A stretch of DNA of 64,000 nucleotides, from NCBI GenBank assembly GCA_004299485.1, contig SCQP01000005.1, positions 1-64,000 of the forward strand. The letters run 5' to 3'. This DNA is from Acidobacteriota bacterium (GTDB taxonomy: Bacteria; Acidobacteriota; Terriglobia; Terriglobales; SCQP01). A program made the translations under genes and the position numbers. This document shows, piece after piece, positions 1-64,000 of this stretch (within the stretch, counting starts at the first letter, position 1; the number at the start of each line of letters is the position of its first letter). The notes under the pieces are model-generated. The model ran no database searches. It had not been told where the DNA came from and saw only the letters and a program-made list of their open reading frames with translations.

Positions 1-126
<126 letters not shown>

Positions 127-166
127 AATCTCTCTCTCTACCTAACGTCCGCTGCCACCCTCACAA

Positions 167-230
167 GCCCTGCTTCGCGCGATGCGCTTCGCAGGGCAAG
201 TTTGGCTTGGTGCAGCCAAGCCAGACTTGG
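167..230 (-). promoter_or_regulatory. Two consecutive hairpins between tRNA-Gly and tuf
   Basis: GCCCTGC at 167-173 pairs with GCAGGGC at 191-197. A second stem, 197-210 with 216-229, has 14 pairs with one mismatch and a 5-nt loop and abuts the 3' end of tRNA-Gly. There is no T-tract, so this is more likely an RNA-processing or stability element of the tRNA-tuf transcript than a terminator. The role is inferred. Confidence 0.45.
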
Positions 231-303
231 AGCGGGAGACGGGATTCGAACCCGCGACAATCAGCTTGGAAGGCTGACACTCTACCAACTGAGCTACTCC
301 CGC
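231..303 (-). tRNA. tRNA-Gly (anticodon UCC)
   Basis: The minus strand folds into a cloverleaf: acceptor stem GCGGGAG/CTCCCGC (297-303 with 232-238), D-loop AGCTCAGTTGGTAGAG, anticodon loop CTTCCAA with UCC, and T-arm GGTTCGAATCC. The discriminator is U, as usual for tRNA-Gly. CCA is not encoded. It is the last tRNA before tuf. Confidence 0.97.
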
Positions 304-346
304 GAATCCCTGTTCCCTCTTCCCTTCCCTCAACCCTCACCAAACC

Positions 347-422
<76 letters not shown>

Positions 423-424
423 CG

Positions 425-679
425 CTACTCGTCCGCTGCTTCCTCCTCGCGGTCGGCTTCACGGCCCACCGGCGAGGGCGCCTCTTTATGAGGCGTCCAC
501 AAGGTCCGGCCGGCGAACAGCAGCACGATCGCTACCGTCACCAGACGGATGCGCCAATCGCTCAGCGTAGCCAGCGCAGCCACAATGAGCGCGGCGTACA
601 GCACCATCGCCACCAGCGTCCGGATATTGCCGGATGCTTTGGGCGGGGCTGCCCCGATGCTCGACTGTCCTACTGCCAT
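425..679 (-). CDS. Small two-helix membrane protein inserted in the tRNA-tuf cluster
   Basis: An 84-aa protein starting MAVGQSS at the ATG at 679. An upstream in-frame start at 730 would run into tRNA-Tyr, so 679 is preferred. Two hydrophobic helices (about residues 20-41 and 44-61) are followed by a charged tail rich in Glu and Asp. It lies between tRNA-Tyr and tRNA-Thr(GGU) on the same strand, so it should be on the same primary transcript. I do not recognise a family; topology and position argue against SecE, although secE is often near tuf and tRNAs. It could be a spurious ORF, but the hydrophobic pattern and start placement favour a real gene. Confidence 0.6.
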   Translation of the reverse strand: MAVGQSSIGAAPPKASGNIRTLVAMVLYAALIVAALATLSDWRIRLVTVAIVLLFAGRTLWTPHKEAPSPVGREADREEEAADE

Positions 680-692
680 CCCACTCGCATTC

Positions 693-780
693 TGGTGGAC
701 AGGGGAGGATTCGAACCTCCGTAGCCCCAAGGGGCGACAGATTTACAGTCTGTTGGTATTAACCACTCACCCACCTGTCC
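693..780 (-). tRNA. tRNA-Tyr (anticodon GUA)
   Basis: An 88-nt class II tRNA with a long variable arm (GTCGCCCCTTGGGGCTAC). Acceptor stem is GGACAGG (774-780) with CCTGTCC (697-703), discriminator A, and the 3' CCA is encoded (693-695). The anticodon loop ACTGTAAAT carries GTA. Confidence 0.97.
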
Positions 781-808
781 GAAACCCAACTCTTCCCTCA
801 ACGCTAGC

Positions 809-884
809 TGGAGCTGGCGGAGGGATTTGAACCCCCGACCGGCTGATTACAAATCAGCTGCTCTACCAACTGAGCTACGCCAGC
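809..884 (-). tRNA. tRNA-Thr (anticodon UGU)
   Basis: Cloverleaf on the minus strand: acceptor stem GCTGGCG (878-884) with CGCCAGC (813-819), anticodon TGT, and CCA encoded at 809-811. It is the first gene of the cluster, with order Thr(UGU)-Tyr-ORF-Thr(GGU)-Gly-tuf. In E. coli the order is Thr-Tyr-Gly-Thr-tufB. Confidence 0.97.
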
Positions 885-899
885 GCAAAATTCTCCGTA

Positions 900-927
900 G
901 ACTGGACACGCCAGCCTCGGAGCCCTT
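900..927. repeat. 28-bp direct repeat, copy 1
   Basis: The sequence GACTGGACACGCC(A/G)GCCTC plus nine further bases recurs at 1873-1900 with one mismatch in 28 bp, in the same orientation. This copy lies in the leader between the tRNA promoter and tRNA-Thr. The two copies bracket the vapBC module. Confidence 0.8.
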
Positions 928-951
928 CATCATTGGCGACAAAGGTCTGAT

Positions 952-979
952 TGTATAGAAAACGGAACCAAAATTGCAA
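952..979 (-). promoter_or_regulatory. Promoter of the tRNA-tuf cluster
   Basis: On the minus strand TTGCAA (974-979) is followed after 16 bp by TATACA (952-957), or after 18 bp by the overlapping TACAAT. It is AT-rich within a GC-rich region, about 70 bp upstream of tRNA-Thr(UGU), and correctly oriented. Motif spacing fits a housekeeping sigma-70 promoter. Confidence 0.6.
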
Positions 980-1167
980 GCTTCGCTGCCAACCGCCGGA
1001 ATCCTAACCATTATAGCGCAATAGGTCGTGACCGCCAGCGCCACGGCAGCCAGCTCCCGGTGCCACAATTGAGCACTTTGAAAATTGGCGTGGAGACCCC
1101 AACACCGCAGCCCCCGCGTATGGCAATGATGCTTTGATGTCAGTCTTTAGTGTGCGAAGATGGCTGT

Positions 1168-1437
1168 ATGCGGACGACATTGACTCTCGATGACCAGATT
1201 GCAAGCAAGCTGAAGGCCCTGGCTCAGCGCTCGGATTCATCGTTCAAGGCAACCGTCAACGCGACTCTGCGGCGGGGCCTCGTGGCAGCGGGAGCGTTGC
1301 CACGGGCAAAACCGTACACAACCCCTGTGTTCGCGATGGGCGCGGCAGCGGCCGGCCTGAACCTGGACAAGGCGTTGGCGATCGCCGACAAGCTGGAAGA
1401 CGAGGAGTTGGCGCGCAAACTGGCGATGCACAAATGA
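1168..1437 (+). CDS. VapB-like antitoxin
   Basis: An 89-aa protein starting MRTTLTLDDQIASKL, an N-terminal beta strand and helix typical of ribbon-helix-helix antitoxins (residues 1-45). The C-terminal part would bind the toxin. A GTG at 1150 is in frame, but the ATG at 1168 puts the strand at the N-terminus as in the family. The stop overlaps the toxin start by 4 nt, implying coupled translation. It should neutralise the PIN toxin and repress its own operon. Assignment to VapB is by motif and context. Confidence 0.85.
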   Translation: MRTTLTLDDQIASKLKALAQRSDSSFKATVNATLRRGLVAAGALPRAKPYTTPVFAMGAAAAGLNLDKALAIADKLEDEELARKLAMHK

Positions 1438-1862
1438 TCCTTGTCGATGCCAACCTGCTGATTTATGCGGTGAATAGCGATGCGCCGCGGCACGCGAGAG
1501 TGCGCGCGTGGCTGGAAAAGGAGCTGTCCAGCGAAACTGAGGTCGGGCTTGCGTGGGTCGTGGTCCTGGCATTCCTGCGGGTGATAACCAAGCCAGGAAT
1601 CCTTGCGCATCCGCTGGCGCCGGAGGCGGCGTTGAGAATTGTGGACGGCTGGTTCCAGCAGCCCTACGTGGTACCCGTGTCGCCGGGACCCAATCACTGG
1701 CCGCTGTTGAGGCAGCTCGTCTCCGTAACCGGCACCGCCGGCAATCTCACGACAGACGCCCATCTGGCAGCCATGGCACTGGAGCGCGGCTGCACTCTTT
1801 ACTCCTGCGACTACGATTTCCGCCGCTATCCGAATATCATGCACGCCGATCCGCTGGCGTGA
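1434..1862 (+). CDS. VapC-like PIN-domain ribonuclease toxin
   Basis: A 142-aa protein starting MILVDANLLIYAVN. Asp5 is the first PIN acidic residue. Further acidic candidates lie in GNLTTDAHLAAMALE and in the C-terminal CDYDFRRY. PIN toxins of VapBC modules cleave tRNA or rRNA when free of antitoxin. It overlaps the antitoxin stop (ATGA). It is paralogous to the toxin at 20065-20499: both share an LAWVV-LAFLRV-like core and GNLTTDAHLAA. The module sits between two 28-bp direct repeats. Confidence 0.9.
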   Translation: MILVDANLLIYAVNSDAPRHARVRAWLEKELSSETEVGLAWVVVLAFLRVITKPGILAHPLAPEAALRIVDGWFQQPYVVPVSPGPNHWPLLRQLVSVTGTAGNLTTDAHLAAMALERGCTLYSCDYDFRRYPNIMHADPLA

Positions 1863-1872
1863 TCCCGCCCTC

Positions 1873-1900
1873 GACTGGACACGCCGGCCTCGGAGCCCTT
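1873..1900. repeat. 28-bp direct repeat, copy 2
   Basis: Matches 900-927 at 27 of 28 positions in the same orientation. It begins 10 bp after the vapC stop codon and ends 22 bp before the next gene. No transposase or recombinase lies between the copies. Confidence 0.8.
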
Positions 1901-1922
1901 GGCGGGGTGGTAAAGTGGGCGC

Positions 1923-2825
1923 ATGCGCCGCTGGGCGATTACCGTCATATGTATTCTGGTTGCCGGCGGACTGGCGTGGTCGTGGTGGGCGATGCCGCCG
2001 TCCATTGTGCGCAGCCTGCCGCCTGGGCAGACGCTGGTGTACCTGAATTGTCGACCGCTGCGGGAATTGGGCATGACAGCCGGGGGGGCGCAGCCGTCGC
2101 CCGGCTACGCCGCCTTTGTACGCGAGTCGGGGTTTGATTACCAGACAGATCTGGATGCAGTCGCGCTGTCCCTGAACGGCCGGCCGACGCAGCCGGTCGA
2201 TGCTACCGCAATCCTGCGGGGCCGGTTCGAGCCGAAGTTCACCGCGTACTTGCAGCAGCACGCGCTGCGCGAGGAGCGAATCGCCGGAGCCAGGGCGTAT
2301 GTGTTTCCCGGCTGGGCGCGGCCGCAGCAGTTGCTGACGGTCGTGCCGCTCGGGCCCCGGGAGCTGCTGGTGACGAACGCGCAGGATGCCGCGCCGGTGG
2401 TAGCGCAGGCGCGGCGGTGGTGGTCAACAGCGCCGGCGCTGTGGCGCGCGGGCAACAACTGGCGGCTGCTGGTGGGCTATGCCGATATCAATGCCGAGCA
2501 ATTGGAAGCAGCGCGCGCGCTCGATGGCACGCAGTTGCCCTGGCAGGGCGTAGAACGGGTCGAAGTGAGCCTGCGGGGCAGCGGCGGCGGCGTGACCGTC
2601 GCCGGAGGCGCGCAGGCCAGCAGCGCGGATGCCGCGGCCGCGGTGCAGCAATGGGTGCAAAATGAATTGGACGCGCTGCGGCCGCTATGGCCGGAAACGC
2701 CGGGGCAGCCGACGCTGCGGGCGCTGCTCGACCGCGTCGAGACGGGACAGAGCGGACGGCAGGTCTGGCTGCGGCTCCGCGTTAGTTCGGCAACGCTGCG
2801 TGAATGGGCGAGTGCGCTGCGGTGA
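1923..2825 (+). CDS. Membrane-anchored protein of unknown function
   Basis: A 300-aa protein starting MRRWAITVICILVAGGLAWS: an N-terminal signal anchor (residues 4-24) and a soluble, presumably extracytoplasmic remainder. I see no catalytic motif. Alternating hydrophobic and charged segments suggest a mixed alpha/beta domain. The stop codon overlaps the start of the next gene, so the two are probably translated together. I do not recognise the family. Confidence 0.7.
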   Translation: MRRWAITVICILVAGGLAWSWWAMPPSIVRSLPPGQTLVYLNCRPLRELGMTAGGAQPSPGYAAFVRESGFDYQTDLDAVALSLNGRPTQPVDATAILRGRFEPKFTAYLQQHALREERIAGARAYVFPGWARPQQLLTVVPLGPRELLVTNAQDAAPVVAQARRWWSTAPALWRAGNNWRLLVGYADINAEQLEAARALDGTQLPWQGVERVEVSLRGSGGGVTVAGGAQASSADAAAAVQQWVQNELDALRPLWPETPGQPTLRALLDRVETGQSGRQVWLRLRVSSATLREWASALR

Positions 2826-3226
2826 ACGCCACCGCGGTCACCGATTTCGTGCTGGCGGCAGTAGCGCTGACGTTTGCGGTGCTGCTGGCGCGGAGCTGGC
2901 AGGCGCATTGGATCTGGGTGCTGGCCTATGCGTTCGTGACGGCCGCGGCTTTCGCCGGCGGGATCTTCCACGCAGGCACGCACAGCGGGACGCTGTGGAA
3001 CGCGACCCTGGTTCTGATTGGCGTAGCCATTGTTCTGTATATTGCCGCCTCGTTTGCCGGAGGATTACCGGCCGGCGCGCCGCGCACGCACTGGATCATC
3101 GCCGGCGCGGTCGTCACCGCGATTGGCTTCGGCTTGCAGCGCAGCCCGCTGCGGGTGCACAACGTGGTCTACCACCTGGTGCAAATCGCCGGGCTGTATC
3201 TGTTTTACCGCGGCGCCCGGCTCTAA
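2822..3226 (+). CDS. Polytopic membrane protein (possibly DUF6962-like)
   Basis: The GTG at 2822 overlaps the TGA of the preceding gene (GTGA) and gives a 134-aa protein starting VNATAVTDFVLAAVAL. At least four hydrophobic segments alternate with short loops; His and Asn residues (GGIFHAGTHSG, HNVVYHLVQ) sit near helix ends. The pattern recalls small DUF6962-type membrane proteins, but I cannot confirm that. Function unknown; co-expression with the upstream anchored protein is likely. Confidence 0.65.
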   Translation: MNATAVTDFVLAAVALTFAVLLARSWQAHWIWVLAYAFVTAAAFAGGIFHAGTHSGTLWNATLVLIGVAIVLYIAASFAGGLPAGAPRTHWIIAGAVVTAIGFGLQRSPLRVHNVVYHLVQIAGLYLFYRGARL

Positions 3227-3383
3227 AAAGTCGAGCTGCGAACCGATCCGCGCGGCCATGGTGGGGCTGCCAGCGCGGGCTGCTCGCGGCTGAGGTGCTA
3301 GGCCATCGCGAGGCAGCCTTCGTCTGGGTGCGGTGGTTTTCAAGTGTTGCAGAACTGGTGAGCAGCTGCCGCGGCCCTTGGAA

Positions 3384-3650
3384 TTATCCGCCGCGGCTAT
3401 CGCGTTTTTGCCACTGCTCGCGCAAGCGCGCCCAATCGTCGGGCGCAAAATCCGCAGCATAGGTACGCTCCAGGATGGCGAAGCGCAGCGCGGCGCCAGC
3501 GAGGCCGGGATTTTCCTGGCGCAGGCCAGCGATGACCAGTTGCCGCGCGGTACTGAACATGGCGCAGGCGGCACGCACGCGCTCGCTGCCGCTGCGCTGG
3601 CGCCAGAGATCCGCCATGGCCTTCTCCGCCCAGGGGCTGGTATCAGTCAT
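3384..3650 (-). CDS. Small partner of a decayed nucleotidyltransferase
   Basis: An 88-aa soluble protein starting MTDTSPWAEKAMADLW at the ATG at 3650. That ATG overlaps the TGA of the upstream nucleotidyltransferase remnant (TGATG), so the pair was translationally coupled. Trp- and Arg-rich with helical character and no transmembrane segment. No family recognised. The arrangement suggests a two-gene module in which the nucleotidyltransferase is now broken while this partner remains open. Confidence 0.6.
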   Translation of the reverse strand: MTDTSPWAEKAMADLWRQRSGSERVRAACAMFSTARQLVIAGLRQENPGLAGAALRFAILERTYAADFAPDDWARLREQWQKRDSRGG

Positions 3651-4147
3651 CAAGATTGAGCCTCCTGCAGCAAGTCGGAGATGCCGAGCTCGGCAGCCCA
3701 GCGCTCGAGATTCGTCGCCACGCTACGCAGGAGCAAACGCGCATCCGAAGCCGCAGCTCAGACCCAGAGGGCTGTGACCAGGCCAGTTTGGAGAGAATCA
3801 AATCTTCAGGCGAGACGGACCAGACCTGCGTTCCGGCGGCGTCGATGCGCCGGCATCTCGGATCCACTTTTACGATCACGGTGGTGTGGGTCGGGTTACA
3901 CACCCCACGTCCCGCGATCGCGCGCCGCACCTCGTGCCCGTCCACCAGGAACTCATCGGCAAAAAGTGTGGAGATTCGCGTCGCGCATTTGCAGCTCGAC
4001 CACGAGATCGATGTCTCACGTCATGCGTGGCTGCGCGTAGAAAGCGGCTGCCAGGGAGCCGGTGACCGGGTAGGCGATCCCGGCCGCTTCGAGCCGGCCG
4101 CACACCAGGTGCAGAACGGCAAGCTGGTCGTCCATACTGTCGGCCAT
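3650..4147 (-). pseudogene. Decayed nucleotidyltransferase gene (one nonsense, two frameshifts)
   Basis: Reading from the ATG at 4147 (or 4135) gives an N-terminal helix and QLAVLHLVCGRLEA, then AYPVTGSLAAAFYAQPRMT, a nucleotidyltransferase-like GS motif region. An in-frame TGA follows at about 4016, directly before DIDLVVEL, which holds the expected metal-binding D-x-D. One frameshift follows near the T-run at about 3962, restoring DEFLVDGHEVRRAI and later VSPEDLILSKLAW. A second near 3755 restores ATNLERWAAELG and the natural end at 3650. The protein family is recognisable from these pieces. As it stands it cannot make a full-length product. Confidence 0.8.
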
Positions 4148-4221
4148 ACCGCGCTTAGTATACGGCGCAAGCGCTGTCCACGCGAACGACGGCGCTCGGA
4201 TGTTGCCAGCGGCTCTTGGCG

Positions 4222-4542
4222 TCACTGCGGAGCAACGGCACAAAGCGAGCACTTTTGCGGCGTGCGACGGAGCGCAAAGAAGAGCACGACCGCACCACCG
4301 ATCGCGGCAAAAATAATGAGCGTGTTGCGGATGGAATGCGGGTGTTTCGTGCGAACCGCCGGTACGGTTTGGTTCTGCACGCCTGGGGAGGCGTGCAGAA
4401 CAGGGGTAGGGGCAGTTCTAGCGTATGCCGCTGCGGACGCCTCAGGCGCGCGGGGAGCTGTCTGTGCGCGCCCAGTTGCGAGGAGCACGATGGACGCGAG
4501 GATCATGACCATCAGCCGGAAGGCGGCAGATTGCGTTTTCAT
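4222..4542 (-). CDS. Small secreted or anchored protein downstream of the S8 protease
   Basis: A 106-aa protein with an N-terminal signal segment (MKTQSAAFRLMVMILASIVL), an Ala/Pro/Thr-rich linker, a second hydrophobic helix (about residues 73-91) and a short Arg/Cys tail. It starts 10 bp after the stop of the subtilisin-like gene on the same strand, suggesting one operon. No enzymatic motif is visible. It may be a membrane anchor or accessory peptide; that role is a guess from topology. Confidence 0.6.
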   Translation of the reverse strand: MKTQSAAFRLMVMILASIVLLATGRAQTAPRAPEASAAAYARTAPTPVLHASPGVQNQTVPAVRTKHPHSIRNTLIIFAAIGGAVVLFFALRRTPQKCSLCAVAPQ

Positions 4543-4552
4543 CCGTTACTCC

Positions 4553-6317
4553 CTAGGACGCACCGCCGGTGAACTGGGTGCCGAGGTTGATGGTCGGCGC
4601 TGGGCCGCAGGCGTTCGTACACTGGTCCACGACCTGGGCCGCCGCCGGATAGTTCGTGTACGGACCTATCGCCTTCGTAGTCAGCGTAAAACCTCCGCCG
4701 CTGGTGTATGTCGCCGTGATGTACGGCGAGGAAAGGCAATCGCCGACCAGCCCCTCCGCCATGGACTGAGAGGTGTCGAATGTTGTGTCGTGAGAATAGC
4801 CGCACGTGTAATCGCCAACGGTGATGCTTATGTAGCCGAAATCCGTGTAAAGTTGGCGGCGGCCTCTGCCGTTCGAGTAGATGCTGCCGGTGTCGGTCGC
4901 GGCGGTTCCCTGCGTACAGCTTGCCAACGCCGCGCCCATGTTGAGTCTGCGGCCGTCCGTTGCGTAGCCGAGAAGCTGCGGCTTCTGGTCCGCGGTGCCC
5001 TCAACGGTTGCAATCAGTGCATACGGCGACAATGGGCAGACCGACTCGAGCAGTGCGACCGCGCCCGCGACGATGGGGGCAGAGGCGGAGGTTCCGCCGA
5101 ATAGCGCAGGGTTGTTGCCGGTTGTGTCGCCCAGGGTCGTAGTTAGCACGTTGGTTCCTGGGGCTGCAATGTCACCGCCGCTATCGGTGCACTGGCCCGG
5201 GCCCCAATTGGACGGGTTGTCGTCCTGGTCGCTCGCAGCTACGGCGATTTCGTCGCTTAGGTGATAGGCGACCGGCCAGCCTGGGGTGCTGCAATCGTCG
5301 CCAGTGCTCGCGGCAAAGACGACGCCCGTATCGGCTGTCACGAGCGCCATCTCATCCTCGAATGCCGAACCCTGAAGATCGGCGTGGCTCATGCTCGCGG
5401 CGGCGAAGCGCAACCCAAATTGCTGCGCGATCTGAATCGACGCGTCGAGCCCCCTGATTGCTGAGTCTACATCGCAGTACTGCGTGCAAATGCTTATGGG
5501 CAGCAGCGTCATGTTGTCGGCGGTTCCGGCGATGCCGACGGAATTGTTGCTCACCGCATCGGCCGCGCCGGATACGAGCGTCCCATGGCCCTCATTGTCG
5601 TATACCTGCCCAGTGCAGCCCGCCAGGCCAGCCATGGCGTTGTAGCCGTGGGCGCCTTGAGGGCAGTTGTAGGTAATCCCGAATTCATTGATCGTGTACG
5701 AGTGCGGCGCGGTCCACACATTTGCGGCAAGGTCGGGGTTGTTGTAGTCCACGCCGGTGCCGTAAATGACAACGATCTGGCGGGTCCTGTTCTGGTCGGC
5801 GTCCGCAATCGCCCACGCTGGCTCGGCGTTGACGTCGTAGCTGGCAATACCGCAGGTGGAACCATAGCACTGGCCGGTGTTTTTGAGAGCCCACTGCTGC
5901 GTAAAGTCAGGGTCGCTCGGATCGCCGGACATCATCGGGTGCGCCGATCTGGGAGCGCTTACCGCTGTGTTGTTCCCGACGTAGTCGGGTTCGACCTTCA
6001 GGACCCGGTCATCGTTGGTGAGCATTTGAATGAGCTGCGCCACGGTCAGTGTCGGCGATTTGACATCGTACCAGCCGGCGCCGCCGATCGGCTCCAGATA
6101 ACTAGCCGCAGTGTTGAGCTTGACGGAGCTGAGCACGGCCTCCGAAGGAGGCGCCTTGAATTTCACAAGGACCTCATGCACGGCCACGGTGTGCGACTTG
6201 TATTGCGTTGTGGCTAGCTTTTGGATAGCAACGTGCTGCTGGGGGGGTAACGGTTGACTGGGACGCAAGGCAACTTGCGCTCAGCAGGAGTGAGGCCAGA
6301 ACTAACTTGCTAGTCAT
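4553..6317 (-). CDS. Subtilisin-like (S8) protease homologue; frameshifted at a 7-C tract, atypical active site
   Basis: The ATG at 6317, 5 nt after a good Shine-Dalgarno GGAGTT, encodes a signal peptide MTSKLVLASLLLSASCLASQ. At the C7 run (G7 at 6241-6247 on plus) the frame no longer joins the 571-aa main ORF; six Cs would join it. The main ORF has an I9-like propeptide, a His motif GHGTLVSG and a Ser motif GGTSASAPIVAG. The expected catalytic D-T-G is instead IYGTGVDYNNPDL, so the Asp is replaced by Gly, and the oxyanion-hole region reads FAASTGDD rather than AAGN. An exported fold is clear; normal subtilisin activity is doubtful. The short secreted gene at 4222-4542 follows it. Confidence 0.8.
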
Positions 6318-6441
6318 GGGCAGGAACTCCTTTCGCTGCCCATGCTACTCCGAACGGCTCACGGCAGAGCACATAATTTTCAGGGATAAAGAATATCGAC
6401 AAAATTGTGACGAAAGCACGCGTGCGGGCGCAAATATGCTC

Positions 6442-6684
6442 CTACAGCTTCTTTCCATGGGCGGGCTGCCCGGCGAGTAGGAATGTTTTCGGGAATGCGC
6501 CCTCGCCACACAGCTTAAAGGACCCAAAGTCCTTGTACCAGGGACCGCTGGGGGCTTCCGGACTGGAGCGTCTCCAGGCTTGCAGCCGCATTAAATCCTC
6601 CGCGCGGATTTTTCGGTCAGCCGCTCGCTCAAACAGGTGGTCGCGGAGTTCGGGCGGCAACCCATCCCATCGAATGGGCGGCAT
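6442..6684 (-). CDS. Small protein, second gene of an RHH-type pair
   Basis: An 80-aa protein starting MPPIRWDGLPPELRDHL at 6684, overlapping the TGA of the upstream gene (ATGA). It contains the aromatic segment GPWYKDFGSFKLCGEG. No nuclease motif that I know is visible. Pairing with a short DNA-binding-like gene suggests a toxin-antitoxin-like module in which this is the effector, but the family is not recognised. Confidence 0.6.
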   Translation of the reverse strand: MPPIRWDGLPPELRDHLFERAADRKIRAEDLMRLQAWRRSSPEAPSGPWYKDFGSFKLCGEGAFPKTFLLAGQPAHGKKL

Positions 6685-6941
6685 CAGCCCTCGAACGTAA
6701 GGCGCGCCAGCTCTTCTTTGATCTTTTTACGCCGTCGCGCATCATCACTGGAAGCGAGCTCATCGATCAGACCGAGATAATGGTTCCGCTGCCGCAGTTC
6801 TGCTTCCAAGCCCGTCTCCACTAAACGGGCTGCGGTCTGGCTCAGACTGGCGTTGTGCGACTTCGCCAAAGCTTCCAGTTGGCGAACGGTCGCGGTGGGC
6901 AGCAGAACGGCGTGGCGGCGCACGGTCGAGCGGCGGGGCAT
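6684..6941 (-). CDS. Putative antitoxin-like DNA-binding protein
   Basis: An 85-aa protein starting MPRRSTVRRHAVLLP at the ATG at 6941. The N-terminal strand (HAVLLPTATVRQLEAL) followed by SLSQTAARLVETGLEAEL resembles a ribbon-helix-helix fold; a charged helical tail (DDARRRKKIKEELARL) follows. Longer upstream readings to 7247 are antisense to the radical SAM gene and were rejected. It is the first gene of an overlapping pair. Confidence 0.65.
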   Translation of the reverse strand: MPRRSTVRRHAVLLPTATVRQLEALAKSHNASLSQTAARLVETGLEAELRQRNHYLGLIDELASSDDARRRKKIKEELARLTFEG

Positions 6942-6967
6942 ACGCCCATTATGCGCCGGCCGGGGGC

Positions 6968-8257
6968 TCAGCTTTGGTCCATGCTGCCGGTGACGCCGCG
7001 GAAGCCGTGGAGGGCCTGCTTGAGAAGGAACTTGATGACGCGACCGTCGTTGTAGGCCATGGCGACGTTGTGGTTGAGGGTCGAGAAGCAGGTGAGCGAG
7101 CAGGTCTTCTTCATCTCGTCGAGCTGGGGCTTTTCGAATTTGTGGGCGCCAACCGTGCCCCAGTCGCGCGAGGCGGAATAGAGCGGGAAGCAGGGGGCGA
7201 GCGAACCATCGACGCGGACGATGAGAGTGTTCTGGCCGGCGCGGCATTTCCAGGGGCCTTGCTGGCCGCGCATGAAACGCTTCATGGCCTCGAGGCGTTG
7301 AACGGAATCGACCATTTTGTAGCCGGACTTGTTTTTGTCGATGATCCAGTCGATGGTGGCGTCGACCGCGGGCCAGTCGTCGCGGGTGATGTAGGTTTCG
7401 TTGCGCTCCAGGTGCTTGAAGTCGCCATGGTCGGTCATGGGCGACTCGTTGATGTGGTAGTCGGTCGAGATGCCGTGATCATGGGCGATTTCGGTGAGCT
7501 GACGCACGTCGTCTAGATTGTTGCGGCAGATGTTGATGTTGAAAAAGACCGTGAAGCCGTAGCGGTACTGGCGCTTGCAGAGGTATTCGAAGTAGCTGCG
7601 GATGGGGGCGAGCGCCTTGGGCAGGCTGGGTTTGATCTCGACCGAATCGACGGCGAGATTGACGGTGGCGACGCCGGCATCGCCCAACTGATCGATGACC
7701 TCGGGGCGGAGCAGGCGGCCGTTGGTGGGCAAGTAGACCCACATGCCGCGCTTGGTGGCGTAATAGACGACTTTGTGGACGAACTGGGGCCGGAGCAACG
7801 GCTCGCCGCCCATCAGCGCCAGCACGCCGGTGCCGTTGTCGGCGAGCCAGTCGAGCGCGGCGCGGGCGACGGGCTCGGTCATGCCCTTGACGCTGTTGTT
7901 GTAGGCCCAGCAGTAATGGCAGTCGAGGTTGCATTTCCACTCGGTGAACAAGTAGGCGATGATGGGGTGAAAATTCCCGGGCATGACGCGCGAACGGACG
8001 TAGGGGAACAAATAGCCTTTCAGATCCCGGTACACATGACGCGCGCCCCAGTGACGCTGCGGTGGGGTGTCATAGGGAGGGGTGTTGAGATCCTCCTCGC
8101 GGGTAGCGTAAACGTCGGGGCGCTGGGGGAAGGGCGGATCTTCCAGCAGCAAGCCGGTCGGAGGCTGATAGGGCGCGGGCTTAGCCGCAGCGCCCATAAG
8201 AAAATCGTGCAAGCTTACGTCTAAACGATGTTGGGGAGGGGCGGCGGGTTCAGGCAT
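6968..8257 (-). CDS. Radical SAM protein with C-terminal Cys-rich region
   Basis: A 429-aa protein with the radical SAM cluster motif CNLDCHYC (Cys109, Cys113, Cys116) followed by GGEPLLRPQF, the usual GGEP strand. The C-terminal third has scattered Cys (KCRAGQNTL, APCFPLYSA, CSLTCFS) in a SPASM-like arrangement that may hold an auxiliary cluster. The start at 8257 overlaps the end of the activase gene by 8 nt, so translation is coupled. The substrate is unknown. Context suggests it modifies or matures the activase/dehydratase-like pair upstream, or makes their substrate. Confidence 0.85.
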   Translation of the reverse strand: MPEPAAPPQHRLDVSLHDFLMGAAAKPAPYQPPTGLLLEDPPFPQRPDVYATREEDLNTPPYDTPPQRHWGARHVYRDLKGYLFPYVRSRVMPGNFHPIIAYLFTEWKCNLDCHYCWAYNNSVKGMTEPVARAALDWLADNGTGVLALMGGEPLLRPQFVHKVVYYATKRGMWVYLPTNGRLLRPEVIDQLGDAGVATVNLAVDSVEIKPSLPKALAPIRSYFEYLCKRQYRYGFTVFFNINICRNNLDDVRQLTEIAHDHGISTDYHINESPMTDHGDFKHLERNETYITRDDWPAVDATIDWIIDKNKSGYKMVDSVQRLEAMKRFMRGQQGPWKCRAGQNTLIVRVDGSLAPCFPLYSASRDWGTVGAHKFEKPQLDEMKKTCSLTCFSTLNHNVAMAYNDGRVIKFLLKQALHGFRGVTGSMDQS

Positions 8258-11200
8258 GGACGAGGTTGCTCTCAGTTTCCGCGCGCAGTTCGCGTTCGAG
8301 TTCGGCCAGGCGCGCTGCGATGTCACTCTCGGCGGTTTGACGCGCTTTGCGGCGGTCGGCGATGTCCTCGCGGTAGCGGCGCAGGAAGTAGTCGATGGTT
8401 TCCACACGGATGCGAATGGAACCTGTCGGCTTGTTCTCGTCGAGATCCTTGAAGGAAAAGTAGGGCGTGCCGGAGCTTTCGATGATGCCTTCGACCACGC
8501 CGTAAATGGGCGCGTCGTGGCCGCACTTGAAGCTGGAAATCTCGAGCGCCACGAGATTGGGGTGGCGGGCGGTGAACTTGGCCGCCCAGACTTTGTGGTT
8601 GGTGGAGGCGGAGAAGGAATTCTTCCAGACGTCGGAGATGTCCAGCGGATCCTGGATGACGCCGGCGCGGACTTCGGCGCCGAAGAGGCGCTCGAGCAAA
8701 TCTTCATCGAGCGGCAGCAGAGACTGGGAGAAGACGGGATAGCCGAGCTTGCTGAACTCATCGAGGATTTCGTGGTTGAGGCCGGGATCATGATGATACG
8801 GGCGGCCGAGCATGACCAGGCCGACGCGGTCTTCGCGCTCGAGCTGATCGAGAGTTTCGCGCGCGCGGCGGCGCATGTCGGTCTCATAACCGGTCATGGC
8901 GGCGAAGCCGGCCTCGACGGCGCGGACGTTTTCGTCTTCCGTGAGCGAGAGCATGGGATCGAAGGCCTTGAAGAGCTGCCAGGCGAGCAACTTGTGGTCC
9001 TGGAAATCGAGCACGGGGCCGAGAAAGCGCACACCGGCTTCGGCGAACAGGTTTGACTCCTTGATGAAGGCCGCCTTGGCGGTTTCCGGCGTGGCCGTCA
9101 CCGTGGGACAGGCGTTGGAGCCGGTGAGATGGGTGAGCGGGGTGTGGAGTACGTCCACCATGGCAAAGAAGATAGCGTCCAGAGATTTTTTGGGATGCTT
9201 GACGCTGAGCAGGTTGTGGACGTGGGCGATGCCGATTTTGGCCGGGAAGCAGGGGTCGATGGCGCCGCGGCTGGAACCAGCGCGATAGAGATCAGGCGAG
9301 GTGTAGTCGGAGTAGACGATGTTTTCCGGCTTGATGCCCAAGGCCTGGAGGTAGCCGTTGTAGAAGGGCGCGTAGACGTAGGTGTTGAGGACGCGCGGGA
9401 TGCCGATGCGGACCGAACCGCGCGCCCCAAACAGCAGGGCGCGCTGCTTGGCGGCCTCGGCGGCTTTGCCCCAGTGGAAGCCGGCAGCTTTAGGCTCTTC
9501 GGCCACGCAGTCCACGACGGGCGGGCGAAACGCCTCGTGGGCGGCGAGATCGACCAAGTTGGGGTTGGCGGCGCGCATTTTGTCGAGACCGGCTTTGATG
9601 TCTTTCATGGCGCCGAGTTCTTCGACCGTGCCCTTTTCGCAGGTGGCGATAATCAGGCGCTGCTCGCCCTGCAGGATCGGAACTTTCGATTTAAAGTTGG
9701 CGACCGGCTCGGGTTGGGCGTTGGCGATGGTCTGCACGTCGATGAAGGTGCGCAGGCAGTTGTTCTTGCAGAAGTAGCAGCGGGTGGCTTCGTTGCGGGT
9801 GGTGCGGTACTGGATGCGGGCGACGGCGTCGAGTCCGATGAAGGAAGTCTGTTTGCCGCGCCGCCAGAGACGCAACGCTTCGACGGCGGCGCCGATGGCG
9901 CCGGATTCGCCGCAGTGCTGGTGGATGATGATCTCGGGCGGCGCGGCGCCCTTGAAACTGGAACGGATGAAGTCGACTTCGGACTTCACCGCCGCGAGAT
10001 TGTTTTGCGTGCCACCCTGAAGCACGAAGCGCGAGCCGAGGGCGGCGAGACTGGGAATGCCGGCGACGTAGAGGAAAACGTTTTTGGGCAGCACCGCGGC
10101 CAGGCCGGCCAGGATTTCTTCGGCGCGCCAGCCCTGGCGCTGGAAGCTGACGATGTCGGATTGCATGAAGACGGCGCAGCCGTAGCCGAACACGGGCATG
10201 GTCTCGGCGGCGAAGGCGATGTCGGCGTACTTTTCGACCGGGATGCCGAAGCCTTCGGCGGTGGACTGCAGGAAGTAGCCGTTGCCGGCCGAGCATTGGG
10301 TGTTGAGCTTGAAGTCCTTGACGCGGCCGTCTTTGAGGACGATGAGCTTGATATCCTGGCCGCCAACATCGACGATGACGTGGGGATCGTCGTAGAACAG
10401 CATGGCCGATTCGGTGTGGGCGACGGTTTCCACCAGAGCAACATCCGCATGGAGGACATCTTTGAGCATGTCCTTGGCGTAGCCGGTGGTGCCGGCGCCC
10501 AGGATTTCGAGGCGCGCACCGGAGGCTTCGACTTTTTCGCGCAGCTTGGCGCAGACCTCCATCGTGTCCTGAATGGGATTGCCTTTCGAGAGCTGGTAGA
10601 CCTTCTCCAGCACCTGGCGGTGCTCGTCGAGCAGGGCGACTTTGGTCGAGGTTGAGCCGCCATCGAGACCGAGAAAGCCTTTGACGACGTCGCCGGAGGC
10701 AAAGGTCGCGGGCGTGAACGGCACCGGGCGGAATTGCTCACGGAAGGTTTTGAGTTCTTCGGGGTTTTCGACCAGGGCTTTGCCGCCGGATTTGAGCTTC
10801 TCCTGGTGGCGGCCGACGTCGAGGTAATCGAGCAGCGGCGCGGTGCCGGCGTAGACACCGACGTCGGCATCTTCGTCGCGGCCGAAGGCGATGGCGCCGA
10901 GCGCGGCGTAGTATTGAGCGTTGTCGGGCACGCGGATGAGATCTTCCGGTTTGGCGCCGGGCGGGATCTCGACGTGGCGTTCTTCCCAGATGCGGGGTAT
11001 GTTGGCCTGCCAGCATTCGCGCAGGCCCCGGATGAACGAGTTGGGTCCGCCCAGCAGCAGCACGTGCGGCCGCAGGGTGTTGCCGCGCGTGAGCACGCTC
11101 AGGTTCTGCAGGACGATGGCTTCGAAGAGCGAAGCCATCAGCTCGTCATTGGGCGTGCCCGCTTTTTGCAGGCTGTTGATATCGGTTTCGGCAAAGACGC

Positions 11201-11720
11201 CGCATTTGCCCGCAACCTTGTGCAGCTTGATGCCGTGATAGCCCTGGTTGCAGAGATCGACCGGCGGGATTTGCAATTTGGCGTTGATCTTGTCGATGAC
11301 CGCGCCGGTGCCGCCAGCGCACTTGTCGTTCATGGAGGGGATTTTCTTTTTGCGGCCGCCCTGCTCGCCATCCTTGAAGACGATGATCTTGGCGTCCTGA
11401 CCGCCCAGCTCGACCACCGAATGCACCTCGGGATGCAACTGTTCGACCGCCAGGGCGACGGCCGTTACTTCCTGAACGAACTTGGCGCCGATGAGCGTGG
11501 CCAGCGGCCCGGCGCCGGAGCCGGTCATGAAGATGCGGTCGCGGCCGGCGGTGAGACCGGCGTCGGCTTCCATGCGGCGCAGGAACTCGAGGACCTTTTC
11601 CGGCTGCTTGGTCTCGTGGCGCTGGTAGTCGCGCCAGTGAATTTGGTCGGAAGATTCTTCGCCAACCAGAGCTTTGACCGTGGTTGAGCCGACATCGAGG
11701 CCAATCAGGAGGCGTGGCAT
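8250..11720 (-). CDS. Double BadF/HgdC-type ATPase activase with COG3580/DUF2229-like C-terminus
   Basis: A 1156-aa protein. Domain 1 (about 1-320) starts LIGLDVGSTTVKAL and has NDKCAGGTGAVIDK. Domain 2 (about 345-640) starts GFLGLDGGSTSTKVAL and has NTQCSAGNGYF. These are paired ASKHA ATPase folds of 2-hydroxyacyl-CoA dehydratase activases, whose cluster-bridging Cys lies in these motifs. A Cys segment (CYFCKNNCLRTF) follows, then a DUF2229-like region with IGIPRVLNTY, DPCFPAKIG, GSNACPT and FKCGHDAPIYG. Such proteins use ATP to drive low-potential electron transfer. Related proteins often also fuse the COG3581 part; here that is the separate gene upstream. The exact reaction is unknown. Confidence 0.9.
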   Translation of the reverse strand: MPRLLIGLDVGSTTVKALVGEESSDQIHWRDYQRHETKQPEKVLEFLRRMEADAGLTAGRDRIFMTGSGAGPLATLIGAKFVQEVTAVALAVEQLHPEVHSVVELGGQDAKIIVFKDGEQGGRKKKIPSMNDKCAGGTGAVIDKINAKLQIPPVDLCNQGYHGIKLHKVAGKCGVFAETDINSLQKAGTPNDELMASLFEAIVLQNLSVLTRGNTLRPHVLLLGGPNSFIRGLRECWQANIPRIWEERHVEIPPGAKPEDLIRVPDNAQYYAALGAIAFGRDEDADVGVYAGTAPLLDYLDVGRHQEKLKSGGKALVENPEELKTFREQFRPVPFTPATFASGDVVKGFLGLDGGSTSTKVALLDEHRQVLEKVYQLSKGNPIQDTMEVCAKLREKVEASGARLEILGAGTTGYAKDMLKDVLHADVALVETVAHTESAMLFYDDPHVIVDVGGQDIKLIVLKDGRVKDFKLNTQCSAGNGYFLQSTAEGFGIPVEKYADIAFAAETMPVFGYGCAVFMQSDIVSFQRQGWRAEEILAGLAAVLPKNVFLYVAGIPSLAALGSRFVLQGGTQNNLAAVKSEVDFIRSSFKGAAPPEIIIHQHCGESGAIGAAVEALRLWRRGKQTSFIGLDAVARIQYRTTRNEATRCYFCKNNCLRTFIDVQTIANAQPEPVANFKSKVPILQGEQRLIIATCEKGTVEELGAMKDIKAGLDKMRAANPNLVDLAAHEAFRPPVVDCVAEEPKAAGFHWGKAAEAAKQRALLFGARGSVRIGIPRVLNTYVYAPFYNGYLQALGIKPENIVYSDYTSPDLYRAGSSRGAIDPCFPAKIGIAHVHNLLSVKHPKKSLDAIFFAMVDVLHTPLTHLTGSNACPTVTATPETAKAAFIKESNLFAEAGVRFLGPVLDFQDHKLLAWQLFKAFDPMLSLTEDENVRAVEAGFAAMTGYETDMRRRARETLDQLEREDRVGLVMLGRPYHHDPGLNHEILDEFSKLGYPVFSQSLLPLDEDLLERLFGAEVRAGVIQDPLDISDVWKNSFSASTNHKVWAAKFTARHPNLVALEISSFKCGHDAPIYGVVEGIIESSGTPYFSFKDLDENKPTGSIRIRVETIDYFLRRYREDIADRRKARQTAESDIAARLAELERELRAETESNLVHA

Positions 11721-11785
11721 CGCAGGGTTCCTTTCTGAACGGTGTTCGGTTTCCGTGTTCCGTGTTCAGTGCACAGTCGTGGGGG

Positions 11786-13651
11786 CTAGACCGCAGAGGC
11801 GGAGGTAGCGCTAGGTGCGGGCTCGGAGCGATGGCCGTGGGGAACTTTGTTGCGGAGATGGAGGACGAAGTTCGCCGCGACCGAGGTTACGCCTTCGGTG
11901 TGGGGGACGCGATAGAAGGGGCGGCGAAGCTCGGGATGAGCCTGGGTGTAGGCGCGCACGTCGGCGAGGGAGACGCCGGTTTCGCGCAGGATGCGCTCCA
12001 TCTCCATTTTGGCTTTGACTTTGGCTTCGCCCAAGGCCATCTGGACGCGGCTGTGGGCGTTGACGGCGCCTTCCCCACTGGTTTCAATCGGCAGATAGAT
12101 CATGTCGGGGAAACGGTTGACCACCGCGGATTGCGCGCCGTCGGACTGCGAAGAAGGCATGCAGCCGAAGGGCTTGAGGCCGAGCACCATGTGGCAGAGT
12201 TTGTGGGCGGTGTAGTAGACGTTCTTGCCGACTTCGAGATGGCCCTCGCCGCCGCGGGCTAAGTTGTTATAGAAGGGTGCGGCCACGCGCGCCAGCTCCT
12301 TTTGGGGCACGAGGTGATGGGTGATATTGCCCAGGCGCTTGGTCACGCGGTGATAAAACAGCGTCCACATGGCCTCGCCGATGACCAGCATCAGCCACTT
12401 CTGGCGGAATTTGAGCTCGTTGGCCAGCATCTGATGCGGCCGCCTCCAGGTCGCTTTGGGATGGGGCGCGTTGATATGGCGGTTGGCGATGGTGGTGATG
12501 CGGACCAGATGGATCATGTAGGCCACCCAGGTGGCGATGGGTTCGACGATCACCTGGGCGCCTTCCTCCTCGATGAAGCGGAACATATGGAAGTTGCCGT
12601 CACCTTCGGTGATCTGCGCCCAGAACTCGCCGGTGATCTTGACTACCGGCCGCAACCGGGTACGGTCCACCGCGATGGTATTCAGCTTGTCGCGGCACTC
12701 GCGCAGTGCCGAACGGAACTCGCGACCGTAGAGGTGGGAGTAGATCTTGCAAAGAATGCTGCCGGTGTCTTTGATTTTGGTGTGCCGGGCAAGCCAGGGC
12801 CTGATTGCTTTGGGGGCGCGCTCCATCAGCTCGAAGGGGTGCTGATTGTGGATGCGAGTGCAGAGCTGGTTGACGGCCTCGTCAAAGACGCGGTCGGTTT
12901 CGCCTTTGTTCACCTCGAAAGGACGGATTTGGTAGACCAGGTCGTTGATGGCGTCGCCCAGCAGCATGGCATTGAGCATGCTCATGCCAAAGTTGACGGT
13001 GAACTTCAGGCCGGGCTCGCCCGAGGCAGCCTTGATGCCATCTTGCTGCTGGAATAGCAGCACCCGGAAGCCGTCAAAGCCGGCGTTCTTCAGGGCATAG
13101 CGGTACTCGGCCTCGTACATGCCAAAGCGGCAGGGACCGCAGGAGCCGGCGGTAAAGAAGACGTAGTTGTCCACAATCTCCTGGCGCGGCACGCCTTCAG
13201 ATTCGAGTTTTTGCAGGAACTGGACCAGATTGCCGACGGTGAAGTACGTCGGGTTGCACTGGCCGTTGTTGCCGAACTCCTTGCCCAACTGAAATGCCGC
13301 CACGTCGGGCACGGGCAGCACCACGCAGTTGTAGCCGTTGCCCTGAAACGCTGCCTGGATCAGGCGCTCGTGTTTCCAGGTCAGGCCGCCGAACAAGAGG
13401 GTGACGCGGTCGCGCTCCGCACCGGTAAAGGCACGTTCGATGGGGCGGTGAAAGTGCTTGGAGGCGCCGGGCTGGTCCTCGAGGCCAGCCTGCTGACGCA
13501 GCCGCAGCCGTTCGGCAGCCAGGCGCTGCGCAATGGCGCGCTCGCGTTCGGCGTGCAGGGCACCGGCGGAGGAGGCGGCCTGCGCCTTTTGGGCCTGGGC
13601 GGCGGGATCAAGCTGATCGAGAGAAACAAAGGCAGCGCGGGGCAAGGGCAT
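11786..13651 (-). CDS. COG3581-like iron-sulfur protein, 2-hydroxyacyl-CoA dehydratase-related
   Basis: A 621-aa protein starting MPLPRAAFVSLDQLD at 13651. Likely cluster ligands are Cys132 (GNNGQCNPTYF), Cys171 and Cys174 (GSCGPCRFGMYE) and a later FGCMPSSQSDG. These resemble the Cys pattern of the dehydratase D-component/COG3581 family, which receives electrons from the BadF-type activase. It is the first gene of a three-gene unit with the activase (66 bp downstream) and the radical SAM protein. The substrate is unknown; a dehydratase or difficult reductase are both possible. Longer N-terminal readings enter the tandem repeats and were rejected. Confidence 0.85.
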   Translation of the reverse strand: MPLPRAAFVSLDQLDPAAQAQKAQAASSAGALHAERERAIAQRLAAERLRLRQQAGLEDQPGASKHFHRPIERAFTGAERDRVTLLFGGLTWKHERLIQAAFQGNGYNCVVLPVPDVAAFQLGKEFGNNGQCNPTYFTVGNLVQFLQKLESEGVPRQEIVDNYVFFTAGSCGPCRFGMYEAEYRYALKNAGFDGFRVLLFQQQDGIKAASGEPGLKFTVNFGMSMLNAMLLGDAINDLVYQIRPFEVNKGETDRVFDEAVNQLCTRIHNQHPFELMERAPKAIRPWLARHTKIKDTGSILCKIYSHLYGREFRSALRECRDKLNTIAVDRTRLRPVVKITGEFWAQITEGDGNFHMFRFIEEEGAQVIVEPIATWVAYMIHLVRITTIANRHINAPHPKATWRRPHQMLANELKFRQKWLMLVIGEAMWTLFYHRVTKRLGNITHHLVPQKELARVAAPFYNNLARGGEGHLEVGKNVYYTAHKLCHMVLGLKPFGCMPSSQSDGAQSAVVNRFPDMIYLPIETSGEGAVNAHSRVQMALGEAKVKAKMEMERILRETGVSLADVRAYTQAHPELRRPFYRVPHTEGVTSVAANFVLHLRNKVPHGHRSEPAPSATSASAV

Positions 13652-13730
13652 GAGACTACTCCTTGCTTGCGCTTGATTAACGTGGCGGGCCTGGGGTTTC
13701 CTTGGGAGAAGGGAATAATTCTGGAGGCGC

Positions 13731-13868
13731 GGCGCCGGCGGGTTGCCCTGCTTCGCGCTACCGCGGGCTGGATGTCTGGCGCCGGCGGGTTGCCCTGCTT
13801 CGCGCTGCGCGGGCTGGATGCCTGGCACCGGCGGGTTGCCCTGCTTCGCGCTGCGCGGCTACGCAGGG
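13731..13868. repeat. Three tandem 46-47-bp repeats
   Basis: Units start at 13731, 13778 and 13824 with the core GGCGCCGGCGGGTTGCCCTG then CTTCGCGCT, and little divergence. They occupy the space between the M23 gene and the COG3581-like gene, ending at the palindrome at 13869-13905. Only three units and no spacers, so not CRISPR. Confidence 0.85.
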
Positions 13869-13905
13869 CGTACAGCTATTTGCGCTTAGCGCAAATAGCT
13901 GTACG
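13869..13905. repeat. Perfect 17-bp palindrome with the M23 stop codon in its loop
   Basis: CGTACAGCTATTTGCGC (13869-13885) is the exact reverse complement of 13889-13905. The 3-nt loop TTA is the TAA stop of the M23 peptidase read on the minus strand. It may act as an RNA 3'-end stabiliser or terminator-like hairpin; there is no T-tract. Confidence 0.85.
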
Positions 13906-14764
13906 GATTCACCGGGGCGTGGTGAATGCGCACTTCGTAGTGGAGGTGAGGACCCGTGGTCCAACCGCTCTCACCGACATACCCGACGACCTCATCACGA
14001 TCGACCTGCTGGCCGACGGCGACGGCTAAGCTCGACATGTGGGCGTAGAGGGTTTGCACGCCGTGGCCGTGATCGACAATGACCGTGCGGCCATAGCCAT
14101 CCATGATGCCGGCAAACACCACGACGCCGTCGGCGGTGACATGGACTGACGTACCAAAGGGCACGGCAATGTCAATGCCGGCGTGAAAGGCGCCTTCTCC
14201 CTGGAAGGGATCGATGCGTTCGCCGAAGCTGCTGGTGATGCGGCCGCGCACCGGCCAGATGTCCGGCTCCCAGGCGCCCATGCGGTTGTGTAGGGGCAGA
14301 GAGGCTGCCATGGCGCGGGTTTCGAGCACCTGGAAGCTGCTGAGGGTGTCGGCGTAAATCTGGCTGGCCGGCACCAGGTTGGCCGAGGCGGCCAGAGGCA
14401 GGCCAGGGGTGCGGCTGGCGTTGCGGACGCGATCCTTGAGGCTGGCGTTGTGCTTGAAGTTGTACAGGGCGCTGACTTCACTGGCCAGACTGCCCAGGCT
14501 GGCGACCTCAGCTTTATAGGTATCGGCATCCTTGCGGGTGTGATCCAGCTGGGACTCGAGCAGGTTCTGGCGCGAGCGCAGCTCGTTGAAGGCCTGTACC
14601 TTGATGAGCATGCGACCGTAGGAGCCGGCAAAACCGGCAATCGTGACCAGACCCACGGCAGCACAGATGACAAACGCGACAACCCACCTTACCGGGATCG
14701 GGACTCGATCAACCTGGCCGTCCCAGTCATGGCGGACCATAAAGATGTAATAGCGTTTGCGCAA
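13886..14764 (-). CDS. M23 (LytM-type) metallopeptidase, membrane-anchored
   Basis: A 292-aa protein with a TTG start at 14764 (MRKRYYIFMVRHDWDG; alternative ATG at 14740). One N-terminal transmembrane helix (about residues 28-50), a coiled-coil region, then an M23 domain with zinc ligands in FHAGIDIAVP and PHLHYEV. Such enzymes cut peptidoglycan cross-links or, when degenerate, activate amidases; both zinc motifs look intact, so activity is likely. Its last codons form one arm of a 17-bp palindrome. Confidence 0.88.
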   Translation of the reverse strand: MRKRYYIFMVRHDWDGQVDRVPIPVRWVVAFVICAAVGLVTIAGFAGSYGRMLIKVQAFNELRSRQNLLESQLDHTRKDADTYKAEVASLGSLASEVSALYNFKHNASLKDRVRNASRTPGLPLAASANLVPASQIYADTLSSFQVLETRAMAASLPLHNRMGAWEPDIWPVRGRITSSFGERIDPFQGEGAFHAGIDIAVPFGTSVHVTADGVVVFAGIMDGYGRTVIVDHGHGVQTLYAHMSSLAVAVGQQVDRDEVVGYVGESGWTTGPHLHYEVRIHHAPVNPYSYLR

Positions 14765-14977
14765 GGAAAGTCCGGAGGCGGCCCGGGGAGAAAGACATCC
14801 GCCATCAGTGACTCTAGCAATGACGCCGTCCGGCCGTCAATGGTTTGTTGGCTAAAGGGATATTTTTCAATCACTTACAGGATGCGTGGCGGTCAGCGGA
14901 TCAGCTTGTCAGCGGTCAGCTTGAGCACGACACCGGCGGGGGTACGCGGGGGCGTAACCGCCTGCAGGCCAGAAGGC

Positions 14978-15505
14978 TCAGGAGTGGGGCGTGGCGGCGT
15001 AGCGCTGGCGGGAGGCCTCAATGAGGGCGTAGGCGTGGCTGCGGCCGAGCCAGCCCTGGCTGACGACGTCTTTGTACTCGAGAGTCTTGTAGGTGCGGAA
15101 GAAGTGTTCGATGAGGCGCAGCTCGTCTTCGGCGACGTGCTCGAGCTCGCGCACCTCGCGGTAGGTGCGGTCGTGGGTGGCGACGGCCAGGACCTTGTCG
15201 TCCGCGCCTTTTTCATCGCGCATTTTGAGCATGCCGATGGGGGCGGCCTCCAGCATAACGCCAACATCGAGGGGTTCGCTGATCAACACCAGCACATCGA
15301 GCGGATCGCCGTCCTCGGCGAGCGTACTGGGCAGAAAGCCGTAGGCGGTGGGGTAGAACATGGAGGCGTAGAGGACACGGTCGAGGCGGAACACGCCCAG
15401 CGTGACGTCGTACTCGTACTTGGCGCGCGTGCCTTTGGGAATTTCGACGATGGCGTTGACGCGCTCGGGCGCAGCCTCACCCAAGGGCAGATCTTTCAGG
15501 TTCAT
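14978..15505 (-). CDS. ppa: Inorganic pyrophosphatase (family I)
   Basis: A 175-aa protein hydrolysing pyrophosphate to two phosphates in the cytoplasm, the usual family length. The signature EDGDPLDVLVL holds the metal-binding Asp triad, and residues IVEIPKGTRAKYEYD form the N-terminal substrate-binding segment. Its ATG overlaps the stop of the MBL gene by 4 nt, so the two are translationally coupled. Confidence 0.95.
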   Translation of the reverse strand: MNLKDLPLGEAAPERVNAIVEIPKGTRAKYEYDVTLGVFRLDRVLYASMFYPTAYGFLPSTLAEDGDPLDVLVLISEPLDVGVMLEAAPIGMLKMRDEKGADDKVLAVATHDRTYREVRELEHVAEDELRLIEHFFRTYKTLEYKDVVSQGWLGRSHAYALIEASRQRYAATPHS

Positions 15506-16278
15506 AACACGATAGATGGCATGGGCTCGCGCTGCGGGGCGACGTGAAGCTGGGGACGGGAGGAGCGCGGGGCGAGGGCGCGTTCGGCCGAAAGCAGGGC
15601 GAGGCTGGGCAAGTTGTTGTTTTCGCTCAGGTGGGCGAGCACCACGTGGGCGGCGGAGCCATCAAAACCGTCGCTGAGAAACTCGGCCAGGCCGGTATTG
15701 GACAAATGGCCGCGTCGGCCGAGGACACGCTGCTTTAACTCCCAGGGATAGCCGCCAGTTTTGAGCATCTCGAGATCGTGGTTGGATTCCACCACGGCGC
15801 AGTCGGCGTGGTGCAATTGCAGGCGGACGTTTTCGGGCAAATAGCCAAGGTCGGTGACGAACACGACGCGGACGCCCGCGGCACAGAAGCGGAAGGCGAC
15901 CGGATCGGCGGCGTCGTGGGGAATGGCAAAGGACTGAACGGCGATGTCGCCGATTTGCCAGCTTGCGCCGGTGGCAAAGCACTCAACCCGCGGCAGGGCG
16001 TCGCCGGCCGCACCGAGAGCGGCGCGGGTGGCTCCGTTGATAAAGATCGGGACGGGGAATTTCGCCGCCAGGCGGGGCAGGCCAGCAACGTGGTCGCTGT
16101 GCTCGTGGGTGATCAGGACAGCGTCGAGGCGCTCCGGCGCGATACCGGCGAGCATCATGCGCCGCAGCAGCTCGCGGCGGCTGAAGCCGGCATCGAGCAA
16201 CAGACAGGTGGATTCGGTTGCAAGAATCGCAGCGTTGCCGCGGCTGCCGCTGCCGAGAATCGTGAGGCGAACACTCAC
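15502..16278 (-). CDS. MBL-fold hydrolase, YycJ/WalJ-like
   Basis: A 258-aa metallo-beta-lactamase fold protein beginning MSVRLTILGSGSRGNA. The zinc motif ITHEHSDHVAG is intact, and later His/Asp (IPHDAAD, VTDLGYL, ESNHD) complete a two-metal site as in YycJ-type exonucleases. Those enzymes act on single-stranded or flap DNA. The C-terminal 30 residues are low complexity. It is in an operon with ppa downstream. Confidence 0.85.
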   Translation of the reverse strand: MSVRLTILGSGSRGNAAILATESTCLLLDAGFSRRELLRRMMLAGIAPERLDAVLITHEHSDHVAGLPRLAAKFPVPIFINGATRAALGAAGDALPRVECFATGASWQIGDIAVQSFAIPHDAADPVAFRFCAAGVRVVFVTDLGYLPENVRLQLHHADCAVVESNHDLEMLKTGGYPWELKQRVLGRRGHLSNTGLAEFLSDGFDGSAAHVVLAHLSENNNLPSLALLSAERALAPRSSRPQLHVAPQREPMPSIVL

Positions 16279-16343
16279 GGTTCTAAGTTATCAGTTATCA
16301 GTTTTCAGTCGTCAGTTTTTTCCCGCCATTCGATGCTGCGGGG

Positions 16344-16649
16344 CTAATCGCTGGATTTTGTCGCGGCGGTGGAGGCGGGCTTGGGGGCGTCGGCCGACTT
16401 CGCGGTGTCGGTTGGTTTCGCCGTATCACCGTTAGTGTGGGGCTCGTGGGAAGCTGCCGTCGAGGTGTTGGAGTGCCCGTAGTCGGTGACGTACCAGCCG
16501 GTGCCTTTGAACTGGATCGCCGGAGCGGAGATCAGCTTCTCCAAAGGTCCGCCGCAGAATTGGCAGGTCTTGAGGGGTTCGGCTGAGAACGATTGGATTT
16601 TTTCGACGCGCCGGTGGCAGCGCTGGCACTCATATTCGTACAAAGGCAC
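16344..16649 (-). CDS. FmdB-type zinc ribbon protein
   Basis: A 101-aa protein with GTG start at 16649: VPLYEYECQRCHRRVEK. Two CxxC pairs (CQRC and CQFC) form the zinc ribbon typical of FmdB regulators. The C-terminal half is a low-complexity Thr/Ala/Lys/Asp tail. It starts 7 bp after the aminotransferase stop, hence the same operon. Function of the family is unsettled. Confidence 0.85.
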   Translation of the reverse strand: MPLYEYECQRCHRRVEKIQSFSAEPLKTCQFCGGPLEKLISAPAIQFKGTGWYVTDYGHSNTSTAASHEPHTNGDTAKPTDTAKSADAPKPASTAATKSSD

Positions 16650-16656
16650 GACAAGA

Positions 16657-17819
<1,163 letters not shown>

Positions 17820-17823
<4 letters not shown>

Positions 17824-18320
17824 CGGCCCGCTCCGCGGGGGGCGAGTTTGGCGCGGAGGCGGCGTTCGACTTCGGGGGTGACCATGCCGGCCACGAGGCG
17901 GCCGCCGGCGGCGACCTCTTTCACCAGGCGCGAGCTGAGGTAGGCGTAGGCTTCGCCGGGCATCAGGAAGACGGTTTCCAGGGCGGGCGCCATGCGGCGG
18001 TTCATCCAGGCCATCTGAAACTCGTACTCGTAGTCACTGATGGCGCGGATGCCGCGCAGCAGCGCGCGGGCGCCGCGGCGCTCGGCGAAATCCACCAGCA
18101 GGCCGTCGAACTCGCAGACCTCGACGCCGGCCAGCGATGCGGTCATTTCGCGCAGCATCTCCAGGCGCTCTTCGACGCTGAATAGCGCCTGCTTGTCCGA
18201 ATTGCGCAGCACCGCGACCAGCAGCCGGGGAAAGATGCGGCTGCCGCGCTCGATCAGGTCGAGGTGCCCGAGCGTGGGCGGGTCGAACGAGCCGGGGTAG
18301 ATGGCCAGGTCGGCGGTCAT
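17820..18320 (-). CDS. coaD: Phosphopantetheine adenylyltransferase
   Basis: A 166-aa enzyme that adenylates 4'-phosphopantetheine in the penultimate step of coenzyme A synthesis. YPGSFDPPTLGHLDLI carries the nucleotidyl-transfer (T/H)xGH motif, and LLRGIRAISDYEYEFQMA is the family core. Length is typical. It overlaps the aminotransferase start by 4 nt and diverges from the M24 peptidase gene, with about 66 bp between them. Confidence 0.95.
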
Positions 18321-18386
18321 AGGATTTTATGCGGGCCAGCGTTTTCCATTGTAATTCCACATGCAGTGTCTGCTATATTCCCCGGC

Positions 18387-19688
18387 ATGCAACCCAATCG
18401 CCGCCAATTCCTCAAAACCAGCGCCCTGGGCGCCGCGGCCATGCCGCTGGCGCTCAGCGGCTGTGGCCATCGCTCTGCAGCTGCAGCGGAAACCGCTGGC
18501 GCACCGCCGCTACCCGCCGCCCTTCTGGCGCTGGAACCGGTCGCGCCCAAGGTCGTGCCCATCACCGAAGGCGAGCGGCGCCAACGCCTGGCGCGGGCAC
18601 AGGAGCTCATGGGGGTGCACAAAATCGACGCCCTCTTCATGGAAGGCGGCAGCTCGCTGATTTATTTCACCGGTATGCACTGGTTCACGAGCGAGCGCAC
18701 CATGGGGATGCTGCTGCCGCGCTCCGGCGATCCCGTCTACATCACCCCGGCGTTCGAGAAAAACCGGGCGCTCGAGCAGATCCGCTTCGGCCATGACGTG
18801 CGCACCTGGCAGGAAAACGAAAGCCCCTACGAACTGATCGCGCACGCGCTGGCGGACCTGCGCGTGGCGACGGGGACACTGGGCATCGAAGAAAAGACGC
18901 CGTACTTCATGGCCTCGGGCATAGCCGCGGCCGCGGGACGGGCGAAGATCGTCAGCGCCACGCCGGTGACGGCGGGCTGCCGCTCGGTGAAGAGCGCAGC
19001 GGAGCTGGCGCTGATGCAGGTTGCCAATAACGCGACGCTTTCGCTGTACAAGGCGGTGTGGGAGGGGCTGCGGACGCATGGGCCGGGCATGACGCAGCAT
19101 CAGGTTTCGGCCTGGATTGATGCGGGCTACCGGCGGCTGGGCTTACCCGGCGGGGCGAGCATCAACGTGGGCCAGTACACGGCGCTGCCGCACGGCTCGC
19201 GCGAGCCGCAGCAAATTCTGGAAGGAACGCCGGTGATGCTGGACGACGGCTGCCAGGTCGAAGGCTATACCAGCGACATCACCCGCACTTTTGTGCTGGG
19301 CAAGGCGAGCGACAAGATGAAGAAAGTCTTCGCCATCGTGCAGCAGGCACAGCGGGCGGCGCGCGCCGCGGCGCGGCCGGGCGTGCCCATGGAGTCGGTC
19401 GATGCCGCGGCGCGCAAGGTGATCACCGACGCCGGCTACGGGCCAGGCTACAAATATTTCTCCCACCGCCTGGGCCACGGCATCGGGCTCGACGGCCACG
19501 AATGGTACTACCTGGTGCAGGGCGACCGGCGGCCGATCGCCGCCAACATGACCTTCAGCGACGAGCCGGGCATTTACATTGTGGGCGAATTCGGCGTGCG
19601 GCTGGAGGACGACATGCACATCACGCCGGAGGGCGCGGAGTGGTTCACGCCCCAGAGCCCGTCGATTGAAGAGCCGTTCGCCAGTTAG
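18387..19688 (+). CDS. Exported M24 (Xaa-Pro) aminopeptidase lipoprotein
   Basis: The ATG at 18387 gives MQPNRRQFLKTSALGAAAMP, a twin-arginine signal (RRQFLK), followed by a lipobox-like LALSGCG. The mature protein has a creatinase-type N-domain and a pita-bread domain with metal ligands in MLDDGCQVEGYTSDITRTF, RLGHGIGLDGHEW, DEPGIYI and RLEDDMHI. It should cleave N-terminal Xaa-Pro bonds in the periplasm or at the outer membrane. An upstream in-frame start at 18264 lies antisense to coaD and lacks the signal, so it was rejected. Confidence 0.9.
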   Translation: MQPNRRQFLKTSALGAAAMPLALSGCGHRSAAAAETAGAPPLPAALLALEPVAPKVVPITEGERRQRLARAQELMGVHKIDALFMEGGSSLIYFTGMHWFTSERTMGMLLPRSGDPVYITPAFEKNRALEQIRFGHDVRTWQENESPYELIAHALADLRVATGTLGIEEKTPYFMASGIAAAAGRAKIVSATPVTAGCRSVKSAAELALMQVANNATLSLYKAVWEGLRTHGPGMTQHQVSAWIDAGYRRLGLPGGASINVGQYTALPHGSREPQQILEGTPVMLDDGCQVEGYTSDITRTFVLGKASDKMKKVFAIVQQAQRAARAAARPGVPMESVDAAARKVITDAGYGPGYKYFSHRLGHGIGLDGHEWYYLVQGDRRPIAANMTFSDEPGIYIVGEFGVRLEDDMHITPEGAEWFTPQSPSIEEPFAS

Positions 19689-19718
19689 TGCTCCGCCTTG
19701 GCCGGAGTTCCGATCATC

Positions 19719-19754
19719 TTGACATCGGAGCGCGACGACATCATGATGTTGTCG
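19719..19754 (+). promoter_or_regulatory. vapB2 promoter overlapped by a palindromic operator
   Basis: TTGACA (19719-19724), a 17-bp gap and CATGAT (19742-19747) form a promoter. A 22-bp near-perfect palindrome, CGACGACATCATGATGTTGT plus CG (19733-19754), covers the -10 and ends at the GTG start codon. This is the usual site for antitoxin-mediated autoregulation. Confidence 0.65.
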
Positions 19755-20068
19755 TGAGGACGACGCTTACCCTCGATCCCGATGTGGCGGCACTGCTCAG
19801 CCAGGAAATGCGGCGCACTGGCGCCACGCTCAAACCGACGGTGAATCAACTCCTGCGCCGGGCCTTCGCGGGTGCACCGGGGCTTGCGCGCAAGCGGTTC
19901 CGGTACGCGGCTCGTCCGCTGGGCTTACGCCCGGGTTTTGACCCCGATCGCATGAACCAGCTCTACGATCAGCTTGAGACCGAGAGTTTTCTCGGCCAAA
20001 GGCGGCAGGAAATGCAGGACAAGAACGGGTCCCGCAAGCGCGTGCCCCGAAAGGTGGCGAGCGACTGA
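19754..20068 (+). CDS. VapB-like antitoxin, second module
   Basis: A 104-aa protein with GTG start at 19754: VRTTLTLDPDVAALLSQEM, ribbon-helix-helix-like, with TLKPTVNQLLRRAF as the second helix. An in-frame start at 19688 would place the palindrome in the coding region, so 19754 is preferred. The C-terminal Lys/Arg-rich part would contact the toxin. Its stop codon overlaps the toxin start. Confidence 0.8.
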   Translation: MRTTLTLDPDVAALLSQEMRRTGATLKPTVNQLLRRAFAGAPGLARKRFRYAARPLGLRPGFDPDRMNQLYDQLETESFLGQRRQEMQDKNGSRKRVPRKVASD

Positions 20069-20499
20069 TTCTTCCCGACGTGAATCTTCTGCTGTACGCC
20101 TACGACGCGGCATCCCGGCACCACAAATCAGCGCGTAGCTGGTGGCTGGAACTGCTGAACGGAACCGAACCGGTAGCGCTGGCGTGGGTGGTGCTGCTGG
20201 GCTTCCTCAGGGTCTCGACTCAGGCGCGCGTATGGACGCAGCCGTTTTCGGCTGCCGAGGCCTGTGGCCACATGCGGTCCTGGCTCGAGCTGCCCCAAGT
20301 GAGCATCGTGGCTCCCGGGCCGGATCACGCCCGCATCCTTTTCGGCATGGTTGAGCGCTTGGGAATAGGCGGCAATCTCACCACGGATGCCCATCTTGCG
20401 GCACTCGCCATTGAGTACCAGGCGCAACTGCATTCCGCCGATGCCGACTTCGCCCGCTTCCCCGGGCTGCGCTGGCACAACCCGCTGCGGGCTGCGTAG
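20065..20499 (+). CDS. VapC-like PIN toxin with an apparent CTG start
   Basis: A 144-aa protein read as (M)ILPDVNLLLYAYDAA. The first ATG/GTG in this frame is at 20080, which would drop Asp5, the first PIN acidic residue. CTG at 20065 overlaps the antitoxin TGA and has AAGGTGG about 9 nt upstream, exactly where the ATG lies in the paralogous module at 1434. CTG, or less likely ATT at 20068, is therefore the likely start. GNLTTDAHLAALAIE and ADADFARFPG supply the other acidic positions. An inactive allele caused by start-codon loss is the alternative. Confidence 0.8.
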   Translation: MILPDVNLLLYAYDAASRHHKSARSWWLELLNGTEPVALAWVVLLGFLRVSTQARVWTQPFSAAEACGHMRSWLELPQVSIVAPGPDHARILFGMVERLGIGGNLTTDAHLAALAIEYQAQLHSADADFARFPGLRWHNPLRAA

Positions 20500-20518
20500 C
20501 CTTGCCAACCCCAGCGCG

Positions 20519-21166
20519 CTAATCTTTCGCCTTGGCAAACTCTTGCAGCAGTTTGCGGGCGCGTTTTTGGGCGGCGTCCATGATGTTGGGGTTGGCAAGG
20601 GTGGCCTGGAGGGTGGGGGCGAGGAGCTGGGGCTCGGCCATCTGGTGGCCGGCCCAGTCGGCTTCGATCTGGTTCATGATCTGGAGCACGTCGAGGGGCT
20701 GGTACTGGAGGGCGCGCTGGAGGCGGATGGCGTCCATGCCGGTGACGGAAATGCCCTCAAACAGGCTGACCAGAGCCGCCGCGTGCTGGTTGGTGGTGTA
20801 GGTGAACTGCTGCGAGGTGTGATGGCTGTCGTCGTCGTAGGCGAGCATTTTGTCGCCGGTGTAGGCGACGTTCTGCTTTGACTGGAGCGTGGAGCCGGCG
20901 AAATCGTGCAGCGCGCGGACGCCGGCGAAGATTTCCTGCAGCGCCTGCGGTGAGGCGGTGAAACTCAGGGTCGTGAGCGGCATGCCGGCTTTTTCGCGGG
21001 CGGCGTAGGTGGCGCGGCCGTCACGGTAGACTTCGATCTGGAAAAAGGGCGGCACCGAGCCTTGGAAGCTGCGGGCGTAGGTGACGCGCGGGCTGCCGAG
21101 GGATTGCGCGCCGAGCGTCAGCGCGCACAGCAGCGCCACCATCAGAACCGAAAAGCGGAACTTCAT
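20519..21166 (-). CDS. Secreted protein of unknown function
   Basis: A 215-aa protein with a signal peptide ([20 protein letters not shown]). The remainder is mixed alpha/beta with no catalytic motif and no cysteines that suggest metal binding. Its start overlaps the tyrS stop by 4 nt, so it is translated from the same message as tyrosyl-tRNA synthetase, although an exported role has no obvious link to that. Family not recognised. Confidence 0.75.
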
Positions 21167-22386
21167 GACGTTATTTTAGCCGGGCGGGGCAGCAGGCGGG
21201 CGTAGTGGTGCTTGCCGACTTTGATCACCACCGGCTGGGCGAGGAGCGCCGGCAGGCGCGTCTCGCGGTAAATGGCGCCATCGAGCGAAACCGAGCCGGC
21301 TTCAATCAGCCGCGCGGCGGCGCTGACCGACGGGGCCAGGCCGGCCTCGACCAGGAGCTTGTCGAGGCGGTCGCTGGCACTCACCGGGCGCCCGGGGATT
21401 GCGGCGGGCGCTTCCCCGCCCTGCACCACGCGCGCGAAGGCGGCGCGGGCGGCGGCCGCGGCCTCGCGGCCCTGGAAATCGGCGGTAATGGTTTCGGCGA
21501 GGTCTTTTTTGACGTCCATGGGATGGCGGCGGCCGGCGGCGACGGCGGCGCGGGTGGAGGCGATTTCGGCCTCGCTCTGATCGGTGAGCAACAGGGCGTA
21601 GCGCCACATGAGCTCGTCGGAGATGGACATCAGCTTGGCGAACATGGTCTCGGCGGGCTCGGTGATGCCGACGTAGTTGCCGAAGGATTTCGACATTTTG
21701 CGCACGCCGTCCAGGCCCTCGAGCAGCGGAACGGTGAGGATGATCTGCGCGGGCTGGCCGTAGGCGCGCTGGACTTCACGGCCGAGCAGCAGGTTGAACT
21801 TCTGATCGGTGCCACCCAGCTCGACGTCGGCATGCAGCGCGACCGAATCGTAGGCCTGCGCCAGCGGATACAGGAATTCGTGGATGGAGATGGGCTGGCC
21901 GGCCTGATAACGCTTCTGAAAATCGTCGCGTTCGAGCATGCGCGCCACGGTGCACTGGGCGCAGAGGCGCACGAAGTCGGCGGCGGTGAGCGCGCCCAGC
22001 CACTCGCTGTTGAAGGCGACGCGGGTGCGGCGCTCGTCGAGCAGCTTGAAGACCTGAGCGCGGTAGGTGGCGGCGTTGGCGTCGATTTCGGCGCGGGTGA
22101 GGGCCGGACGGGTTTCGCTGCGGCCGGTGGGATCGCCGATCAGGCCGGTAAAGTCGCCGATGAGGAAGATGACCTGGTGGCCGAGATCCTGAAAATGCTT
22201 GAGCTTGCGCAACAGGACGGTATGGCCGAGGTGCAGGTCGGGCGCGGTGGGATCAAAGCCGGCCTTGACCTGAAGCACACGGCCGGCGGCGCGGGCCGCG
22301 TCCAGGCGCTCGCGCAGCTCGGCGGGGGCGATGAGCTCGTCGGCGCCTTTGGCGATGAGCGCCATTTGCGCGTCGATTTCCGGCAT
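21163..22386 (-). CDS. tyrS: Tyrosyl-tRNA synthetase
   Basis: A 407-aa class Ic synthetase. The HIGH-type motif is in [14 protein letters not shown], the KMSKS motif in [14 protein letters not shown], and the C-terminal S4 RNA-binding domain runs from about residue 340 ([15 protein letters not shown]). Length matches the longer TyrZ-like bacterial type. It diverges from pyrD, with 40 bp of AT-rich spacer. Confidence 0.95.
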
Positions 22387-22426
22387 AGGCGATTATTATA
22401 AAGCTGGCCTTTGGCCCCCACCCTGC

Positions 22427-23359
22427 ATGGACTTGTCTGTTGATATCGCCGGACTGCATCTCCCCAACCCCGTGATGGCAGCCAGCGGGACGTTTGGCTA
22501 CGGCAATGAATTCGAAGATATCGTGCGGCTGACGGGGCTGGGGGCGGTGATCACCAAAGGCCTGTCGCGCGCGCCCATGGCCGGCAATCCCAGTCCGCGG
22601 CTGCTGGAAACCGCGGCCGGCATGCTGAATTCCGTGGGGCTGCAGAACATCGGCGCGGCGGCGTTTCTGCAGACGCGGCTGCCGCGGCTGCGGCAGTTGG
22701 GCGTGACCGTGATTACCAACGTGTTCGGCGAAAGCGTGGAGGACTACGTCGCCACGGTGGAAATGCTGAACCAGGGCGAAGGCATCGCAGCCTACGAGCT
22801 GAATGTGAGCTGCCCCAATACCGCCTGCGGCGGCATGGTGTTCGGCACCGACGCCGGACTGCTGCACGAACTGGTGACGGCGGTGAAGCGGGTGACGCGG
22901 CGGCCATTGATCGTGAAGCTCAGCCCCAACGTCACCAGCATTGCGGAGATGGCGCGCGTGGCCGAGGCGGCGGGCGCGGACGCGATCTCGCTGGTGAATA
23001 CGTTCTTGGGCATGGCGATCAACCCGGAGACGCGGCGGCCGCGGTTTGCGCGCGTGGTGGCAGGGCTGTCGGGGCCGGCGATCAAGCCGTTGGCGCTGCG
23101 CATGGTGTGGGAGGCGTCTCAGGCGGTAAAGCTGCCGCTGATCGGCGTGGGCGGCATCGCCAGCGGCCGCGACGTGGTGGAGTTTCTGCTGGCCGGCGCC
23201 AGCGCGGTGCAAATCGGCACCATGAACTTCTGGGATCCCAAAGCGACCGAGAACGTGCTGCGCGAGCTGAAGAAGTTTTGCCGGCGGCACGGCGTGGACG
23301 CGGTGCGCAGCCTGACGGGCGCGCTGGCCGTAGAAGAGGCCACGGGGGAACAGGCATGA
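22427..23359 (+). CDS. pyrD: Dihydroorotate dehydrogenase, class 1B catalytic subunit
   Basis: A 310-aa flavoprotein oxidising dihydroorotate to orotate in pyrimidine synthesis. ASGTFGYGNE and LNVSCPNTACGGMVFGTD hold the class 1 active-site Cys; GVGGIASGRDVVEFLLAGAS is the FMN phosphate loop. The ATG at 22427 was chosen over earlier in-frame codons that overlap tyrS. Class 1B enzymes normally need a PyrK electron-transfer partner, which is not next to it. It overlaps purD by 4 nt. Confidence 0.93.
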   Translation: MDLSVDIAGLHLPNPVMAASGTFGYGNEFEDIVRLTGLGAVITKGLSRAPMAGNPSPRLLETAAGMLNSVGLQNIGAAAFLQTRLPRLRQLGVTVITNVFGESVEDYVATVEMLNQGEGIAAYELNVSCPNTACGGMVFGTDAGLLHELVTAVKRVTRRPLIVKLSPNVTSIAEMARVAEAAGADAISLVNTFLGMAINPETRRPRFARVVAGLSGPAIKPLALRMVWEASQAVKLPLIGVGGIASGRDVVEFLLAGASAVQIGTMNFWDPKATENVLRELKKFCRRHGVDAVRSLTGALAVEEATGEQA

Positions 23360-24624
23360 AGATTCTGGTGTTGGGCGGCGGCGGACGCGAACATGCGCTC
23401 TGCTGGAAGCTGGCGCAGTCGCCGCAGGCCGAAGCGGTGCTGGCACTGCCGGGCAACGATGGCATCGCGGCCGCAGGGGTGCGCTGTCTGGCGGGTGACG
23501 CAAGCGACGCGGCGACGGTGCTGGCGGCGATTGCCGCGCACGGCATCGACCTCACCGTGGTGGGGCCGGAAGCGCCGCTGGCGGCAGGCATCGCCGATGC
23601 GCTGCGCACGCAGGGCAAGCTGGTGTTTGGGCCGGCGCGGGCGGCGGCGCGGTTGGAGAGCAGCAAAGTTTTCGCCAAGGAATTCATGGCGCGCTATGAA
23701 ATCCCGACGGCGCGGTTCGCGGCGGTGGATTCGGCGGCGGCGGCGCGGCGGGCGCTGCAGGTAATGGGTGGCGTCGCAGTGCTGAAAGCCGATGGCCTCG
23801 CGGCCGGCAAGGGCGTGGTGGTGCCGGAAACCGCGGCGGAAGCAGAAGCCGCGGCGGAAGCGATGCTGGCGCAGTACGGCAGGCTGGTGATCGAGCAGCG
23901 GTTGCGCGGCCCCGAGCTGAGCGTGCTGGCCATCTGCAATGGCGAGCAATACCTGACGCTGCTGCCGGCGCGCGATCACAAACGGCTGCGGGAGGGCGAT
24001 CAGGGACCGAATACGGGCGGCATGGGGGCGATCTGCAGCGCAGCGCTGCTGCCGCACGAACTGCAGCAGACGATCGAAGAGAAAACCATCGAACCCACGC
24101 TGGCGGGCATGAGCGCCATGGGGACGCCCTTCGTGGGTGTGCTCTATTGCGGCCTGATGCTCACCGCCGCGGGCCCGAAGGTACTGGAATACAACGTACG
24201 TTTCGGCGATCCGGAAACGCAGGCGATTCTGCCCTGCTGGGGCGGGGACCTGGCAGCGGTGCTGGCGGCCGCCGCGCGCGGCGCCGCGCTGCAGCCGCCG
24301 CCGGCGGGCGCACTGGCGCCCTGGGGCGCGTGCGTGGTGGCAGCCGCGGAGGGCTACCCGGGAACGCCCACGCGGGGCGACGCCATCGACGGCCTCGACG
24401 CCGCGGGCCAGCTCGCGGGCGTACAGATTTTTCACGCGGGCACGCGGCACGCCGAGGGTCAGTGGCTGACCCACGGTGGCCGGGTGCTGGCCGCAGCGGC
24501 GAGCGGCGGCGCGCTCGGCCAGGCGCTGGGCGCCTGTTATCACGCGTTCGACTTCCTTCATTTCCGCGGCATGCAGGTGCGCCGCGATATTGGCCAATTA
24601 CAAGGAGACTCCATTCATGCCTAA
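23356..24624 (+). CDS. purD: Phosphoribosylamine-glycine ligase
   Basis: A 422-aa ATP-grasp enzyme of purine synthesis (step 2). MKILVLGGGGREHAL is the N-terminal signature; FGPARAAARLESSKVFAKEF and RDHKRLREGDQGPNTGGMGA hold the ATP-grasp core. The start overlaps the pyrD stop (ATGA), so pyrD, purD and purE form one transcript linking pyrimidine and purine genes. Confidence 0.95.
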   Translation: MKILVLGGGGREHALCWKLAQSPQAEAVLALPGNDGIAAAGVRCLAGDASDAATVLAAIAAHGIDLTVVGPEAPLAAGIADALRTQGKLVFGPARAAARLESSKVFAKEFMARYEIPTARFAAVDSAAAARRALQVMGGVAVLKADGLAAGKGVVVPETAAEAEAAAEAMLAQYGRLVIEQRLRGPELSVLAICNGEQYLTLLPARDHKRLREGDQGPNTGGMGAICSAALLPHELQQTIEEKTIEPTLAGMSAMGTPFVGVLYCGLMLTAAGPKVLEYNVRFGDPETQAILPCWGGDLAAVLAAAARGAALQPPPAGALAPWGACVVAAAEGYPGTPTRGDAIDGLDAAGQLAGVQIFHAGTRHAEGQWLTHGGRVLAAAASGGALGQALGACYHAFDFLHFRGMQVRRDIGQLQGDSIHA

Positions 24625-25126
24625 TGCTTCTACCCCGCTCGTCGCCATCCTGATGGGCAGCGATACCGATCTTCCGGTGATGCAGCACGCCGCCGAGCAA
24701 CTCGCCAAGTTCGGCATTCCCTACACCATGGACGTGATTTCGGCGCATCGCTCCCCGGCGCGCACGGCGGAGTTCGGGAGCACCGCGATCGCGCGCGGCC
24801 TGAAGGTGATCATCGCCGGCGCGGGCGCTTCGGCAGCGCTCGGCGGGGCACTGGCGGCGGAAACCACCTTGCCGGTGATCGGTGTGCCCCTGGCGACGAC
24901 GCCGCTTTCCGGATTTGACGCGCTGCTATCGACGGCGATGCTGCCGGCGGGCGTGCCGGTGGCAACGATGGCGGTGGGCGCGGGCGGCGCGACCAACGCC
25001 GCGGTGCTGGCGGCGCAGATCCTGGCGTTGTCGGATGCGGCGCTGGCAAAAAAACTCGTCGAGTACAAACAGGAACTCATTCGCAAAGTGGAGGAGAAGT
25101 CACGCAAGCTGCACGCGAAATCTTAA
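24617..25126 (+). CDS. purE: N5-carboxyaminoimidazole ribonucleotide mutase
   Basis: A 169-aa class I PurE: MGSDTDLPVMQHA, the SAHRSPARTAEF loop and GAGASAALGGALAAETTLPV form the substrate site. AAGGAG stands 10 nt before the ATG at 24617. It overlaps purD by 8 nt. No purK is seen next to it. Confidence 0.95.
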   Translation: MPNASTPLVAILMGSDTDLPVMQHAAEQLAKFGIPYTMDVISAHRSPARTAEFGSTAIARGLKVIIAGAGASAALGGALAAETTLPVIGVPLATTPLSGFDALLSTAMLPAGVPVATMAVGAGGATNAAVLAAQILALSDAALAKKLVEYKQELIRKVEEKSRKLHAKS

Positions 25127-25196
25127 CGAGTGCAGTGACTGCCAAAACGAGCGGACCGATGTCAAGAATTTTTTTTCAAAAAAAGAACGATTTTGC

Positions 25197-25226
25197 TTGA
25201 CTCGGGAGTAGTGGAGGCCATATATC
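25197..25226 (+). promoter_or_regulatory. Promoter of the 20-codon Lys-rich ORF
   Basis: TTGACT (25197-25202), an 18-bp spacer and TATATC (25221-25226) closely match a sigma-70 promoter and lie in one of the few AT-rich stretches here. About 60 nt of leader precedes the ORF at 25287. Confidence 0.65.
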
Positions 25227-25286
25227 TTGGGTTGTGATTTCCACAACCCCACAGGATGGGGTTGGAAGATCGCAAAGGAGGAAAAT

Positions 25287-25349
25287 ATGGCTACCAAGAA
25301 ACCGGCGAAGAAGGCCGCGAAGAAAAAGCCCGCAAAGAAGAAGAAGTAG
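25287..25349 (+). CDS. 20-residue Lys/Ala/Pro peptide
   Basis: ATG at 25287 after a strong Shine-Dalgarno AAAGGAGG encodes MATKKPAKKAAKKKPAKKKK and stops at TAG 25347. It lies alone between its own promoter (25197-25226) and a clear terminator (25391-25426). The sequence resembles the histone H1-like KPA repeats of the protein at 56518-56988, so it may bind nucleic acid or membranes. Only a 20-codon ORF, so coding needs proof. Confidence 0.6.
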   Translation: MATKKPAKKAAKKKPAKKKK

Positions 25350-25390
25350 CACTTCCCACCCACTTGGGAGGCCTCGTGCCTCCCCACCGA

Positions 25391-25426
25391 AAAATAGGAT
25401 GCGCAGGCTGCGCATCCTATTTTTTT
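25391..25426 (+). terminator. Rho-independent terminator
   Basis: AAAATAGGATGCGCAG (25391-25406) pairs with CTGCGCATCCTATTTT (25408-25423), followed by a T-run (420-426). It is near-symmetric, so it could also work for the opposite strand. It closes the transcription unit of the 20-residue peptide. Confidence 0.9.
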
Positions 25427-25499
25427 CTCCCTTCATCCAATAAGCAGGTACTCACATAGGCACGTGGCTTCGCAAATGTGAGTATCGGGGGGGAAAGCA

Positions 25500-25730
25500 A
25501 TGAAACTGATCGAAGGGTTGTTGCGGCAGTGGCAGAATCACACCTGCAATCACCAGTGGGTGCGCGCGCGTTGGGACGATGGTAGTTACGGACTGCGCTG
25601 CGCGCGCTGCATGAGTGCCTACGCCCACACCTGGAACGAAGTCATTGGCGAATCCACGGCTGCGGCCCCGGTCGCGCTCAAGGTAGTGGCGGCCACCGCC
25701 GCCCTGACGAAACTGCACCGGGTGGCCTGA
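25500..25730 (+). CDS. Small putative zinc-ribbon-like protein
   Basis: A 76-aa protein starting MKLIEGLLRQWQNHTCNHQW. Potential metal ligands are CNH and the CARC pair in YGLRCARCMSAYAHTW. No family recognised. It starts behind a G-rich stretch with GGGGGAAAGC as a possible ribosome site. It precedes the rplU-rpmA operon. Confidence 0.5.
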   Translation: MKLIEGLLRQWQNHTCNHQWVRARWDDGSYGLRCARCMSAYAHTWNEVIGESTAAAPVALKVVAATAALTKLHRVA

Positions 25731-25838
25731 GGCACATCGCCGGCCGCGGCTCCGCCACGACGTTGCGCCGGCTTCTGCTATCATTAGGGTCTGCGCTTGC
25801 GCCGTTCGACGGGCTACTGCGCACACGGAGAGTCCTAC

Positions 25839-26141
25839 ATGTACGCAGTCATACGCAGCGGCGGCAAGCAATACCGGGTAAGTCCGGGCGATGTGCTGAC
25901 GGTGGAGAAGCTTCCCCAGGCAGCCGGCGAAGCGGTCGAGTTCGCCGATGTTCTGGCAGTCAGCGAAGATGGGTCGGGGGTGCGCGCCGGTACGGGCGCG
26001 CGCGTGAGCGCAAAGGTCGAGGCTCACGACCGCGACCGCAAGATTCTGGTCTTCCATTACAAGCGCAAGAAGCAGTACAAGAAACTGCAAGGCCACCGGC
26101 AGGCGATCACGCGGGTGCGCATCCAGGACATTCAGCTTTAG
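25839..26141 (+). CDS. rplU: Ribosomal protein bL21
   Basis: A 100-aa large-subunit protein starting MYAVIRSGGKQYRVSPGD, with the conserved HYKRKKQYKKLQGHRQ tail. ACGGAGAG lies 8 nt ahead of the ATG; an in-frame start at 25797 lacks the family N-terminus. First gene of the usual rplU-rpmA-obg group. Confidence 0.96.
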   Translation: MYAVIRSGGKQYRVSPGDVLTVEKLPQAAGEAVEFADVLAVSEDGSGVRAGTGARVSAKVEAHDRDRKILVFHYKRKKQYKKLQGHRQAITRVRIQDIQL

Positions 26142-26153
26142 GCGGCAGATTCC

Positions 26154-26411
26154 ATGGCACACAAAAAAGGATTAGGCAGTTCCCGCAACGGACGCGATTC
26201 GAACGCGCAGCGGCTGGGCATCAAGCGCTACGGCGGCGAGCGCGTGCTGGGTGGCACCATTCTGGTGCGCCAGCGCGGCACACCCCTGAAGCCGGGCGAG
26301 AATGTCGGCCGGGGCAAGGACGACACCCTGTACGCGCGCGTGGCGGGCGTGGTGGAGTTTGTCGACCGGGGCGGGCGGGGCAAGTTCGTGAACGTCCGCG
26401 TGAGCGCCTGA
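26154..26411 (+). CDS. rpmA: Ribosomal protein bL27
   Basis: An 85-aa protein starting [20 protein letters not shown], with [19 protein letters not shown] as in all bL27. The N-terminus reaches the peptidyl-transferase centre. It lies 12 bp after rplU. Confidence 0.96.
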
Positions 26412-26427
26412 GGAAGGCCGCGAACAC

Positions 26428-26467
26428 AAGCGGGACGCGTGGCGGAGCCGCGCCGGGGCCCGCGCCA
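26428..26467 (+). repeat. GC-rich palindromic interspersed repeat, copy D
   Basis: AAGCGGGACGCGTGGCGGAG followed by CCGCGCCGGGGCCCGCGCCA. The inner part forms a hairpin. Related copies are at 31022-31061 and 42239-42276 (inverted) and 58859-58898 and 28083-28178. It lies between rpmA and obg. Confidence 0.7.
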
Positions 26468-26472
26468 ATAAA

Positions 26473-27507
26473 ATGTTTGTTGACGAAGTAGAGATCCGGA
26501 TTCAGGCAGGCGGCGGGGGCAATGGCTGTCTGGCCTTCCGGCGGGAGAAGTTTGTGCCGCGCGGGGGACCGAGCGGCGGCGACGGCGGCGACGGCGGCGA
26601 CGTCATTCTGGAAAGCTCGGAACGTCACAACACCCTGGTCCATTTCCGCTTCAATCCCGAACATAAGGCCGGTCGCGGCGGTCACGGCGAAGGCAGCAAC
26701 CGCCAGGGCAAGCGCGGCCGCGACGTGGTGCTGCGGGTGCCGGTGGGAACCGTCGTCGCCGACGCGCTGAGCGGCGAACGGCTGGCCGATTTCACCGAAC
26801 CGGGCCAGCAGCAGATTCTGGCGCACGGCGGCCATGGCGGGCGCGGCAATGCGCGCTTCGCCACCTCGACCAACCAGGCGCCACGGCGCGTCGAGCCGGG
26901 CCAACCGGGCGAGTTCCGGAAGCTGAAGCTGGAGCTGAAGCTGCTGGCCGAGGTCGGGCTGGTGGGATTTCCGAACGTGGGTAAGAGCACGCTGATTTCG
27001 GTGCTCTCGGCGGCACGGCCGAAAATTGCCGACTATCCGTTTACGACGCTGACCCCCAATCTGGGCGTGGTGCGCATCTCCGGCGACGAGGATGCCGACA
27101 GCTTCGTGGTGGCGGACGTGCCGGGTTTGATCGAGGGCGCGCACGCCGGCGCGGGGCTGGGCACGCGCTTTCTGCGGCACATCGAACGCACGCGGGTGCT
27201 GGCGCATCTGGTGGATGTGTCCGGCTTCAGCGGCCGCGACCCGGTGCACGATGTCGAGGTGATTGAAGGCGAACTGCGCGATTTTGGCGCGGGTCTGAGC
27301 GAGAAGCCGGCGCTGCTGGTGGCCAGCAAAGTGGATATCGCCGACGCCGATAAGCTGGCGGCCTTGCGGGCGCTGGCGGTGCTGCGGCAGCAGCCACTGC
27401 ATGAGATTTCGGCGGTGACCGGAGCCGGCGTGGACGCCCTGAAGTACGCGCTGGCACAGCGGCTGCGGGAAACGAAGCTCGAGCCGCCAGAGGCAGCCGC
27501 TTCGTGA
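26473..27507 (+). CDS. obg: Obg family ribosome-associated GTPase
   Basis: A 344-aa GTPase for 50S assembly and stress control. Gly-rich Obg fold (about 1-155, [20 protein letters not shown]), then the G domain with [20 protein letters not shown] and a VASKVD in place of NKxD. It ends just after the G domain (EPPEAAAS), the short C-terminal version. Overlaps nadD by 4 nt. Confidence 0.96.
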
Positions 27508-28265
27508 AGCCGCCGCGCAGGGAGCGCGTGGGCGTGCTGGGCGGAACGTTTGATCCGGTGCATGCCGGCCACCTGGCGATGGCACGGGCGGCGGAGCGCA
27601 CCTGCGGGCTGGCGCGGGTATGTTTTGTGCCGGCGCCCTCGCCCTGGCACCGCCGGCGGCCGCCACTGGCATCCTACGCCGACCGCTATGCGATGCTGGC
27701 GCTGGCGCTCAACGGACGGTCGAACTGGCTGCCGCTGGAGGTTCCGGATACGCCCGGCCGGCCCACCTACACCATTGACCAACTGCGCTGGATGCGGCAG
27801 CATGGCTGGGGTGAGCGGCTGTACTTCATCGTGGGCGCGGACAGCTTTGCCACGCTGCCGCAGTGGCACCGCTGGCGCGAGCTGCTGGCGCGCTGTGATT
27901 GGGTGGTGCTGGGACGGGGCGCCGGCAAACGTCTGCCGGACGTGGTGCCCGCAAATATGATTACGCAAGCAAGGCAGGACGGACTGCGGTTGCGCGGCGG
28001 CACGCGTCTTCACTGGCTGCCGGATTTCGCGCAGCCGGTCAGCGCCAGTTCCGCGCGCCAGGCGCTGCGCGAAGGCGGCGCGGGGGCTCTCGGGGTCCCC
28101 AGCGCAGCCGAGCGTCAAGACGGGGTAAACGACGCAGTGCGTCGTTTACGGGCGCAGCCACGCCCGGCCTCGCGCCCGACCATCGCGCGCAAGCGCAGCG
28201 CGGCGGTTCCCGCGGCGGTGGCGCGCTACATCCAGCGCGCAGGGCTCTATCAACTTCATGAGTAA
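27504..28265 (+). CDS. nadD: Nicotinate-nucleotide adenylyltransferase with repeat-derived insertion
   Basis: A 253-aa enzyme adenylating nicotinate mononucleotide in NAD synthesis; GTG start at 27504 overlaps obg. [15 protein letters not shown] is the nucleotidyl-transfer motif. Near the C-terminus, after [12 protein letters not shown], about 45 residues (28075-28205) not found in typical NadD interrupt the family before [15 protein letters not shown]. That segment is one copy of the GC-rich repeat and contains a 12-bp palindrome. The reading frame stays open, so the insertion is tolerated. Confidence 0.9.
28083..28178. repeat. GC-rich repeat, copy A, inside nadD
   Basis: GGGGCTCTCGGGGTCCCCAG through the CGAGCGTCAAG core matches 58825-58861 with a few changes, and its right end (GCGCAGCCACGCC) matches 58873-58885. 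Between them lies a 12-bp palindrome GTAAACGACGCA/TGCGTCGTTTAC (28125-28149). Confidence 0.7.
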
Positions 28266-28641
28266 GACTTCGGATACCAAACTGCGCCGGGCACTGCGGG
28301 CGGCCGCCAACGCGGCGGCGGACAAGAAGGCGCTCGACCTGGTGCTGCTCGATTTGCGCCAGCAGGCGGATTTCTGTGATTACTTCCTGATCTGCCATGG
28401 CACCAATCCCCACCAGATGGAAGCGATCGCCGATGCCGTGGAAGAGCGGCTGGAGCAGGAGGGCTTCCGGCCGGCGCAGCGCGAAGGCAAACGGCAGGGC
28501 GAGTGGCTGGCGCTCGACTACGTGGACTTCATGGTCCATATCTTTTCCCCGCGCACGCGCCGCTTCTACGATCTGGAGCGGCTCTGGTCCGGCGCGCCGC
28601 ACGTATCCCTCACCCCCCGCCCGCGCCACGGGCAAGCGTAA
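28258..28641 (+). CDS. rsfS: Ribosomal silencing factor RsfS
   Basis: A 127-aa protein that binds bL14 and blocks subunit joining in starvation. Core DFCDYFLICHGTNPHQM and LDYVDFMVHIFSPRTRRFYDLERLW match the family. It overlaps nadD by 8 nt, the common nadD-rsfS arrangement. Confidence 0.94.
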   Translation: MSKTSDTKLRRALRAAANAAADKKALDLVLLDLRQQADFCDYFLICHGTNPHQMEAIADAVEERLEQEGFRPAQREGKRQGEWLALDYVDFMVHIFSPRTRRFYDLERLWSGAPHVSLTPRPRHGQA

Positions 28642-28650
28642 AATGACAGC

Positions 28651-29646
28651 GTGAGTTCCGAGGCGCAGTGGGAGGGCGCGGTGCGCGCATTGCCGGTGTG
28701 GATCGCCGCGGATGCGGCCTCGCAACAGGTGCTGGAGCTGGTGCGTAAGGCCGCCAGCTTGCCGGCGACGGTGTTGATTGCGGGCGAAAGCGGGACCGGC
28801 AAGGATCAGCTCGCACAACTGCTGCATTTTCTGGGGCCGCGGCGGCACAAGCCGGTGGTCAAGATCGACTGCGCCAGCCTGCCGGCGGAGCTGCTCGAAA
28901 GCGAACTGTTCGGCTATGAAAAAGGCGCCTTCACCGGCGCGTACCAGGCCAAACCGGGGCGGCTGGAACTGGCCGGCGAAGGCACGCTGATCCTGGATGA
29001 AATTGCTTCCCTGAGTCTGCCGTTACAGGCCAAACTGTTGCGCGTCATCGAAGAGAAATCGTTTGAACGGCTGGGCGGGCATACCTCCATCCAGATTGAG
29101 GCGCGGCTGGTGGCGCTGACGAATGTGGAGTTGGCGCAGGCGGTCGAGCGGCGGGAATTCCGCGAAGATTTGTATTACCGCCTCTTTGTGCTGCCGGTGC
29201 CCATTCCGCCCCTGCGCGAGCGGCGGGACGACATTCTGCCGCTGGCGGAACATTTTCTGACGGAGTCGGCGCACGAGCATCCGCGCCGCTTGAGCGCCAC
29301 CGCGAAACGGGCGCTGGTGGCCTACGACTACCCCGGTAACGCGCGCGAGCTGCGCAACCTGTTGAGCCGGGCGGTGATTTTCTGCGAACGCGACGAGATC
29401 GGCGCCGAACACCTTCCGGCTTATGTGCAGGCCGCGGCGACGGGCGCGCCGGTGGAGAAGACGCTCGCCGAGGTCGAGAAGGACCACATCGCCGCCGTGT
29501 TGCAGCGCTTTCGCGGCCGCAAGCAGGCGGCGGCAGCGGCGCTGGGCATCAGCGCCAAGACGCTGCTGGAGAAGCGGCGCAAGTACGGCCTGGATCCGCC
29601 ATGGACGGACCGGCTGCCGCCGGGCATTTACCGGCCGGAAGACTGA
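28651..29646 (+). CDS. Sigma-54-dependent transcriptional activator lacking a receiver domain
   Basis: A 331-aa protein with GTG start. The AAA+ domain carries Walker A GESGTGKDQLAQ, the sigma-54 contact loop GAFTGA, Walker B GTLILDEIASL and arginine-finger region FREDLYYRL. A Fis-type helix-turn-helix (RKQAAAAALGISAKTLLEKR) closes it. The N-terminal part before the AAA+ domain is only about 30 residues, so it lacks a phosphorylation receiver or GAF sensor. Targets unknown. Converges with scpB with a 19-bp overlap. Confidence 0.92.
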   Translation: MSSEAQWEGAVRALPVWIAADAASQQVLELVRKAASLPATVLIAGESGTGKDQLAQLLHFLGPRRHKPVVKIDCASLPAELLESELFGYEKGAFTGAYQAKPGRLELAGEGTLILDEIASLSLPLQAKLLRVIEEKSFERLGGHTSIQIEARLVALTNVELAQAVERREFREDLYYRLFVLPVPIPPLRERRDDILPLAEHFLTESAHEHPRRLSATAKRALVAYDYPGNARELRNLLSRAVIFCERDEIGAEHLPAYVQAAATGAPVEKTLAEVEKDHIAAVLQRFRGRKQAAAAALGISAKTLLEKRRKYGLDPPWTDRLPPGIYRPED

Positions 29647-30233
29647 TCGCCGGCGGCAGCGGGAGCCTCGCCGCCAGCCGGTGCTTCGACTTCGATGCCT
29701 TCGAGACCCGCCTGCGCCATTTCTTCGAATTCTTTGAGCGTGGGCAGATCGCGCAGGCTGCTGAGGCCGAACTGGACCAGGAAATCGCGGGTGGTGCGGT
29801 AGAGGATGGGTTTGCCGACGACTTCCTTGCGGCCGGCGGTCGAGACCAGCTTTTTGTCCAGCAGGGTGTTGATGACGCCGGCGGGATCGACGCCGCGCAG
29901 GTCGCGGATTTCCGGCAGCGTCACCGGCTGCTTGTAGGCGATGACGGCGAGCGTTTCGAGGGCGGCGAGCGAAAGGCGGATGCGCGGTTTGAGGCTCTTG
30001 AGGAACTGGCGCACGGCCTCGTGATGCTGCGCCTTGGTGGCCATGCGATAGCCGCCGGCGATGGCGCGCAGTTCAATGCCAAATTCATCGGGCGCGTAGC
30101 GCGCGGCCAGTTGTTCGAGCGCGGCCTGCACCTCGGCGGCCTCGACCCCCAGCGCCGCCGCCATCTGGGCCACCGTCGCGGGCTCCTCGGCAGCGTAAAT
30201 AATGGCTTCGATGGCGGAAACGATCTCGCTCAC
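29628..30233 (-). CDS. scpB: Segregation and condensation protein ScpB
   Basis: A 201-aa winged-helix protein: AIEAIIYAAEEPATVAQMAA at the N-terminus and SLAALETLAVIAYKQPVTLPEI with RGVDPAGVINTLLDKKL as the family core. It forms the condensin accessory complex with ScpA and SMC. It overlaps the scpA stop by 4 nt. The last 25 residues are a low-complexity tail. Confidence 0.94.
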   Translation of the reverse strand: MSEIVSAIEAIIYAAEEPATVAQMAAALGVEAAEVQAALEQLAARYAPDEFGIELRAIAGGYRMATKAQHHEAVRQFLKSLKPRIRLSLAALETLAVIAYKQPVTLPEIRDLRGVDPAGVINTLLDKKLVSTAGRKEVVGKPILYRTTRDFLVQFGLSSLRDLPTLKEFEEMAQAGLEGIEVEAPAGGEAPAAAGDQSSGR

Positions 30234-31144
30234 TCACTCTCCCCACTCGCAGGTTTGGACTGCGCCAGAAAATCCAGCCACGCCTGATGAAAGCGGCGAT
30301 GGCGTTTCAGCAGAATATCGCCAAACGGGCGGTCCTGACGCAGCATGGCGACCTGCAACCGCACCAGTTCCAGAATGGCCAGAAACGACGCCAGCAGCGC
30401 CTGCTTGCTGGCTGCCTGCTGGAACAGAGGGCGGATGGGCACCGGATCTTCCGTCCGCGTCAGCAGGCGGTGAATGTGCTCGATCATGCTGCGCACGCTC
30501 ACTTCCTCCGGCGCCAGGGTGAGCTGTGGGCGCTCGCGCAGCCGCTCCAGCACCTGGCGGAATGTCGCCACCAGGTCATGCACGCCTACGGCCAACTGGG
30601 CTGGATCTTCGTCGGGCGGATGATCCCAGCGCTGCGGCCGCGACCAGCTCGCCTCTTCCAGTTGCTGGCGTTCATGCAACTGCGAGGCGGCCTGCTTGAA
30701 CTGCTCGTATTCGAGCAGGCGCTGGACCAGCTCTTCGCGCGGGTCGGGCGGCGGGGCTTCGCCGGGCAGAAGCGGTTCTGCCGGAAGCATCATCTTGCTC
30801 TTGATCTGGATGAGGGTGGCCGCAACCACCAGAAATTCTGCCGCGACCTCGACATCCAGATCGCGGAGGGTTTGCAGATAAGCAAGGTATTCGCCGGTGA
30901 TGGCGGCGATGGGGATGTCGTAAACGTTGATATTCTGGCGGCGGATGAGGTCGAGCAGCAGGTCAAACGGACCCTCATACAACTGGCCGATTTGGATCAG
31001 AAAGGGCGAGGCGTCGTCTGTTGGCGCGGGCCCCAGCGCGGCTGCGCCGCGCGCCCCGCTTGTGCCCGCGCCAGACTGGGGGCCCCGTGCGCCCCATTCT
31101 GGCGCTGCGCTAGAGGGCACGTTCTGATGACGCGGCTGATCCAT
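30230..31144 (-). CDS. scpA: Segregation and condensation protein ScpA with repeat-derived N-terminus
   Basis: A 304-aa kleisin: the family start is FLIQIGQLYEGPFDLLLDLI at about residue 48, followed by INVYDIPIAAITGEYL and a C-terminal winged-helix. The ATG at 31144 is the only ATG ahead of the kleisin core, and there is no other suitable start after the repeat, so about 40 residues before the core are translated from a GC-rich interspersed repeat. In a typical ScpA the core begins within 10 residues of the start. Confidence 0.92.
   Translation of the reverse strand: MDQPRHQNVPSSAAPEWGARGPQSGAGTSGARGAAALGPAPTDDASPFLIQIGQLYEGPFDLLLDLIRRQNINVYDIPIAAITGEYLAYLQTLRDLDVEVAAEFLVVAATLIQIKSKMMLPAEPLLPGEAPPPDPREELVQRLLEYEQFKQAASQLHERQQLEEASWSRPQRWDHPPDEDPAQLAVGVHDLVATFRQVLERLRERPQLTLAPEEVSVRSMIEHIHRLLTRTEDPVPIRPLFQQAASKQALLASFLAILELVRLQVAMLRQDRPFGDILLKRHRRFHQAWLDFLAQSKPASGESE
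31022..31061 (-). repeat. GC-rich palindromic interspersed repeat, copy E, inside scpA
   Basis: Reverse complement reads AAGCGGGGCGCGCGGCGCAG then CCGCGCTGGGGCCCGCGCCA, matching copies D and B at most positions. A second GC-rich stem (31070-31120) continues it. Confidence 0.7.
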
Positions 31145-31304
31145 TTTTACTACTCGGCCTAGTGATCTCTAAGACGCTGTGGCCGCCGGGTAGTGTCCGG
31201 GGCTGAATCAGCATACCATTATGAGGAAAGGCCAGCAATTTCCGTGCGGCAACGACAGGAGGAGCAAGTAACCTCCACCATCGCTGCGGCGTTGATGGTT
31301 ATGT

Positions 31305-31937
31305 ATGCTGGCGCAAGCGCTCACCATGCCGCTTCCGTATCGGGCCGCCCCAAACGAGGACGTGGACCTGCCGCTCGTGCAGCGCATTCAGAACGGCGAC
31401 GGAGCAGCCTTCGAAGAGCTATACGCGCGCTATCAGCAGCCGATTACGCGGTTGGTGGCGAACGTGGTGCGGTACCGGGAAGTGGTGCCCGACCTGGTGC
31501 AGGAGATTTTCACCAAAGTGTACTTCGCCATGGAGGGCTTTATGCCGGGCATGCCCTTCCGGCCGTGGATTTATCGCGTAGCCACGAATTATTGCGTAGA
31601 CTACCTGCGGAAACGGAAACGGCAGCCACCACAGGTATCGACCACCGCGGAAACCGGCGAAGACCAGGAATGGATGATGCCGGATCCGTCAGCAAGCGTG
31701 TTGCAGAAGCTGGTCTCGACGGAGCTGGCGGGCAAATTGCTGATGGAACTGAAGCCGCGGGACCGGATGCTGCTGGTGATGAAGGAAATGCAGGATTTGA
31801 GTCTGGAAGAGATCGGCACGGTCACGCACATGGGGATTTCGGCGGTAAAGGTGGCGTTATTTCGCGCGCGCAAGCGTATGCTCAACGAGTACCAGCAGTT
31901 GATGCAGCAGGCGAAGGAGGGGACTTCGCATGAGTAG
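31305..31937 (+). CDS. ECF-type RNA polymerase sigma factor
   Basis: A 210-aa sigma-70 family factor. Region 2: AFEELYARYQQPITRLVANV and DLVQEIFTKVYFAM; region 4: RDRMLLVMKEMQDLSLEEIG and SAVKVALFRARKRM. Starts at 31305 and 31326 are both possible. The stop overlaps the anti-sigma gene by 8 nt, the standard sigma/anti-sigma pair. Regulon unknown. Confidence 0.94.
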   Translation: MLAQALTMPLPYRAAPNEDVDLPLVQRIQNGDGAAFEELYARYQQPITRLVANVVRYREVVPDLVQEIFTKVYFAMEGFMPGMPFRPWIYRVATNYCVDYLRKRKRQPPQVSTTAETGEDQEWMMPDPSASVLQKLVSTELAGKLLMELKPRDRMLLVMKEMQDLSLEEIGTVTHMGISAVKVALFRARKRMLNEYQQLMQQAKEGTSHE

Positions 31938-32397
31938 CCGGAAGCAGGAATGCGAGCAGTTGCGTGAGCGGCTGGAGAACGGTGGCACGGTGCTGGGCGA
32001 GGAGGGGAAACGCCATCTGGCGGCGTGCGCCGAATGCGCCGAGTATAGGGAGTTGACGCAGTGGTCGCGCACCGTGGTGCACGCGGGGGCGGTGGAAGCC
32101 ACACCGCCGCTGATGAGTTCGGTGTGGGCGTCGATCCATCGCGCCTCGGAGCAGGCGTGGGATTCCTCGCTGACGCGCAGCTTCCGCTATCTGCTGCCCT
32201 ACATGGTGGCGGTGGTGGCGCTGATTGCGCTGGTCGGCGGGCTGACGGCAGTGCGCACGCCCGCGCCGGTGCGGGCGGCGAGCGCCGCCTACGCGGTGCT
32301 GAATCAACCCGAGCCGGCGGCGATGACCGAAGTGCTGGCGAGCGTGAGCCAGCCGTCGCAGGATCCGGCGGATCTGCTGGGAGGACACACCCGATAG
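31930..32397 (+). CDS. Anti-sigma factor with zinc-finger motif and one membrane helix
   Basis: A 155-aa protein. N-terminal ZAS-type motif HLAACAECAEY (His-x3-Cys-x2-Cys), then a transmembrane helix (LLPYMVAVVALIALVGG) and a short extracytoplasmic tail. It should hold the ECF factor inactive until a signal at the envelope. Coupled to the sigma gene by overlap. Confidence 0.9.
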   Translation: MSSRKQECEQLRERLENGGTVLGEEGKRHLAACAECAEYRELTQWSRTVVHAGAVEATPPLMSSVWASIHRASEQAWDSSLTRSFRYLLPYMVAVVALIALVGGLTAVRTPAPVRAASAAYAVLNQPEPAAMTEVLASVSQPSQDPADLLGGHTR

Positions 32398-32403
32398 AGG
32401 CCT

Positions 32404-32889
32404 ATGCCGAAAGGATTTCATAGTTCCGCGATTCTGGTGATTGTCTTCGTGCTGGGCCTGGTGGCAGGCATTGCCGGCATGGTCTGGGCATGGCCGGGGG
32501 TGCAGGCGCGCTATTTTACCCACAAGCGGGAAACGTACGTGCAACACCTGCAAACCACGCTGCAGCTCACGCCCCAGCAGGTGACGCAGGTGGAGGGCGT
32601 GATTCAAGATGCCGGCCAGTTGCGGCACAGCATCCACCTGCAATACGCGCCGCAGTACCATGCGATGTGCGAACAGGCGTATACGCTGCACCAGCAGGAG
32701 CGGGACTCCTACCTGCAATCGCCGCAGCGCAAACTGCTGCTCGACCGGTTGCACCGCATCATGACCGCCAGCCAGTGGCAAAAATGGCAGCAACCCTCGA
32801 GCACGAACAATCACCGCGCGCGTCCCGATCCCTGCGAACACTCCCGGTCCCGCAATCCGCGCGCGGCGGGCAGCAGCTCCGGGCGCTAG
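32404..32889 (+). CDS. Membrane-anchored Spy/CpxP-like envelope protein
   Basis: A 161-aa protein with an N-terminal helix (ILVIVFVLGLVAGIAGMVW) and a helical domain rich in Gln, His and Tyr (LQLTPQQVTQVEGVIQD), similar to LTxxQ-type Spy/CpxP proteins. Seven bp after the anti-sigma stop, so it is the third gene of the sigma operon and may sense or buffer envelope stress. Confidence 0.75.
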   Translation: MPKGFHSSAILVIVFVLGLVAGIAGMVWAWPGVQARYFTHKRETYVQHLQTTLQLTPQQVTQVEGVIQDAGQLRHSIHLQYAPQYHAMCEQAYTLHQQERDSYLQSPQRKLLLDRLHRIMTASQWQKWQQPSSTNNHRARPDPCEHSRSRNPRAAGSSSGR

Positions 32890-32914
32890 CTCCGCCAAAC
32901 CGGCCGGTACGCTG

Positions 32915-32920
32915 TATAAT
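32915..32920 (+). promoter_or_regulatory. TATAAT -10 box upstream of the structured RNA/ppiD leader
   Basis: A perfect TATAAT at 32915-32920 about 7 nt before the expected start near 32927. A good -35 is not evident. It suggests transcription starts just ahead of the hairpin-rich leader. Confidence 0.5.
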
Positions 32921-32926
32921 GAGGTG

Positions 32927-33078
32927 ATTTGCCGTGCCTGCAAGAGCAGAATCCGCGTTGGTGGGGCCCGCTTCGTGTCGGCTCGTGCGGCTTTTCCTGG
33001 TGGAAAAGCCGCAGCCGGCACGCTCGGCTGGGATACAGCGATGCTGATTCTGCTCTAGGGGCCTGCGGCATCCACAAG
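32927..33078 (+). ncRNA. Candidate rod-like structured RNA or ppiD 5' leader
   Basis: The outer stem AGAGCAGAATC (32944-32954) pairs exactly with GATTCTGCTCT (33046-33056). Inside, GTGTCGGCT and AGCCGGCAC flank GCGGCTTTTCC/GGAAAAGCCGC around a TGGT loop (about 32976-33021), with a CGT bulge. It starts behind a TATAAT box and ends at the ppiD Shine-Dalgarno. A long rod with a central unpaired part is 6S-RNA-like, but neither its conserved loops nor a terminator are seen. A regulatory leader of ppiD is equally possible. Confidence 0.4.
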
Positions 33079-33086
33079 GATTTCCG

Positions 33087-35075
33087 ATGCTGAATTTTTT
33101 CCGACGGCGGGACACCACCGCACGCTGGGTGCTGGGTGGCTTCCTGGTGATCATCTGTATCGCCATGGTAATGTTCCTGATTCCGCAGGGCATGCAGGGC
33201 GACTCCTCGCTGCCGCTGTTAGATCAGACCGTGGCCACGGTGAATGGGACCAAGATTACCGGTCAGGACCTGAACAGCCAGGTGCAGCGCTTCGGGCAGG
33301 GGCAGCAGATTCCGCAGCAGTTATTGCCCATGCTGGGCGAACAGGCATTGCGCAACCTGATCACCACGCAGGCGCTGGTCGACCAGGCCCGGCAGTTGGG
33401 CCTGACGCCGACCAACACGGAAATCGCCCAGGCGGCGCGGCAGCAGCTTCCGGAGCTGTACCCGGGCGGCAAGTACGTGGGCGACGCGCAGGCGGCGCAA
33501 ATGCTCGCCTCCTCGCAAGTGACGCTGCCGCAACTGCAAGAGCAGTTGCGCCAGGGCCTGATGGTGTCGAAGGTCGAGGACCTGATCGAGGATCCGGTGC
33601 GGGTCAGCCAGGCGGAAGTGCGGCATCAGTTTGAGGTTCAGAACGAAAAGGCGACCTTCGATTACGTGGTGCTCGATCCCGAGCAGTTGCAGAACAGCGT
33701 GAAGGCCGACGCGCCCGCGCTGGCGGCGTTCTACAAGGCCAACCAGAGCAATTACGACGCGCCGGAAAAGCGGCAGATCGAGGTGGTGCTGGCCAACCAG
33801 GCGGCGATTGCGGCGGGCATCCAGATCTCGCCGGCGGCGGTGCATCAATTCTACGAGCAGAACCGGGACACCTACAGCCATCCGGAACAGGTCAAGGTCT
33901 CGCACATTCTGATCAAGTTCCCCGACACCACTCCGGCGGCGGCCGAGATTGCGACGACGCGCAAGCGCGCCGAAACCGTGCTGAAGCAGGTGCAGGCCAA
34001 GCCGAAGGACTTTGCCGCGCTGGCCAAGAAGTACTCGCAGGATGACGCCAGCGCGCCCAATGGCGGCGAGCTGGGCTTCATCCAGCGCAACCAGACGGTG
34101 CCCAATTTTGAAAAGGTCGCCTTCAGCCTGCCGGTGGGTCAGATCAGCGGACTGGTGCAGACCGAGTACGGCTTCCACATCATCAAGGTGGAGGCGCATA
34201 ACCAGGCCTATGTGCAGCCGGAAGCATCGGTGCACGACCAGATCGTGGCCACACTGCAGAAAGACCAGGCGGTGAATCAGGCGCAGAATCTGATCAATCG
34301 GGCGGCGGCCATGAGCCAGACCACACCGCTGGCGGCGGTGGCGCAGCAACTGCATCTGGAGTATTTCCGCACGCAGCCGATCAGCCAGACCGATCCGGTC
34401 ATTGGCATTGGCGTGAATCCGAACTTCGCCGGAGCGGTGTTTGCCACCCAGGCCGGCGCGGCTACCGCGCCGATTCAAGTGGCGCAGGGGTTTGCCCTCG
34501 CCAAGATCGACAAGGTGATTCCGCCGGGACCGCAGCCGCTGTCGGCGGTAGAAGCGCAGGTCACCAGCGACTACAGGAAGCAGCAGGCGCAGAAGCTGGC
34601 GGTCAGTGAGGCGGCGGCGCTGGAAGCGGCGGCGAAGACGCAAGGGCTGAAGGCGGCGGCGGCGAAGCTGCACCTGAAACTGGAAACCGGCAAGGCGCTG
34701 ACGCGCTCGGGCTCGCTGCCCGATGTGGGCGCGATTTCCAGCTTTGCCGCAACCTTGTTCGGCTCGAAGCCGGGCGCGGTGGCGCCGGTGGCGGCGGTCA
34801 GCGGTAAGCAGGTGGTCTACGCGCTGAGCACGCTGCAGGAGCCGACGGATGCCGATTTCGCGCAGCAGAAGAACGCCATGGAGCAGCAACTGCTGACGCA
34901 GAAGCGCAACCACGTGCTCAACGCGTATGCCGACGCGCTGATCACCCGGCTCACCAAGGCGGGCAAGATCACGGTCAACGAGGCGACGGTGGAACGGGTG
35001 CTGGGCATCGGCGGCGGGCCGTCATCGCCCGGAACACCGGCGCCGGCGGCGCCGCGCGGCCTGGGCCTCGGCTAA
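33087..35075 (+). CDS. PpiD/SurA-like periplasmic peptidyl-prolyl isomerase
   Basis: A 662-aa protein with a cytoplasmic N-terminus and one transmembrane helix (ARWVLGGFLVIICIAMVMFL), a SurA N-like chaperone region (about 45-230) and a parvulin domain (about 270-365) with VSHILIKFPD, NGGELGFIQRNQTV and EYGFHIIKVE. Such foldases assist outer-membrane and periplasmic protein folding. A second degenerate rotamase-like region follows. It starts 8 nt after the RNA leader. Confidence 0.9.
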   Translation: MLNFFRRRDTTARWVLGGFLVIICIAMVMFLIPQGMQGDSSLPLLDQTVATVNGTKITGQDLNSQVQRFGQGQQIPQQLLPMLGEQALRNLITTQALVDQARQLGLTPTNTEIAQAARQQLPELYPGGKYVGDAQAAQMLASSQVTLPQLQEQLRQGLMVSKVEDLIEDPVRVSQAEVRHQFEVQNEKATFDYVVLDPEQLQNSVKADAPALAAFYKANQSNYDAPEKRQIEVVLANQAAIAAGIQISPAAVHQFYEQNRDTYSHPEQVKVSHILIKFPDTTPAAAEIATTRKRAETVLKQVQAKPKDFAALAKKYSQDDASAPNGGELGFIQRNQTVPNFEKVAFSLPVGQISGLVQTEYGFHIIKVEAHNQAYVQPEASVHDQIVATLQKDQAVNQAQNLINRAAAMSQTTPLAAVAQQLHLEYFRTQPISQTDPVIGIGVNPNFAGAVFATQAGAATAPIQVAQGFALAKIDKVIPPGPQPLSAVEAQVTSDYRKQQAQKLAVSEAAALEAAAKTQGLKAAAAKLHLKLETGKALTRSGSLPDVGAISSFAATLFGSKPGAVAPVAAVSGKQVVYALSTLQEPTDADFAQQKNAMEQQLLTQKRNHVLNAYADALITRLTKAGKITVNEATVERVLGIGGGPSSPGTPAPAAPRGLGLG

Positions 35076-35082
35076 CGCGGCC

Positions 35083-36138
35083 ATGGCAGCGAGCAAGATC
35101 CCGGTTGGGATAGTAGGCGCCACCGGTGTCGTGGGCCAGCGCTTTCTTTCGCTGCTCGATCAACATCCCTGGTTCGAGCCGGTGTGGCTGGCGGCGTCGG
35201 ATCGCTCCCGCGGCAAGCGCTACGCGGAGGCCACCCAGTGGCGCCTGCCGACCCCCATGCCGGAGCGCTTCGCCGGTCTGCCAGTGGCGGAGGCCGTGCC
35301 GCAAGGCTGCCCGGCCCAGGTCATTTTTTCTTCGGTCGACGCCGCGACGGCACGCGAGCTGGAGCCGGCGTTTGCCGCGGCCGGACATCGCGTGATTTCC
35401 AACTCCAGCGCGCTGCGCATGCAGAGCGATGTACCGCTGGTGATACCCGAGTGCAATCCGGAACACCTGCGGCTTATCGAGAGCCAGCCGGGTTTCGCCA
35501 ATCATGGCGGTTATGTGGTCACGAATCCCAATTGCTGCACCGTGGGGCTGGTGATGGCGCTGGCGCCGCTGGAACGTGCCTTCGGCATTGCCAGCGTGAT
35601 GGTGGTGACGATGCAGGCGGTATCGGGTGCAGGCTATCCCGGCGTGGCGTCGCTCGATGCGCTCGGCAACGTGATCCCCTACATCGCGCACGAAGAAGAG
35701 AAGCTCGAAGCCGAGGCGCAGAAGATTCTGGGGCGCATGGAAGCCGGCCGCATTGCGCCGGCGGGGTTCGGAATTTCGGCGCAGTGCAACCGCGTCCCCG
35801 TGATTGACGGGCACATGGAGTCGGTGAGCGTGAAACTGCGCCGGCGCGCCTCGCTCGACGAAGTGGCGGAGGCGCTGCGGTCGTTTCGTGGCCGGCCGCA
35901 GGAGCTGGCGCTGCCCAGCGCCCCGGCGCAGCCGGTGCTGGTCTCAAGCGCCAGCGACCGGCCCCAACCGCGGCTCGATGTCGACGCCGGCGGGGGCATG
36001 AGCGCGACCGTGGGCCGCCTGCGGCCCTGCCCGTTGTTCGACTATAAGTTCACGGTGCTGACGCACAATACCCTGCGCGGTGCGGCCGGCGCGGCGCTGC
36101 TGAACGCCGAACTGCTACACGCCGAAGGACGGTTGTAG
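35083..36138 (+). CDS. asd: Aspartate-semialdehyde dehydrogenase
   Basis: A 351-aa enzyme of the aspartate pathway leading to lysine, threonine, methionine and cell-wall diaminopimelate. NADP motif GIVGATGVVGQRF, active-site Cys in VVTNPNCCTVGLV, and the second catalytic motif in FGISAQCNRVPVIDGHMES. The length and NPNCCT motif point to the fungal/archaeal-type branch also found in some bacteria. Followed by lysC 7 bp later. Confidence 0.94.
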   Translation: MAASKIPVGIVGATGVVGQRFLSLLDQHPWFEPVWLAASDRSRGKRYAEATQWRLPTPMPERFAGLPVAEAVPQGCPAQVIFSSVDAATARELEPAFAAAGHRVISNSSALRMQSDVPLVIPECNPEHLRLIESQPGFANHGGYVVTNPNCCTVGLVMALAPLERAFGIASVMVVTMQAVSGAGYPGVASLDALGNVIPYIAHEEEKLEAEAQKILGRMEAGRIAPAGFGISAQCNRVPVIDGHMESVSVKLRRRASLDEVAEALRSFRGRPQELALPSAPAQPVLVSSASDRPQPRLDVDAGGGMSATVGRLRPCPLFDYKFTVLTHNTLRGAAGAALLNAELLHAEGRL

Positions 36139-36145
36139 AGGCTGC

Positions 36146-37567
36146 ATGTCGAGCCGTCCCGTCGTGATGAAATTTGGCGGCACGTCGGTGGCCGATGCCG
36201 AGGCGCTGCGGCGCGTGGCGGCCATCACTGCCGACCGGCTGCAGGAGCAGCCGGTGGTGGTAGTTTCGGCGATGGCGGGTGTCACCGACCGGCTGGTGGA
36301 GCTGACGCGGCTGGCGCTGGCCGACGATCTTACCGCGGCGGCGGCATCGATTGCCGCGTTGCGGACCCGCCACTTGGGCGCGCTCGAAGAGCTGGGCGGC
36401 GACCGGGACGCCGAGGCGGCGCTGGAGCAAATCTTCGCCGATCTCGAGGCCCTGGTGCGCGGCATTGCGGCGGTGGGGGAACTGACCGGCCGCACCCACG
36501 ATGCGGTGGTCTCCTTTGGTGAGCGTTGCTCGCCGTGGCTGGCGCGGGTGGCGCTGGCCCACGCCGGGCTGAAACCGGTGTTGGTGGATGCGCGCCAGGT
36601 GATCGTCACCGACGACCAATTCACCCAGGCGCTGCCGTTGCTGGAAGAAAGCAAACGGCAGGTCACGGAGCGGCTGGAGCCGGCCCTGGCGGCCGGTGCG
36701 GTGCCGGTGCTGGGCGGATTTATCGGCGCGACGCGTGCCGGGGTGACAACCACGCTGGGACGCGGCGGTTCGGATTTTTCCGCATCGCTGCTGGGCGCGC
36801 TGCTGCAGGCGCGGCGCATCGAGGTTTGGACCGATGTGGACGGCATGCTGACCGCCGATCCGCGCGTGTGCACGGGCGCGCAGCGCATCAAGGTGATTTC
36901 GTTTCAGGAAGCGGCCGAGTTGGCTTACTTTGGCGCCAAGGTGCTGCACCCGGCCACGTTGCTGCCGGCGATGCAGACCGGTATCCCGGTATGGGTGCTG
37001 AATTCGCGCGCCTGGCAGGCGGGACCGCCCGATGGCGAGCGCACGGGCACGCTGATCACCACGCGCGCGCCGCGCACGCGCAGCCCCTTCAAGTGCATCT
37101 CCTGCAAGCGGCGGATCACGCTGGTGGACGTGGTATCGACGCGGATGCTGCAGGCGCATGGATTTCTGAAGGCGATCTGGGATGTGTTTGCGCAATTCCG
37201 CTGTCCGGTGGACATGGTGTCAACCTCAGAAGTGAGCGTGTCGCTGACCGTCGCCGATACGACGGCGCTGCCCGAGATCGCCGACGAGCTGGGCCGGTTT
37301 GCCGACGTGCGCTACGAGGGCCGCAAGGCGATTGTGTGCCTGGTGGGGGAAAGCCTGCGCGACACGCCGGCGCTGGCGGGGAGCGTGTTTTCGGCGCTGG
37401 GCGATATTAATATCCGCATGATTTCGCAGGGAGCGTCGGAGATCAATATCGGCATGGTCATTGACGATGATGCCGTGCCGCGGGCGATGCAACTGCTGCA
37501 CGAGCGCTTCTTCAGTGATCTCGACCCGGCTATTTTTGCCGTGCCGGGCGCGACGGCCCACGCGTGA
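36146..37567 (+). CDS. lysC: Aspartate kinase
   Basis: A 473-aa enzyme phosphorylating aspartate. VVMKFGGTSVADAEAL is the kinase signature; GRGGSDFSASLLGALLQA and EVWTDVDGMLTADPRV complete the site. Two ACT domains from about residue 320 (ITLVDVVSTRMLQ, KAIVCLVGESLRDTP) should give feedback control by lysine or threonine. Forms an operon with asd and the pseudouridine synthase. Confidence 0.95.
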   Translation: MSSRPVVMKFGGTSVADAEALRRVAAITADRLQEQPVVVVSAMAGVTDRLVELTRLALADDLTAAAASIAALRTRHLGALEELGGDRDAEAALEQIFADLEALVRGIAAVGELTGRTHDAVVSFGERCSPWLARVALAHAGLKPVLVDARQVIVTDDQFTQALPLLEESKRQVTERLEPALAAGAVPVLGGFIGATRAGVTTTLGRGGSDFSASLLGALLQARRIEVWTDVDGMLTADPRVCTGAQRIKVISFQEAAELAYFGAKVLHPATLLPAMQTGIPVWVLNSRAWQAGPPDGERTGTLITTRAPRTRSPFKCISCKRRITLVDVVSTRMLQAHGFLKAIWDVFAQFRCPVDMVSTSEVSVSLTVADTTALPEIADELGRFADVRYEGRKAIVCLVGESLRDTPALAGSVFSALGDINIRMISQGASEINIGMVIDDDAVPRAMQLLHERFFSDLDPAIFAVPGATAHA

Positions 37568-38325
37568 TTCGCACCTTTACGCCGGACAAAAGTCCTGCGC
37601 GCAAACCGGCGCGCGCGAACAAGCCGGAGATGACCCTCGACCGTGCGCTGTCGCGCGCCGGCATTGCTTCCCGCACCGAAGCGGCACGGCTGATCGCCGC
37701 CGGCCGCGTCCGCGTGGACGGTCGCGTCTGCAAGGATCCGCAGGCGTGGGTCGCGCTGGCGCGCCAGCGCGTGTTGCTCGATGGTCAGCCGCTGGGGCGG
37801 CCAAAGCTCGCCTATTGGGCGCTGCACAAGCCCGTGGGCGTGATCTGCAGCCATGGCGACAAGCGCGGCCGGAAGACGATCTATGACCTGGTGGGCGACT
37901 TGGGAACCTGGTATTTTTCGGTTGGCCGGCTGGATCAGGACAGCAGCGGACTGCTGCTGCTCACCAACGACAGCGTATTTGCCGAGCGCGTCGCCAGCCC
38001 GGAGGCAAAGATCAGCAAGACCTATCACGCGCGCTGTGCGCCGCCGCTGCATGACGCCGCGCTGGAGCGGCTGCGGCAGGGCCTCGACATCGGGCGCAGC
38101 GAGCGCGCCGCGCCGGCACAGGTTGCGCGATTACCGCGCCGCGGAGCGGATTGGATCGCGCTCACCCTGCGCGAAGGCAAAAACCGCCAGGTGCGGCGCA
38201 TGGTAGAAGCGGTGGGCTCAGAGGTCACGGAGCTGATCCGCGTACGCATCGGCAAGCTGGAGCTGGGCAGGCTGAGTGAAGGGCAAATCCGCCGTACCCG
38301 CCCCAGCGAAGTGCTCGGGGAATGA
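37564..38325 (+). CDS. Pseudouridine synthase, RsuA/RluB family
   Basis: A 253-aa protein; GTG start at 37564 overlaps lysC by 4 nt. N-terminal S4 domain (LDRALSRAGIASRTEAARLI) and a catalytic core with VGRLDQDSSGLLLLTND, where the Asp is the nucleophile, and GKNRQVRRMVEAVG. Substrate is an rRNA uridine (16S U516 or 23S U2605-type). Placement after lysC is probably fortuitous. Confidence 0.93.
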   Translation: MIRTFTPDKSPARKPARANKPEMTLDRALSRAGIASRTEAARLIAAGRVRVDGRVCKDPQAWVALARQRVLLDGQPLGRPKLAYWALHKPVGVICSHGDKRGRKTIYDLVGDLGTWYFSVGRLDQDSSGLLLLTNDSVFAERVASPEAKISKTYHARCAPPLHDAALERLRQGLDIGRSERAAPAQVARLPRRGADWIALTLREGKNRQVRRMVEAVGSEVTELIRVRIGKLELGRLSEGQIRRTRPSEVLGE

Positions 38326-38339
38326 TGGCACTATGATAA

Positions 38340-38358
38340 AATGCAATCAATATGCATT
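38340..38358 (+). promoter_or_regulatory. Operator-like inverted repeat over the antitoxin start
   Basis: AATGCA (38340-38345) and TGCATT (38353-38358) form an inverted repeat spanning the ATG at 38352. TATGAT a few bases upstream is a candidate -10. A typical position for autoregulation of a FitAB/VapBC-type operon. Confidence 0.5.
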
Positions 38359-38606
38359 CAATCACCGTCAGGAAAGTTCCGGATGAGGTGCATCGCGGCC
38401 TGAAGGCGCGCGCCAAGCTGCACGGCCGCAGCACCGAGGCCGAAATCCGCGCAATTCTGGACGAAGCGGTGCGGCCGGAGGGCCGGGTGAAGCTGGGCAC
38501 GTTGTTGTACAACATCGGGCGCGAGGCAAAGATCACTGACGCCGAAGTCGACATGATAAATCAGGTCCGGGATCGAACGCCGGCGCGAATCATCAAATTC
38601 GATTGA
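38352..38606 (+). CDS. FitA/VapB-like antitoxin
   Basis: An 84-aa protein: MHSITVRKVPDEVHRGLKA with GRSTEAEIRAILDEAV, the FitA-type ribbon-helix-helix with its toxin-wrapping tail (MINQVRDRTPARIIKFD). The stop overlaps the TTG toxin start. It should repress the operon by the inverted repeat at the start codon. Confidence 0.88.
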   Translation: MHSITVRKVPDEVHRGLKARAKLHGRSTEAEIRAILDEAVRPEGRVKLGTLLYNIGREAKITDAEVDMINQVRDRTPARIIKFD

Positions 38607-39028
38607 TCCTGCTGGACACCAATGTGGTATCGGAGGTAACGCGCCCGGCGCCTGATCCAGACGTAAGGGCCTGGCTCGACGCCCAAGCCCGGGATGCCCT
38701 CTATTTGTCGGCCATCACGGTTGCCGAGCTCCGGGCAGGAGTGGCCAGGCTGCCGGTGGGCCAACGCAGGAGGTATCTGGACGCCATTCTGGAAAATGAA
38801 GTTTTGCCGCTCTTTGCCGGCCGGGTGCGGCCATTCGATATGGAATGCACCGTTGCCTACGCGGCGCTGACCGCCAAAGCCAGAACCGCAGGCGTCGCGG
38901 TCGCTACGGCCGACGGATACATTGCAGCGATTGCGTTGACCAACGGATTTCAACTCGCGACGCGGGATACCCGGCCGTTTGTGGCCGCCGGTGTCGAGGT
39001 CATTAATCCCTGGGGGCAGACATGCTGA
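38603..39028 (+). CDS. FitB/VapC-like PIN toxin
   Basis: A 141-aa protein with TTG start: MILLDTNVVSEVTRPAPD (Asp5 catalytic), YLSAITVAELRAGVARLP and a third acidic site at VATADGYIAAIAL. FitB-type toxins are ribonucleases. Start overlaps antitoxin stop; its end overlaps the MBL-rhodanese start by 7 nt, so the toxin module may drive that gene. Confidence 0.9.
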   Translation: MILLDTNVVSEVTRPAPDPDVRAWLDAQARDALYLSAITVAELRAGVARLPVGQRRRYLDAILENEVLPLFAGRVRPFDMECTVAYAALTAKARTAGVAVATADGYIAAIALTNGFQLATRDTRPFVAAGVEVINPWGQTC

Positions 39029-40410
39029 TCCGGCAATTCTATTTGGGCTGCCTCGCGCATGCTTCCTATCTGGTCGCCGACGAAGGCGCCGGCGTTGCCG
39101 CAGTGGTGGACCCGCAGCGCGATATCGAGATTTATCTGGAGGAAGCGGAGCGGCGGCATCTTCAGATCCGTCATGTGTTTCTGACGCATTTCCATGCGGA
39201 TTTTCTGGCGGGGCATCTGGAACTGCGGGAACGCACGGGAGCCGAGATTTGCCTGGGCGCGCGGGCCGAGGCGCAATATCCGTTTCGGGCGTTCGCCGAC
39301 GGTGAAGAGCTGGCGCTGGGTGCAGGAAGGTTGCGAGTGCTGCATACGCCGGGGCATACGCCCGAGTCGATCAGCCTGCTGGTGTTCGAGCCGGACGCGG
39401 CCGAACCCAAGGCGGTGCTCACCGGCGATACGCTCTTCATTGGCGACGTGGGGCGGCCTGACTTGCGCGCAGCGCTGGGCTGGACAGCGCAGGATTTGGG
39501 CGCGCTGCTCTACGACTCGCTGCAACGGAAGCTGTTGCCGCTGCCCGACGCCACGCTCCTCTACCCGGCGCACGGAGCGGGCTCGCTGTGCGGCAAACAG
39601 CTCAGTAAAGAGACGGTTTCGACGCTGGGCGAACAGCGGCGGTTGAACTACGCGCTGCAGCCGATGTCGCGCGAGGAATTTCTGCGGATCGTGCTCGCGG
39701 ATCAGCCCGACGCGCCGGGCTATTTCACCTACGACGCGGTGCGGAACACCCAGGCGCATCCGAGCCTGGAGGTTAGCCTGGAACAACAGCTCCGGCCGCT
39801 GGACGTGACCGAGGTCGAGCAGGCGAGGCAGCGGGGCGCGATTTTGCTGGATACCCGCAGCCCGATCGAGCATGCGCGGGCGCACTGGCGCGGCGCCGTG
39901 AACATCCCGCTGGATGGGGCTTTTGCTACGTGGTGCGGCACGATCCTGCGACCTGAAGAGGAGATCGTCCTCATCGCGCAGCCAGGACGCGAGCGTGAGG
40001 CGGGGGTGCGCCTGGGGCGCATCGGATTTGACCGCATCGCCGGATACTTGAACGGCGGCATGCAAGCGCTGGACGGACGGGACAACTTTTTGAACCGCCG
40101 CGAGCGGCTGTCCCCTGCGGAGTTGCCGCGGCCCGGCCGTGTCCTGGACGTGCGCTCCGCGGCCGAGCGGGCCAGCGGGTTTATCCCCGGCAGCCTGCAC
40201 ATTCCGCTGTCACAGTTGCAGGCGCGGCGCCAGGAAGTGCCTGGCGGCGAGCCGCTGCTGGTGTATTGCCAGAGCGGCTATCGCTCTTCGATTGCGTCCA
40301 GCCTGCTGCAACGTTGGAACGTGGCCGAGGTCAGCGACCTGGAGGGCGGCTACCAGGCTTGGGAGCTGGCCCACAACGCCGGCAGCTTGAGCCCAAAAGC
40401 CCCGCGGTAA
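39022..40410 (+). CDS. MBL-fold/double rhodanese protein, persulfide dioxygenase-like
   Basis: A 462-aa protein with an N-terminal MBL domain of the ETHE1/Blh type (THFHADFLAGH, HTPGHTPESI, TGDTLFIGDVGRPDL) and two rhodanese domains. The first lacks the catalytic Cys (IVLIAQPGRE); the second has it (LVYCQSGYRSS). Such proteins oxidise glutathione or protein persulfides in sulfide detoxification. It overlaps the FitB-like gene but carries its own ATG at 39022. Confidence 0.9.
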   Translation: MLIRQFYLGCLAHASYLVADEGAGVAAVVDPQRDIEIYLEEAERRHLQIRHVFLTHFHADFLAGHLELRERTGAEICLGARAEAQYPFRAFADGEELALGAGRLRVLHTPGHTPESISLLVFEPDAAEPKAVLTGDTLFIGDVGRPDLRAALGWTAQDLGALLYDSLQRKLLPLPDATLLYPAHGAGSLCGKQLSKETVSTLGEQRRLNYALQPMSREEFLRIVLADQPDAPGYFTYDAVRNTQAHPSLEVSLEQQLRPLDVTEVEQARQRGAILLDTRSPIEHARAHWRGAVNIPLDGAFATWCGTILRPEEEIVLIAQPGREREAGVRLGRIGFDRIAGYLNGGMQALDGRDNFLNRRERLSPAELPRPGRVLDVRSAAERASGFIPGSLHIPLSQLQARRQEVPGGEPLLVYCQSGYRSSIASSLLQRWNVAEVSDLEGGYQAWELAHNAGSLSPKAPR

Positions 40411-40426
40411 CGGCGGCTCCAATCCT

Positions 40427-41566
40427 CTACCCACCAAAGGCCGGGTCCGCGCCCTTCGTGCTTTTGGGGGAGGGTAGCGGCATAAGCACACGCAACACAG
40501 CGTGAGCGATATTCCAGGGCGGCAGCGCGGTGCTATTGGTCAGTACAATGATGTCCAGACCGGACTGGGGCAGGCGCGCGTTGAGCGCCAGGAAGCCGAA
40601 GGTGCCGCCGTTGTGCCAGACGGTGGGCTGCGAGCCGTACTGGCCCAGCATCCAGCCGAAGCCGTAGGTGTCGTGCTGGCCGTTGGTGAGGACGCCCGCC
40701 GAGGTCATCTGCTTGTAGTCGGCTTTAGAAATCAGTTTGCCATCGCTCACCGCCTGATCCCAGCGTTCGAGGTCGCCGACGGTACTCACGATCGCGCCGG
40801 CCGATCCCGCCCAGGCTTCGGGGAGCGGCGGTGCCGGTACGACTTTACCGGAGACCACGTTGTAACCCTCGGCGGTATCCGGGAGCGGCCGGCCGATCAG
40901 CCGGGTCGCAGTCATGCCGGCGGGCGAGAAGATGTGCGTCTGCATATAGGCGGCATAACTCTCGCCCGAGGCGGCGGCCACGATCTGGCCGAGCACGATG
41001 TAGTTGGTATTGCTGTACTGCCACTTTGTACCCGGTGCGAAAGCGAGCGGGTGCGGGGCAACCAGCGCCGTGATGGGGATGAAGCCGCCGCGCGAGTGAT
41101 CGGCGGTGGCGACGAAATGGGGCGCCTCGGTGTAGTTGTAAAGGCCGGTGGTCTGGTTCAGCAGTTCACGCAGGGTAATTTGCGAGGCATGGGGGAAGTG
41201 CGGCAGAAAGCGCGCGACGTGATCGTCGAGCGAGAGCTTGCCGGCCGCACGCAACTGCAGAATGGCGGCGGCAGTGAATTGCTTGGTGATGGAGCCGATC
41301 TGAAAACGCGTTTCGGGGGCGACTGGCAGATGCTGCGCAAGATTGCGAAAGCCGTAGCCCTGCGCGAACACCATGCGGCCGTTGCAGGCCACGCCGAGCG
41401 CCACGCCGGGAACGTGGGCCTTTGCCATGAGCTGCGGAACGACGGCATCGATTTTCGCCCGCGCCGCGGCAGATGGGGACGGGCAAGGCGCGGCCACGGC
41501 CAGCGAAGTTGCGAATGCGAAGGCAACCAGAACGGAAGCGGAGCGGCGCGGGTTTCGGAGCAGCAT
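40427..41566 (-). CDS. Serine hydrolase, beta-lactamase (class C/D-Ala-D-Ala peptidase) family
   Basis: A 379-aa secreted protein with a signal peptide (VLVAFAFATSLAVAAPCPS). Catalytic motifs are SITKQF (Ser-x-x-Lys), YSNTNY (Tyr-x-Asn) and WHNGGTFG in place of KTG. Family members act as esterases, D-aminopeptidases or carboxypeptidases; the substrate is not determined. Divergent from sod. Confidence 0.9.
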   Translation of the reverse strand: MLLRNPRRSASVLVAFAFATSLAVAAPCPSPSAAARAKIDAVVPQLMAKAHVPGVALGVACNGRMVFAQGYGFRNLAQHLPVAPETRFQIGSITKQFTAAAILQLRAAGKLSLDDHVARFLPHFPHASQITLRELLNQTTGLYNYTEAPHFVATADHSRGGFIPITALVAPHPLAFAPGTKWQYSNTNYIVLGQIVAAASGESYAAYMQTHIFSPAGMTATRLIGRPLPDTAEGYNVVSGKVVPAPPLPEAWAGSAGAIVSTVGDLERWDQAVSDGKLISKADYKQMTSAGVLTNGQHDTYGFGWMLGQYGSQPTVWHNGGTFGFLALNARLPQSGLDIIVLTNSTALPPWNIAHAVLRVLMPLPSPKSTKGADPAFGG

Positions 41567-41620
41567 GGCGCGATTTTATCCTAAACTAATAGAGCGAAAC
41601 CCTTAGATTTGGAGGAACCG

Positions 41621-42238
<618 letters not shown>

Positions 42239-42276
42239 TCGCGGGCACCCAGCGCGGCCATGCCGCGCGGCCCGCT
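42239..42276 (-). repeat. GC-rich palindromic interspersed repeat, copy F
   Basis: Reverse complement is a diverged AGCGGGCCGCGCGGCATGGC then CGCGCTGGGTGCCCGCGA, aligned with copies B, D and E. It begins at the sod stop codon. A GC palindrome (GGCGGGGACCCCGGGGCCCC, 42300-42319) follows. Confidence 0.6.
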
Positions 42277-42354
42277 CACCTCAACGGACAACGGGAGCGG
42301 CGGGGACCCCGGGGCCCCGCCGCTCTGCCCGCGACGGGCTGATATACTTGCGGC

Positions 42355-42951
42355 GTGTTTGAGTCGCTGCCCTCGCCGTTTGGCGCGCTGCTGGTGGATC
42401 CGCCCTGGCGGTTCACGAACCGCAGCGGCAAGGTGGCGCCCGAACACCGAAGGTTGCGCCGCTATGCGACGCTCTCGACCCCTGAAATCGCGGCGCTGCC
42501 GGTGGAGACACTGGCAGCGCCGCGTTGTCATTTGTATCTCTGGACGCCGAATGCGCTGCTGCCCGACGCGCTCGAGGTGATGCGCGCGTGGGGCTTCGCC
42601 TACAAGACGAATCTGGTCTGGTACAAGATTCGCAAGGATGGCGGCCCGGACGGGCGCGGCGTCGGTTTCTACTTCCGCAACGTGACCGAGCTGCTGCTCT
42701 TTGGCATTCGCGGACGCCAGCGCACGTTGGCGCCGGGCCGCCGGCAAGTCAACCTGTTGATGAGCCGCAAGCAGGAGCACTCCCGCAAGCCCGACTCGGT
42801 TTACGACCTCGTCGAGCGCTGCAGCCCAGGGCCCTATTGCGAACTCTTCAGCCGCAAGCGCATGCCGGGCTGGTCGCAGTGGGGAGATGAGGTAGACTCC
42901 AGTGCCTCAGTTCCCTCCCGGCAGCCACGACGTAAGGAACAGACGGGGTGA
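42355..42951 (+). CDS. MT-A70 family adenine-N6 methyltransferase
   Basis: A 198-aa protein with GTG start. LLVDPPWRFTNRSG carries the catalytic DPPW; the helix LYLWTPNALLPDAL and ELLLFGIRG and KPDSVYDLVERCSPGPYCELFSR-like segments make the family core. Stand-alone copies methylate DNA adenines and lack a cognate nuclease. The last 15 residues run past the usual end and overlap the antisense PIN gene by 45 nt. Confidence 0.88.
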   Translation: MFESLPSPFGALLVDPPWRFTNRSGKVAPEHRRLRRYATLSTPEIAALPVETLAAPRCHLYLWTPNALLPDALEVMRAWGFAYKTNLVWYKIRKDGGPDGRGVGFYFRNVTELLLFGIRGRQRTLAPGRRQVNLLMSRKQEHSRKPDSVYDLVERCSPGPYCELFSRKRMPGWSQWGDEVDSSASVPSRQPRRKEQTG

Positions 42952-43317
42952 TGCGATCGGAATCGAGCGAAACGAACCCAAGCGCAGCAGATGACGATCG
43001 CCGGACACGATCACATCGGCGTGGGCGGCCATGGCACACTCGAGGATTCGGTCGTCATCGGGGTCTTCGGCAACTACATGCAGGCCAACCGTGGGACTGC
43101 ATTCGGCGCCGGCACTCCAGACCGCATCGGCGAAGCGGGCAAGTGACTCCGCCGGCCAGCCAAACTTTTCCCGCAGAACTCCTTCAGTCTCCGCCCTCAG
43201 GCTGCGAGAGTAGCAGATGAGGAATACCCCGGCATCGGCCATCTCAAGGATGCGGCGCGGAATGCCACCAAACACCAACGCCGAAACGATGACGTTGGTG
43301 TCGAGTACCACCTTCAC
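42907..43317 (-). CDS. PIN-domain toxin
   Basis: A 136-aa protein starting MKVVLDTNVIVSALVFGGI (Asp6), then EVLREK-like central helices, EDPDDDRILECA and VSGDRHLLRLG. It belongs to the putative PIN toxin-component family. Start overlaps the antitoxin stop (ATGA). Its end overlaps the convergent MT-A70 gene by 45 nt. Confidence 0.9.
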   Translation of the reverse strand: MKVVLDTNVIVSALVFGGIPRRILEMADAGVFLICYSRSLRAETEGVLREKFGWPAESLARFADAVWSAGAECSPTVGLHVVAEDPDDDRILECAMAAHADVIVSGDRHLLRLGSFRSIPIASPRLFLTSWLPGGN

Positions 43318-43577
43318 TTTTTAGGGCGTGCGCGGGTCCTCTTCTCCCGGCGGTAGTCGCCAATGAGTCGCTCGACTTCGCTGGCCTCGATCCCCGCCGC
43401 GGCTGCGCGAGAGCGACCGTAGTGATTAGCCGCAGCCCACAGGCGTTTTCGCTCGTATTGGCGAAGGGCGTCGCGCACCAATTCGCCTATCGTGCGGCTC
43501 TCGCGCTTGGCCAGTGCCTCGGCCCTTGCAAGCGTCTCTGCCGGCAGGGTCAACGAAATCGTTTTGGCCTCGCTCAT
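43314..43577 (-). CDS. RHH antitoxin of the PIN toxin
   Basis: An 87-aa protein, MSEAKTISLTLPAETLARAE then GELVRDALRQYERKRLW, a CopG/RHH fold with a Lys/Arg-rich tail. It is first in the operon. TATAAT lies only 6 nt ahead of the ATG, so the transcript may be nearly leaderless. Confidence 0.87.
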   Translation of the reverse strand: MSEAKTISLTLPAETLARAEALAKRESRTIGELVRDALRQYERKRLWAAANHYGRSRAAAAGIEASEVERLIGDYRREKRTRARPKK

Positions 43578-43600
43578 AAGCGCATTATATCGCCGCGCTT
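43578..43600 (-). promoter_or_regulatory. Promoter/operator of the PIN module
   Basis: TATAAT on the minus strand (43584-43589) sits between AAGCGC (43578-43583) and GCGCTT (43595-43600), an inverted repeat around the -10. A good -35 is missing. Fits repression by the RHH antitoxin. Confidence 0.5.
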
Positions 43601-43607
43601 GATTTAG

Positions 43608-44564
43608 CTACGGGGCGACCACCAGCCGACGGCGGTAATTGAAGTGCCAAGCCTGCTCAATTTGCGTGAGCGGAACAGTCTCGGTTTCAACTTGGAGATC
43701 GCCGCGGGCGGCGTGTGCGAGGACATCGCGCAGGGCTTGGGTCAGGATATCGTAGGGCGGGATGCCGCCGGTGCCAAGGATGTTGATGGGCGCGCTGCGT
43801 AACACGGCGGCGGGCAGTGAAATCTTGGAGCCGGCGCTCTCGCCGACCTGGACGTAACGGATATCACCGCCGATCACGGCGAATTCCTTGCGCGCCGTGG
43901 CAGCGAAAAATTGCTCGGCCGGCTCGCCCCAGACGAAGTCGATGACGGCTTGAAAACCGGACGAGCCGGCTGCCTTGGCGAAAGCGGAGCGAAGCTCGGT
44001 GGCGGGCAGGTCGAGGCGCAGAGTTGCATCCGCGCCCTGATCGAGCAAGGAGCGCAAAGCCTCCGGGTTGCGGCCGGCGGCGACCACGCGGGCAGCGCCC
44101 AGGATTTTGGCAATCTTCACCGCCAGCCTGCCCGCAATTCCGGTTGCGCCCAGGATGAGGACGCTGTCGCCCGGCATCAGCTTGGCGCGGTACGCAAGGC
44201 TCAGCCAGGCCGAGACGCCAGGATTGGGGAGCGCGGCAGCGGCGGCGTCGTCCAGTTCATCGGGAACGTCAAATGTGAAGGCTTTGGGTACGACGGTGCG
44301 CTGTGCCATGGCGCCATAGGGAGAACGGCACCCACCGAAGAAAACGCGTTGCCCGTCCGCGAGGCGGCCGACGCCATCGGTGCCACACACCATGGGCAAC
44401 TGTTGCGGCGCAGCATAATGCGCGCCACTGGCCAACTGCTTGTCGACCGGCTTCAGGGCTGCAGCGAGAACGTCAACGACGACCTCGCCTTCGCCGGCGA
44501 CGGGATCGGGGAAGGCTTCGCATCGGGGCGGTTTACCGAGCTCGTGAAGAACGGCAGCGTTCAT
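43608..44564 (-). CDS. Zinc-independent quinone oxidoreductase-like MDR protein
   Basis: A 318-aa medium-chain dehydrogenase with NADP-binding VLILGATGIAGRLAVKIAK and an N-terminal GroES-like fold (VDVLAAALKPVDKQLASG). It lacks the usual catalytic zinc Cys/His set, which fits quinone oxidoreductase-type members. It follows the SDR gene by 10 bp. Substrate unknown. Confidence 0.87.
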   Translation of the reverse strand: MNAAVLHELGKPPRCEAFPDPVAGEGEVVVDVLAAALKPVDKQLASGAHYAAPQQLPMVCGTDGVGRLADGQRVFFGGCRSPYGAMAQRTVVPKAFTFDVPDELDDAAAAALPNPGVSAWLSLAYRAKLMPGDSVLILGATGIAGRLAVKIAKILGAARVVAAGRNPEALRSLLDQGADATLRLDLPATELRSAFAKAAGSSGFQAVIDFVWGEPAEQFFAATARKEFAVIGGDIRYVQVGESAGSKISLPAAVLRSAPINILGTGGIPPYDILTQALRDVLAHAARGDLQVETETVPLTQIEQAWHFNYRRRLVVAP

Positions 44565-44574
44565 GAGGTTTGGC

Positions 44575-45366
44575 TCAGGCGGTGCCCTTGTAGAAGCCGC
44601 CGTCGATGATCAGGTTCTGGCCGGTGATGTAGGCGGCGCGGTCGCTGGCGAGGAAGACGACGGCGTCGGCGAATTCGCGCGGTTCGGCGAGGCGGCCGAG
44701 AGCGGTGGCGCGGGACCAGTCGTCGTAGGCGGCTTCGTTGGGCACGCCCTGGGCGAGGGCTTTGACCTGGGCAAGTTCGACCAGGCGGTCGGTGCGCGTG
44801 TAGCCAGGGCAGAGATTGTTGACGGTGATGTTGTAGGCGCCGTATTCGTTGGCAAGGGTGCGCACCAGGCCGGGCACGGCGCTGCGAACCGTGTTCGAGA
44901 GCACCAGACCCTCGATCGGCTGCTTCACCGCAACCGAGGTGATCGTCAGGAAGCGGCCCCAGCGCGCCTGCTGCATTAGCGGCAGCGCGGCTTTGGCGAA
45001 GCTGACGTGACTGAGAAGGTTAAGCTCGACGGCGGCGCGCCATTCCTCCAGGGTGGTGGTGGCGAAAGATTTGGCGGGAGGACCGCCGGCGTTGGTCACG
45101 CAGATATCGAGACGGCCGAACCTGGCATGGACCGACGCGACAAACTCAGAGACCGCGGCGGCATCGGTCACATCGACCGTGCCGGCGAAAACGCGGGCGC
45201 CGAGCTGGCGGCGGAGAGCCGCGGCGGTGGCCTCCAGCTTCTCGAGATTGCGCGCGCAGAGCGCGAGCTGCGCGCCTTCGGCGGCGAGACCTTCGGCGAC
45301 GGCACGGCCGAGACCGGTGCTGGAGGCGGCGACCAGTGCAACCCGATCCTTGAGTCCGGAGTTCAT
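44575..45366 (-). CDS. SDR-family oxidoreductase lacking the canonical YxxxK
   Basis: A 263-aa Rossmann enzyme: [20 protein letters not shown] (a relative of TGxxxGxG), [10 protein letters not shown] (NAG motif), DGGFYKG at the end. At the active-site position the family YxxxK is replaced: [19 protein letters not shown] shows Ser139-like and a SNxxR sequence. This substitution occurs in a subset of SDRs. Start overlaps leuD by 4 nt. Activity and substrate are uncertain. Confidence 0.88.
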
Positions 45367-45905
45367 GCGTTCGCCTCCTCGTAGGCGCGGATGGCAGCTT
45401 CGTGCTGCAGGGTGAGGGCGATGTCGTCCAGACCTTCCAGCAGGCAGCGCTTGCGATGCGGGTCGATCGAAAAGGCAATGGTTTCCTGGCCGAATTGGAT
45501 CGTTTGCGTGGCCAAGTTGACCTTCAAGCTTGAGGCGTGCAGCAGCCGCGCCGCCTCGGGCAAGCGTACGGGCAGCAGGCCGTTCTTACAGGCGTTGTTG
45601 TAGAAGATGTCGCCGAACGAGGGCGCGATCACGCAGCGGATACCGAAGTCGAGCAACGCCCAGGCGGCGTGCTCGCGCGAGCTGCCGCAGCCGAAGTTTT
45701 CGCCCGCCACGAGAATGTGCGCCCCCTGCGCTTCCGGGCGGTTCAGGATGAAATCCGGCTGCTGGCGCCAGTTAAAGAACAGGCCGCGCGCGAGGCCGGT
45801 GCGCTCCGTGGTCTTGAGAAACTGCTTGGGGATGATCTGATCGGTATCGACGTGCGCGCGGTCGAGCGCGATCACGCGGCTTTCGAGCACCGTAAAGGGC
45901 GTCAT
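45363..45905 (-). CDS. leuD: 3-isopropylmalate dehydratase small subunit
   Basis: A 180-aa swivelling domain: [17 protein letters not shown] at the N-terminus and [21 protein letters not shown], the conserved active-site loop. With LeuC it isomerises 2-isopropylmalate to 3-isopropylmalate in leucine synthesis. ATG at 45905 overlaps the leuC stop. No leuA or leuB is present nearby. Confidence 0.95.
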
Positions 45906-47296
45906 ACCCACTCCCTCACATCCACAAAATGGCCGGTGCAGGCGGCTGCAGCGGCCATTTCCGGGCTGACCAGATGGGTGCGGCCACCCGCGCCCTGGCG
46001 GCCCTCGAAGTTGCGATTCGAGGTCGAGGCGCAGCGCTCGCCGGGACGCAGAATGTCGGGGTTCATGCCCAGACACATGCTGCAGCCGGGCTGACGCCAT
46101 TCGAAACCGGCTGCGGTGAAGATGCGGTCGAGGCCGCGCTCTTCGGCGGCGCGGCGCACGGCCGCCGAGCCGGGAACGACCATGGCGCGCACGCCCGCGG
46201 CGACGCGGCGGCCGCGCACGACGGCGGCGGCGCGGGCAAGGTCTTCGAGACGGGCGTTGGTGCAGGAGCCAATGAAGACGCGATCGATGGCGATGTCGCG
46301 CAGGGGCGTGCCCGGCTTCAGGTCCATATACGCGAGCGCGGCGGCATCCGCCGGCGATTGCGGCACGGGCACAGCGCCGGTGACCGGCGCGACCATGCCG
46401 GGGCTGGTGCCCCAGCTTATCTGCGGCGCCACGGCGGCGGCATCAAACTGCAGCTCGCGGTCAAAGGCGGCACCGGAGTCGGTGGCCAGCGTGAGCCAGT
46501 CTGCGGCGGCTTGCTCGAAAGCCGCGCCTTGCGGCGCATAGCGGCGGCCGCGCAAATAGGCGATGGTGGTAGTGTCGGGAGCGATCATGCCGGCGCGCGC
46601 GCCCGCCTCGATCGACATATTGCAGACCGTCATGCGCTCTTCCATGCTGAGCGCGCGCACCGCCGCGCCGGCGTACTCGATGACATGGCCGGTAGCGCCG
46701 TCGGTGCCGATCTCGCCAATCAGATAGAGGATCAAATCCTTGGCGCTCGTACCGGGCGGCAAGGCGCCATCCACCGTGATCCGCAGCGTGCGCGGGCGCT
46801 GCTGCCAGAGACACTGTGTGGCAAAGACGTGTTCGACTTCGCTGGTGCCGATGCCGAAGGCGAGGGCGCCGAAGGCGCCGTGTGTGGCCGTGTGGCTATC
46901 GCCGCAGACAATCGTCATGCCGGGCTGCGTCAGGCCCAGCTCGGGCGCGATGACGTGAACAATGCCCTGCTCCGGGCTGTCCAGATCGAACAAGGGCACG
47001 CCGAACTCGCGGCAGTTGCGGCGCAGCGCCTCGAGCTGCGCGCGGGCGTCGGCATCGAGAATCGGCAGCGTGGCCCGCGCGGCATCGGTGGGAACGTCGT
47101 GATCCATGGTGGCAAAAGTCTTGCCGGGACGGCGCAGCCGGCGGCCGGCGGCGCGCAGGCCGGCAAAGGCTTGCGGCGAGGTGACCTCGTGGATCAGGTG
47201 CAGGTCGATATAGAGCAGATCCGGCCGGCCGGCCTCGGCTGCGACCACGTGCCGCTCCCAGATCTTTGCCAGCAGCGTCTTTGGGCTAGTGGACAT
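45902..47296 (-). CDS. leuC: 3-isopropylmalate dehydratase large subunit
   Basis: A 464-aa aconitase-family protein. The [4Fe-4S] Cys lie in [13 protein letters not shown] and [32 protein letters not shown] and [17 protein letters not shown] are family signatures. Its start overlaps the end of the M61 peptidase gene by 11 nt. Forms the LeuCD enzyme. Confidence 0.95.
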
Positions 47297-49148
47297 CGAG
47301 CGGCTGCAGAAGCTGGGTCAGGTAATCGGGCAGATTCGGGTTGCGGACCAAACGCGGCGCCCTGGGACCGCCGTGATAGTCGATCAGCGAGGTCGTGAAA
47401 TAGCTGTCATTTTCGACCAGCAGCGCGATGGGGCCGGAGTTCTGCGGGCTGGCGATAACGGCATCCGCCAGGCGCGCGGGCGTATACACGCGCTGGTTAA
47501 CGCCGATGACCTTCATGCCGGCCACGATGCCGGCCTTGTAGGCGGGCGAACCGACGATGGAGTCAGCCACACGGCCATCGGGTGCGAGCTGCAGGCCGAG
47601 CGAGTATGCAAGATCGCCGGCGCCGGCGACATCTTCGCTGGTCAGCTCGTACTTCCAGCCGCTGGCTTCGATGCCGCCCAGCGGCGGCACGGGCGAAACC
47701 GAATTCAGCCGCGCATGGAAAAAGCCAGCCCAGTCGTAGGGCTGCACGTCGTTCAACGCCTCGCAAAGCTGGCTGAAGGTGTAGGGCTTAAGCTGCGGAC
47801 CCAGATTTGGGCCGCCGTAGAACTCATGCAAAAAATCCTCGATCGACTTGGCGCCGTGGCTTTGATCGTGAATGATGGTTGCCACTTCCAGCCATAACAG
47901 ATCGCCCTCATCGTAGTAGTCGCTGCCGCGCCGCCAGTTGACCCAGGCCCCGCCGTTCTCGAACATGCCGGGAATGGAGACCGCGGTATCGAGCAGCGGC
48001 TTCCAGGTGCGGCCAGGACGGCCGGGGCCAAGCTGCCCGGCAATACTGGCGAAGAAGTTGCGGAAGTCCTCGACACTCCACATGCCGGCGCGCGTGGGCA
48101 GTACATGGCCGAGGAAGTCGGTCAAGCCCTCGTAGACCCAGAGCAGATCGGTCTGCATGGGTGCTTCATAAGGCGCCGAAGCCAGATCGGCGGGACGGCG
48201 GAATTTGCCGTTCCAGGAGTGCACGTACTCGTGCGAGAGCAGAAAGCCGACTTCCTCGGCGCCGCCGGGGCTGAGCATGACGCGCTCGGGCAGGCGGCTG
48301 TCGTCGCTTTCGTGATGCTCCAGGCCGAAGTGGGCAACGTAATCGCTGAGAGTCAGCAGGAAATGATAGTCGCGGTAATGGCGGCTGCCGAAGAGCAGGC
48401 CGGCCTGCGCGACCAGGCTCTTCATGCCCGCAACCAGTTGCGGCGGCACCGCAAGGTCGGCGGGACTGTCGGCGACAATATCCCATTCGTGATAAATCTT
48501 TTCGCCCGGCGGAGTGATGTTGATCTTGCGCATGTACGCGCCGGCGATGACCGGGGAATCGACCAACAGCGGCAGCGGTGCCGGCTTGAAGGCCACGTCA
48601 GCGCCGGACTGGTGATCGACCGGAAGCGCGGTGCCGAACTGCCACTCCGGCGGCAGGACGAGTTTGGGATCGACCATGACCGTATGGGCGTCCACGCCGG
48701 CGGGATAGAGCAGGTTCTGATTCCAGTTCACATCCACCAGCTTGGCGGTCGCCGAGCCGCCGGCGGTGTAGTCGCCCGAAGAGCTTTCGATGTAATCAAA
48801 GTTGACGTCGAGCTGGCTGACGCCGGGCGGGATGGTGACGTGAAACGTGAAGACGTCGAGCAGGTCCCGTGTCCAGGGTACGGGCTTGCCGTTGGCGGAA
48901 AAATGCAGGCCGGTGACGTTGCCAATGGGTCCGTCGGGCTGGTGCTCGCCCGGAATCCACTTGGGGTAGAGCAGCGTGAACGGACCCGGATGCACGGGAA
49001 TGACCTCATGCGTATAGACCATCTTCAGCGGCGCCTGCGAGGCATCGACCGTAAGCTGGATGGGCGATTGCGCGGCCGCCAGCAGGGTGCAGGCGGCGAA
49101 GGCGAGCACGATGGCAGGAACGCGTGAGCACTTGAGGGTTGCTATCAT
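47286..49148 (-). CDS. M61 family metallopeptidase with C-terminal PDZ-like domain
   Basis: A 620-aa exported protein (ATG at 49148 with GGAG 9 nt upstream; signal [20 protein letters not shown]). The zinc site is [17 protein letters not shown] with a downstream Glu in [17 protein letters not shown]-like region follows from about residue 520 ([20 protein letters not shown]). M61 enzymes are glycyl aminopeptidases. Head of an operon with leuCD. Confidence 0.9.
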
Positions 49149-49186
49149 GGGCAAAACTCCTGCTTCGGGTGAACCCCTATAATCGC

Positions 49187-50248
49187 ATGGTGCTTGCCGC
49201 CTCCGCCAACCTCATTTCTCCCGTTTGGTCGCAGGCATCACCGGCCGTCGTGGTGGCGGCGGCGGTCGCGATTGGTCTATGGCTGGCCTTGTGGGGGCTG
49301 CACCGCTGGCTGCGGCAGATTGCCCCGCGGCCGGAATCGCTGCGGCTGACGCGCAATGTGCTCACCCTCGCGGCCGCGGCTGTGGTCGTGCTGGTGCTGC
49401 TGCGCGGCGAGGGCTGGGGCGCGCCGCATATCACCTGGCGGGCGCTGAGCGACTGGGCGATGGGGCCCGGCTTGCATATTCTGTTCATTTTCGTGGGCGC
49501 GTTCGTGGTGGTGCGGGTGACGGACCTGCTCATCGCCCGCCTGCAGCACGTGCTCGCGGCTCCGGAAATCGAAACCCGCAACTGGGCGGAGCGGCGCAAA
49601 CGCATCGCGACCGCCGGGCGGCTGCTGCGCGGCGTCGCGACGCTGGTGATTGTGGGCATCGCCATCCTGATGGCGCTGCGCGAAGTCCACGTGGACATCA
49701 CCCCGATTCTGACTGGCGCGGGCGTCATCGGCGTAGCGGTGGGACTGGGCGCGCAGACGGTGGTGCGCGATCTGATCGTGGGCGTGTTCCTGATCCTGGA
49801 AAATCAGATCCGGGTCGGCGATGTGATCAGCGTCAACGGCAAGACGGGATTGGTCGAGGCGCTACGGCTGCGCATCATCGTGCTGCGCGCCGAAGACGGC
49901 GCGGTTCATGTGTTTCACAACGGCTCGATCAATGAATACTCCAACCTGACCAAGGATTACTCCTGCGCCGTCGTCGATGTGACACTGCCGCTGCAAGTCG
50001 ATCTCGCCCGCGTGCATGCGGCGCTGGTTGCCATCGGCGAAGAACTCGCAGCCGATGCGCAATTTGCAGGCAAGCTCAAGGGTCCGCTTGAAATTCTCGG
50101 CATCGAAACGCTCACCGCCAGCACGATGGCGGTGCGCATGCGTCAGCGCACCGAGCCGATGGCGCAGTGGGCCGTGGATCGGGAGCTGCGCCGGAAGATT
50201 CAGGAGCGCCTCCAAAGGGAACAGATCGCGTTTGCCGCGGGAGGCTGA
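49187..50248 (+). CDS. Small-conductance mechanosensitive channel (MscS family)
   Basis: A 353-aa membrane protein with several helices and an MscS core TGAGVIGVAVGLGAQTVVRDLIVGVF-type helix. The soluble beta domain has NQIRVGDVISVNGKTGLVE. It should protect against osmotic downshock. ATG at 49187 is preferred over 49139, which overlaps the divergent M61 start. TATAAT lies 4 nt before the ATG. Confidence 0.88.
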   Translation: MVLAASANLISPVWSQASPAVVVAAAVAIGLWLALWGLHRWLRQIAPRPESLRLTRNVLTLAAAAVVVLVLLRGEGWGAPHITWRALSDWAMGPGLHILFIFVGAFVVVRVTDLLIARLQHVLAAPEIETRNWAERRKRIATAGRLLRGVATLVIVGIAILMALREVHVDITPILTGAGVIGVAVGLGAQTVVRDLIVGVFLILENQIRVGDVISVNGKTGLVEALRLRIIVLRAEDGAVHVFHNGSINEYSNLTKDYSCAVVDVTLPLQVDLARVHAALVAIGEELAADAQFAGKLKGPLEILGIETLTASTMAVRMRQRTEPMAQWAVDRELRRKIQERLQREQIAFAAGG

Positions 50249-50251
50249 GCA

Positions 50252-51127
50252 ATGCAGACGCTTTGGGACCAGGAACGTGAGACCACATGGCTGTCACCGG
50301 CGCTGCGGAAGCGCTACGCGGGCGGCCTGCGCTTCCCTGCCCGTCCGCAACCGTACGTCTACGCGAACTTTGTCGCGAGCGTGGATGGCGTGGTGAGCTA
50401 CCGGATTCCGGGGCAGGCGGGCGGAGGCGCCATCAGCCAGGGCGATGCCGGCGACCGTTTCGTGATGGGTCTGCTGCGCGCCACCGCCGATGCCGTGATC
50501 GTCGGCGCCACGACACTGCGCGAGGCAGGGCCGAAGGCGCTTTGGGATCCGGGCTATACCTATCCCGCCGCGGCTCCGGCATTCCGGCAGTGGCGGCGGA
50601 AGCAACGCCTGCCCGGCGTGCCGCTGTTGGTGGTGGTCACTGCAAGTGGACACTTGCCGGCCCATTATTCAGCGCTGACGGGCCCGCAGGCGCGGGTGCT
50701 GGTGATTACCTCCAAACAAGGAGCGGCCCGGGCGCCACGGGGTGTACTGGTGCGGGCTTTGGCAGCGCAGGGAGGTCACGTGCCCGTGGCGGCGCTGCTC
50801 CGGCTGCTGCGCGAGGAATTTGGCGTGCGGCGGCTGCTGCACGAGGGAGGACCATCGCTGCTGGGCGCGTTCGTGCGCGCCGGCGCCTTGCACGAACTGT
50901 TTCTTTCCGTGGCGCCGAGTCTCGCCGGCCGCGACGAAGGCGCGGTGCGGCCAGGCCTGCTTGCCCGCGCCGCGTTCTTGCCCGCCGAGGCGCCGCAACT
51001 GCAGCTCCGCAGCGTCAAAGCCAACGGCTCGATGCTGTTCCTGCGCTACCGGGTTACGGGATCGGCGGCGAGGTTGAGTTCGCGGCGCAGGACGGTCGGG
51101 TCGAAGGGGCTGCAAGCAAAGACGTGA
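50252..51127 (+). CDS. RibD C-terminal reductase-like protein
   Basis: A 291-aa protein with the RibD_C/dihydrofolate reductase-like fold: YVYANFVASVDGVVSYRIPG, ADAVIVGATTLREAGP, and a late LLHEGGPSLLGAFVRAGAL. It is not fused to a deaminase domain, so it may reduce a pyrimidine or pteridine-like compound. The last 27 residues are coded antisense to glutaredoxin and look like an extension. Three bp after the mechanosensitive channel. Confidence 0.83.
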   Translation: MQTLWDQERETTWLSPALRKRYAGGLRFPARPQPYVYANFVASVDGVVSYRIPGQAGGGAISQGDAGDRFVMGLLRATADAVIVGATTLREAGPKALWDPGYTYPAAAPAFRQWRRKQRLPGVPLLVVVTASGHLPAHYSALTGPQARVLVITSKQGAARAPRGVLVRALAAQGGHVPVAALLRLLREEFGVRRLLHEGGPSLLGAFVRAGALHELFLSVAPSLAGRDEGAVRPGLLARAAFLPAEAPQLQLRSVKANGSMLFLRYRVTGSAARLSSRRRTVGSKGLQAKT

Positions 51128-51306
51128 CCGTCGCCGCAGTCGAGGGTCGGCACTTTGTATTTGCCCTCATTGTGCGCGGCGACCCATTCGGCGGCGCCGT
51201 CGACCTGCTCGATATTGACTTCCGCGAAAGCGACGCCGCGTTCGGACAAGAATCGCTTGGCGCGCCGGCAATCCGGGCACCAGGTGGTGGTATACATTTT
51301 CAGCAT
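51046..51306 (-). CDS. Glutaredoxin-like protein
   Basis: An 86-aa thioredoxin-fold protein: MYTTTWCPDCRRAKRFLSE has the CPDC redox motif, and KVPTLDCGDGHVF the cis-Pro site. It may be a dithiol reductase for the neighbouring redox genes. Overlaps the end of the RibD-like gene (82 bp, convergent). Confidence 0.9.
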   Translation of the reverse strand: MLKMYTTTWCPDCRRAKRFLSERGVAFAEVNIEQVDGAAEWVAAHNEGKYKVPTLDCGDGHVFACSPFDPTVLRRELNLAADPVTR

Positions 51307-51309
51307 GTT

Positions 51310-52026
51310 TCAGTAGCCGGAGAATTCTTCGGTGCGGATGTCGTCGTCATCGACGGCGGCGTCGTGCAGGGTTTTGCGCAGCGCGGTGACCATGCCGGGA
51401 GGGCCGGCAATGAAGTAGATGGGCTCGTGAACATCCTTGAGATACGGCGCCATCAGCTTGGCGTCTATGAAGCCGCGGGCGCCGTCCCAGGGGCGCGAGG
51501 ATTTTTCCATCTCCGACATGACGGGAACGAAGGTAAAGCGCGGGTTTTCTTTTTGCAGGGCCAGCAGGTCGTCCAGGAACGGCGCGTCTTCCGGACGGCG
51601 GTTGCCGTAGAAGAGAATAATGCGATGGTTCAGCTTGTGATGGGCGGCGTAGCGCACCATGGCGCTGAAAGGCGTGATGCCGATGCCGCCGGCCAGCAGC
51701 ACGATCGCGCGCGTATCCCGGTTGGGCAGCGTAAAGTCACCCGAGGGCCCCATCAGATCGAGCGCGCCACCGATGGGCATGCGGGCGAATTCATTCTTGA
51801 AGGCGCTGCCACGCATGCGCGTCGCCACCAGCAGGCCCTGCGCATCCGGATCATCGGCGAGAGAAAAAGTATGGATGTTGCCCCCGGGCACATCGTCCCG
51901 CAGCGTGGGTAGGGTGACATCCACCGTTTGGCCGGGGCGATAACTGAAACCGGCGGGCCGTTCCATACGGAACGACATCGTGCCTTCGGCTACGGTCTGA
52001 CGATCCAGCAAGCGGCTGGTGCTCAT
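51310..52026 (-). CDS. Ferredoxin-NADP reductase-type flavoprotein
   Basis: A 238-aa FAD/NAD(P)-binding enzyme: YRPGQTVDVTLP and HTFSLADDPDAQGLLVATR at the flavin domain, LLAGGIGITPFSAMVRYAA and YFIAGPPGMVTALRKTL at the pyridine nucleotide domain. It has no iron-sulfur domain, so it could deliver electrons to a partner. Overlaps DUF488 upstream by 4 nt and lies 3 bp from glutaredoxin downstream. Confidence 0.9.
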   Translation of the reverse strand: MSTSRLLDRQTVAEGTMSFRMERPAGFSYRPGQTVDVTLPTLRDDVPGGNIHTFSLADDPDAQGLLVATRMRGSAFKNEFARMPIGGALDLMGPSGDFTLPNRDTRAIVLLAGGIGITPFSAMVRYAAHHKLNHRIILFYGNRRPEDAPFLDDLLALQKENPRFTFVPVMSEMEKSSRPWDGARGFIDAKLMAPYLKDVHEPIYFIAGPPGMVTALRKTLHDAAVDDDDIRTEEFSGY

Positions 52027-52388
52027 GCGGCTTTCCCTTTCTTGAGCTTTGTCTCCAGGTAATGTTTCAGCACGACGGCGTTATTGTGTTCGGTGTCGTG
52101 CGAGCTGTAGATCAATGTCAGCGTACCGCCGCGCGCGGCGGCCAGCAGCGGCGCGAGTTCGGCTTCGTGCGTACGCAATTCCGCGGTGTAGCGGTGCTGA
52201 AATTCCGTCCACTTCGCCGGGTCGTGGCCGAACCATTGGCGCAGTTCAGTGCTGGGCGCTACTTCCTTGAGCCACGACGCCAAAGGCAAATCGGTCTTCT
52301 TGACGCCGCGTGGCCAGAGGCGCTCGACCAGAATGCGGGCGCCGTCGCCGGTGGAGGCGGCGTCATAAGCACGCTTGAGTTGAATCAT
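52023..52388 (-). CDS. DUF488 family protein
   Basis: A 121-aa protein: MIQLKRAYDAASTGDGARIL and RLWPRGVKKTDLPLASWLKE are the family signatures. Family function is unknown; it recurs in stress and redox neighbourhoods. ATG at 52388 overlaps the cupin stop; stop overlaps the flavin reductase start. Confidence 0.9.
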   Translation of the reverse strand: MIQLKRAYDAASTGDGARILVERLWPRGVKKTDLPLASWLKEVAPSTELRQWFGHDPAKWTEFQHRYTAELRTHEAELAPLLAAARGGTLTLIYSSHDTEHNNAVVLKHYLETKLKKGKAA

Positions 52389-52810
52389 GGACAATCCTCC
52401 TGCGAGGGCCAGGCCATGGTCAGCAGAAATGCGCTTTCCTCCAGTGCTTCGACGTCGTGATGCATTTCACGGTCGAGCACCAGCAGATGCCCGGCGGGCA
52501 AATCCTGCGATCCGCCGGGCAGGTGCATGCGGATATGGCCGCTCAGCGTCTGCACGGCGATGCGCGCGGCGGTGCGATGCTGCGCCATACGTTCGCCCTG
52601 GCGCATCGCCACCAGAATGACGCGCAGATCCGGATGCTTGACCAGGGTGGTCGAGCTTTGGCCGCGCGCACGCTGCCAGGCACTCTGCTGGTGGAGATGG
52701 TCAATCTCTGCGGCCAGGTGAAAGCGCAGGATCGGCGCCTGCAGTTGATCGCCGATCTGCTCATGCCCGACGGGCCGTGGCCGCGGTTCGTCGGGAATAT
52801 GGCCTGCCAT
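52385..52810 (-). CDS. Cupin-like protein
   Basis: A 141-aa protein whose conserved cupin core reads VQTLSGHIRMHLPGGSQDLP with AGHLLVLDREMHHDVEALE. His residues could bind a metal. N-terminus has GHIPDEPRPRP of unknown role. First gene of the four-gene unit cupin-DUF488-FNR-glutaredoxin, likely a redox or oxidative-stress unit. Confidence 0.75.
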   Translation of the reverse strand: MAGHIPDEPRPRPVGHEQIGDQLQAPILRFHLAAEIDHLHQQSAWQRARGQSSTTLVKHPDLRVILVAMRQGERMAQHRTAARIAVQTLSGHIRMHLPGGSQDLPAGHLLVLDREMHHDVEALEESAFLLTMAWPSQEDCP

Positions 52811-52833
52811 AAGGCTAGTTTACGCCTGCGGGG

Positions 52834-53499
52834 TTAGCTCCGCTCGTGAGCCAAGGGACGCACCAGCAGCCAGGCGCCGAGCAGCGCCAGCGGCAACCAT
52901 TCGAGCGGCAGCAGGGCCTGACCCAGGGAAAGCGGGATGGCGCCCAGCGCGCTGGCGCGGAAAGGTTGACCGCTGAGGAAGGCCAGGGCGCCGAGCAGAC
53001 CGTAAAACACGGCAGCCACACCCGGCACGAGCAACAAAAATCCCACCGCGGCACGGGCGGCGGACTGCCGCTGTACTGCCCAAATGCAGCCCAGCACGGT
53101 TCCCGGCACCAGCCAGATCGCTCCTCCGGCCAAGCCTGCGGCGGTGCCGCTCAACATCAGAATCACTCCCAGCACGGCGACGCGATCGAGGACGAAAACC
53201 CCGACCACCGTCATCACTGCCAGCAGCGGCACCAGCACGTGCTCAAAACTGGCCAGGCCGGCTGGCGGCAAGGCGTTGAGCGCATCCGGCTGCGCCAGGA
53301 ACCAGGCGTAAAGGATCGTCAATACCGCGCCCAGGAGCACGGCAAAGGTGGTCACGCGCAGCCAGAGATCCCGCGGCTGCGGCCGCTCCCGCGGCTGCGC
53401 GCGAGGCGGAAGCGGCAAACCCACCGCATCCGCCGGCAGCTCAAAGTTGCGCGGCGCCGCAGTCGCCGGCTTCGATTCGGATTCGGCGGGAACAGGCAC
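52834..53499 (-). CDS. Polytopic membrane protein
   Basis: A 221-aa protein with a Pro/Arg-rich cytoplasmic N-terminus (about 1-45) and about six hydrophobic helices, the last ending LLVRPLAHERS. No recognised family. It precedes the cupin operon by 24 bp on the same strand. Confidence 0.7.
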   Translation of the reverse strand: MPVPAESESKPATAAPRNFELPADAVGLPLPPRAQPRERPQPRDLWLRVTTFAVLLGAVLTILYAWFLAQPDALNALPPAGLASFEHVLVPLLAVMTVVGVFVLDRVAVLGVILMLSGTAAGLAGGAIWLVPGTVLGCIWAVQRQSAARAAVGFLLLVPGVAAVFYGLLGALAFLSGQPFRASALGAIPLSLGQALLPLEWLPLALLGAWLLVRPLAHERS

Positions 53500-53572
53500 T
53501 CCAGCAAATTTTACCCCGCCGGCAAGCTACAATGTTTTTGAAACTCGAAACCGAAACGCGAAACCTCCCGCT

Positions 53573-54895
53573 ATGGCCCGTATTCGACCCTTCTCCGCCT
53601 ACCGCTACGATTTGAGCCGTGTACACGCGGCTGATGTGCTCACGCAGCCCTACGACAAGATCACCCCGGCCATGCGGCAGCGCTACCTGGCCGCCAGCCC
53701 CTACAACCTGGTGCGGGTGATTTTGGGCGAGAAAAAAGAGACCGACAACGAGCGCGATAACGTCTACACCCGGGCCGCGAATTACCTCAATGCCTGGGTC
53801 GAACAGGGCGTTTTGCGGGCCGACTCCGAGCCCTCACTTTACGCTTACACCCAGCAGTTCCGCGCGCCGGATAGCGGCGATACGTTTATCCGGCGCAGCT
53901 TCATCGCCCTCGGCGGCCTGGAAGATTACGACAAACGGGTTATCCATCGCCACGAGCAAACCCTCAGCGGCCCCAAGCAGGACCGGCAGGCGTTGCTGCG
54001 GGCGACGCGCACGCACTTCGGATTGTTGTTCATGCTCTACAGCGATCCCCAGCAAACGGTGGAGAGTGAGCTGATGGCGCGCGCCCAAAATCCGGTGCTC
54101 GAAGCTACGGATGAGTACGGAACCATCCACCGGTTGTTCCGCGAGACCAACGCCGGCGTCATCGACCGCGTGCAGCACGCCATGGCGCCGCTGCCGCTGG
54201 TGATCGCCGATGGCCACCATCGTTATGAAACCGCGCTGGCCTGGCGGAACGAGCAAAACGCGCAGGCGCCGCACCGGCCTGACCATCCCTGGGACTGGGC
54301 CATGATGGCGTTTGTGAATCTGGATGCGCCCGGCTTGGTGGTGCTGCCGACGCACCGGTTGATCTATGGTCTGGCAGACTGGAACGGCCCGGCAGCGCTC
54401 GCGAAGCTGGAGCAGTATTTCAGCGCGGAAGATACGGCCATTGCGGTGGGCGACGAGAACGCCGCGGCGCGCATCCGGCCACGGTTGGCGGCGGCTTCCG
54501 GCAAAGGGCCTGCAGTCGCGGTGGCGCTGGCCGGCAAGCCGCATCTGCTGCTGCTGCGCCCCAGGCCGGATTTGAAGCTGGAGGCGCTGCTGCCCGAAGC
54601 CCTGCCGCAGCAGCGCGCGCTCGACGTGGTGCTGCTGCACCGGCTGGCGCTCGACCTGGCGCTGGGCGTGACCCCGGAAATGGTGCGTGCCGAACAGCAC
54701 CTGCGCTATGTCAAGGAAGCCGCGGAAGCGCTGCGCTCGGTCACCGCCAACGCCGCGCAAGCTGCATTCCTGCTGCACCCGGTGTCCGCCACCTTCGTGC
54801 GCGATATTGCGCTGGCCGGCGGCGTGATGCCGCAGAAGTCGACCGACTTTTTCCCCAAGCTGCTGACCGGCCTTACACTCCAGCGCGTGGACTGA
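53573..54895 (+). CDS. DUF1015 family protein
   Basis: A 440-aa protein starting MARIRPFSAYRYDLSRVHAA. DVLTQPYDKITPAMRQRYLA and PLVIADGHHRYETALAWRNE are the family hallmarks. The family is widespread in Acidobacteria and anaerobes; a DNA-binding or SerK-like kinase role has been suggested for members but is not shown here. ATG at 53573 rather than the earlier in-frame start at 53348, which lies antisense. Confidence 0.9.
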   Translation: MARIRPFSAYRYDLSRVHAADVLTQPYDKITPAMRQRYLAASPYNLVRVILGEKKETDNERDNVYTRAANYLNAWVEQGVLRADSEPSLYAYTQQFRAPDSGDTFIRRSFIALGGLEDYDKRVIHRHEQTLSGPKQDRQALLRATRTHFGLLFMLYSDPQQTVESELMARAQNPVLEATDEYGTIHRLFRETNAGVIDRVQHAMAPLPLVIADGHHRYETALAWRNEQNAQAPHRPDHPWDWAMMAFVNLDAPGLVVLPTHRLIYGLADWNGPAALAKLEQYFSAEDTAIAVGDENAAARIRPRLAAASGKGPAVAVALAGKPHLLLLRPRPDLKLEALLPEALPQQRALDVVLLHRLALDLALGVTPEMVRAEQHLRYVKEAAEALRSVTANAAQAAFLLHPVSATFVRDIALAGGVMPQKSTDFFPKLLTGLTLQRVD

Positions 54896-54920
54896 AGCAG
54901 GGCCAGGGGTCAGGGATCAG

Positions 54921-55265
54921 CTATTTGAAGCTGGCGACGGCGGCGGCTTCGTCGTCGTAGACGTCGAAGACCGTCAGCAGTTTGGTGATCATCAGCAGCT
55001 CGTGGAAGCGCTTGGTGATCGCGGCCAGCTTGATGCGCGCGCCTTTGGAGTTGGCGGTGCTGTACAACCCGACCAAGGCGCCCAAGCCGCTGCTGTCGAT
55101 GAAGTCGACGTTTCCCAAGTTGATCACAATCTTGGTCGTGCCATTCGCCAGCAGACCCTTGACGCTCTCGCGCAGGTCGTTGGTCTCCTGGCCTAAAATG
55201 ATGCGCCCAGCCGCTTCTACGACGGTGACGCCATCAACGGTACGAGTGGTAAGTTTTAAAGCCAC
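54921..55265 (-). CDS. STAS-domain anti-sigma factor antagonist
   Basis: A 114-aa protein: GRIILGQETNDLRESVKGLL and VDFIDSSGLGALVGLYS, where the Ser of DSSG is the phosphorylatable residue of SpoIIAA-type antagonists. Its partner kinase is not in the window. Confidence 0.9.
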   Translation of the reverse strand: MALKLTTRTVDGVTVVEAAGRIILGQETNDLRESVKGLLANGTTKIVINLGNVDFIDSSGLGALVGLYSTANSKGARIKLAAITKRFHELLMITKLLTVFDVYDDEAAAVASFK

Positions 55266-55399
55266 ACGAATCTCCCTGTCTGGTGCAGATCAAACCGATG
55301 CAATGAGTCATTAGACACTACCCAAGGATTTGGGTCAACCGCTATTCCGCGTTACAACCATTTCTTCGCTTAATCGCGGGCCCACCGGCGCCGGGGCCC

Positions 55400-55975
55400 C
55401 TACGCCCCGGCTCCGCTACCGTGGCGGCGCGAGACCATTTCCTGACGTATGGCAGTTTGGTCCTGTAGGCTGAGGTGGGTGCGGAGGGCTGGAAAGATCA
55501 GCCGTTCCTCCAATTCCAGGTGTTCCTGCCAGGCCTCGTCCAACTGGCGGGCCAGTGCGGCGGTCGCGCCCGCGGCTTCCGGATGCTGTTCCAGAGCCTC
55601 CCACTGGGGCAGCAGGTCGGCCACGATCCGGTCAATGCTGACATGCTGGTCCACCATCGCCTGGTTGGCATCTGCCAGCGCCCCGGGCGGCGCGGCGGCG
55701 CGCAGACGGGGATAGACGGACTGGTTTTCATCGGCTTCGTGCAGCGGCAGCGCGATTTTGTAGTAACGGTAGACCGCCTTGGCGGCGGAAGGAATCTGCT
55801 CCCGCGGAGCGTCGGGCGCGGCCAGGCGGCGCGCCATGGTGGTGAAATGGCGGATGCGGCTGTGGCAGCCGAGGAGCAGGTCGATGGCGTCGCTGCTGTC
55901 GCCGGAACGCAAGGCATCGGCCAGACTGGCGGCTTGAGCCGGCGCCGGCGCCTGGGCGCGGATTTGATTCAGCAT
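55400..55975 (-). CDS. Hemerythrin-like His/Glu protein
   Basis: A 191-aa four-helix protein with His/Glu patterns fitting the hemerythrin family: CHSRIRHF, LHEADENQSVYPRL, DQHVSIDRIV and HLELEERLIFPAL. It may bind a di-iron centre or oxygen/NO. Adjacent to the phosphatase 3 bp upstream on the same strand. Confidence 0.86.
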   Translation of the reverse strand: MLNQIRAQAPAPAQAASLADALRSGDSSDAIDLLLGCHSRIRHFTTMARRLAAPDAPREQIPSAAKAVYRYYKIALPLHEADENQSVYPRLRAAAPPGALADANQAMVDQHVSIDRIVADLLPQWEALEQHPEAAGATAALARQLDEAWQEHLELEERLIFPALRTHLSLQDQTAIRQEMVSRRHGSGAGA

Positions 55976-55977
55976 AA

Positions 55978-56442
55978 CTACAGTTTAGCGGTGTGCTGGC
56001 GCTGGAGGCTCCAGCGCTCCAGACTGAGGCGATAAGGGGGTGGAAACTCGGCGCCCGAACGGCGCGCCAGGATGAGGGTCATGGCCTCTTCGGGCTCGAA
56101 GCCGAGATCGCACAGCACCGCCGCGGCCGCCAGCGGGCCGCGATGAAAACCCGCGGCACAGTGAACGTACAGTTGGGCTTCGGGATGCGCCAGCACCTGC
56201 GCTGCGTAAACGGCCACCCGCTCAAAAAATTCGTCAGGTTTGGGCGCGAAGTCATCCTCGACGGGATTCCACAAGACGTCAAGGCCAACTTCGGCGGCCA
56301 AGGCGGTGTCGTCAAATTCCGACTGGACGTCGATGATGTGAGTGAAGCCGCGGCGCGAAAGCTCGGCCATCGCCTCCAGCGTCCAGACGCCGCCGCCGAC
56401 CGCCAGCCGCTTCGCCAAAATGAAATCCAGATCCACGCACAA
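55978..56442 (-). CDS. Dual-specificity protein phosphatase
   Basis: A 154-aa protein with the Cys-phosphatase loop HCAAGFHRGPLAAAAVL (HCx5R) and an upstream Asp in NPVEDDFAPKPDEF as general acid. Start is TTG at 56442 or GTG at 56436. It should dephosphorylate a protein or small molecule. Same operon as the hemerythrin-like gene. Confidence 0.88.
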   Translation of the reverse strand: MCVDLDFILAKRLAVGGGVWTLEAMAELSRRGFTHIIDVQSEFDDTALAAEVGLDVLWNPVEDDFAPKPDEFFERVAVYAAQVLAHPEAQLYVHCAAGFHRGPLAAAAVLCDLGFEPEEAMTLILARRSGAEFPPPYRLSLERWSLQRQHTAKL

Positions 56443-56517
56443 ACTCAGAGCTGCGGCAGGCCGCCTGCCTACGCGGCCCGCTCCGCATCAGATGCAACCC
56501 GCTGGGCTTAGGTAGCC

Positions 56518-56988
56518 TTAGCGCCGCTTGCGCGCGGCCGATTTCTTGCGCGAGGGCTTGCGCGCCGGCTTGCGCGCCGCACTGCGCTTGGCGGCCGATT
56601 TCCGGGCAGGCTTTTTCGCGGCGGCTTTTTTCGCCGGCCGGGAGGCCTTTTTCGCTGCCGCTTTTTTGGCGGCCGGCCTTGCGGCTTTCTTCTTCGCTGC
56701 AGGCCGCGCGGGCTTTTTCGCGGCGGCTTTTTTCGCCGGCTTCCGCGCCGGCTTCTTCGCCGGCTTCTTCGCCACCGGCTTGCGCGCTGCGGGCGCCGCC
56801 GCTGCGGGCGCCGCCGGCACCGGCACGACCGGCTCGGCGGTGGTCTCGGCAATCACCGCAAACGTGTCGAGCTCATCGCCCTCGTCATCATCGAAGCCGC
56901 TGAGCCGATCATCGCCGAAGCCAAACGGATCGTCGGGATCGCTCGCTGCCGCACACCGGAAATAAAGAGATTCCTGATCGCCTCTCAT
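56518..56988 (-). CDS. Histone H1-like KPA/AKK-repeat protein
   Basis: A 156-aa protein with an acidic N-terminal half (DPDDPFGFGDDRLSGFDDDEG) and a Lys/Arg/Ala/Pro repeat region (AKKPAKKPARKPAKKAAAKK onward, residues about 70-156). The tail resembles eukaryotic H1 and bacterial Hc1/AlgP-like DNA-binding proteins. It likely binds DNA. Shares its composition with the 20-residue peptide at 25287. Confidence 0.85.
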   Translation of the reverse strand: MRGDQESLYFRCAAASDPDDPFGFGDDRLSGFDDDEGDELDTFAVIAETTAEPVVPVPAAPAAAAPAARKPVAKKPAKKPARKPAKKAAAKKPARPAAKKKAARPAAKKAAAKKASRPAKKAAAKKPARKSAAKRSAARKPARKPSRKKSAARKRR

Positions 56989-57187
56989 GCTTCCTCCTCG
57001 TTACGAACGTCATGCCTACTGCTGCGCGTACCCCACATTCTGGCAAGTCCCTGGCTCGTCCGCAAGCACTCTCCTGGCGGCAGCTTGGAGGAGCCCTGAG
57101 CGCCAGCGGGCGGACCCTGCCGGCAATCGAAGCCCGCACTCCAAGCGACCAACGGGAGCGACCCGGGCAAAAAGTGGCGAGCCACCT

Positions 57188-58924
57188 TCATCGGCGGGTT
57201 GAAAACTGCCGCCGCTGCACCCGGTGGGGAAGCGCCAAAGGCGTGCCGGGAGGGGGCGCCTCGGCGCCGCTCAAATGGTTGGCCTGCTGCAAAAGCGGAG
57301 CACTGATCCGGTATTTGTGGGCCAACTCCCGCCACGTCTCGCCGCGCCGGACCCAATGCAGCCGCCAGTACACCCGATCCGGTGCGGGCACCGCCGCCAT
57401 GCCATTTTCGTAAAGTTTCTTAGTGCCACTTGGAATTTTCAGGGTATAACCCTTGGGCACCAGGTAGTGTAGCAGCGCCGGGTTCAGGCGTTGCAAATCT
57501 GCCACAGTCACAGCCGCGCATTCCGCAGCCAGGCGCAAGTCCTCGTTGCTGGTAATTGTCACCTCATCGGGGCTGAGCGCCGGGTCTGGATCGGGATCGG
57601 TTATGCCATAACCGCTGGGATTTTGGGCGATGAGCGCGATGGCCAGAATCACCGGCACGTAGTTGCGCCAACTGCGCGGCAGGGCGCCCATATCGTACAG
57701 CTTGAAGTAATTGGCATAGCCGGTGCGGGCAACGATGCGTTCGATGGTGATCTCGCCGGTGTTGTAGGCGGCCATGGCAAGGTACCAGTTGCCGAACAGG
57801 GTGTAGAGCGACTTGAGATGCTCGGCAGCAGCCCGCGTGGCCATTTCCGGATCGAGCCGTTCGTCCACCCAGTGACTGCGCTTCAGGCCATAGCCTTCAC
57901 CCGTCAGCGCCAGGAATTGCCACATGCCGCGCGCGCCCGCCCGCGACGTTTCCCGCGGGTTAAAGCCGCTCTCCAGTTGTGCCAGGTAAATCAGGTCGGT
58001 AGGAATGCCTTCTTCTGTAAAAATCCGGTCGACCATGGCGCGGTAACGGCCGGCACGGCGAAAGCCCTGCAACAGGTCGCCACGGCCGCGCGTGGTGAAG
58101 TAGTGCACATAGCGCAGGACGGCATCGTTGACGGTCAGCGGCAACTGGCCGCGCCGCTGCCGCGCCAGGGCGACGCGCGCTTTGGCCTCCAGCCGCGCTT
58201 TCGTCTCCGGATCGAGCGGAAAGGTGAGCTGCAGAATCTTCTGCATCGCGCTCTGCGGCGACGCCTGAGAGAAGCCGCCGGCAGGCAGAGCGTCGCTCTC
58301 GAGCGCCTGAATGCGGTCGAGCAGCGAGGTCAACTCGGTGTGGAGTTGTGGCGTGGACGCAATATCGTAGGGGCTCGCCAGCAAGTGGTCCAACGCCGTA
58401 TCAAAGCCCTGACGCGCCTCATCGAGCTGGCCCTCGCGGTACAACTGCAGCGCCGCCTGGTACTGCTGCTCGACGGCAGCCACCAGCGCGCGGACGTCAT
58501 CGTCATCCTGCGGCGCTGGGACCGGCGCGGCACTGATGACCTTAGGGGGCGTGGCGATGGCCGGCGACGGACGAGCGGGCGTCAGCACCTGGGCGGCGGG
58601 CGCCGGGGTGACCGGTGCACTAGCGCTCGGCGCGGGCGGTGCGGGCTTGGGCGTACGCACGTGACAGCCGAGTCCGCCGCCCACCAGCACGATCAAACCC
58701 AGCAATGCCCAGACGCGGGGGCGGCGCCGTTGGCACTTTCGGCTAGGTCGGCGCGGGAGGTCGAGAAATTCACGCAGCGGCGACCCGCCCCCGGCAAGCA
58801 ACGAGGCACCGGCCCGGCCGGGCTGGGGCTCCCGGGGCCCCCAGCCCGGCCGAGCGTCAAGCGGGTGGCGTGGCGCAGCCACGCCAGGCCCCGCGCCAGT
58901 CAAAGTATTCCCGCATGCTCGCAT
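57188..58924 (-). CDS. MltD-like lytic transglycosylase with LysM domain
   Basis: A 578-aa membrane-anchored enzyme. Helix VWALLGLIVLVGGGLGC ends in a lipobox-like GGLGC; the SLT domain has IYLAQLESGFNPRETSRAGA (catalytic Glu) and GMWQFLALTGEGYGL, LAMAAYNTGE. A LysM region (WVRRGETWRELAHKYRISA) closes it. It cuts peptidoglycan without water. Start ATG 58924 or TTG 58939; about 75 residues before the helix are read through the GC-rich repeat. Confidence 0.9.
   Translation of the reverse strand: MRACGNTLTGAGPGVAAPRHPLDARPGWGPREPQPGRAGASLLAGGGSPLREFLDLPRRPSRKCQRRRPRVWALLGLIVLVGGGLGCHVRTPKPAPPAPSASAPVTPAPAAQVLTPARPSPAIATPPKVISAAPVPAPQDDDDVRALVAAVEQQYQAALQLYREGQLDEARQGFDTALDHLLASPYDIASTPQLHTELTSLLDRIQALESDALPAGGFSQASPQSAMQKILQLTFPLDPETKARLEAKARVALARQRRGQLPLTVNDAVLRYVHYFTTRGRGDLLQGFRRAGRYRAMVDRIFTEEGIPTDLIYLAQLESGFNPRETSRAGARGMWQFLALTGEGYGLKRSHWVDERLDPEMATRAAAEHLKSLYTLFGNWYLAMAAYNTGEITIERIVARTGYANYFKLYDMGALPRSWRNYVPVILAIALIAQNPSGYGITDPDPDPALSPDEVTITSNEDLRLAAECAAVTVADLQRLNPALLHYLVPKGYTLKIPSGTKKLYENGMAAVPAPDRVYWRLHWVRRGETWRELAHKYRISAPLLQQANHLSGAEAPPPGTPLALPHRVQRRQFSTRR
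58859..58898 (+). repeat. GC-rich palindromic interspersed repeat, copy B, inside the mltD N-terminus
   Basis: AAGCGGGTGGCGTGGCGCAG then CCACGCCAGGCCCCGCGCCA, with a longer left part (58825-58858) shared with copy A in nadD. It lies on the antisense strand of the mltD 5' region. Confidence 0.75.
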
Positions 58925-58935
58925 CGACGCTCGGC

Positions 58936-60000
58936 TCAAGCCCTCTGCGGCAGTATGGCAGAGTGGCCCGGGGCCGTGCGCGGTGGCGCCGTCAGGCGGG
59001 CAGCGGCGCGCCGGCCCGGCTCCTGATCGAGCGGGCGGCGCAGCAGGGGTGGCAGACAGGGCATGCGCCGCACGGCGGTCTGCGCCGCATCGAGCGATGC
59101 GAGCACTTCCGTTTCGCTGCGCTGCGTCAACTGCGCCAGCTCTTTCGGCCGGAAGCCCTCGAGCAGATACAAGACCAGATCATGCCGCTGCTGGCGTGGC
59201 AGGGGCCGAATGGCATCCACCAGGCGCTTGAGGCTCTCGGTGGCGTAGGCATTTTCTTCCGGATCGGCCTGGGCCGCCGCCAAGTGGTCCTCGAGCCGCT
59301 CCGACTCCGCAATATCGTCCCCGTCCAGCGATAGCTCGCTCGCGGTTTCCTCGAGTGAAAGCAGGGTTTGGCCGTGGCGCGTTTCGCCATAGGCTTTGGT
59401 CAGGCTGCGGATCGCAGCCGCACTTAGCAGCAAGAGCCAACGGCCGCGGTGCAGCTCCTGCTCCACCGGGCGGGCGTCCAGCGCCGCCACCACGACTTCA
59501 TTCAATACTTCGGCGGGATCGAGCCAGCCGCGCGGCAGCTCGCCCAAACTCTCCCGTAGGTTAATCTGGCGCTTCACGAAAGCCAGCAGATGTTCGTAGT
59601 GGCCGCCAAAATAGGCAGCCAAATCCGCTTGCCGTTCCGCTGCTGCTTTCGGTGCCGCCAGGTAACTGCCGCGGTGGAGCGGGATGCGGAAGCGCGGCCG
59701 GGTTTCCCGCAACCGCTGTTTGTGCCGGTTCAACTGTCGGACCAGATCATCACTGGCCGTACGCAAGGCCACTTGCGCGCTGGCGGACGTGTTCTCGCTG
59801 CTCAACTGGCCGGTGGGCAGATGCAGATTGAGCCGGCAGGAAACGCCCTCGCGGCTGGTGTGCCGCACCAGCCGCCCCTGCAATTGCACCAATTCCGGCT
59901 GAAAGACCAGCAACAGCGGCTCCAGCTTGTGCTGAAAGCGCTCCATGATGCGATGGAGTTCGGGCGAATGGGGCACTTGCAAGGTGATGTGAAGGTTCAT
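58936..60000 (-). CDS. HPF/RaiA-like domain fused to sigma-70-like regions 2 and 4
   Basis: A 354-aa protein starting MNLHITLQVPHSPELHRIME at the ATG at 60000 (GGAGGCAG upstream). Residues 1-100 form an S30AE (ribosome hibernation) domain: LHLPTGQLSSENTSASAQVA, then DLVRQLNRHKQRLRE. Residues 125-205 resemble sigma region 2 (YFGGHYEHLLAFVKRQINLR, GWLDPAEVLNEVVVAALDA). Residues 255-312 resemble region 4 (PLPRQQRHDLVLYLLEGFRP, ELAQLTQRSETEVLASLDAA). HPF domains bind the 30S subunit; a sigma domain in the same chain implies a link between ribosome inactivation and transcription. It is between DUF697-like and mltD genes, overlapping or close to both. Confidence 0.82.
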   Translation of the reverse strand: MNLHITLQVPHSPELHRIMERFQHKLEPLLLVFQPELVQLQGRLVRHTSREGVSCRLNLHLPTGQLSSENTSASAQVALRTASDDLVRQLNRHKQRLRETRPRFRIPLHRGSYLAAPKAAAERQADLAAYFGGHYEHLLAFVKRQINLRESLGELPRGWLDPAEVLNEVVVAALDARPVEQELHRGRWLLLLSAAAIRSLTKAYGETRHGQTLLSLEETASELSLDGDDIAESERLEDHLAAAQADPEENAYATESLKRLVDAIRPLPRQQRHDLVLYLLEGFRPKELAQLTQRSETEVLASLDAAQTAVRRMPCLPPLLRRPLDQEPGRRAAARLTAPPRTAPGHSAILPQRA

Positions 60001-60017
60001 ACTGCCTCCTCCTGTTC

Positions 60018-60827
60018 TTACGCAATTTGACGCTCGACCGGAGCTGGCTGGGTGCGCAGGAATTTTCGGCGCGGCTGGAACGCCGCACCGCGCGCTGGCG
60101 CCTGATAGCGCCACAAGGCAGCGCCGACGGCAAGCGAACCCGAATAGGCAATACCGGACTTGGCGGCCAGGCCATAGCCGGCAGGGATCAGACCCACGAG
60201 TTCGCGTGCCAGGGTTCGCCATCCGAGGGCGCCGGCCAGCACCAGGCCGACGCGGCCGGATTGTGCCCGCCAGCCTATGGGCTCATCGTGCAAGGCCGCC
60301 AGCTCAAACGCCAGGCCAACCTGATTGGCGGTAATGAGCACCGTGTCGGAACCCATCTCGCCCAGGGCCAGAACGAGGCTGAGCGGATTGGGAACGACTT
60401 CGGGCAGGGCGCTGATGGCGGCAATGGCGGCGTTGCGCGAGGCTAACGCCTGGATCAAATCGCGGGCCAGCAGGCGGCGCAGCGGCGCAAAAATTCGGCC
60501 CAGGGCCAGCCGATAGGGGGCGTACACGCGGAGCAACTCCCGCAGGCCGGCATCGGGGTCATGCGGATCGAGCACGACGCCGGCGCCGCTCGTTCCGGGG
60601 TCGCGGACCAGGATTTCAGCGGCCTCGCCGGGCGCGACAAGGTGCTCGCCGGCGCGCGTACGCTCGGGGCCGGTAATCTCGTCGGGAATAAGAATGCGGC
60701 ACAGGGCTTCGCGGCCGGCGTCATCGGCGGCGCGCACCTCCAGCCGGAAATGCCGGTGCGCCTGCTGGCGAATGCGCGATGGTTTCAACGAACGCGCCTG
60801 GTGTAGGCCCTGTTTCCATGCACCCAT
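60018..60827 (-). CDS. DUF697-like protein with Gly-rich C-terminal membrane segments
   Basis: A 269-aa protein: a basic N-terminus, central ISALPEVVPNPLSLVLALGE with LITANQVGLAFELAAL, and the DUF697-like end GLIPAGYGLAAKSGIAYSG followed by SLAVGAALWRY. Such domains occur in membrane-associated and GTPase-coupled proteins. No P-loop is seen. It precedes the HPF-sigma gene by 17 bp, so an operon is likely. Confidence 0.75.
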   Translation of the reverse strand: MGAWKQGLHQARSLKPSRIRQQAHRHFRLEVRAADDAGREALCRILIPDEITGPERTRAGEHLVAPGEAAEILVRDPGTSGAGVVLDPHDPDAGLRELLRVYAPYRLALGRIFAPLRRLLARDLIQALASRNAAIAAISALPEVVPNPLSLVLALGEMGSDTVLITANQVGLAFELAALHDEPIGWRAQSGRVGLVLAGALGWRTLARELVGLIPAGYGLAAKSGIAYSGSLAVGAALWRYQAPARGAAFQPRRKFLRTQPAPVERQIA

Positions 60828-60832
60828 GGGTC

Positions 60833-60868
60833 CTCCGCTGGCCTTATGATGCGCTTAATCCAGCGGAG
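60833..60868. promoter_or_regulatory. 9-bp inverted repeat between divergent genes
   Basis: CTCCGCTGG (60833-60841) and CCAGCGGAG (60860-60868) with 18 nt between them, in the 88-bp gap between the DUF697-like gene and acylphosphatase. Possible operator for either; inference only. Confidence 0.4.
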
Positions 60869-60915
60869 TTGTTGCATCGAAAACCGAGATTACAATGCCA
60901 AGGGAGGGGTAGAGG

Positions 60916-61200
60916 ATGGCCACGGCCCGGTTTGAAGTGTATGGCCGCGTGCAGGGGGTAGGCTTTCGCTATTTCGCCCAGCGGCAAGCGCTCGCCCTCG
61001 AGGTGCGGGGGTGGGTGCGCAACCGGGATGATAGGACCGTGGAAGTGCATGCCGCTGGCAGCGCCAAAGCGCTGCAGGCCTTGGAAGACTACTTGCGTCA
61101 GGGGCCACCGGCGGCCTATGTCACCGGCGTCAGCCGGAGCGATTGGCCGCTGTCACCGGCGCAAGGGGCGGCTCTCGATGGCTTCAAGATTCTGGATTGA
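60916..61200 (+). CDS. acyP: Acylphosphatase
   Basis: A 94-aa protein hydrolysing acyl phosphates. FEVYGRVQGVGFRYFAQRQA is the Arg/Gly-containing active-site signature and GWVRNRDDRTVEVHAAG the second conserved strand. Length matches the family. Divergent from the DUF697-like gene. Confidence 0.95.
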   Translation: MATARFEVYGRVQGVGFRYFAQRQALALEVRGWVRNRDDRTVEVHAAGSAKALQALEDYLRQGPPAAYVTGVSRSDWPLSPAQGAALDGFKILD

Positions 61201-61223
61201 ACTGAAAAAGGAAAACCCCGCTT

Positions 61224-61769
61224 ATGGCCAGTGCGCCCGTACCCTCCCACGATGAACTGAAAGCCTATATCCGCGAAGTCCCGGACTTCCCCAAGCCGGG
61301 AATTCTGTTTTATGACATCACTACCTTGCTGAAGCAGGCGGAGCCGTTTGCGCGGCTGATCGATATTCTCGCGGCACATTATGCCAGCCAGAAGATCGAA
61401 CTGGTCGCCGGTATCGAGGCGCGCGGTTTCATTTTCGGCCCGGCGCTGGCCTACCGGCTGGGGGCGGGGTTTGTGCCCATCCGCAAACCGCGCAAGCTGC
61501 CGGCGGCGACGGCGTCGGTGGAATATAGCCTGGAGTACGGCACCGACCGGCTGGAAATCCACCAGGACGCGATCGCGCGCGGCCAGCGGGTGCTCATCGT
61601 CGACGACCTCATCGCTACGGGCGGCACCGCCGTCGCCAGCACGCAGCTCGTCGAAAAATTGGGCGGCAGCGTGGCGGGGCTGGCGTTCATCGTCGAGCTG
61701 ACGTTTCTGCATGGGCGCGACAAGCTCGCCGGCTACGACGTGCTCTCGCTGTTGCGCTACGACCAATGA
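61224..61769 (+). CDS. apt: Adenine phosphoribosyltransferase
   Basis: A 181-aa salvage enzyme joining adenine to [24 protein letters not shown] and [20 protein letters not shown] (PRPP-binding loop) are the signatures. Overlaps the methyltransferase by 4 nt. Confidence 0.96.
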
Positions 61770-62506
61770 AGGTAAGCGGTGAACGCCCGCTGGCCGGCCT
61801 GCACGCGGTAGAAGAGGCGCTGCGCGCGGGCACGCCCCTGCGCTACATCGCCGCCAGCCGCGAGCGGCACGATGCGCGGCTGGCGCAATTGCTCGCCGCA
61901 GCGCGCGCCGCCGGCGTGCCCGTGCGGCTGGAGCCGGCGGCGGCGCTCGACCGGCTGGCGCAGGGCGAACGGCATCAGGGGGTGGTGGCGCTGGCGGCAG
62001 CCAAGGCCACGCTGGCGCTGGAAGATTTGCTGGCGGACGCGCCGCAGAAGCTGCTGTTGGCCTGCGACGGCATTGAGGACCCGCACAATCTGGGCGCCAT
62101 TCTGCGCACTGCCTGCGGCGCGGGTGTGGACGGCGTGCTGCTGCCGGAGCGGCGCTCGGCGGGCCTGACCGCCGCGGTCGAACGCGTTTCCGCCGGCGCG
62201 CTCGAGCATGTGCGCGTGGCGCAAGTCACCAACCTGGCGCGCGCGCTGGAGGCGTGCAAGGCCGCCGGGTACTGGGTGGTCGGCCTGGAAGGCGAGGCTG
62301 CGGTCAGCCTGTGGCAGCACGATTTCCGCCCGCCGACGGTGCTGGTGGTCGGCGCCGAAGAGCGCGGCCTGCACTCGCTCACCCGCAAGCTCTGCGATGC
62401 CCGGCTGCGCATTCCCCTGGCTGCCGGCGTCGCGTCGCTCAACGCCAGCGTCGCCGCCGGCATCGCGCTGTTCGAGATTGTGCGCCAGCGGTCACTCGGA
62501 GCGTAA
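61766..62506 (+). CDS. rlmB: 23S rRNA ribose 2'-O-methyltransferase (RlmB/TrmH family)
   Basis: A 246-aa SPOUT enzyme: N-terminal recognition domain ([20 protein letters not shown]), then the knot with [37 protein letters not shown] and [20 protein letters not shown], binding AdoMet. RlmB modifies G2251; the exact site is not certain. The start overlaps apt. Confidence 0.9.
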
Positions 62507-62591
62507 AACGGCAGCGGGGCCGGGTTGGGGCTGTTCAGGGGCCCCGGCCGTACCCGCGCCAGTCGGTAGTGTCCTAATTTGAAATCCTACG

Positions 62592-62786
62592 TCACGCCTG
62601 CACCGCCTCGTTTAACCGGGCACGAATCCACGCGGAGAGCGTCAGTTTGGCGTCTCTAGCGGCCCGAGCAAACGCCTGTAACTCTGGCGGGCTGAGGCGA
62701 ACGGGAACCAATCGCCCCCTGGCTTCGCCTGCTGGCAACTTGGGCCGTCCTGGCCCCCTACGCTTCGGCTTGGCCACTGAAGGCAT
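62592..62786 (-). CDS. Small RHH-like protein with AT-hook-like motif
   Basis: A 64-aa protein starting MPSVAKPKRRGPGRPKLPA; RRGPGRPK resembles an AT-hook. The rest, VPVRLSPPELQAFARAARDA with TLSAWIRARLNEAV, looks like a ribbon-helix-helix. It overlaps the upstream gene by 29 nt. Possibly a small regulator. Confidence 0.6.
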   Translation of the reverse strand: MPSVAKPKRRGPGRPKLPAGEARGRLVPVRLSPPELQAFARAARDAKLTLSAWIRARLNEAVQA

Positions 62787-63084
62787 TCCTGAACTCCTGA
62801 ATGATGGCCACTCGTACGGCGGTTTCGGGGGACGTAACCGGAGGTACGTGGAGTACGGCTACATGGCGCTTGGGATGCGCCGGATCGTCCGTGGCGTGGC
62901 TCCATGCGTAGGCAATATTGGCTTGGGGATGGCCGATTAGCTCGAATACCTCGACAACCCCATCCCACACTACGCGCCCCGCGTGCTCCTCACGCACGGC
63001 CACGCTCTTCAGGTAGCGGGCTTCCGCTCCATGCAGGCGGTGGATGGCTTGCTGTAGCTCGGCTATATGGCTGTGGTCCATCAT
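62758..63084 (-). CDS. Conserved-looking small protein, family unknown
   Basis: A 108-aa soluble protein, MMDHSHIAELQQAIHRLHGA with YAWSHATDDPAHPKRHVAVL. The pattern is alpha/beta. No motif recognised. Second gene of a small minus-strand array; base composition is less GC-rich than the neighbouring core genes. Confidence 0.6.
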   Translation of the reverse strand: MMDHSHIAELQQAIHRLHGAEARYLKSVAVREEHAGRVVWDGVVEVFELIGHPQANIAYAWSHATDDPAHPKRHVAVLHVPPVTSPETAVRVAIIQEFRNAFSGQAEA

Positions 63085-63686
63085 TTTGCGCCGCGCGGGT
63101 ATACATTCGGGAATACTTGGTTCACGCTTACCGTGGTCACGTGGTGACCGTAGTTAGCGGTCGCTTCGGTAATGTCGATCGTCCCTCGCGGGCAGGTAAT
63201 GTAAAGGTCGCGGGTATTCATTTCAGGCGATGCCCCGTTGTAGTGCCATACCGTGCAGGTCGCGCTGGCGTTGCTAGTGATAGCGTTTGCCGCGTTGATG
63301 ATGGCCTGAACGGCCTCGCTCGGCTGGTCCTGCATTCCCTTCGGAATCCGCCCTACCTCATCGAACCAAGGTTGATTGATTACGAACACCCGGCCATCCT
63401 TCATCTGGATGCTGGCGATGATGGACGCTGAATCATCGCCAGCGCCTCCATCCCATACTTCGCACGGACCGGGATCGCAATTTCCACCGACTACCCTATA
63501 GCCAGCCTTCGCTAGCGCAGCAATCGCGGTGTCGGCGGCCATGCCGATGCGGAGTTGTACCGTGCCGATTCCGACGGTTGGTGTATCGGATCGACCTTGG
63601 GCTGGAACACTGCGGAAACTAGCGGCACCGACAAGGGCGAAAGCGCCAATCGTTAGACACAGAGCATGTAGAGTATTTTTCTGCAT
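63081..63686 (-). CDS. Secreted or periplasmic protein, family unknown
   Basis: A 201-aa protein with a signal sequence (MQKNTLHALCLTIGAFALVG). Cys residues in VVGGNCDPGPCEVWDGGAG and later ATCTVWHYNGASPEMNTRD, LYITCPRGTIDITEAT may form disulphides. No enzymatic motif. Overlaps the next gene by 4 nt. Confidence 0.65.
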   Translation of the reverse strand: MQKNTLHALCLTIGAFALVGAASFRSVPAQGRSDTPTVGIGTVQLRIGMAADTAIAALAKAGYRVVGGNCDPGPCEVWDGGAGDDSASIIASIQMKDGRVFVINQPWFDEVGRIPKGMQDQPSEAVQAIINAANAITSNASATCTVWHYNGASPEMNTRDLYITCPRGTIDITEATANYGHHVTTVSVNQVFPNVYPRGAK

Positions 63687-63701
63687 TGCGTTCCTCCTGA
63701 G

Positions 63702-63974
63702 TTATTCCCCGGAAACCTCTAGTGTGACCTCGCACTCACCGGGCCACTCCGACAACTCCCACAGAGAGCGAACCAATTCATCAAGAGATTTTGTTCTTTG
63801 TTTTCCGTTTACGACCATCCATGGCCGAGAGCAATTAGGGCACGAATCGGCTGGCTGGTCCTGTGCGGTAGAACGCTGCAGCGGGAGGAATAGTTCGCTC
63901 TTGCAGTTTTTGCACGCGAAACGAATGCCCTTAACGTCGGCAAGCTGAACGTAACGTTTAATCTGCGTGGTCAT
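63702..63974 (-). CDS. Small zinc-ribbon-like protein
   Basis: A 90-aa protein with two CxxC pairs (FACKNCKSEL, ADSCPNCSRPW) that likely bind zinc. N-terminus MTTQIKRYVQLADVKG. Last gene of the window; it starts near 63974 with the AT-rich leader. Function unknown. Confidence 0.65.
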   Translation of the reverse strand: MTTQIKRYVQLADVKGIRFACKNCKSELFLPLQRSTAQDQPADSCPNCSRPWMVVNGKQRTKSLDELVRSLWELSEWPGECEVTLEVSGE

Positions 63975-64000
63975 ATGGAAGCCTCGATCAATTGTGGAAC

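Follow-up and report, generated by a model that had tools for sequence, protein, structure and literature searches.

A gene joining an S30AE/HPF domain to a sigma-like module

Within a 64,000-nucleotide stretch of Acidobacteriota DNA (contig SCQP01000005.1, positions 1 to 64,000; hereafter the window), one open reading frame combines a ribosome-hibernation domain with a module resembling a sigma factor. This raises the question of what such a protein does, and whether the genes on either side of it share in that task. A sequence-only reading of the window had reported three co-oriented genes here, and minus-strand reading frames are indeed present at 60018-60827, 58936-60000 and 57188-58939. 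Its description of the middle one as an HPF-sigma fusion was also correct, with PF02482 and the sigma-70-ECF profile matching in a single reading frame.

The HPF-sigma gene (58936..60000, minus strand) encodes 354 amino acids. The first ATG of the reading frame, at 60222, was dropped as a start in favor of the ATG at 60000, and a Shine-Dalgarno-like AGGAGGAGG (60005..60013, minus strand) lies just 5′ of the latter, in the 17-nt gap that had correctly been noted after the first gene. The protein consists of an S30AE/HPF domain (aa 1-98), a variable linker, and sigma2 (aa ~126-203) and sigma4 (aa ~247-312) regions. It is a true fusion of an S30AE/HPF domain to an ECF-like sigma2-sigma4 module; we accept both halves because the profiles, the AlphaFold (AF2) model and the structural alignments, including matches in the PDB, agree. 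A chance fusion through misassembly was considered and rejected, as genomes assembled independently, from many genera and from two phyla, show the same layout. In all, 120 HPF-sigma loci were confirmed in other genomes. We found no published HPF-sigma fusion in the literature, where coverage excluded most subscription papers.

The HPF domain (59707..60000, minus strand) matches PF02482 with an E-value of 5e-5 and 24.4 bits, against a curated cut-off of 23.7, and scores 27.2 bits in the genome search. It keeps the basic signature of helix 2 (Q89, R/K92, H93, K94 and R98) as well as K25; K25, Q89, H93, K94 and R98 are invariant. The modeled HPF half superimposes on 4hei (Z 13.9, rmsd 1.7 Å, 88 aa aligned) and on 8rd8 (Z 13.4, rmsd 1.8, 98 aligned). 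The S30AE fold and the conserved basic helix are thus common to HPF-sigma and to HPF, RaiA (YfiA) and long HPF (PF02482). Where long HPF carries a dimerization domain at its C-terminus, however, HPF-sigma has the sigma2-sigma4-like module, and S30AE_C (Pfam) finds no match in it. From the predicted fold and the conserved basic residues, we infer that HPF-sigma would bind the 30S/70S ribosome and silence translation.

The sigma-like half lacks the signatures of ordinary ECF factors

The sigma2-sigma4-like module (59065..59625, minus strand) is recognized by TIGR02937 (sigma-70-ECF) over aa 160-299, with an E-value of 1.4e-7 that is under the curated cut-off, and PDB matches to ECF factors confirm that the domain pair is present. 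The modeled sigma4 part aligns to PDB structures with a Z-score of about 10.4 and an rmsd of 1.9 over 74 aa. Sigma-specific residues such as W188, E164, V165, E168, G282 and F283 are kept. HPF-sigma thus shares the sigma2-sigma4 fold and the HTH homology of ECF sigma factors of the sigmaE type, including those with regulatory extensions. Unlike ordinary ECF factors, however, it has neither the region-2.2 glutamine nor a basic recognition helix.

The region-2.2 glutamine of sigma factors serves in binding to core RNA polymerase. It is replaced in the window protein, and was seen in 0 of 79 HPF-sigma family sequences compared to 12 of 13 control ECF factors. The recognition helix, TEVLASLDAAQ in the window protein, is without the basic signature of ordinary ECF factors: its mean charge ranges from -1.3 to +0.6 in HPF-sigma proteins vs. 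+3.5 in the control ECFs. Sister-family HPF-sigma proteins do retain arginine at two positions of this helix. Because the glutamine and the basic signature are both lost, this half would seem to be a 'pseudo-sigma' that docks on proteins, and probably not an active sigma factor, as judged from its residues. Contact residues vary among ECF groups, and the loss of consensus residues is therefore no proof that sigma activity has been lost.

HPF-sigma could nonetheless be an authentic ECF sigma factor, whose sigma part is kept on idle ribosomes by the HPF part and, once freed, guides RNA polymerase toward stress genes. In the model, sigma2 and sigma4 both form folded domains, HTH profiles match true ECF factors with E-values of about 5e-10, and ECFs with N-terminal extensions exist (PMC8103513), although an HPF domain is not described as an ECF extension in the reviews PMC8999054 and PMC8103513. 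We consider this unlikely: the glutamine and the basic helix are missing throughout the family, the sigma contact positions vary among HPF-sigma orthologues, and neither an anti-sigma factor nor a target operon was seen at the locus.

Also unlikely is a PhyR-like anti-anti-sigma role, in which the module would titrate an anti-sigma factor during stress and so free a real sigma factor, ribosomes being silenced by the HPF half at the same time. PhyR is likewise a non-sigma protein with a sigma fold, and the loss of DNA-contact residues from an otherwise sigma-like fold agrees with this idea. PF22233 (PhyR_sigma-like) is the better-scoring sigma-type Pfam match of the window protein (E 1.3e-4, below the cut-off), and a Burkholderia homologue matches PF22233 at 1.1e-5 and PhyR_sigma2 at 6e-4, also below the cut-off. 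PhyR, however, has a receiver domain and NepR as its partner. HPF-sigma has no receiver, NepR was found in 0 of 41 genomes while a Caulobacter control genome was positive, and no anti-sigma factor was identified nearby.

The sigma fold might also be merely inherited, the module acting as a structural spacer or as a ribosome-dimerizing element where long HPF has its C-terminal domain. The missing S30AE_C match in the fusion is consistent with this, as is the failure to find a long HPF anywhere in the window's GTDB family. We think it improbable, as the conservation of such sigma-specific residues exceeds what a spacer needs.

HPF-sigma is the only S30AE protein found in most genomes of its family

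The distribution of HPF-sigma within Acidobacteriota is scattered. In the window's GTDB family, 13 of 14 genomes, a count that leans partly on draft MAGs, and 7 of 7 high-quality genomes yielded the fusion and no other S30AE protein. Because no other S30AE protein was found there, HPF-sigma has probably replaced the canonical HPF in this family and taken over its entire task.

In the sister family, the partner gene of HPF-sigma is not MltD, as in the window, but a gene for the release-factor-like baeRF10, which lies directly downstream at 61 of 68 loci; baeRF10 is absent from the window's GTDB family. Burroughs and Aravind (2019, PMC6514570) reported baeRF as a gene-neighborhood partner of HPF; the parts of that paper covered here report HPF in these neighborhoods, but no sigma fusion.

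The neighboring genes

The first gene (60018..60827, minus strand) encodes a 269-aa protein of no assigned family. It had been labeled a membrane-associated DUF697-like protein, and neither part of this label was supported. PF05128 was searched in the genome and its relatives and, at E≤1, matched nothing at this locus, a Pfam scan that included five orthologues gave no match at E≤1, and there is no convincing transmembrane segment. The product matches neither Pfam nor NCBIfam families, and its AF2 model (pLDDT 72) found no match in the PDB at E≤0.001; we therefore make no claim as to its fold. Among 41 genomes, its orthologues are confined to the window's GTDB family, where the gene lies on another contig in three genomes of one genus and was not found in two more.

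The third gene (57188..58924, minus strand) encodes an MltD-like lytic transglycosylase lipoprotein, as the sequence-only reading had proposed. SLT and LysM domains are present (PF01464 1.4e-23; PF01476 3e-5), a lipobox is visible in the translation, and PRK10783 matches at 1.2e-33 and 116 bits, under its equivalog cut-off of 508. The overlap with HPF-sigma that had been described corresponds to a TTG-started reading frame (TTG 58939) running through a dispersed repeat; the ATG at 58924, 11 nt past the HPF-sigma stop, is the likelier start. The repeat copy (58712..58903) is GC-rich, 192 bp long and contains a palindrome with 22-bp arms (58812-58855). It lies at the start of the MltD reading frame, in the signal-peptide region, with the frame kept. 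About 40 copies occur in the source genome, and the repeat, folded as RNA, has no clear advantage in stability over shuffled sequences (z -1).

Co-transcription of the cluster is plausible from the tight gaps and from the HPF-sigma/MltD junction, which reads TGAATG in two congeners. No sigma-70-type promoter-like site was found in the cluster region and terminator-like sites there are no commoner than in shuffles; we therefore make no claim about the transcript. A dual-specificity-phosphatase-like gene (55978..56442, minus strand; PF00782 1.5e-8) recurs downstream of MltD at 10 other loci of the family.

The three genes had been proposed to form a functional unit tying envelope remodeling to translational shutdown, an idea to be dropped if they were neighbors in no related genome. 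They are neighbors in some: within the window's GTDB family, 7 of 14 loci have the complete order and 13 of 14 have HPF-sigma beside MltD, but neither arrangement was seen outside this family. Such a unit hardly seems probable despite the tight spacing, since MltD homologues occur in 41 of 41 genomes, with or without HPF-sigma, and are separable from it (about 37 kb away in genome G007, and in the sister family, where the partner is baeRF10), and since the first gene lies elsewhere in three genomes, was not found in two more, and shows no sign of DUF697 or of a membrane segment. In this lineage, HPF-sigma is probably co-transcribed with the first gene and MltD, as neighbors rather than obligate partners.

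Relatives on heat-resistance islands

Relatives of HPF-sigma include orf11 of the tLST/LHR island of E. coli, Klebsiella and others. The acidobacterial and proteobacterial sets align over 327 columns (hhalign, 99.9%, E 1.3e-35), indicating full-length homology, and tblastn connects acidobacterial HPF-sigma to alpha- and betaproteobacterial members with E-values down to 7e-17. The proteobacterial homologues lie in stress islands beside Hsp20, ClpK, FtsH, HdeD, Trx, GroEL and DnaK. Orf11 of tLST/LHR/TLPQC (PMC8290217, PMC8407380) is thus a full-length homologue, and alphaproteobacterial versions share the two-part architecture. It differs in being carried on a mobile heat-resistance island and in the divergence of its enterobacterial copies, whose HPF half is under Pfam detection: Pfam gives a weak Sigma70_r4_2 match alone, and the HPF half was placed via alignment to the alphaproteobacterial copies. 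Orf11-like DNA was found in 152 of 5,426 complete E. coli genomes. The orf11 product reportedly shares less than 30% identity with every protein whose function is known, and orf11 is not among the genes whose published deletion was reported to make E. coli less resistant to heat or chlorine. In that host, a role of orf11 could be hidden by the cell's own HPF and RaiA.

A proposed role for HPF-sigma

On balance, we favor a hybrid ribosome-hibernation factor, in which an HPF domain is joined to a pseudo-sigma protein-interaction module that does not select promoters. The HPF domain would occupy the 30S decoding channel, so that ribosomes are silenced and protected under stress. The pseudo-sigma module keeps the ECF fold but lacks the residues with which ordinary sigma factors grip core RNA polymerase and read the -35 element. 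As to its partner and action, we infer that it would most likely tie the ribosome-bound HPF to the transcription side, through either core RNA polymerase or an anti-sigma protein, or else serve in assembly. A more ambitious version, which we regard as possible but rather doubtful, is a two-armed stress factor: HPF would silence the ribosome while the pseudo-sigma arm engages one of these two partners, so that translation and transcription are held down jointly. If true, mobile heat-resistance islands would carry such a factor too, in the form of Orf11.

HibA of Archaea (PMC13324472), which acts in hibernation, likewise joins an HPF domain to a module of another kind, but there a CBS module stands at the N-terminus instead of a sigma module. 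HPF-sigma is thus a second kind of HPF fusion beside archaeal HibA, and a bacterial family is now known in which no S30AE protein other than such a fusion was found. HPF-sigma also predicts what orf11 encodes on the tLST/LHR island of heat and chlorine resistance, and makes a physical coupling of ribosome hibernation and RNA polymerase regulation testable.

An HPF domain fused to a sigma-like module

The central gene of the cluster (58936-60000, minus strand; 354 aa) encodes a real fusion of HPF and sigma-like parts, as the sequence-only reading had proposed. The protein matches PF02482 above cut-off and TIGR02937 at residues 160-299, below the curated cut-off. In a profile built from 50 relatives, the C-terminal part matched structures of sigmaE and further ECFs (E about 5e-10) and the N-terminal part ribosome-hibernation factors (best E 0.0017). 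The AlphaFold model has a mean pLDDT of 79, with HPF-domain blocks at 85-98. Its best match among HPFs has Z 13.9 (rmsd 1.7, 88 aligned), and it also matches sigma region 4, with Z 10.4 (rmsd 1.9, 74 aligned). A search of genome contigs gave 120 confirmed HPF-sigma matches, the best 80 of the 120 being all acidobacterial, and a phylum-wide sample of 396 genomes had long matches in about 23. No published HPF-sigma fusion was found in a literature search, most subscription journals lying beyond its coverage.

Residues of 79 HPF-sigma sequences were compared with those of 13 ordinary ECFs from the same phylum and E. coli sigmaE, at region-2.2 and recognition-helix positions that we take to be RNAP- and -35-contact residues. 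The region-2.2 Gln is present in 12 of the 13 control ECFs vs. none of the 79 family sequences (69 Asp, 6 Asn, 4 other). The recognition helix, typically TV[KR]SRxxRxR with a mean charge of +3.5 in the controls, is uncharged or acidic in HPF-sigma (group mean charges -1.3 to +0.6; TEVLASLDAAQ in the window protein). Two defining signatures of ECF sigma factors are thus missing and we do not file HPF-sigma among them, whereas it has the defining features of HPF proteins, with ribosome binding predicted. Mean identity within the family is only somewhat lower in the sigma-like part than in the HPF part (51% vs. 60%), so selection acts on the former, which is not just eroding. The sigma-like module would best be read as a protein-docking domain, promoter-specific initiation appearing less likely. 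NepR, the partner of PhyR, was looked for in 41 genomes and not found.

A PF02482 search of the window's family found the fusion to be the sole kind of S30AE protein in 13/14 genomes (7/7 of high quality), a pattern that includes 95-99% complete genomes, single absences being weakened by MAG incompleteness. No PF02482 protein was found in the incomplete genome G004, and G002 has two fusion copies. The second (L072, contig C24) has as its neighbour an MltD reading frame broken into two parts, and may reflect mixed strains or a duplicated locus. All 27 sister-family genomes searched have a PF02482 match over cut-off; those with the fusion have a stand-alone S30AE protein as well, which alone passes threshold in G040. 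Elsewhere among acidobacterial families, some genomes (e.g. G047, G257, G250, G236) yielded no S30AE protein but the fusion, and others have it together with a separate HPF.

Organization and conservation of the locus

Three co-oriented ORFs are indeed present on the minus strand (60018-60827, 58936-60000 and 57188-58939). The 17-nt gap claimed between the first gene and HPF-sigma is correct, and AGGAGGAGG directly precedes the HPF-sigma ATG at 60000. The third ORF encodes an MltD-like lipoprotein with SLT and LysM domains, in agreement with its earlier label as an MltD transglycosylase. Profile searches gave no support for the DUF697 label of the first gene, nor did hydropathy reveal a clear transmembrane helix to match its supposed membrane association. 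The proposed HPF-sigma/MltD overlap holds only with a TTG start of the third ORF on the minus strand, and residues 13-76 of the TTG-started ORF are a dispersed repeat; two congeners, G003 and G001, have TGAATG at the junction.

The repeat copy at 58712-58903 is one of about 40 in the genome of the window. The element is GC-rich, about 88-192 bp long, with a 22-bp-arm palindrome; the window copy is in frame at the MltD ORF start, and many copies of the 88-bp core in this genome are 90-99% identical. The simplest reading is an in-frame insertion behind ATG 58924, within the MltD signal-peptide region; MltD translation would start either at this ATG or inside the repeat.

Across 14 genomes of the window's GTDB family, the full gene order is kept at 7/14 HPF-sigma loci, so the three genes are neighbours in related genomes. 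HPF-sigma adjoins MltD at 13/14; the MltD gene of G007 is about 37 kb distant. G006, G011 and G013 have the first gene on a contig other than that of HPF-sigma, and in G008 and G012 it was looked for and not found. However, all 41 genomes searched have MltD homologues, whereas the first gene, among the same 41, occurs only in the window's family; the three genes therefore do not form a unit that is broadly conserved. A DSPc phosphatase gene follows MltD in most loci of the family. Between these two genes the window has a 156-aa ORF (56518-56988) whose N-terminal part is acidic and whose tail, rich in lysine and alanine, resembles histone H1 (weak HC2 match, E 0.49). A STAS gene is found at 54921-55265; another acidobacterial family has, in two genomes, a STAS-domain-like gene of the anti-anti-sigma type immediately after HPF-sigma (L215:5096-5497, L201:5393-5734).

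Of the 68 sister-family-type loci with enough downstream sequence, 61 have a baeRF family 10 gene immediately downstream of the fusion. Among the relatives searched, baeRF10 was present in 4/5 sister-family genomes with a full-length fusion and in two without one, and was never found in the window's family. Burroughs and Aravind had earlier used gene neighbourhoods to link HPF with baeRF families, and proposed joint translational shutdown (PMC6514570). In a third acidobacterial lineage group, the neighbours look by eye like YhaM-type exoribonuclease and aminotransferase genes.

Homologues on heat-resistance islands

In tblastn searches of plasmids, residues 18-160 of the window protein matched proteins annotated 'sigma-70' or 'FliA', and a sister-family protein retrieved the same set (E to 7e-17, about 70% of query length). 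These homologues score near or above cut-off with both PF02482 and Sigma70_r4, and their islands encode Hsp20, FtsH, a ClpK-like AAA ATPase, HdeD, a rhomboid protease, TrxC and a cation:proton antiporter. A second round extended the set to 87 plasmid records, among them Klebsiella, Acinetobacter and E. coli, where the match is a hypothetical protein flanked by hdeD-GI and trx-GI, just where the published tLST order hdeD-orf11-trx-kefB places orf11 (PMC8290217); examples are L233:9001-10146 and L235:9001-10146 on E. coli and Enterobacter plasmids. Burkholderiales versions adjoin Hsp20, GroES/EL and DnaK, lying between Hsp20 genes and a groES-groEL-dnaK set at L234:7001-8128 and L248:5986-7137.

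Profile-profile comparison joined the acidobacterial and proteobacterial sets over 327 columns (99.9%, E 1.3e-35). A motif common to both sets, F[HY]QPD, lies in the linker between sigma2 and sigma4 and is present in 30/40 sister-family, 10/18 distant acidobacterial and 4/7 proteobacterial sequences, one of these seven (Azospirillum, L250) matching the sigma-like part only; the motif is in none of the sequences of the window's family or the control ECFs. Pfam gives the enterobacterial protein itself Sigma70_r4_2 alone, weakly, so that its HPF half is assigned through the chain of alignments. The Azospirillum plasmid 'sigma factor' gene (L250:4908-5579), possibly a stand-alone pseudo-sigma, neighbours DnaJ/CbpM, TrxC, USP and DegQ genes. 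The deletions for which a loss of heat or chlorine resistance is reported do not include that of orf11 (PMC8407380), and orf11 is interrupted in LHR2 (PMC5383660).

A predicted role in ribosome silencing

Among known fusions of an HPF domain with a different module, archaeal HibA comes closest (PMC13324472). The fold, residues and sole-HPF status of HPF-sigma make it very probable that the HPF half of the fusion silences ribosomes. Docking by the pseudo-sigma half is predicted with less assurance. A protein that would combine HPF silencing with pseudo-sigma docking is, on balance, the reading we favour.

Follow-up and report, generated by a model that had tools for sequence, protein, structure and literature searches.

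An S30AE ribosome-hibernation domain fused to a sigma-derived module that probably does not choose promoters, conserved in Acidobacteriota

The window, by which we mean the whole 64,000-nucleotide stretch of DNA analysed here, contains a single open reading frame (P0001; 58936..60000, minus strand) that encodes a protein of 354 amino acids and joins an S30AE (HPF/RaiA) domain to sequence resembling a sigma factor. The frame runs unbroken from an ATG at 60000 to a TGA at 58936, and a Shine-Dalgarno-like sequence, AGGAGGAGG (60005..60013, minus strand), lies a few bases 5' of the ATG, consistent with a strong ribosome-binding site. An earlier note, which stated no strand, had read this arrangement from the letters alone; its claim of both halves in one frame without a frameshift is borne out, profiles and predicted structure back both halves, and its domain limits (residues 1-100, 125-205 and 255-312) are correct to about 10 residues. 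A chance ORF, an artefactual fusion and a misassembly are ruled out by full-length, one-frame orthologues in relatives. Just upstream, on the same strand, lies an ORF of 269 residues without a Pfam match (60018..60827), a possible operon partner. The next gene downstream (57188..58939, minus strand), which overlaps the stop of the fusion gene, is lytic transglycosylase-like, with SLT and LysM domains that Pfam matched on its homologue L039; this neighbour is conserved only in the taxonomic family of the window genome (neighbour cluster 8, 9 loci).

The N-terminal half (residues 1-103; 59692..60000, minus strand) belongs to the S30AE proteins, which silence and protect ribosomes. PF02482 matches residues 24-98 at 24.4 bits against a curated cut-off of 23.7 (27.2 bits, likewise above the cut-off, in the genome search), so that the proposed S30AE domain holds up by HMM, and the same profile matches 18 of 19 relatives of the fusion protein. 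In the AlphaFold model this part has a pLDDT of about 87-97, and VIA-align against the PDB superimposes residues 1-102 on ribosome-bound RaiA (8rd8_D) at Z 14.6, with an rmsd of 1.7 over 98 residues; many further HPF structures match. Four residues near the end of the domain, Q89, H93, K94 and L97, are invariant in the family and lie in its last helix, and the half is basic, with a median pI of 10.2. The fold and the invariant end of the last helix are therefore common to the fusion and to HPF/RaiA/YfiA proteins. Canonical HPF, in contrast, has at its C terminus either nothing or the long-HPF domain, whereas the fusion has the sigma-like half there; indeed, a Pfam search of the C-terminal half found no match to the long-HPF dimerisation domain, and this half has a sigma fold.

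The C-terminal half is made up of a sigma region 2-like domain (residues 119-206; 59383..59646), an acidic, mostly disordered linker (residues 207-246; 59263..59382) delimited by pLDDT below 50 at 208-244, and a sigma region 4-like domain (residues 247-312; 59065..59262), all on the minus strand. TIGR02984 covers residues 151-300 at E 1.9e-9 and TIGR02937 (sigma70-ECF) matches at E 1.4e-7, both under the NCBI curated cut-offs; Pfam Sigma70_r4_2 is likewise under its cut-off, at 19.0 bits. Across the family, TIGR02937 matches 19 of 19 members and Sigma70_r4_2 matches 16 of 19, with a best E of 7e-11. A single-sequence phmmer search against the PDB returned no sigma match; a profile search did find one.

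The predicted structure agrees with the profiles. The sigma helices mostly have a pLDDT of 85-91, those of the region 2-like domain spanning residues 117-151, 162-175 and 185-206, and VIA-align places residues 121-322 on the ECF sigma factor RpoE (5uxx_C; Z 11.0, 154 residues aligned, rmsd 4.6). Because HPF structures dominated the matches when the whole model was searched, the C-terminal half was folded alone, from 42 relatives, and searched separately; it matches the same Bartonella RpoE chain at Z 11.6 (152 aligned, rmsd 4.2), and SigG1, SigW and CnrH at Z about 10. When the fusion and the ECF sigmas of its genome are aligned together, every helix of sigma2 and sigma4 is in register; the fusion has 10 extra residues within sigma2, and its linker is longer. 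The fusion thus has the sigma2, linker, sigma4 order of ECF (group 4) sigmas, and the sigma-like regions of the earlier note are upheld by the TIGR matches, albeit below curated cut-offs, and by the predicted sigma-like helices.

The two surfaces with which ECF sigmas contact DNA look very different in the fusion. The C-terminal half has an acidic pI throughout the clades (4.3-5.2; median 4.65 over 97 sequences), where the genome's own ECF sigmas have a median of 9.4. At the five DNA-facing positions of the recognition helix, the fusion family has 1.13 basic residues and the same-genome ECFs have 2.69, and the stretch after region 2.4 has a net charge of -2 in the family and +4 in the ECFs, in comparisons drawn on related, non-independent sequences whose p-values overstate the difference. 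In the window protein the recognition helix lacks the usual basic residues (ETEVLASLDAAQTAVR); in most Terriglobia members the ECF helix TVKSRLxRAR has become ExVRxSIxxAR, and in proteobacterial members the helix is without a conserved basic residue. Some members retain two or three. In region 2.2, the glutamine of the ECF LVQE motif, which is typical of core-binding sigmas, is D in 81% of members and N in 13%, including the window protein, while the glutamate is retained in 98%. Overall, the region 2.2 glutamates and the region 2.3 tryptophan are near-invariant and the fold residues are kept too. Both halves are under purifying selection, with a dN/dS of 0.07-0.29 for the C-terminal half; in the window's own genus this half evolves faster (0.25-0.29).

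Judging from sequence and model, then, the sigma half has apparently lost the surfaces that read -10 and -35 DNA. Because it is acidic and these basic residues are lost, the fusion protein probably does not select promoters as a sigma would. The earlier note had implied that it does, but this is not supported, given the acidity, the drop in recognition-helix basic residues (1.1 versus 2.7), the reversed charge after region 2.4 and the change of Q to D or N.

Unlike ECF sigmas, most clades have a conserved motif in the linker between the sigma domains, QPDExLxxEDL, with the fuller form [FYH][YWFH]QPD[ED]xLxxED[LVI] or a close version of it. A QPDE-type motif is found in 80 of 82 members from the neighbouring Terriglobales family, in 6/6 members from other Acidobacteriota classes and in all the members that we read from the heat-resistance island tLST, where the E. 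coli protein has QHDD in place of its relatives' QPDD. The family HMM puts the motif, gap-free, on the sigma finger of SigA, the primary sigma of the window's own genome (EEDSHLGDFIED...PSD), in a short match of 10.7 bits; this alignment is suggestive of a motif at the sigma-finger position in most clades. The window protein and its genus are without it and their family has a degenerate version only, and therefore a role for the motif cannot be claimed for the window protein.

Relatives were retrieved by an alignment-based scan of genome contigs, the peptide patterns made from the single protein being too specific and retrieving none; the wider group belongs to the Acidobacteriota, class Terriglobia. 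All but one of the 13 other genomes in its own family have the same fusion, at 39-62% identity, and the exception is a genome that is 82% complete; the fusion is also the sole S30AE protein in 7/7 near-complete genomes of that family. In the neighbouring Terriglobales family it occurs in a minority of genera, mostly alongside canonical HPF. Searched across the phylum, the C-terminal half alone brought up six members from other Acidobacteriota classes, which score 118-145 bits; plain ECF sigmas score 57 bits at most. All six start with an S30AE domain (that of L220 falls under the Pfam cut-off, and that of L218 was matched with the family's own profile), and a later search added further members in the phylum. 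These results show that the HPF-sigma fusion is an old, conserved family. In the window's genus, genome G002 apparently has two diverged copies, L005 and L030; this genome is 75% complete and could be mixed.

In a tree of S30AE domains, the whole family forms one clade (100/100 support), separate from the canonical HPF proteins found in the phylum. Its unfused sisters of 115-140 aa (L173-L184, from other Terriglobia families) fall in three separate places; most simply, their sequences represent losses of the sigma half, which would suggest that it is dispensable there, in a tree of 109 columns with several long branches that leave the order of events uncertain. A 'split' version of the fusion, with a separate sigma gene beside these unfused f7-type S30AE genes, was ruled out, as none of the L173-L184 loci has an adjoining sigma gene. 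Family f8 contains both the unfused L173 and a divergent fused member without the QPDE motif (L172 1501-2490).

The neighbourhood of the gene differs between clades. In the neighbouring Terriglobales family, a baeRF family 10 gene comes next after the fusion on the same strand, at a spacing of -13 to +85 nt, at 59 of the 66 loci with enough sequence. In Terriglobales this operon is also common to the fusion and HPF/RaiA/YfiA, and HPF-baeRF operons are on record (PMC6514570). The aeRF1-type hibernation factor Balon binds ribosomes jointly with RaiA, and genes for RaiA and for alternative sigma70 factors are reported to lie near its own (PMC10901736); we infer that some of these sigma70 neighbours may be the HPF-sigma fusion. 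Searches found no baeRF family 10 in the window or its family, where the SLT-LysM gene comes next, and no baeRF family 3 in the window's own genome. Around the pairs of fusion and baeRF genes (L042-L111), asparaginase_2, CofH-like radical SAM, M20 peptidase, GlpX and UbiA genes recur in several arrangements. Clustering of the fusion neighbourhoods revealed no conserved anti-sigma gene. In another Acidobacteriota family, an ORF directly downstream of the fusion (L257 4596-4997, minus strand) resembles by sequence a STAS anti-anti-sigma factor.

Full-length homologues also appeared in a tblastn search of plasmids, in Alpha- and Betaproteobacteria; the alphaproteobacterial distribution is known from plasmids. 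They are annotated as 'sigma-70 family', 'flagellar biosynthesis protein FliA' or 'sigma-28', and match both S30AE and sigma region 4, with some S30AE scores slightly under the cut-off. Their neighbours are genes for Hsp20, a ClpK-like AAA ATPase, FtsH, HdeD, thioredoxin, PsiE, or GroEL/DnaK. With an Agrobacterium member as query, 300 plasmid records matched, mostly from Klebsiella, Enterobacter, Acinetobacter and E. coli. On these plasmids the homologue sits between hdeD-GI and trx-GI, which by position makes it the tLST gene orf11, to which no function has been assigned (PMC8290217). In E. coli pEc78 this tLST/LHR orf11 (L247 12001-13146; also L249 and L250) is called a 'hypothetical protein' and is a divergent HPF-sigma member that neither Pfam nor NCBIfam matches. 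When gammaproteobacterial members are left out of the family profiles, it still scores 36.8 bits with that of the S30AE half and 100 bits with that of the sigma half, so that on sequence the link to the fusion family is good for the C-terminal half and moderate for the N-terminal half. Thus orf11 is homologous to the Acidobacteriota fusion in both halves and shares the QPDE-type motif, but it is very divergent and has another gene neighbourhood.

Taken together, these data make it likely that the protein acts in hibernation and that its sigma-derived module takes no part in promoter choice. The hibernation role is favoured by its standing as the sole S30AE protein in its own family, by the baeRF operon in the neighbouring one and by the homologues on heat-resistance islands. 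By analogy with HPF, the S30AE domain would bind the 30S decoding region under stress and shut the ribosome. The sigma part would have lost promoter selection and kept a role in protein docking, which is the weakest step of the model. As the full statement of this reading, we tentatively propose, at somewhat below even confidence, that the promoter-blind module docks on core RNA polymerase, with sigma2 on the beta' clamp, the linker at the place of the sigma finger and sigma4 on the beta flap; RNA polymerase would then be parked along with the hibernating ribosomes. What points to core RNA polymerase is that, with the DNA contacts lost, the order of the sigma parts, the glutamates of region 2.2 and a finger-like linker are all retained. 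Purifying selection on the C-terminal half, the region 2.3 tryptophan and the alignment of the motif with the SigA finger argue for docking; the missing QPDE motif in the window's family, the window protein included, the faster evolution of the half in its genus, the Q to D/N change in region 2.2, the shortness and low score of the SigA match and the unfused sisters argue against it. The direct coupling of ribosomes and transcription that the earlier note envisaged is still likely, but by way of a sigma-derived docking or decoy module and not of a promoter-choosing sigma.

Some of the same observations would fit a mimic like PhyR, in which a degenerate sigma2-sigma4 module is likewise attached to another regulatory domain. 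The C-terminal half would then bind an anti-sigma factor, and the ribosome-binding state of the protein would set the titration of this anti-sigma and thereby of a stress sigma. In the window protein PF22233 (PhyR_sigma-like) outscores Sigma70_r4_2, and PF22233 and PRK09191 (PhyR) each match 15 of 19 members; the best fold match is an ECF RpoE in its NepR-bound form, PhyR:NepR (2lfw) matches at Z 9.5, and one relative is followed by the STAS-like ORF at L257. But ECF profiles outscore PhyR profiles over the whole C-terminal half, the conserved neighbours of the fusion include no anti-sigma gene, and NepR is, to our knowledge, restricted to Alphaproteobacteria. The partner domain in PhyR is a receiver, of which a Pfam search found no match in the window protein, and in the fusion it is S30AE. 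We regard this mechanism as unlikely.

An explanation confined to the ribosome seems no more probable: the sigma-derived domains would stand in for the long-HPF C-terminal domain and bind protein or rRNA, for ribosome dimerisation or extra anchoring, with transcription uninvolved. The sole conserved partner with a known association, baeRF10, is ribosomal, the one S30AE protein of the window's family means that one factor must do the whole job, and unrelated extensions occur on other HPFs, such as the CBS module of HibA (PMC13324472). Against this, a module with a pI of about 4.6 would be a poor rRNA binder, and the kept sigma2-linker-sigma4 order and finger-like motif are left unexplained. Finally, the protein could be an active sigma tethered to the ribosome as its anti-sigma; once ribosomes run short or the protein comes free, its holoenzyme would transcribe a stress regulon. 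This could account for the significant matches of ECF profiles to both sigma regions, 2 and 4, the sigma-70 annotations and the members that keep two or three recognition-helix basic residues, but is very improbable, since the C-terminal half is acidic, every clade has lost basic residues in the two regions that would touch DNA, and the proteobacterial recognition helix has none that is conserved.

The preferred reading, a hibernation factor with a promoter-blind docking module, bears on a general problem, in that non-growing cells must silence ribosomes and RNA polymerase together. At its broadest, it would have one protein family physically tethering core RNA polymerase to ribosomes in hibernation, whereby transcription and translation would be shut down, stored and later released as one, in a system widespread in Acidobacteriota and travelling between Proteobacteria on heat-resistance islands as tLST orf11; in this sweeping form we consider it doubtful. 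If the link to RNA polymerase is true, it would be a new kind of system, and one chain would make the coupling of transcription and translation silencing directly testable. In E. coli, Rsd and RMF likewise silence transcription and translation together, but as two separate, unrelated, co-regulated proteins (PMC6904343). HPF fusions with regulatory modules already exist: in the archaeal HPF-CBS fusion HibA, the HPF domain and the module share one chain as here, but the module is a CBS part that contacts the large subunit, with no sigma part (PMC13324472). The S30AE-sigma combination is apparently undescribed. We found no description of it in open full-text papers, and within this scope the earlier note's statement that no such system had been described holds. 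For tLST orf11, which hundreds of plasmids carry, the fusion also offers a first hypothesis at the level of domains, and database entries called sigma-70, FliA or sigma-28 can be hibernation factors.

Further ORFs near the fusion gene were read by eye. On the opposite strand (60916-62506, plus strand) are acylphosphatase-like, adenine phosphoribosyltransferase-like and 23S rRNA methyltransferase RlmB-like ORFs, and on the minus strand an ORF at 56518-56988 has many K/A/P repeats and resembles the histone H1-type tails of bacterial nucleoid proteins.
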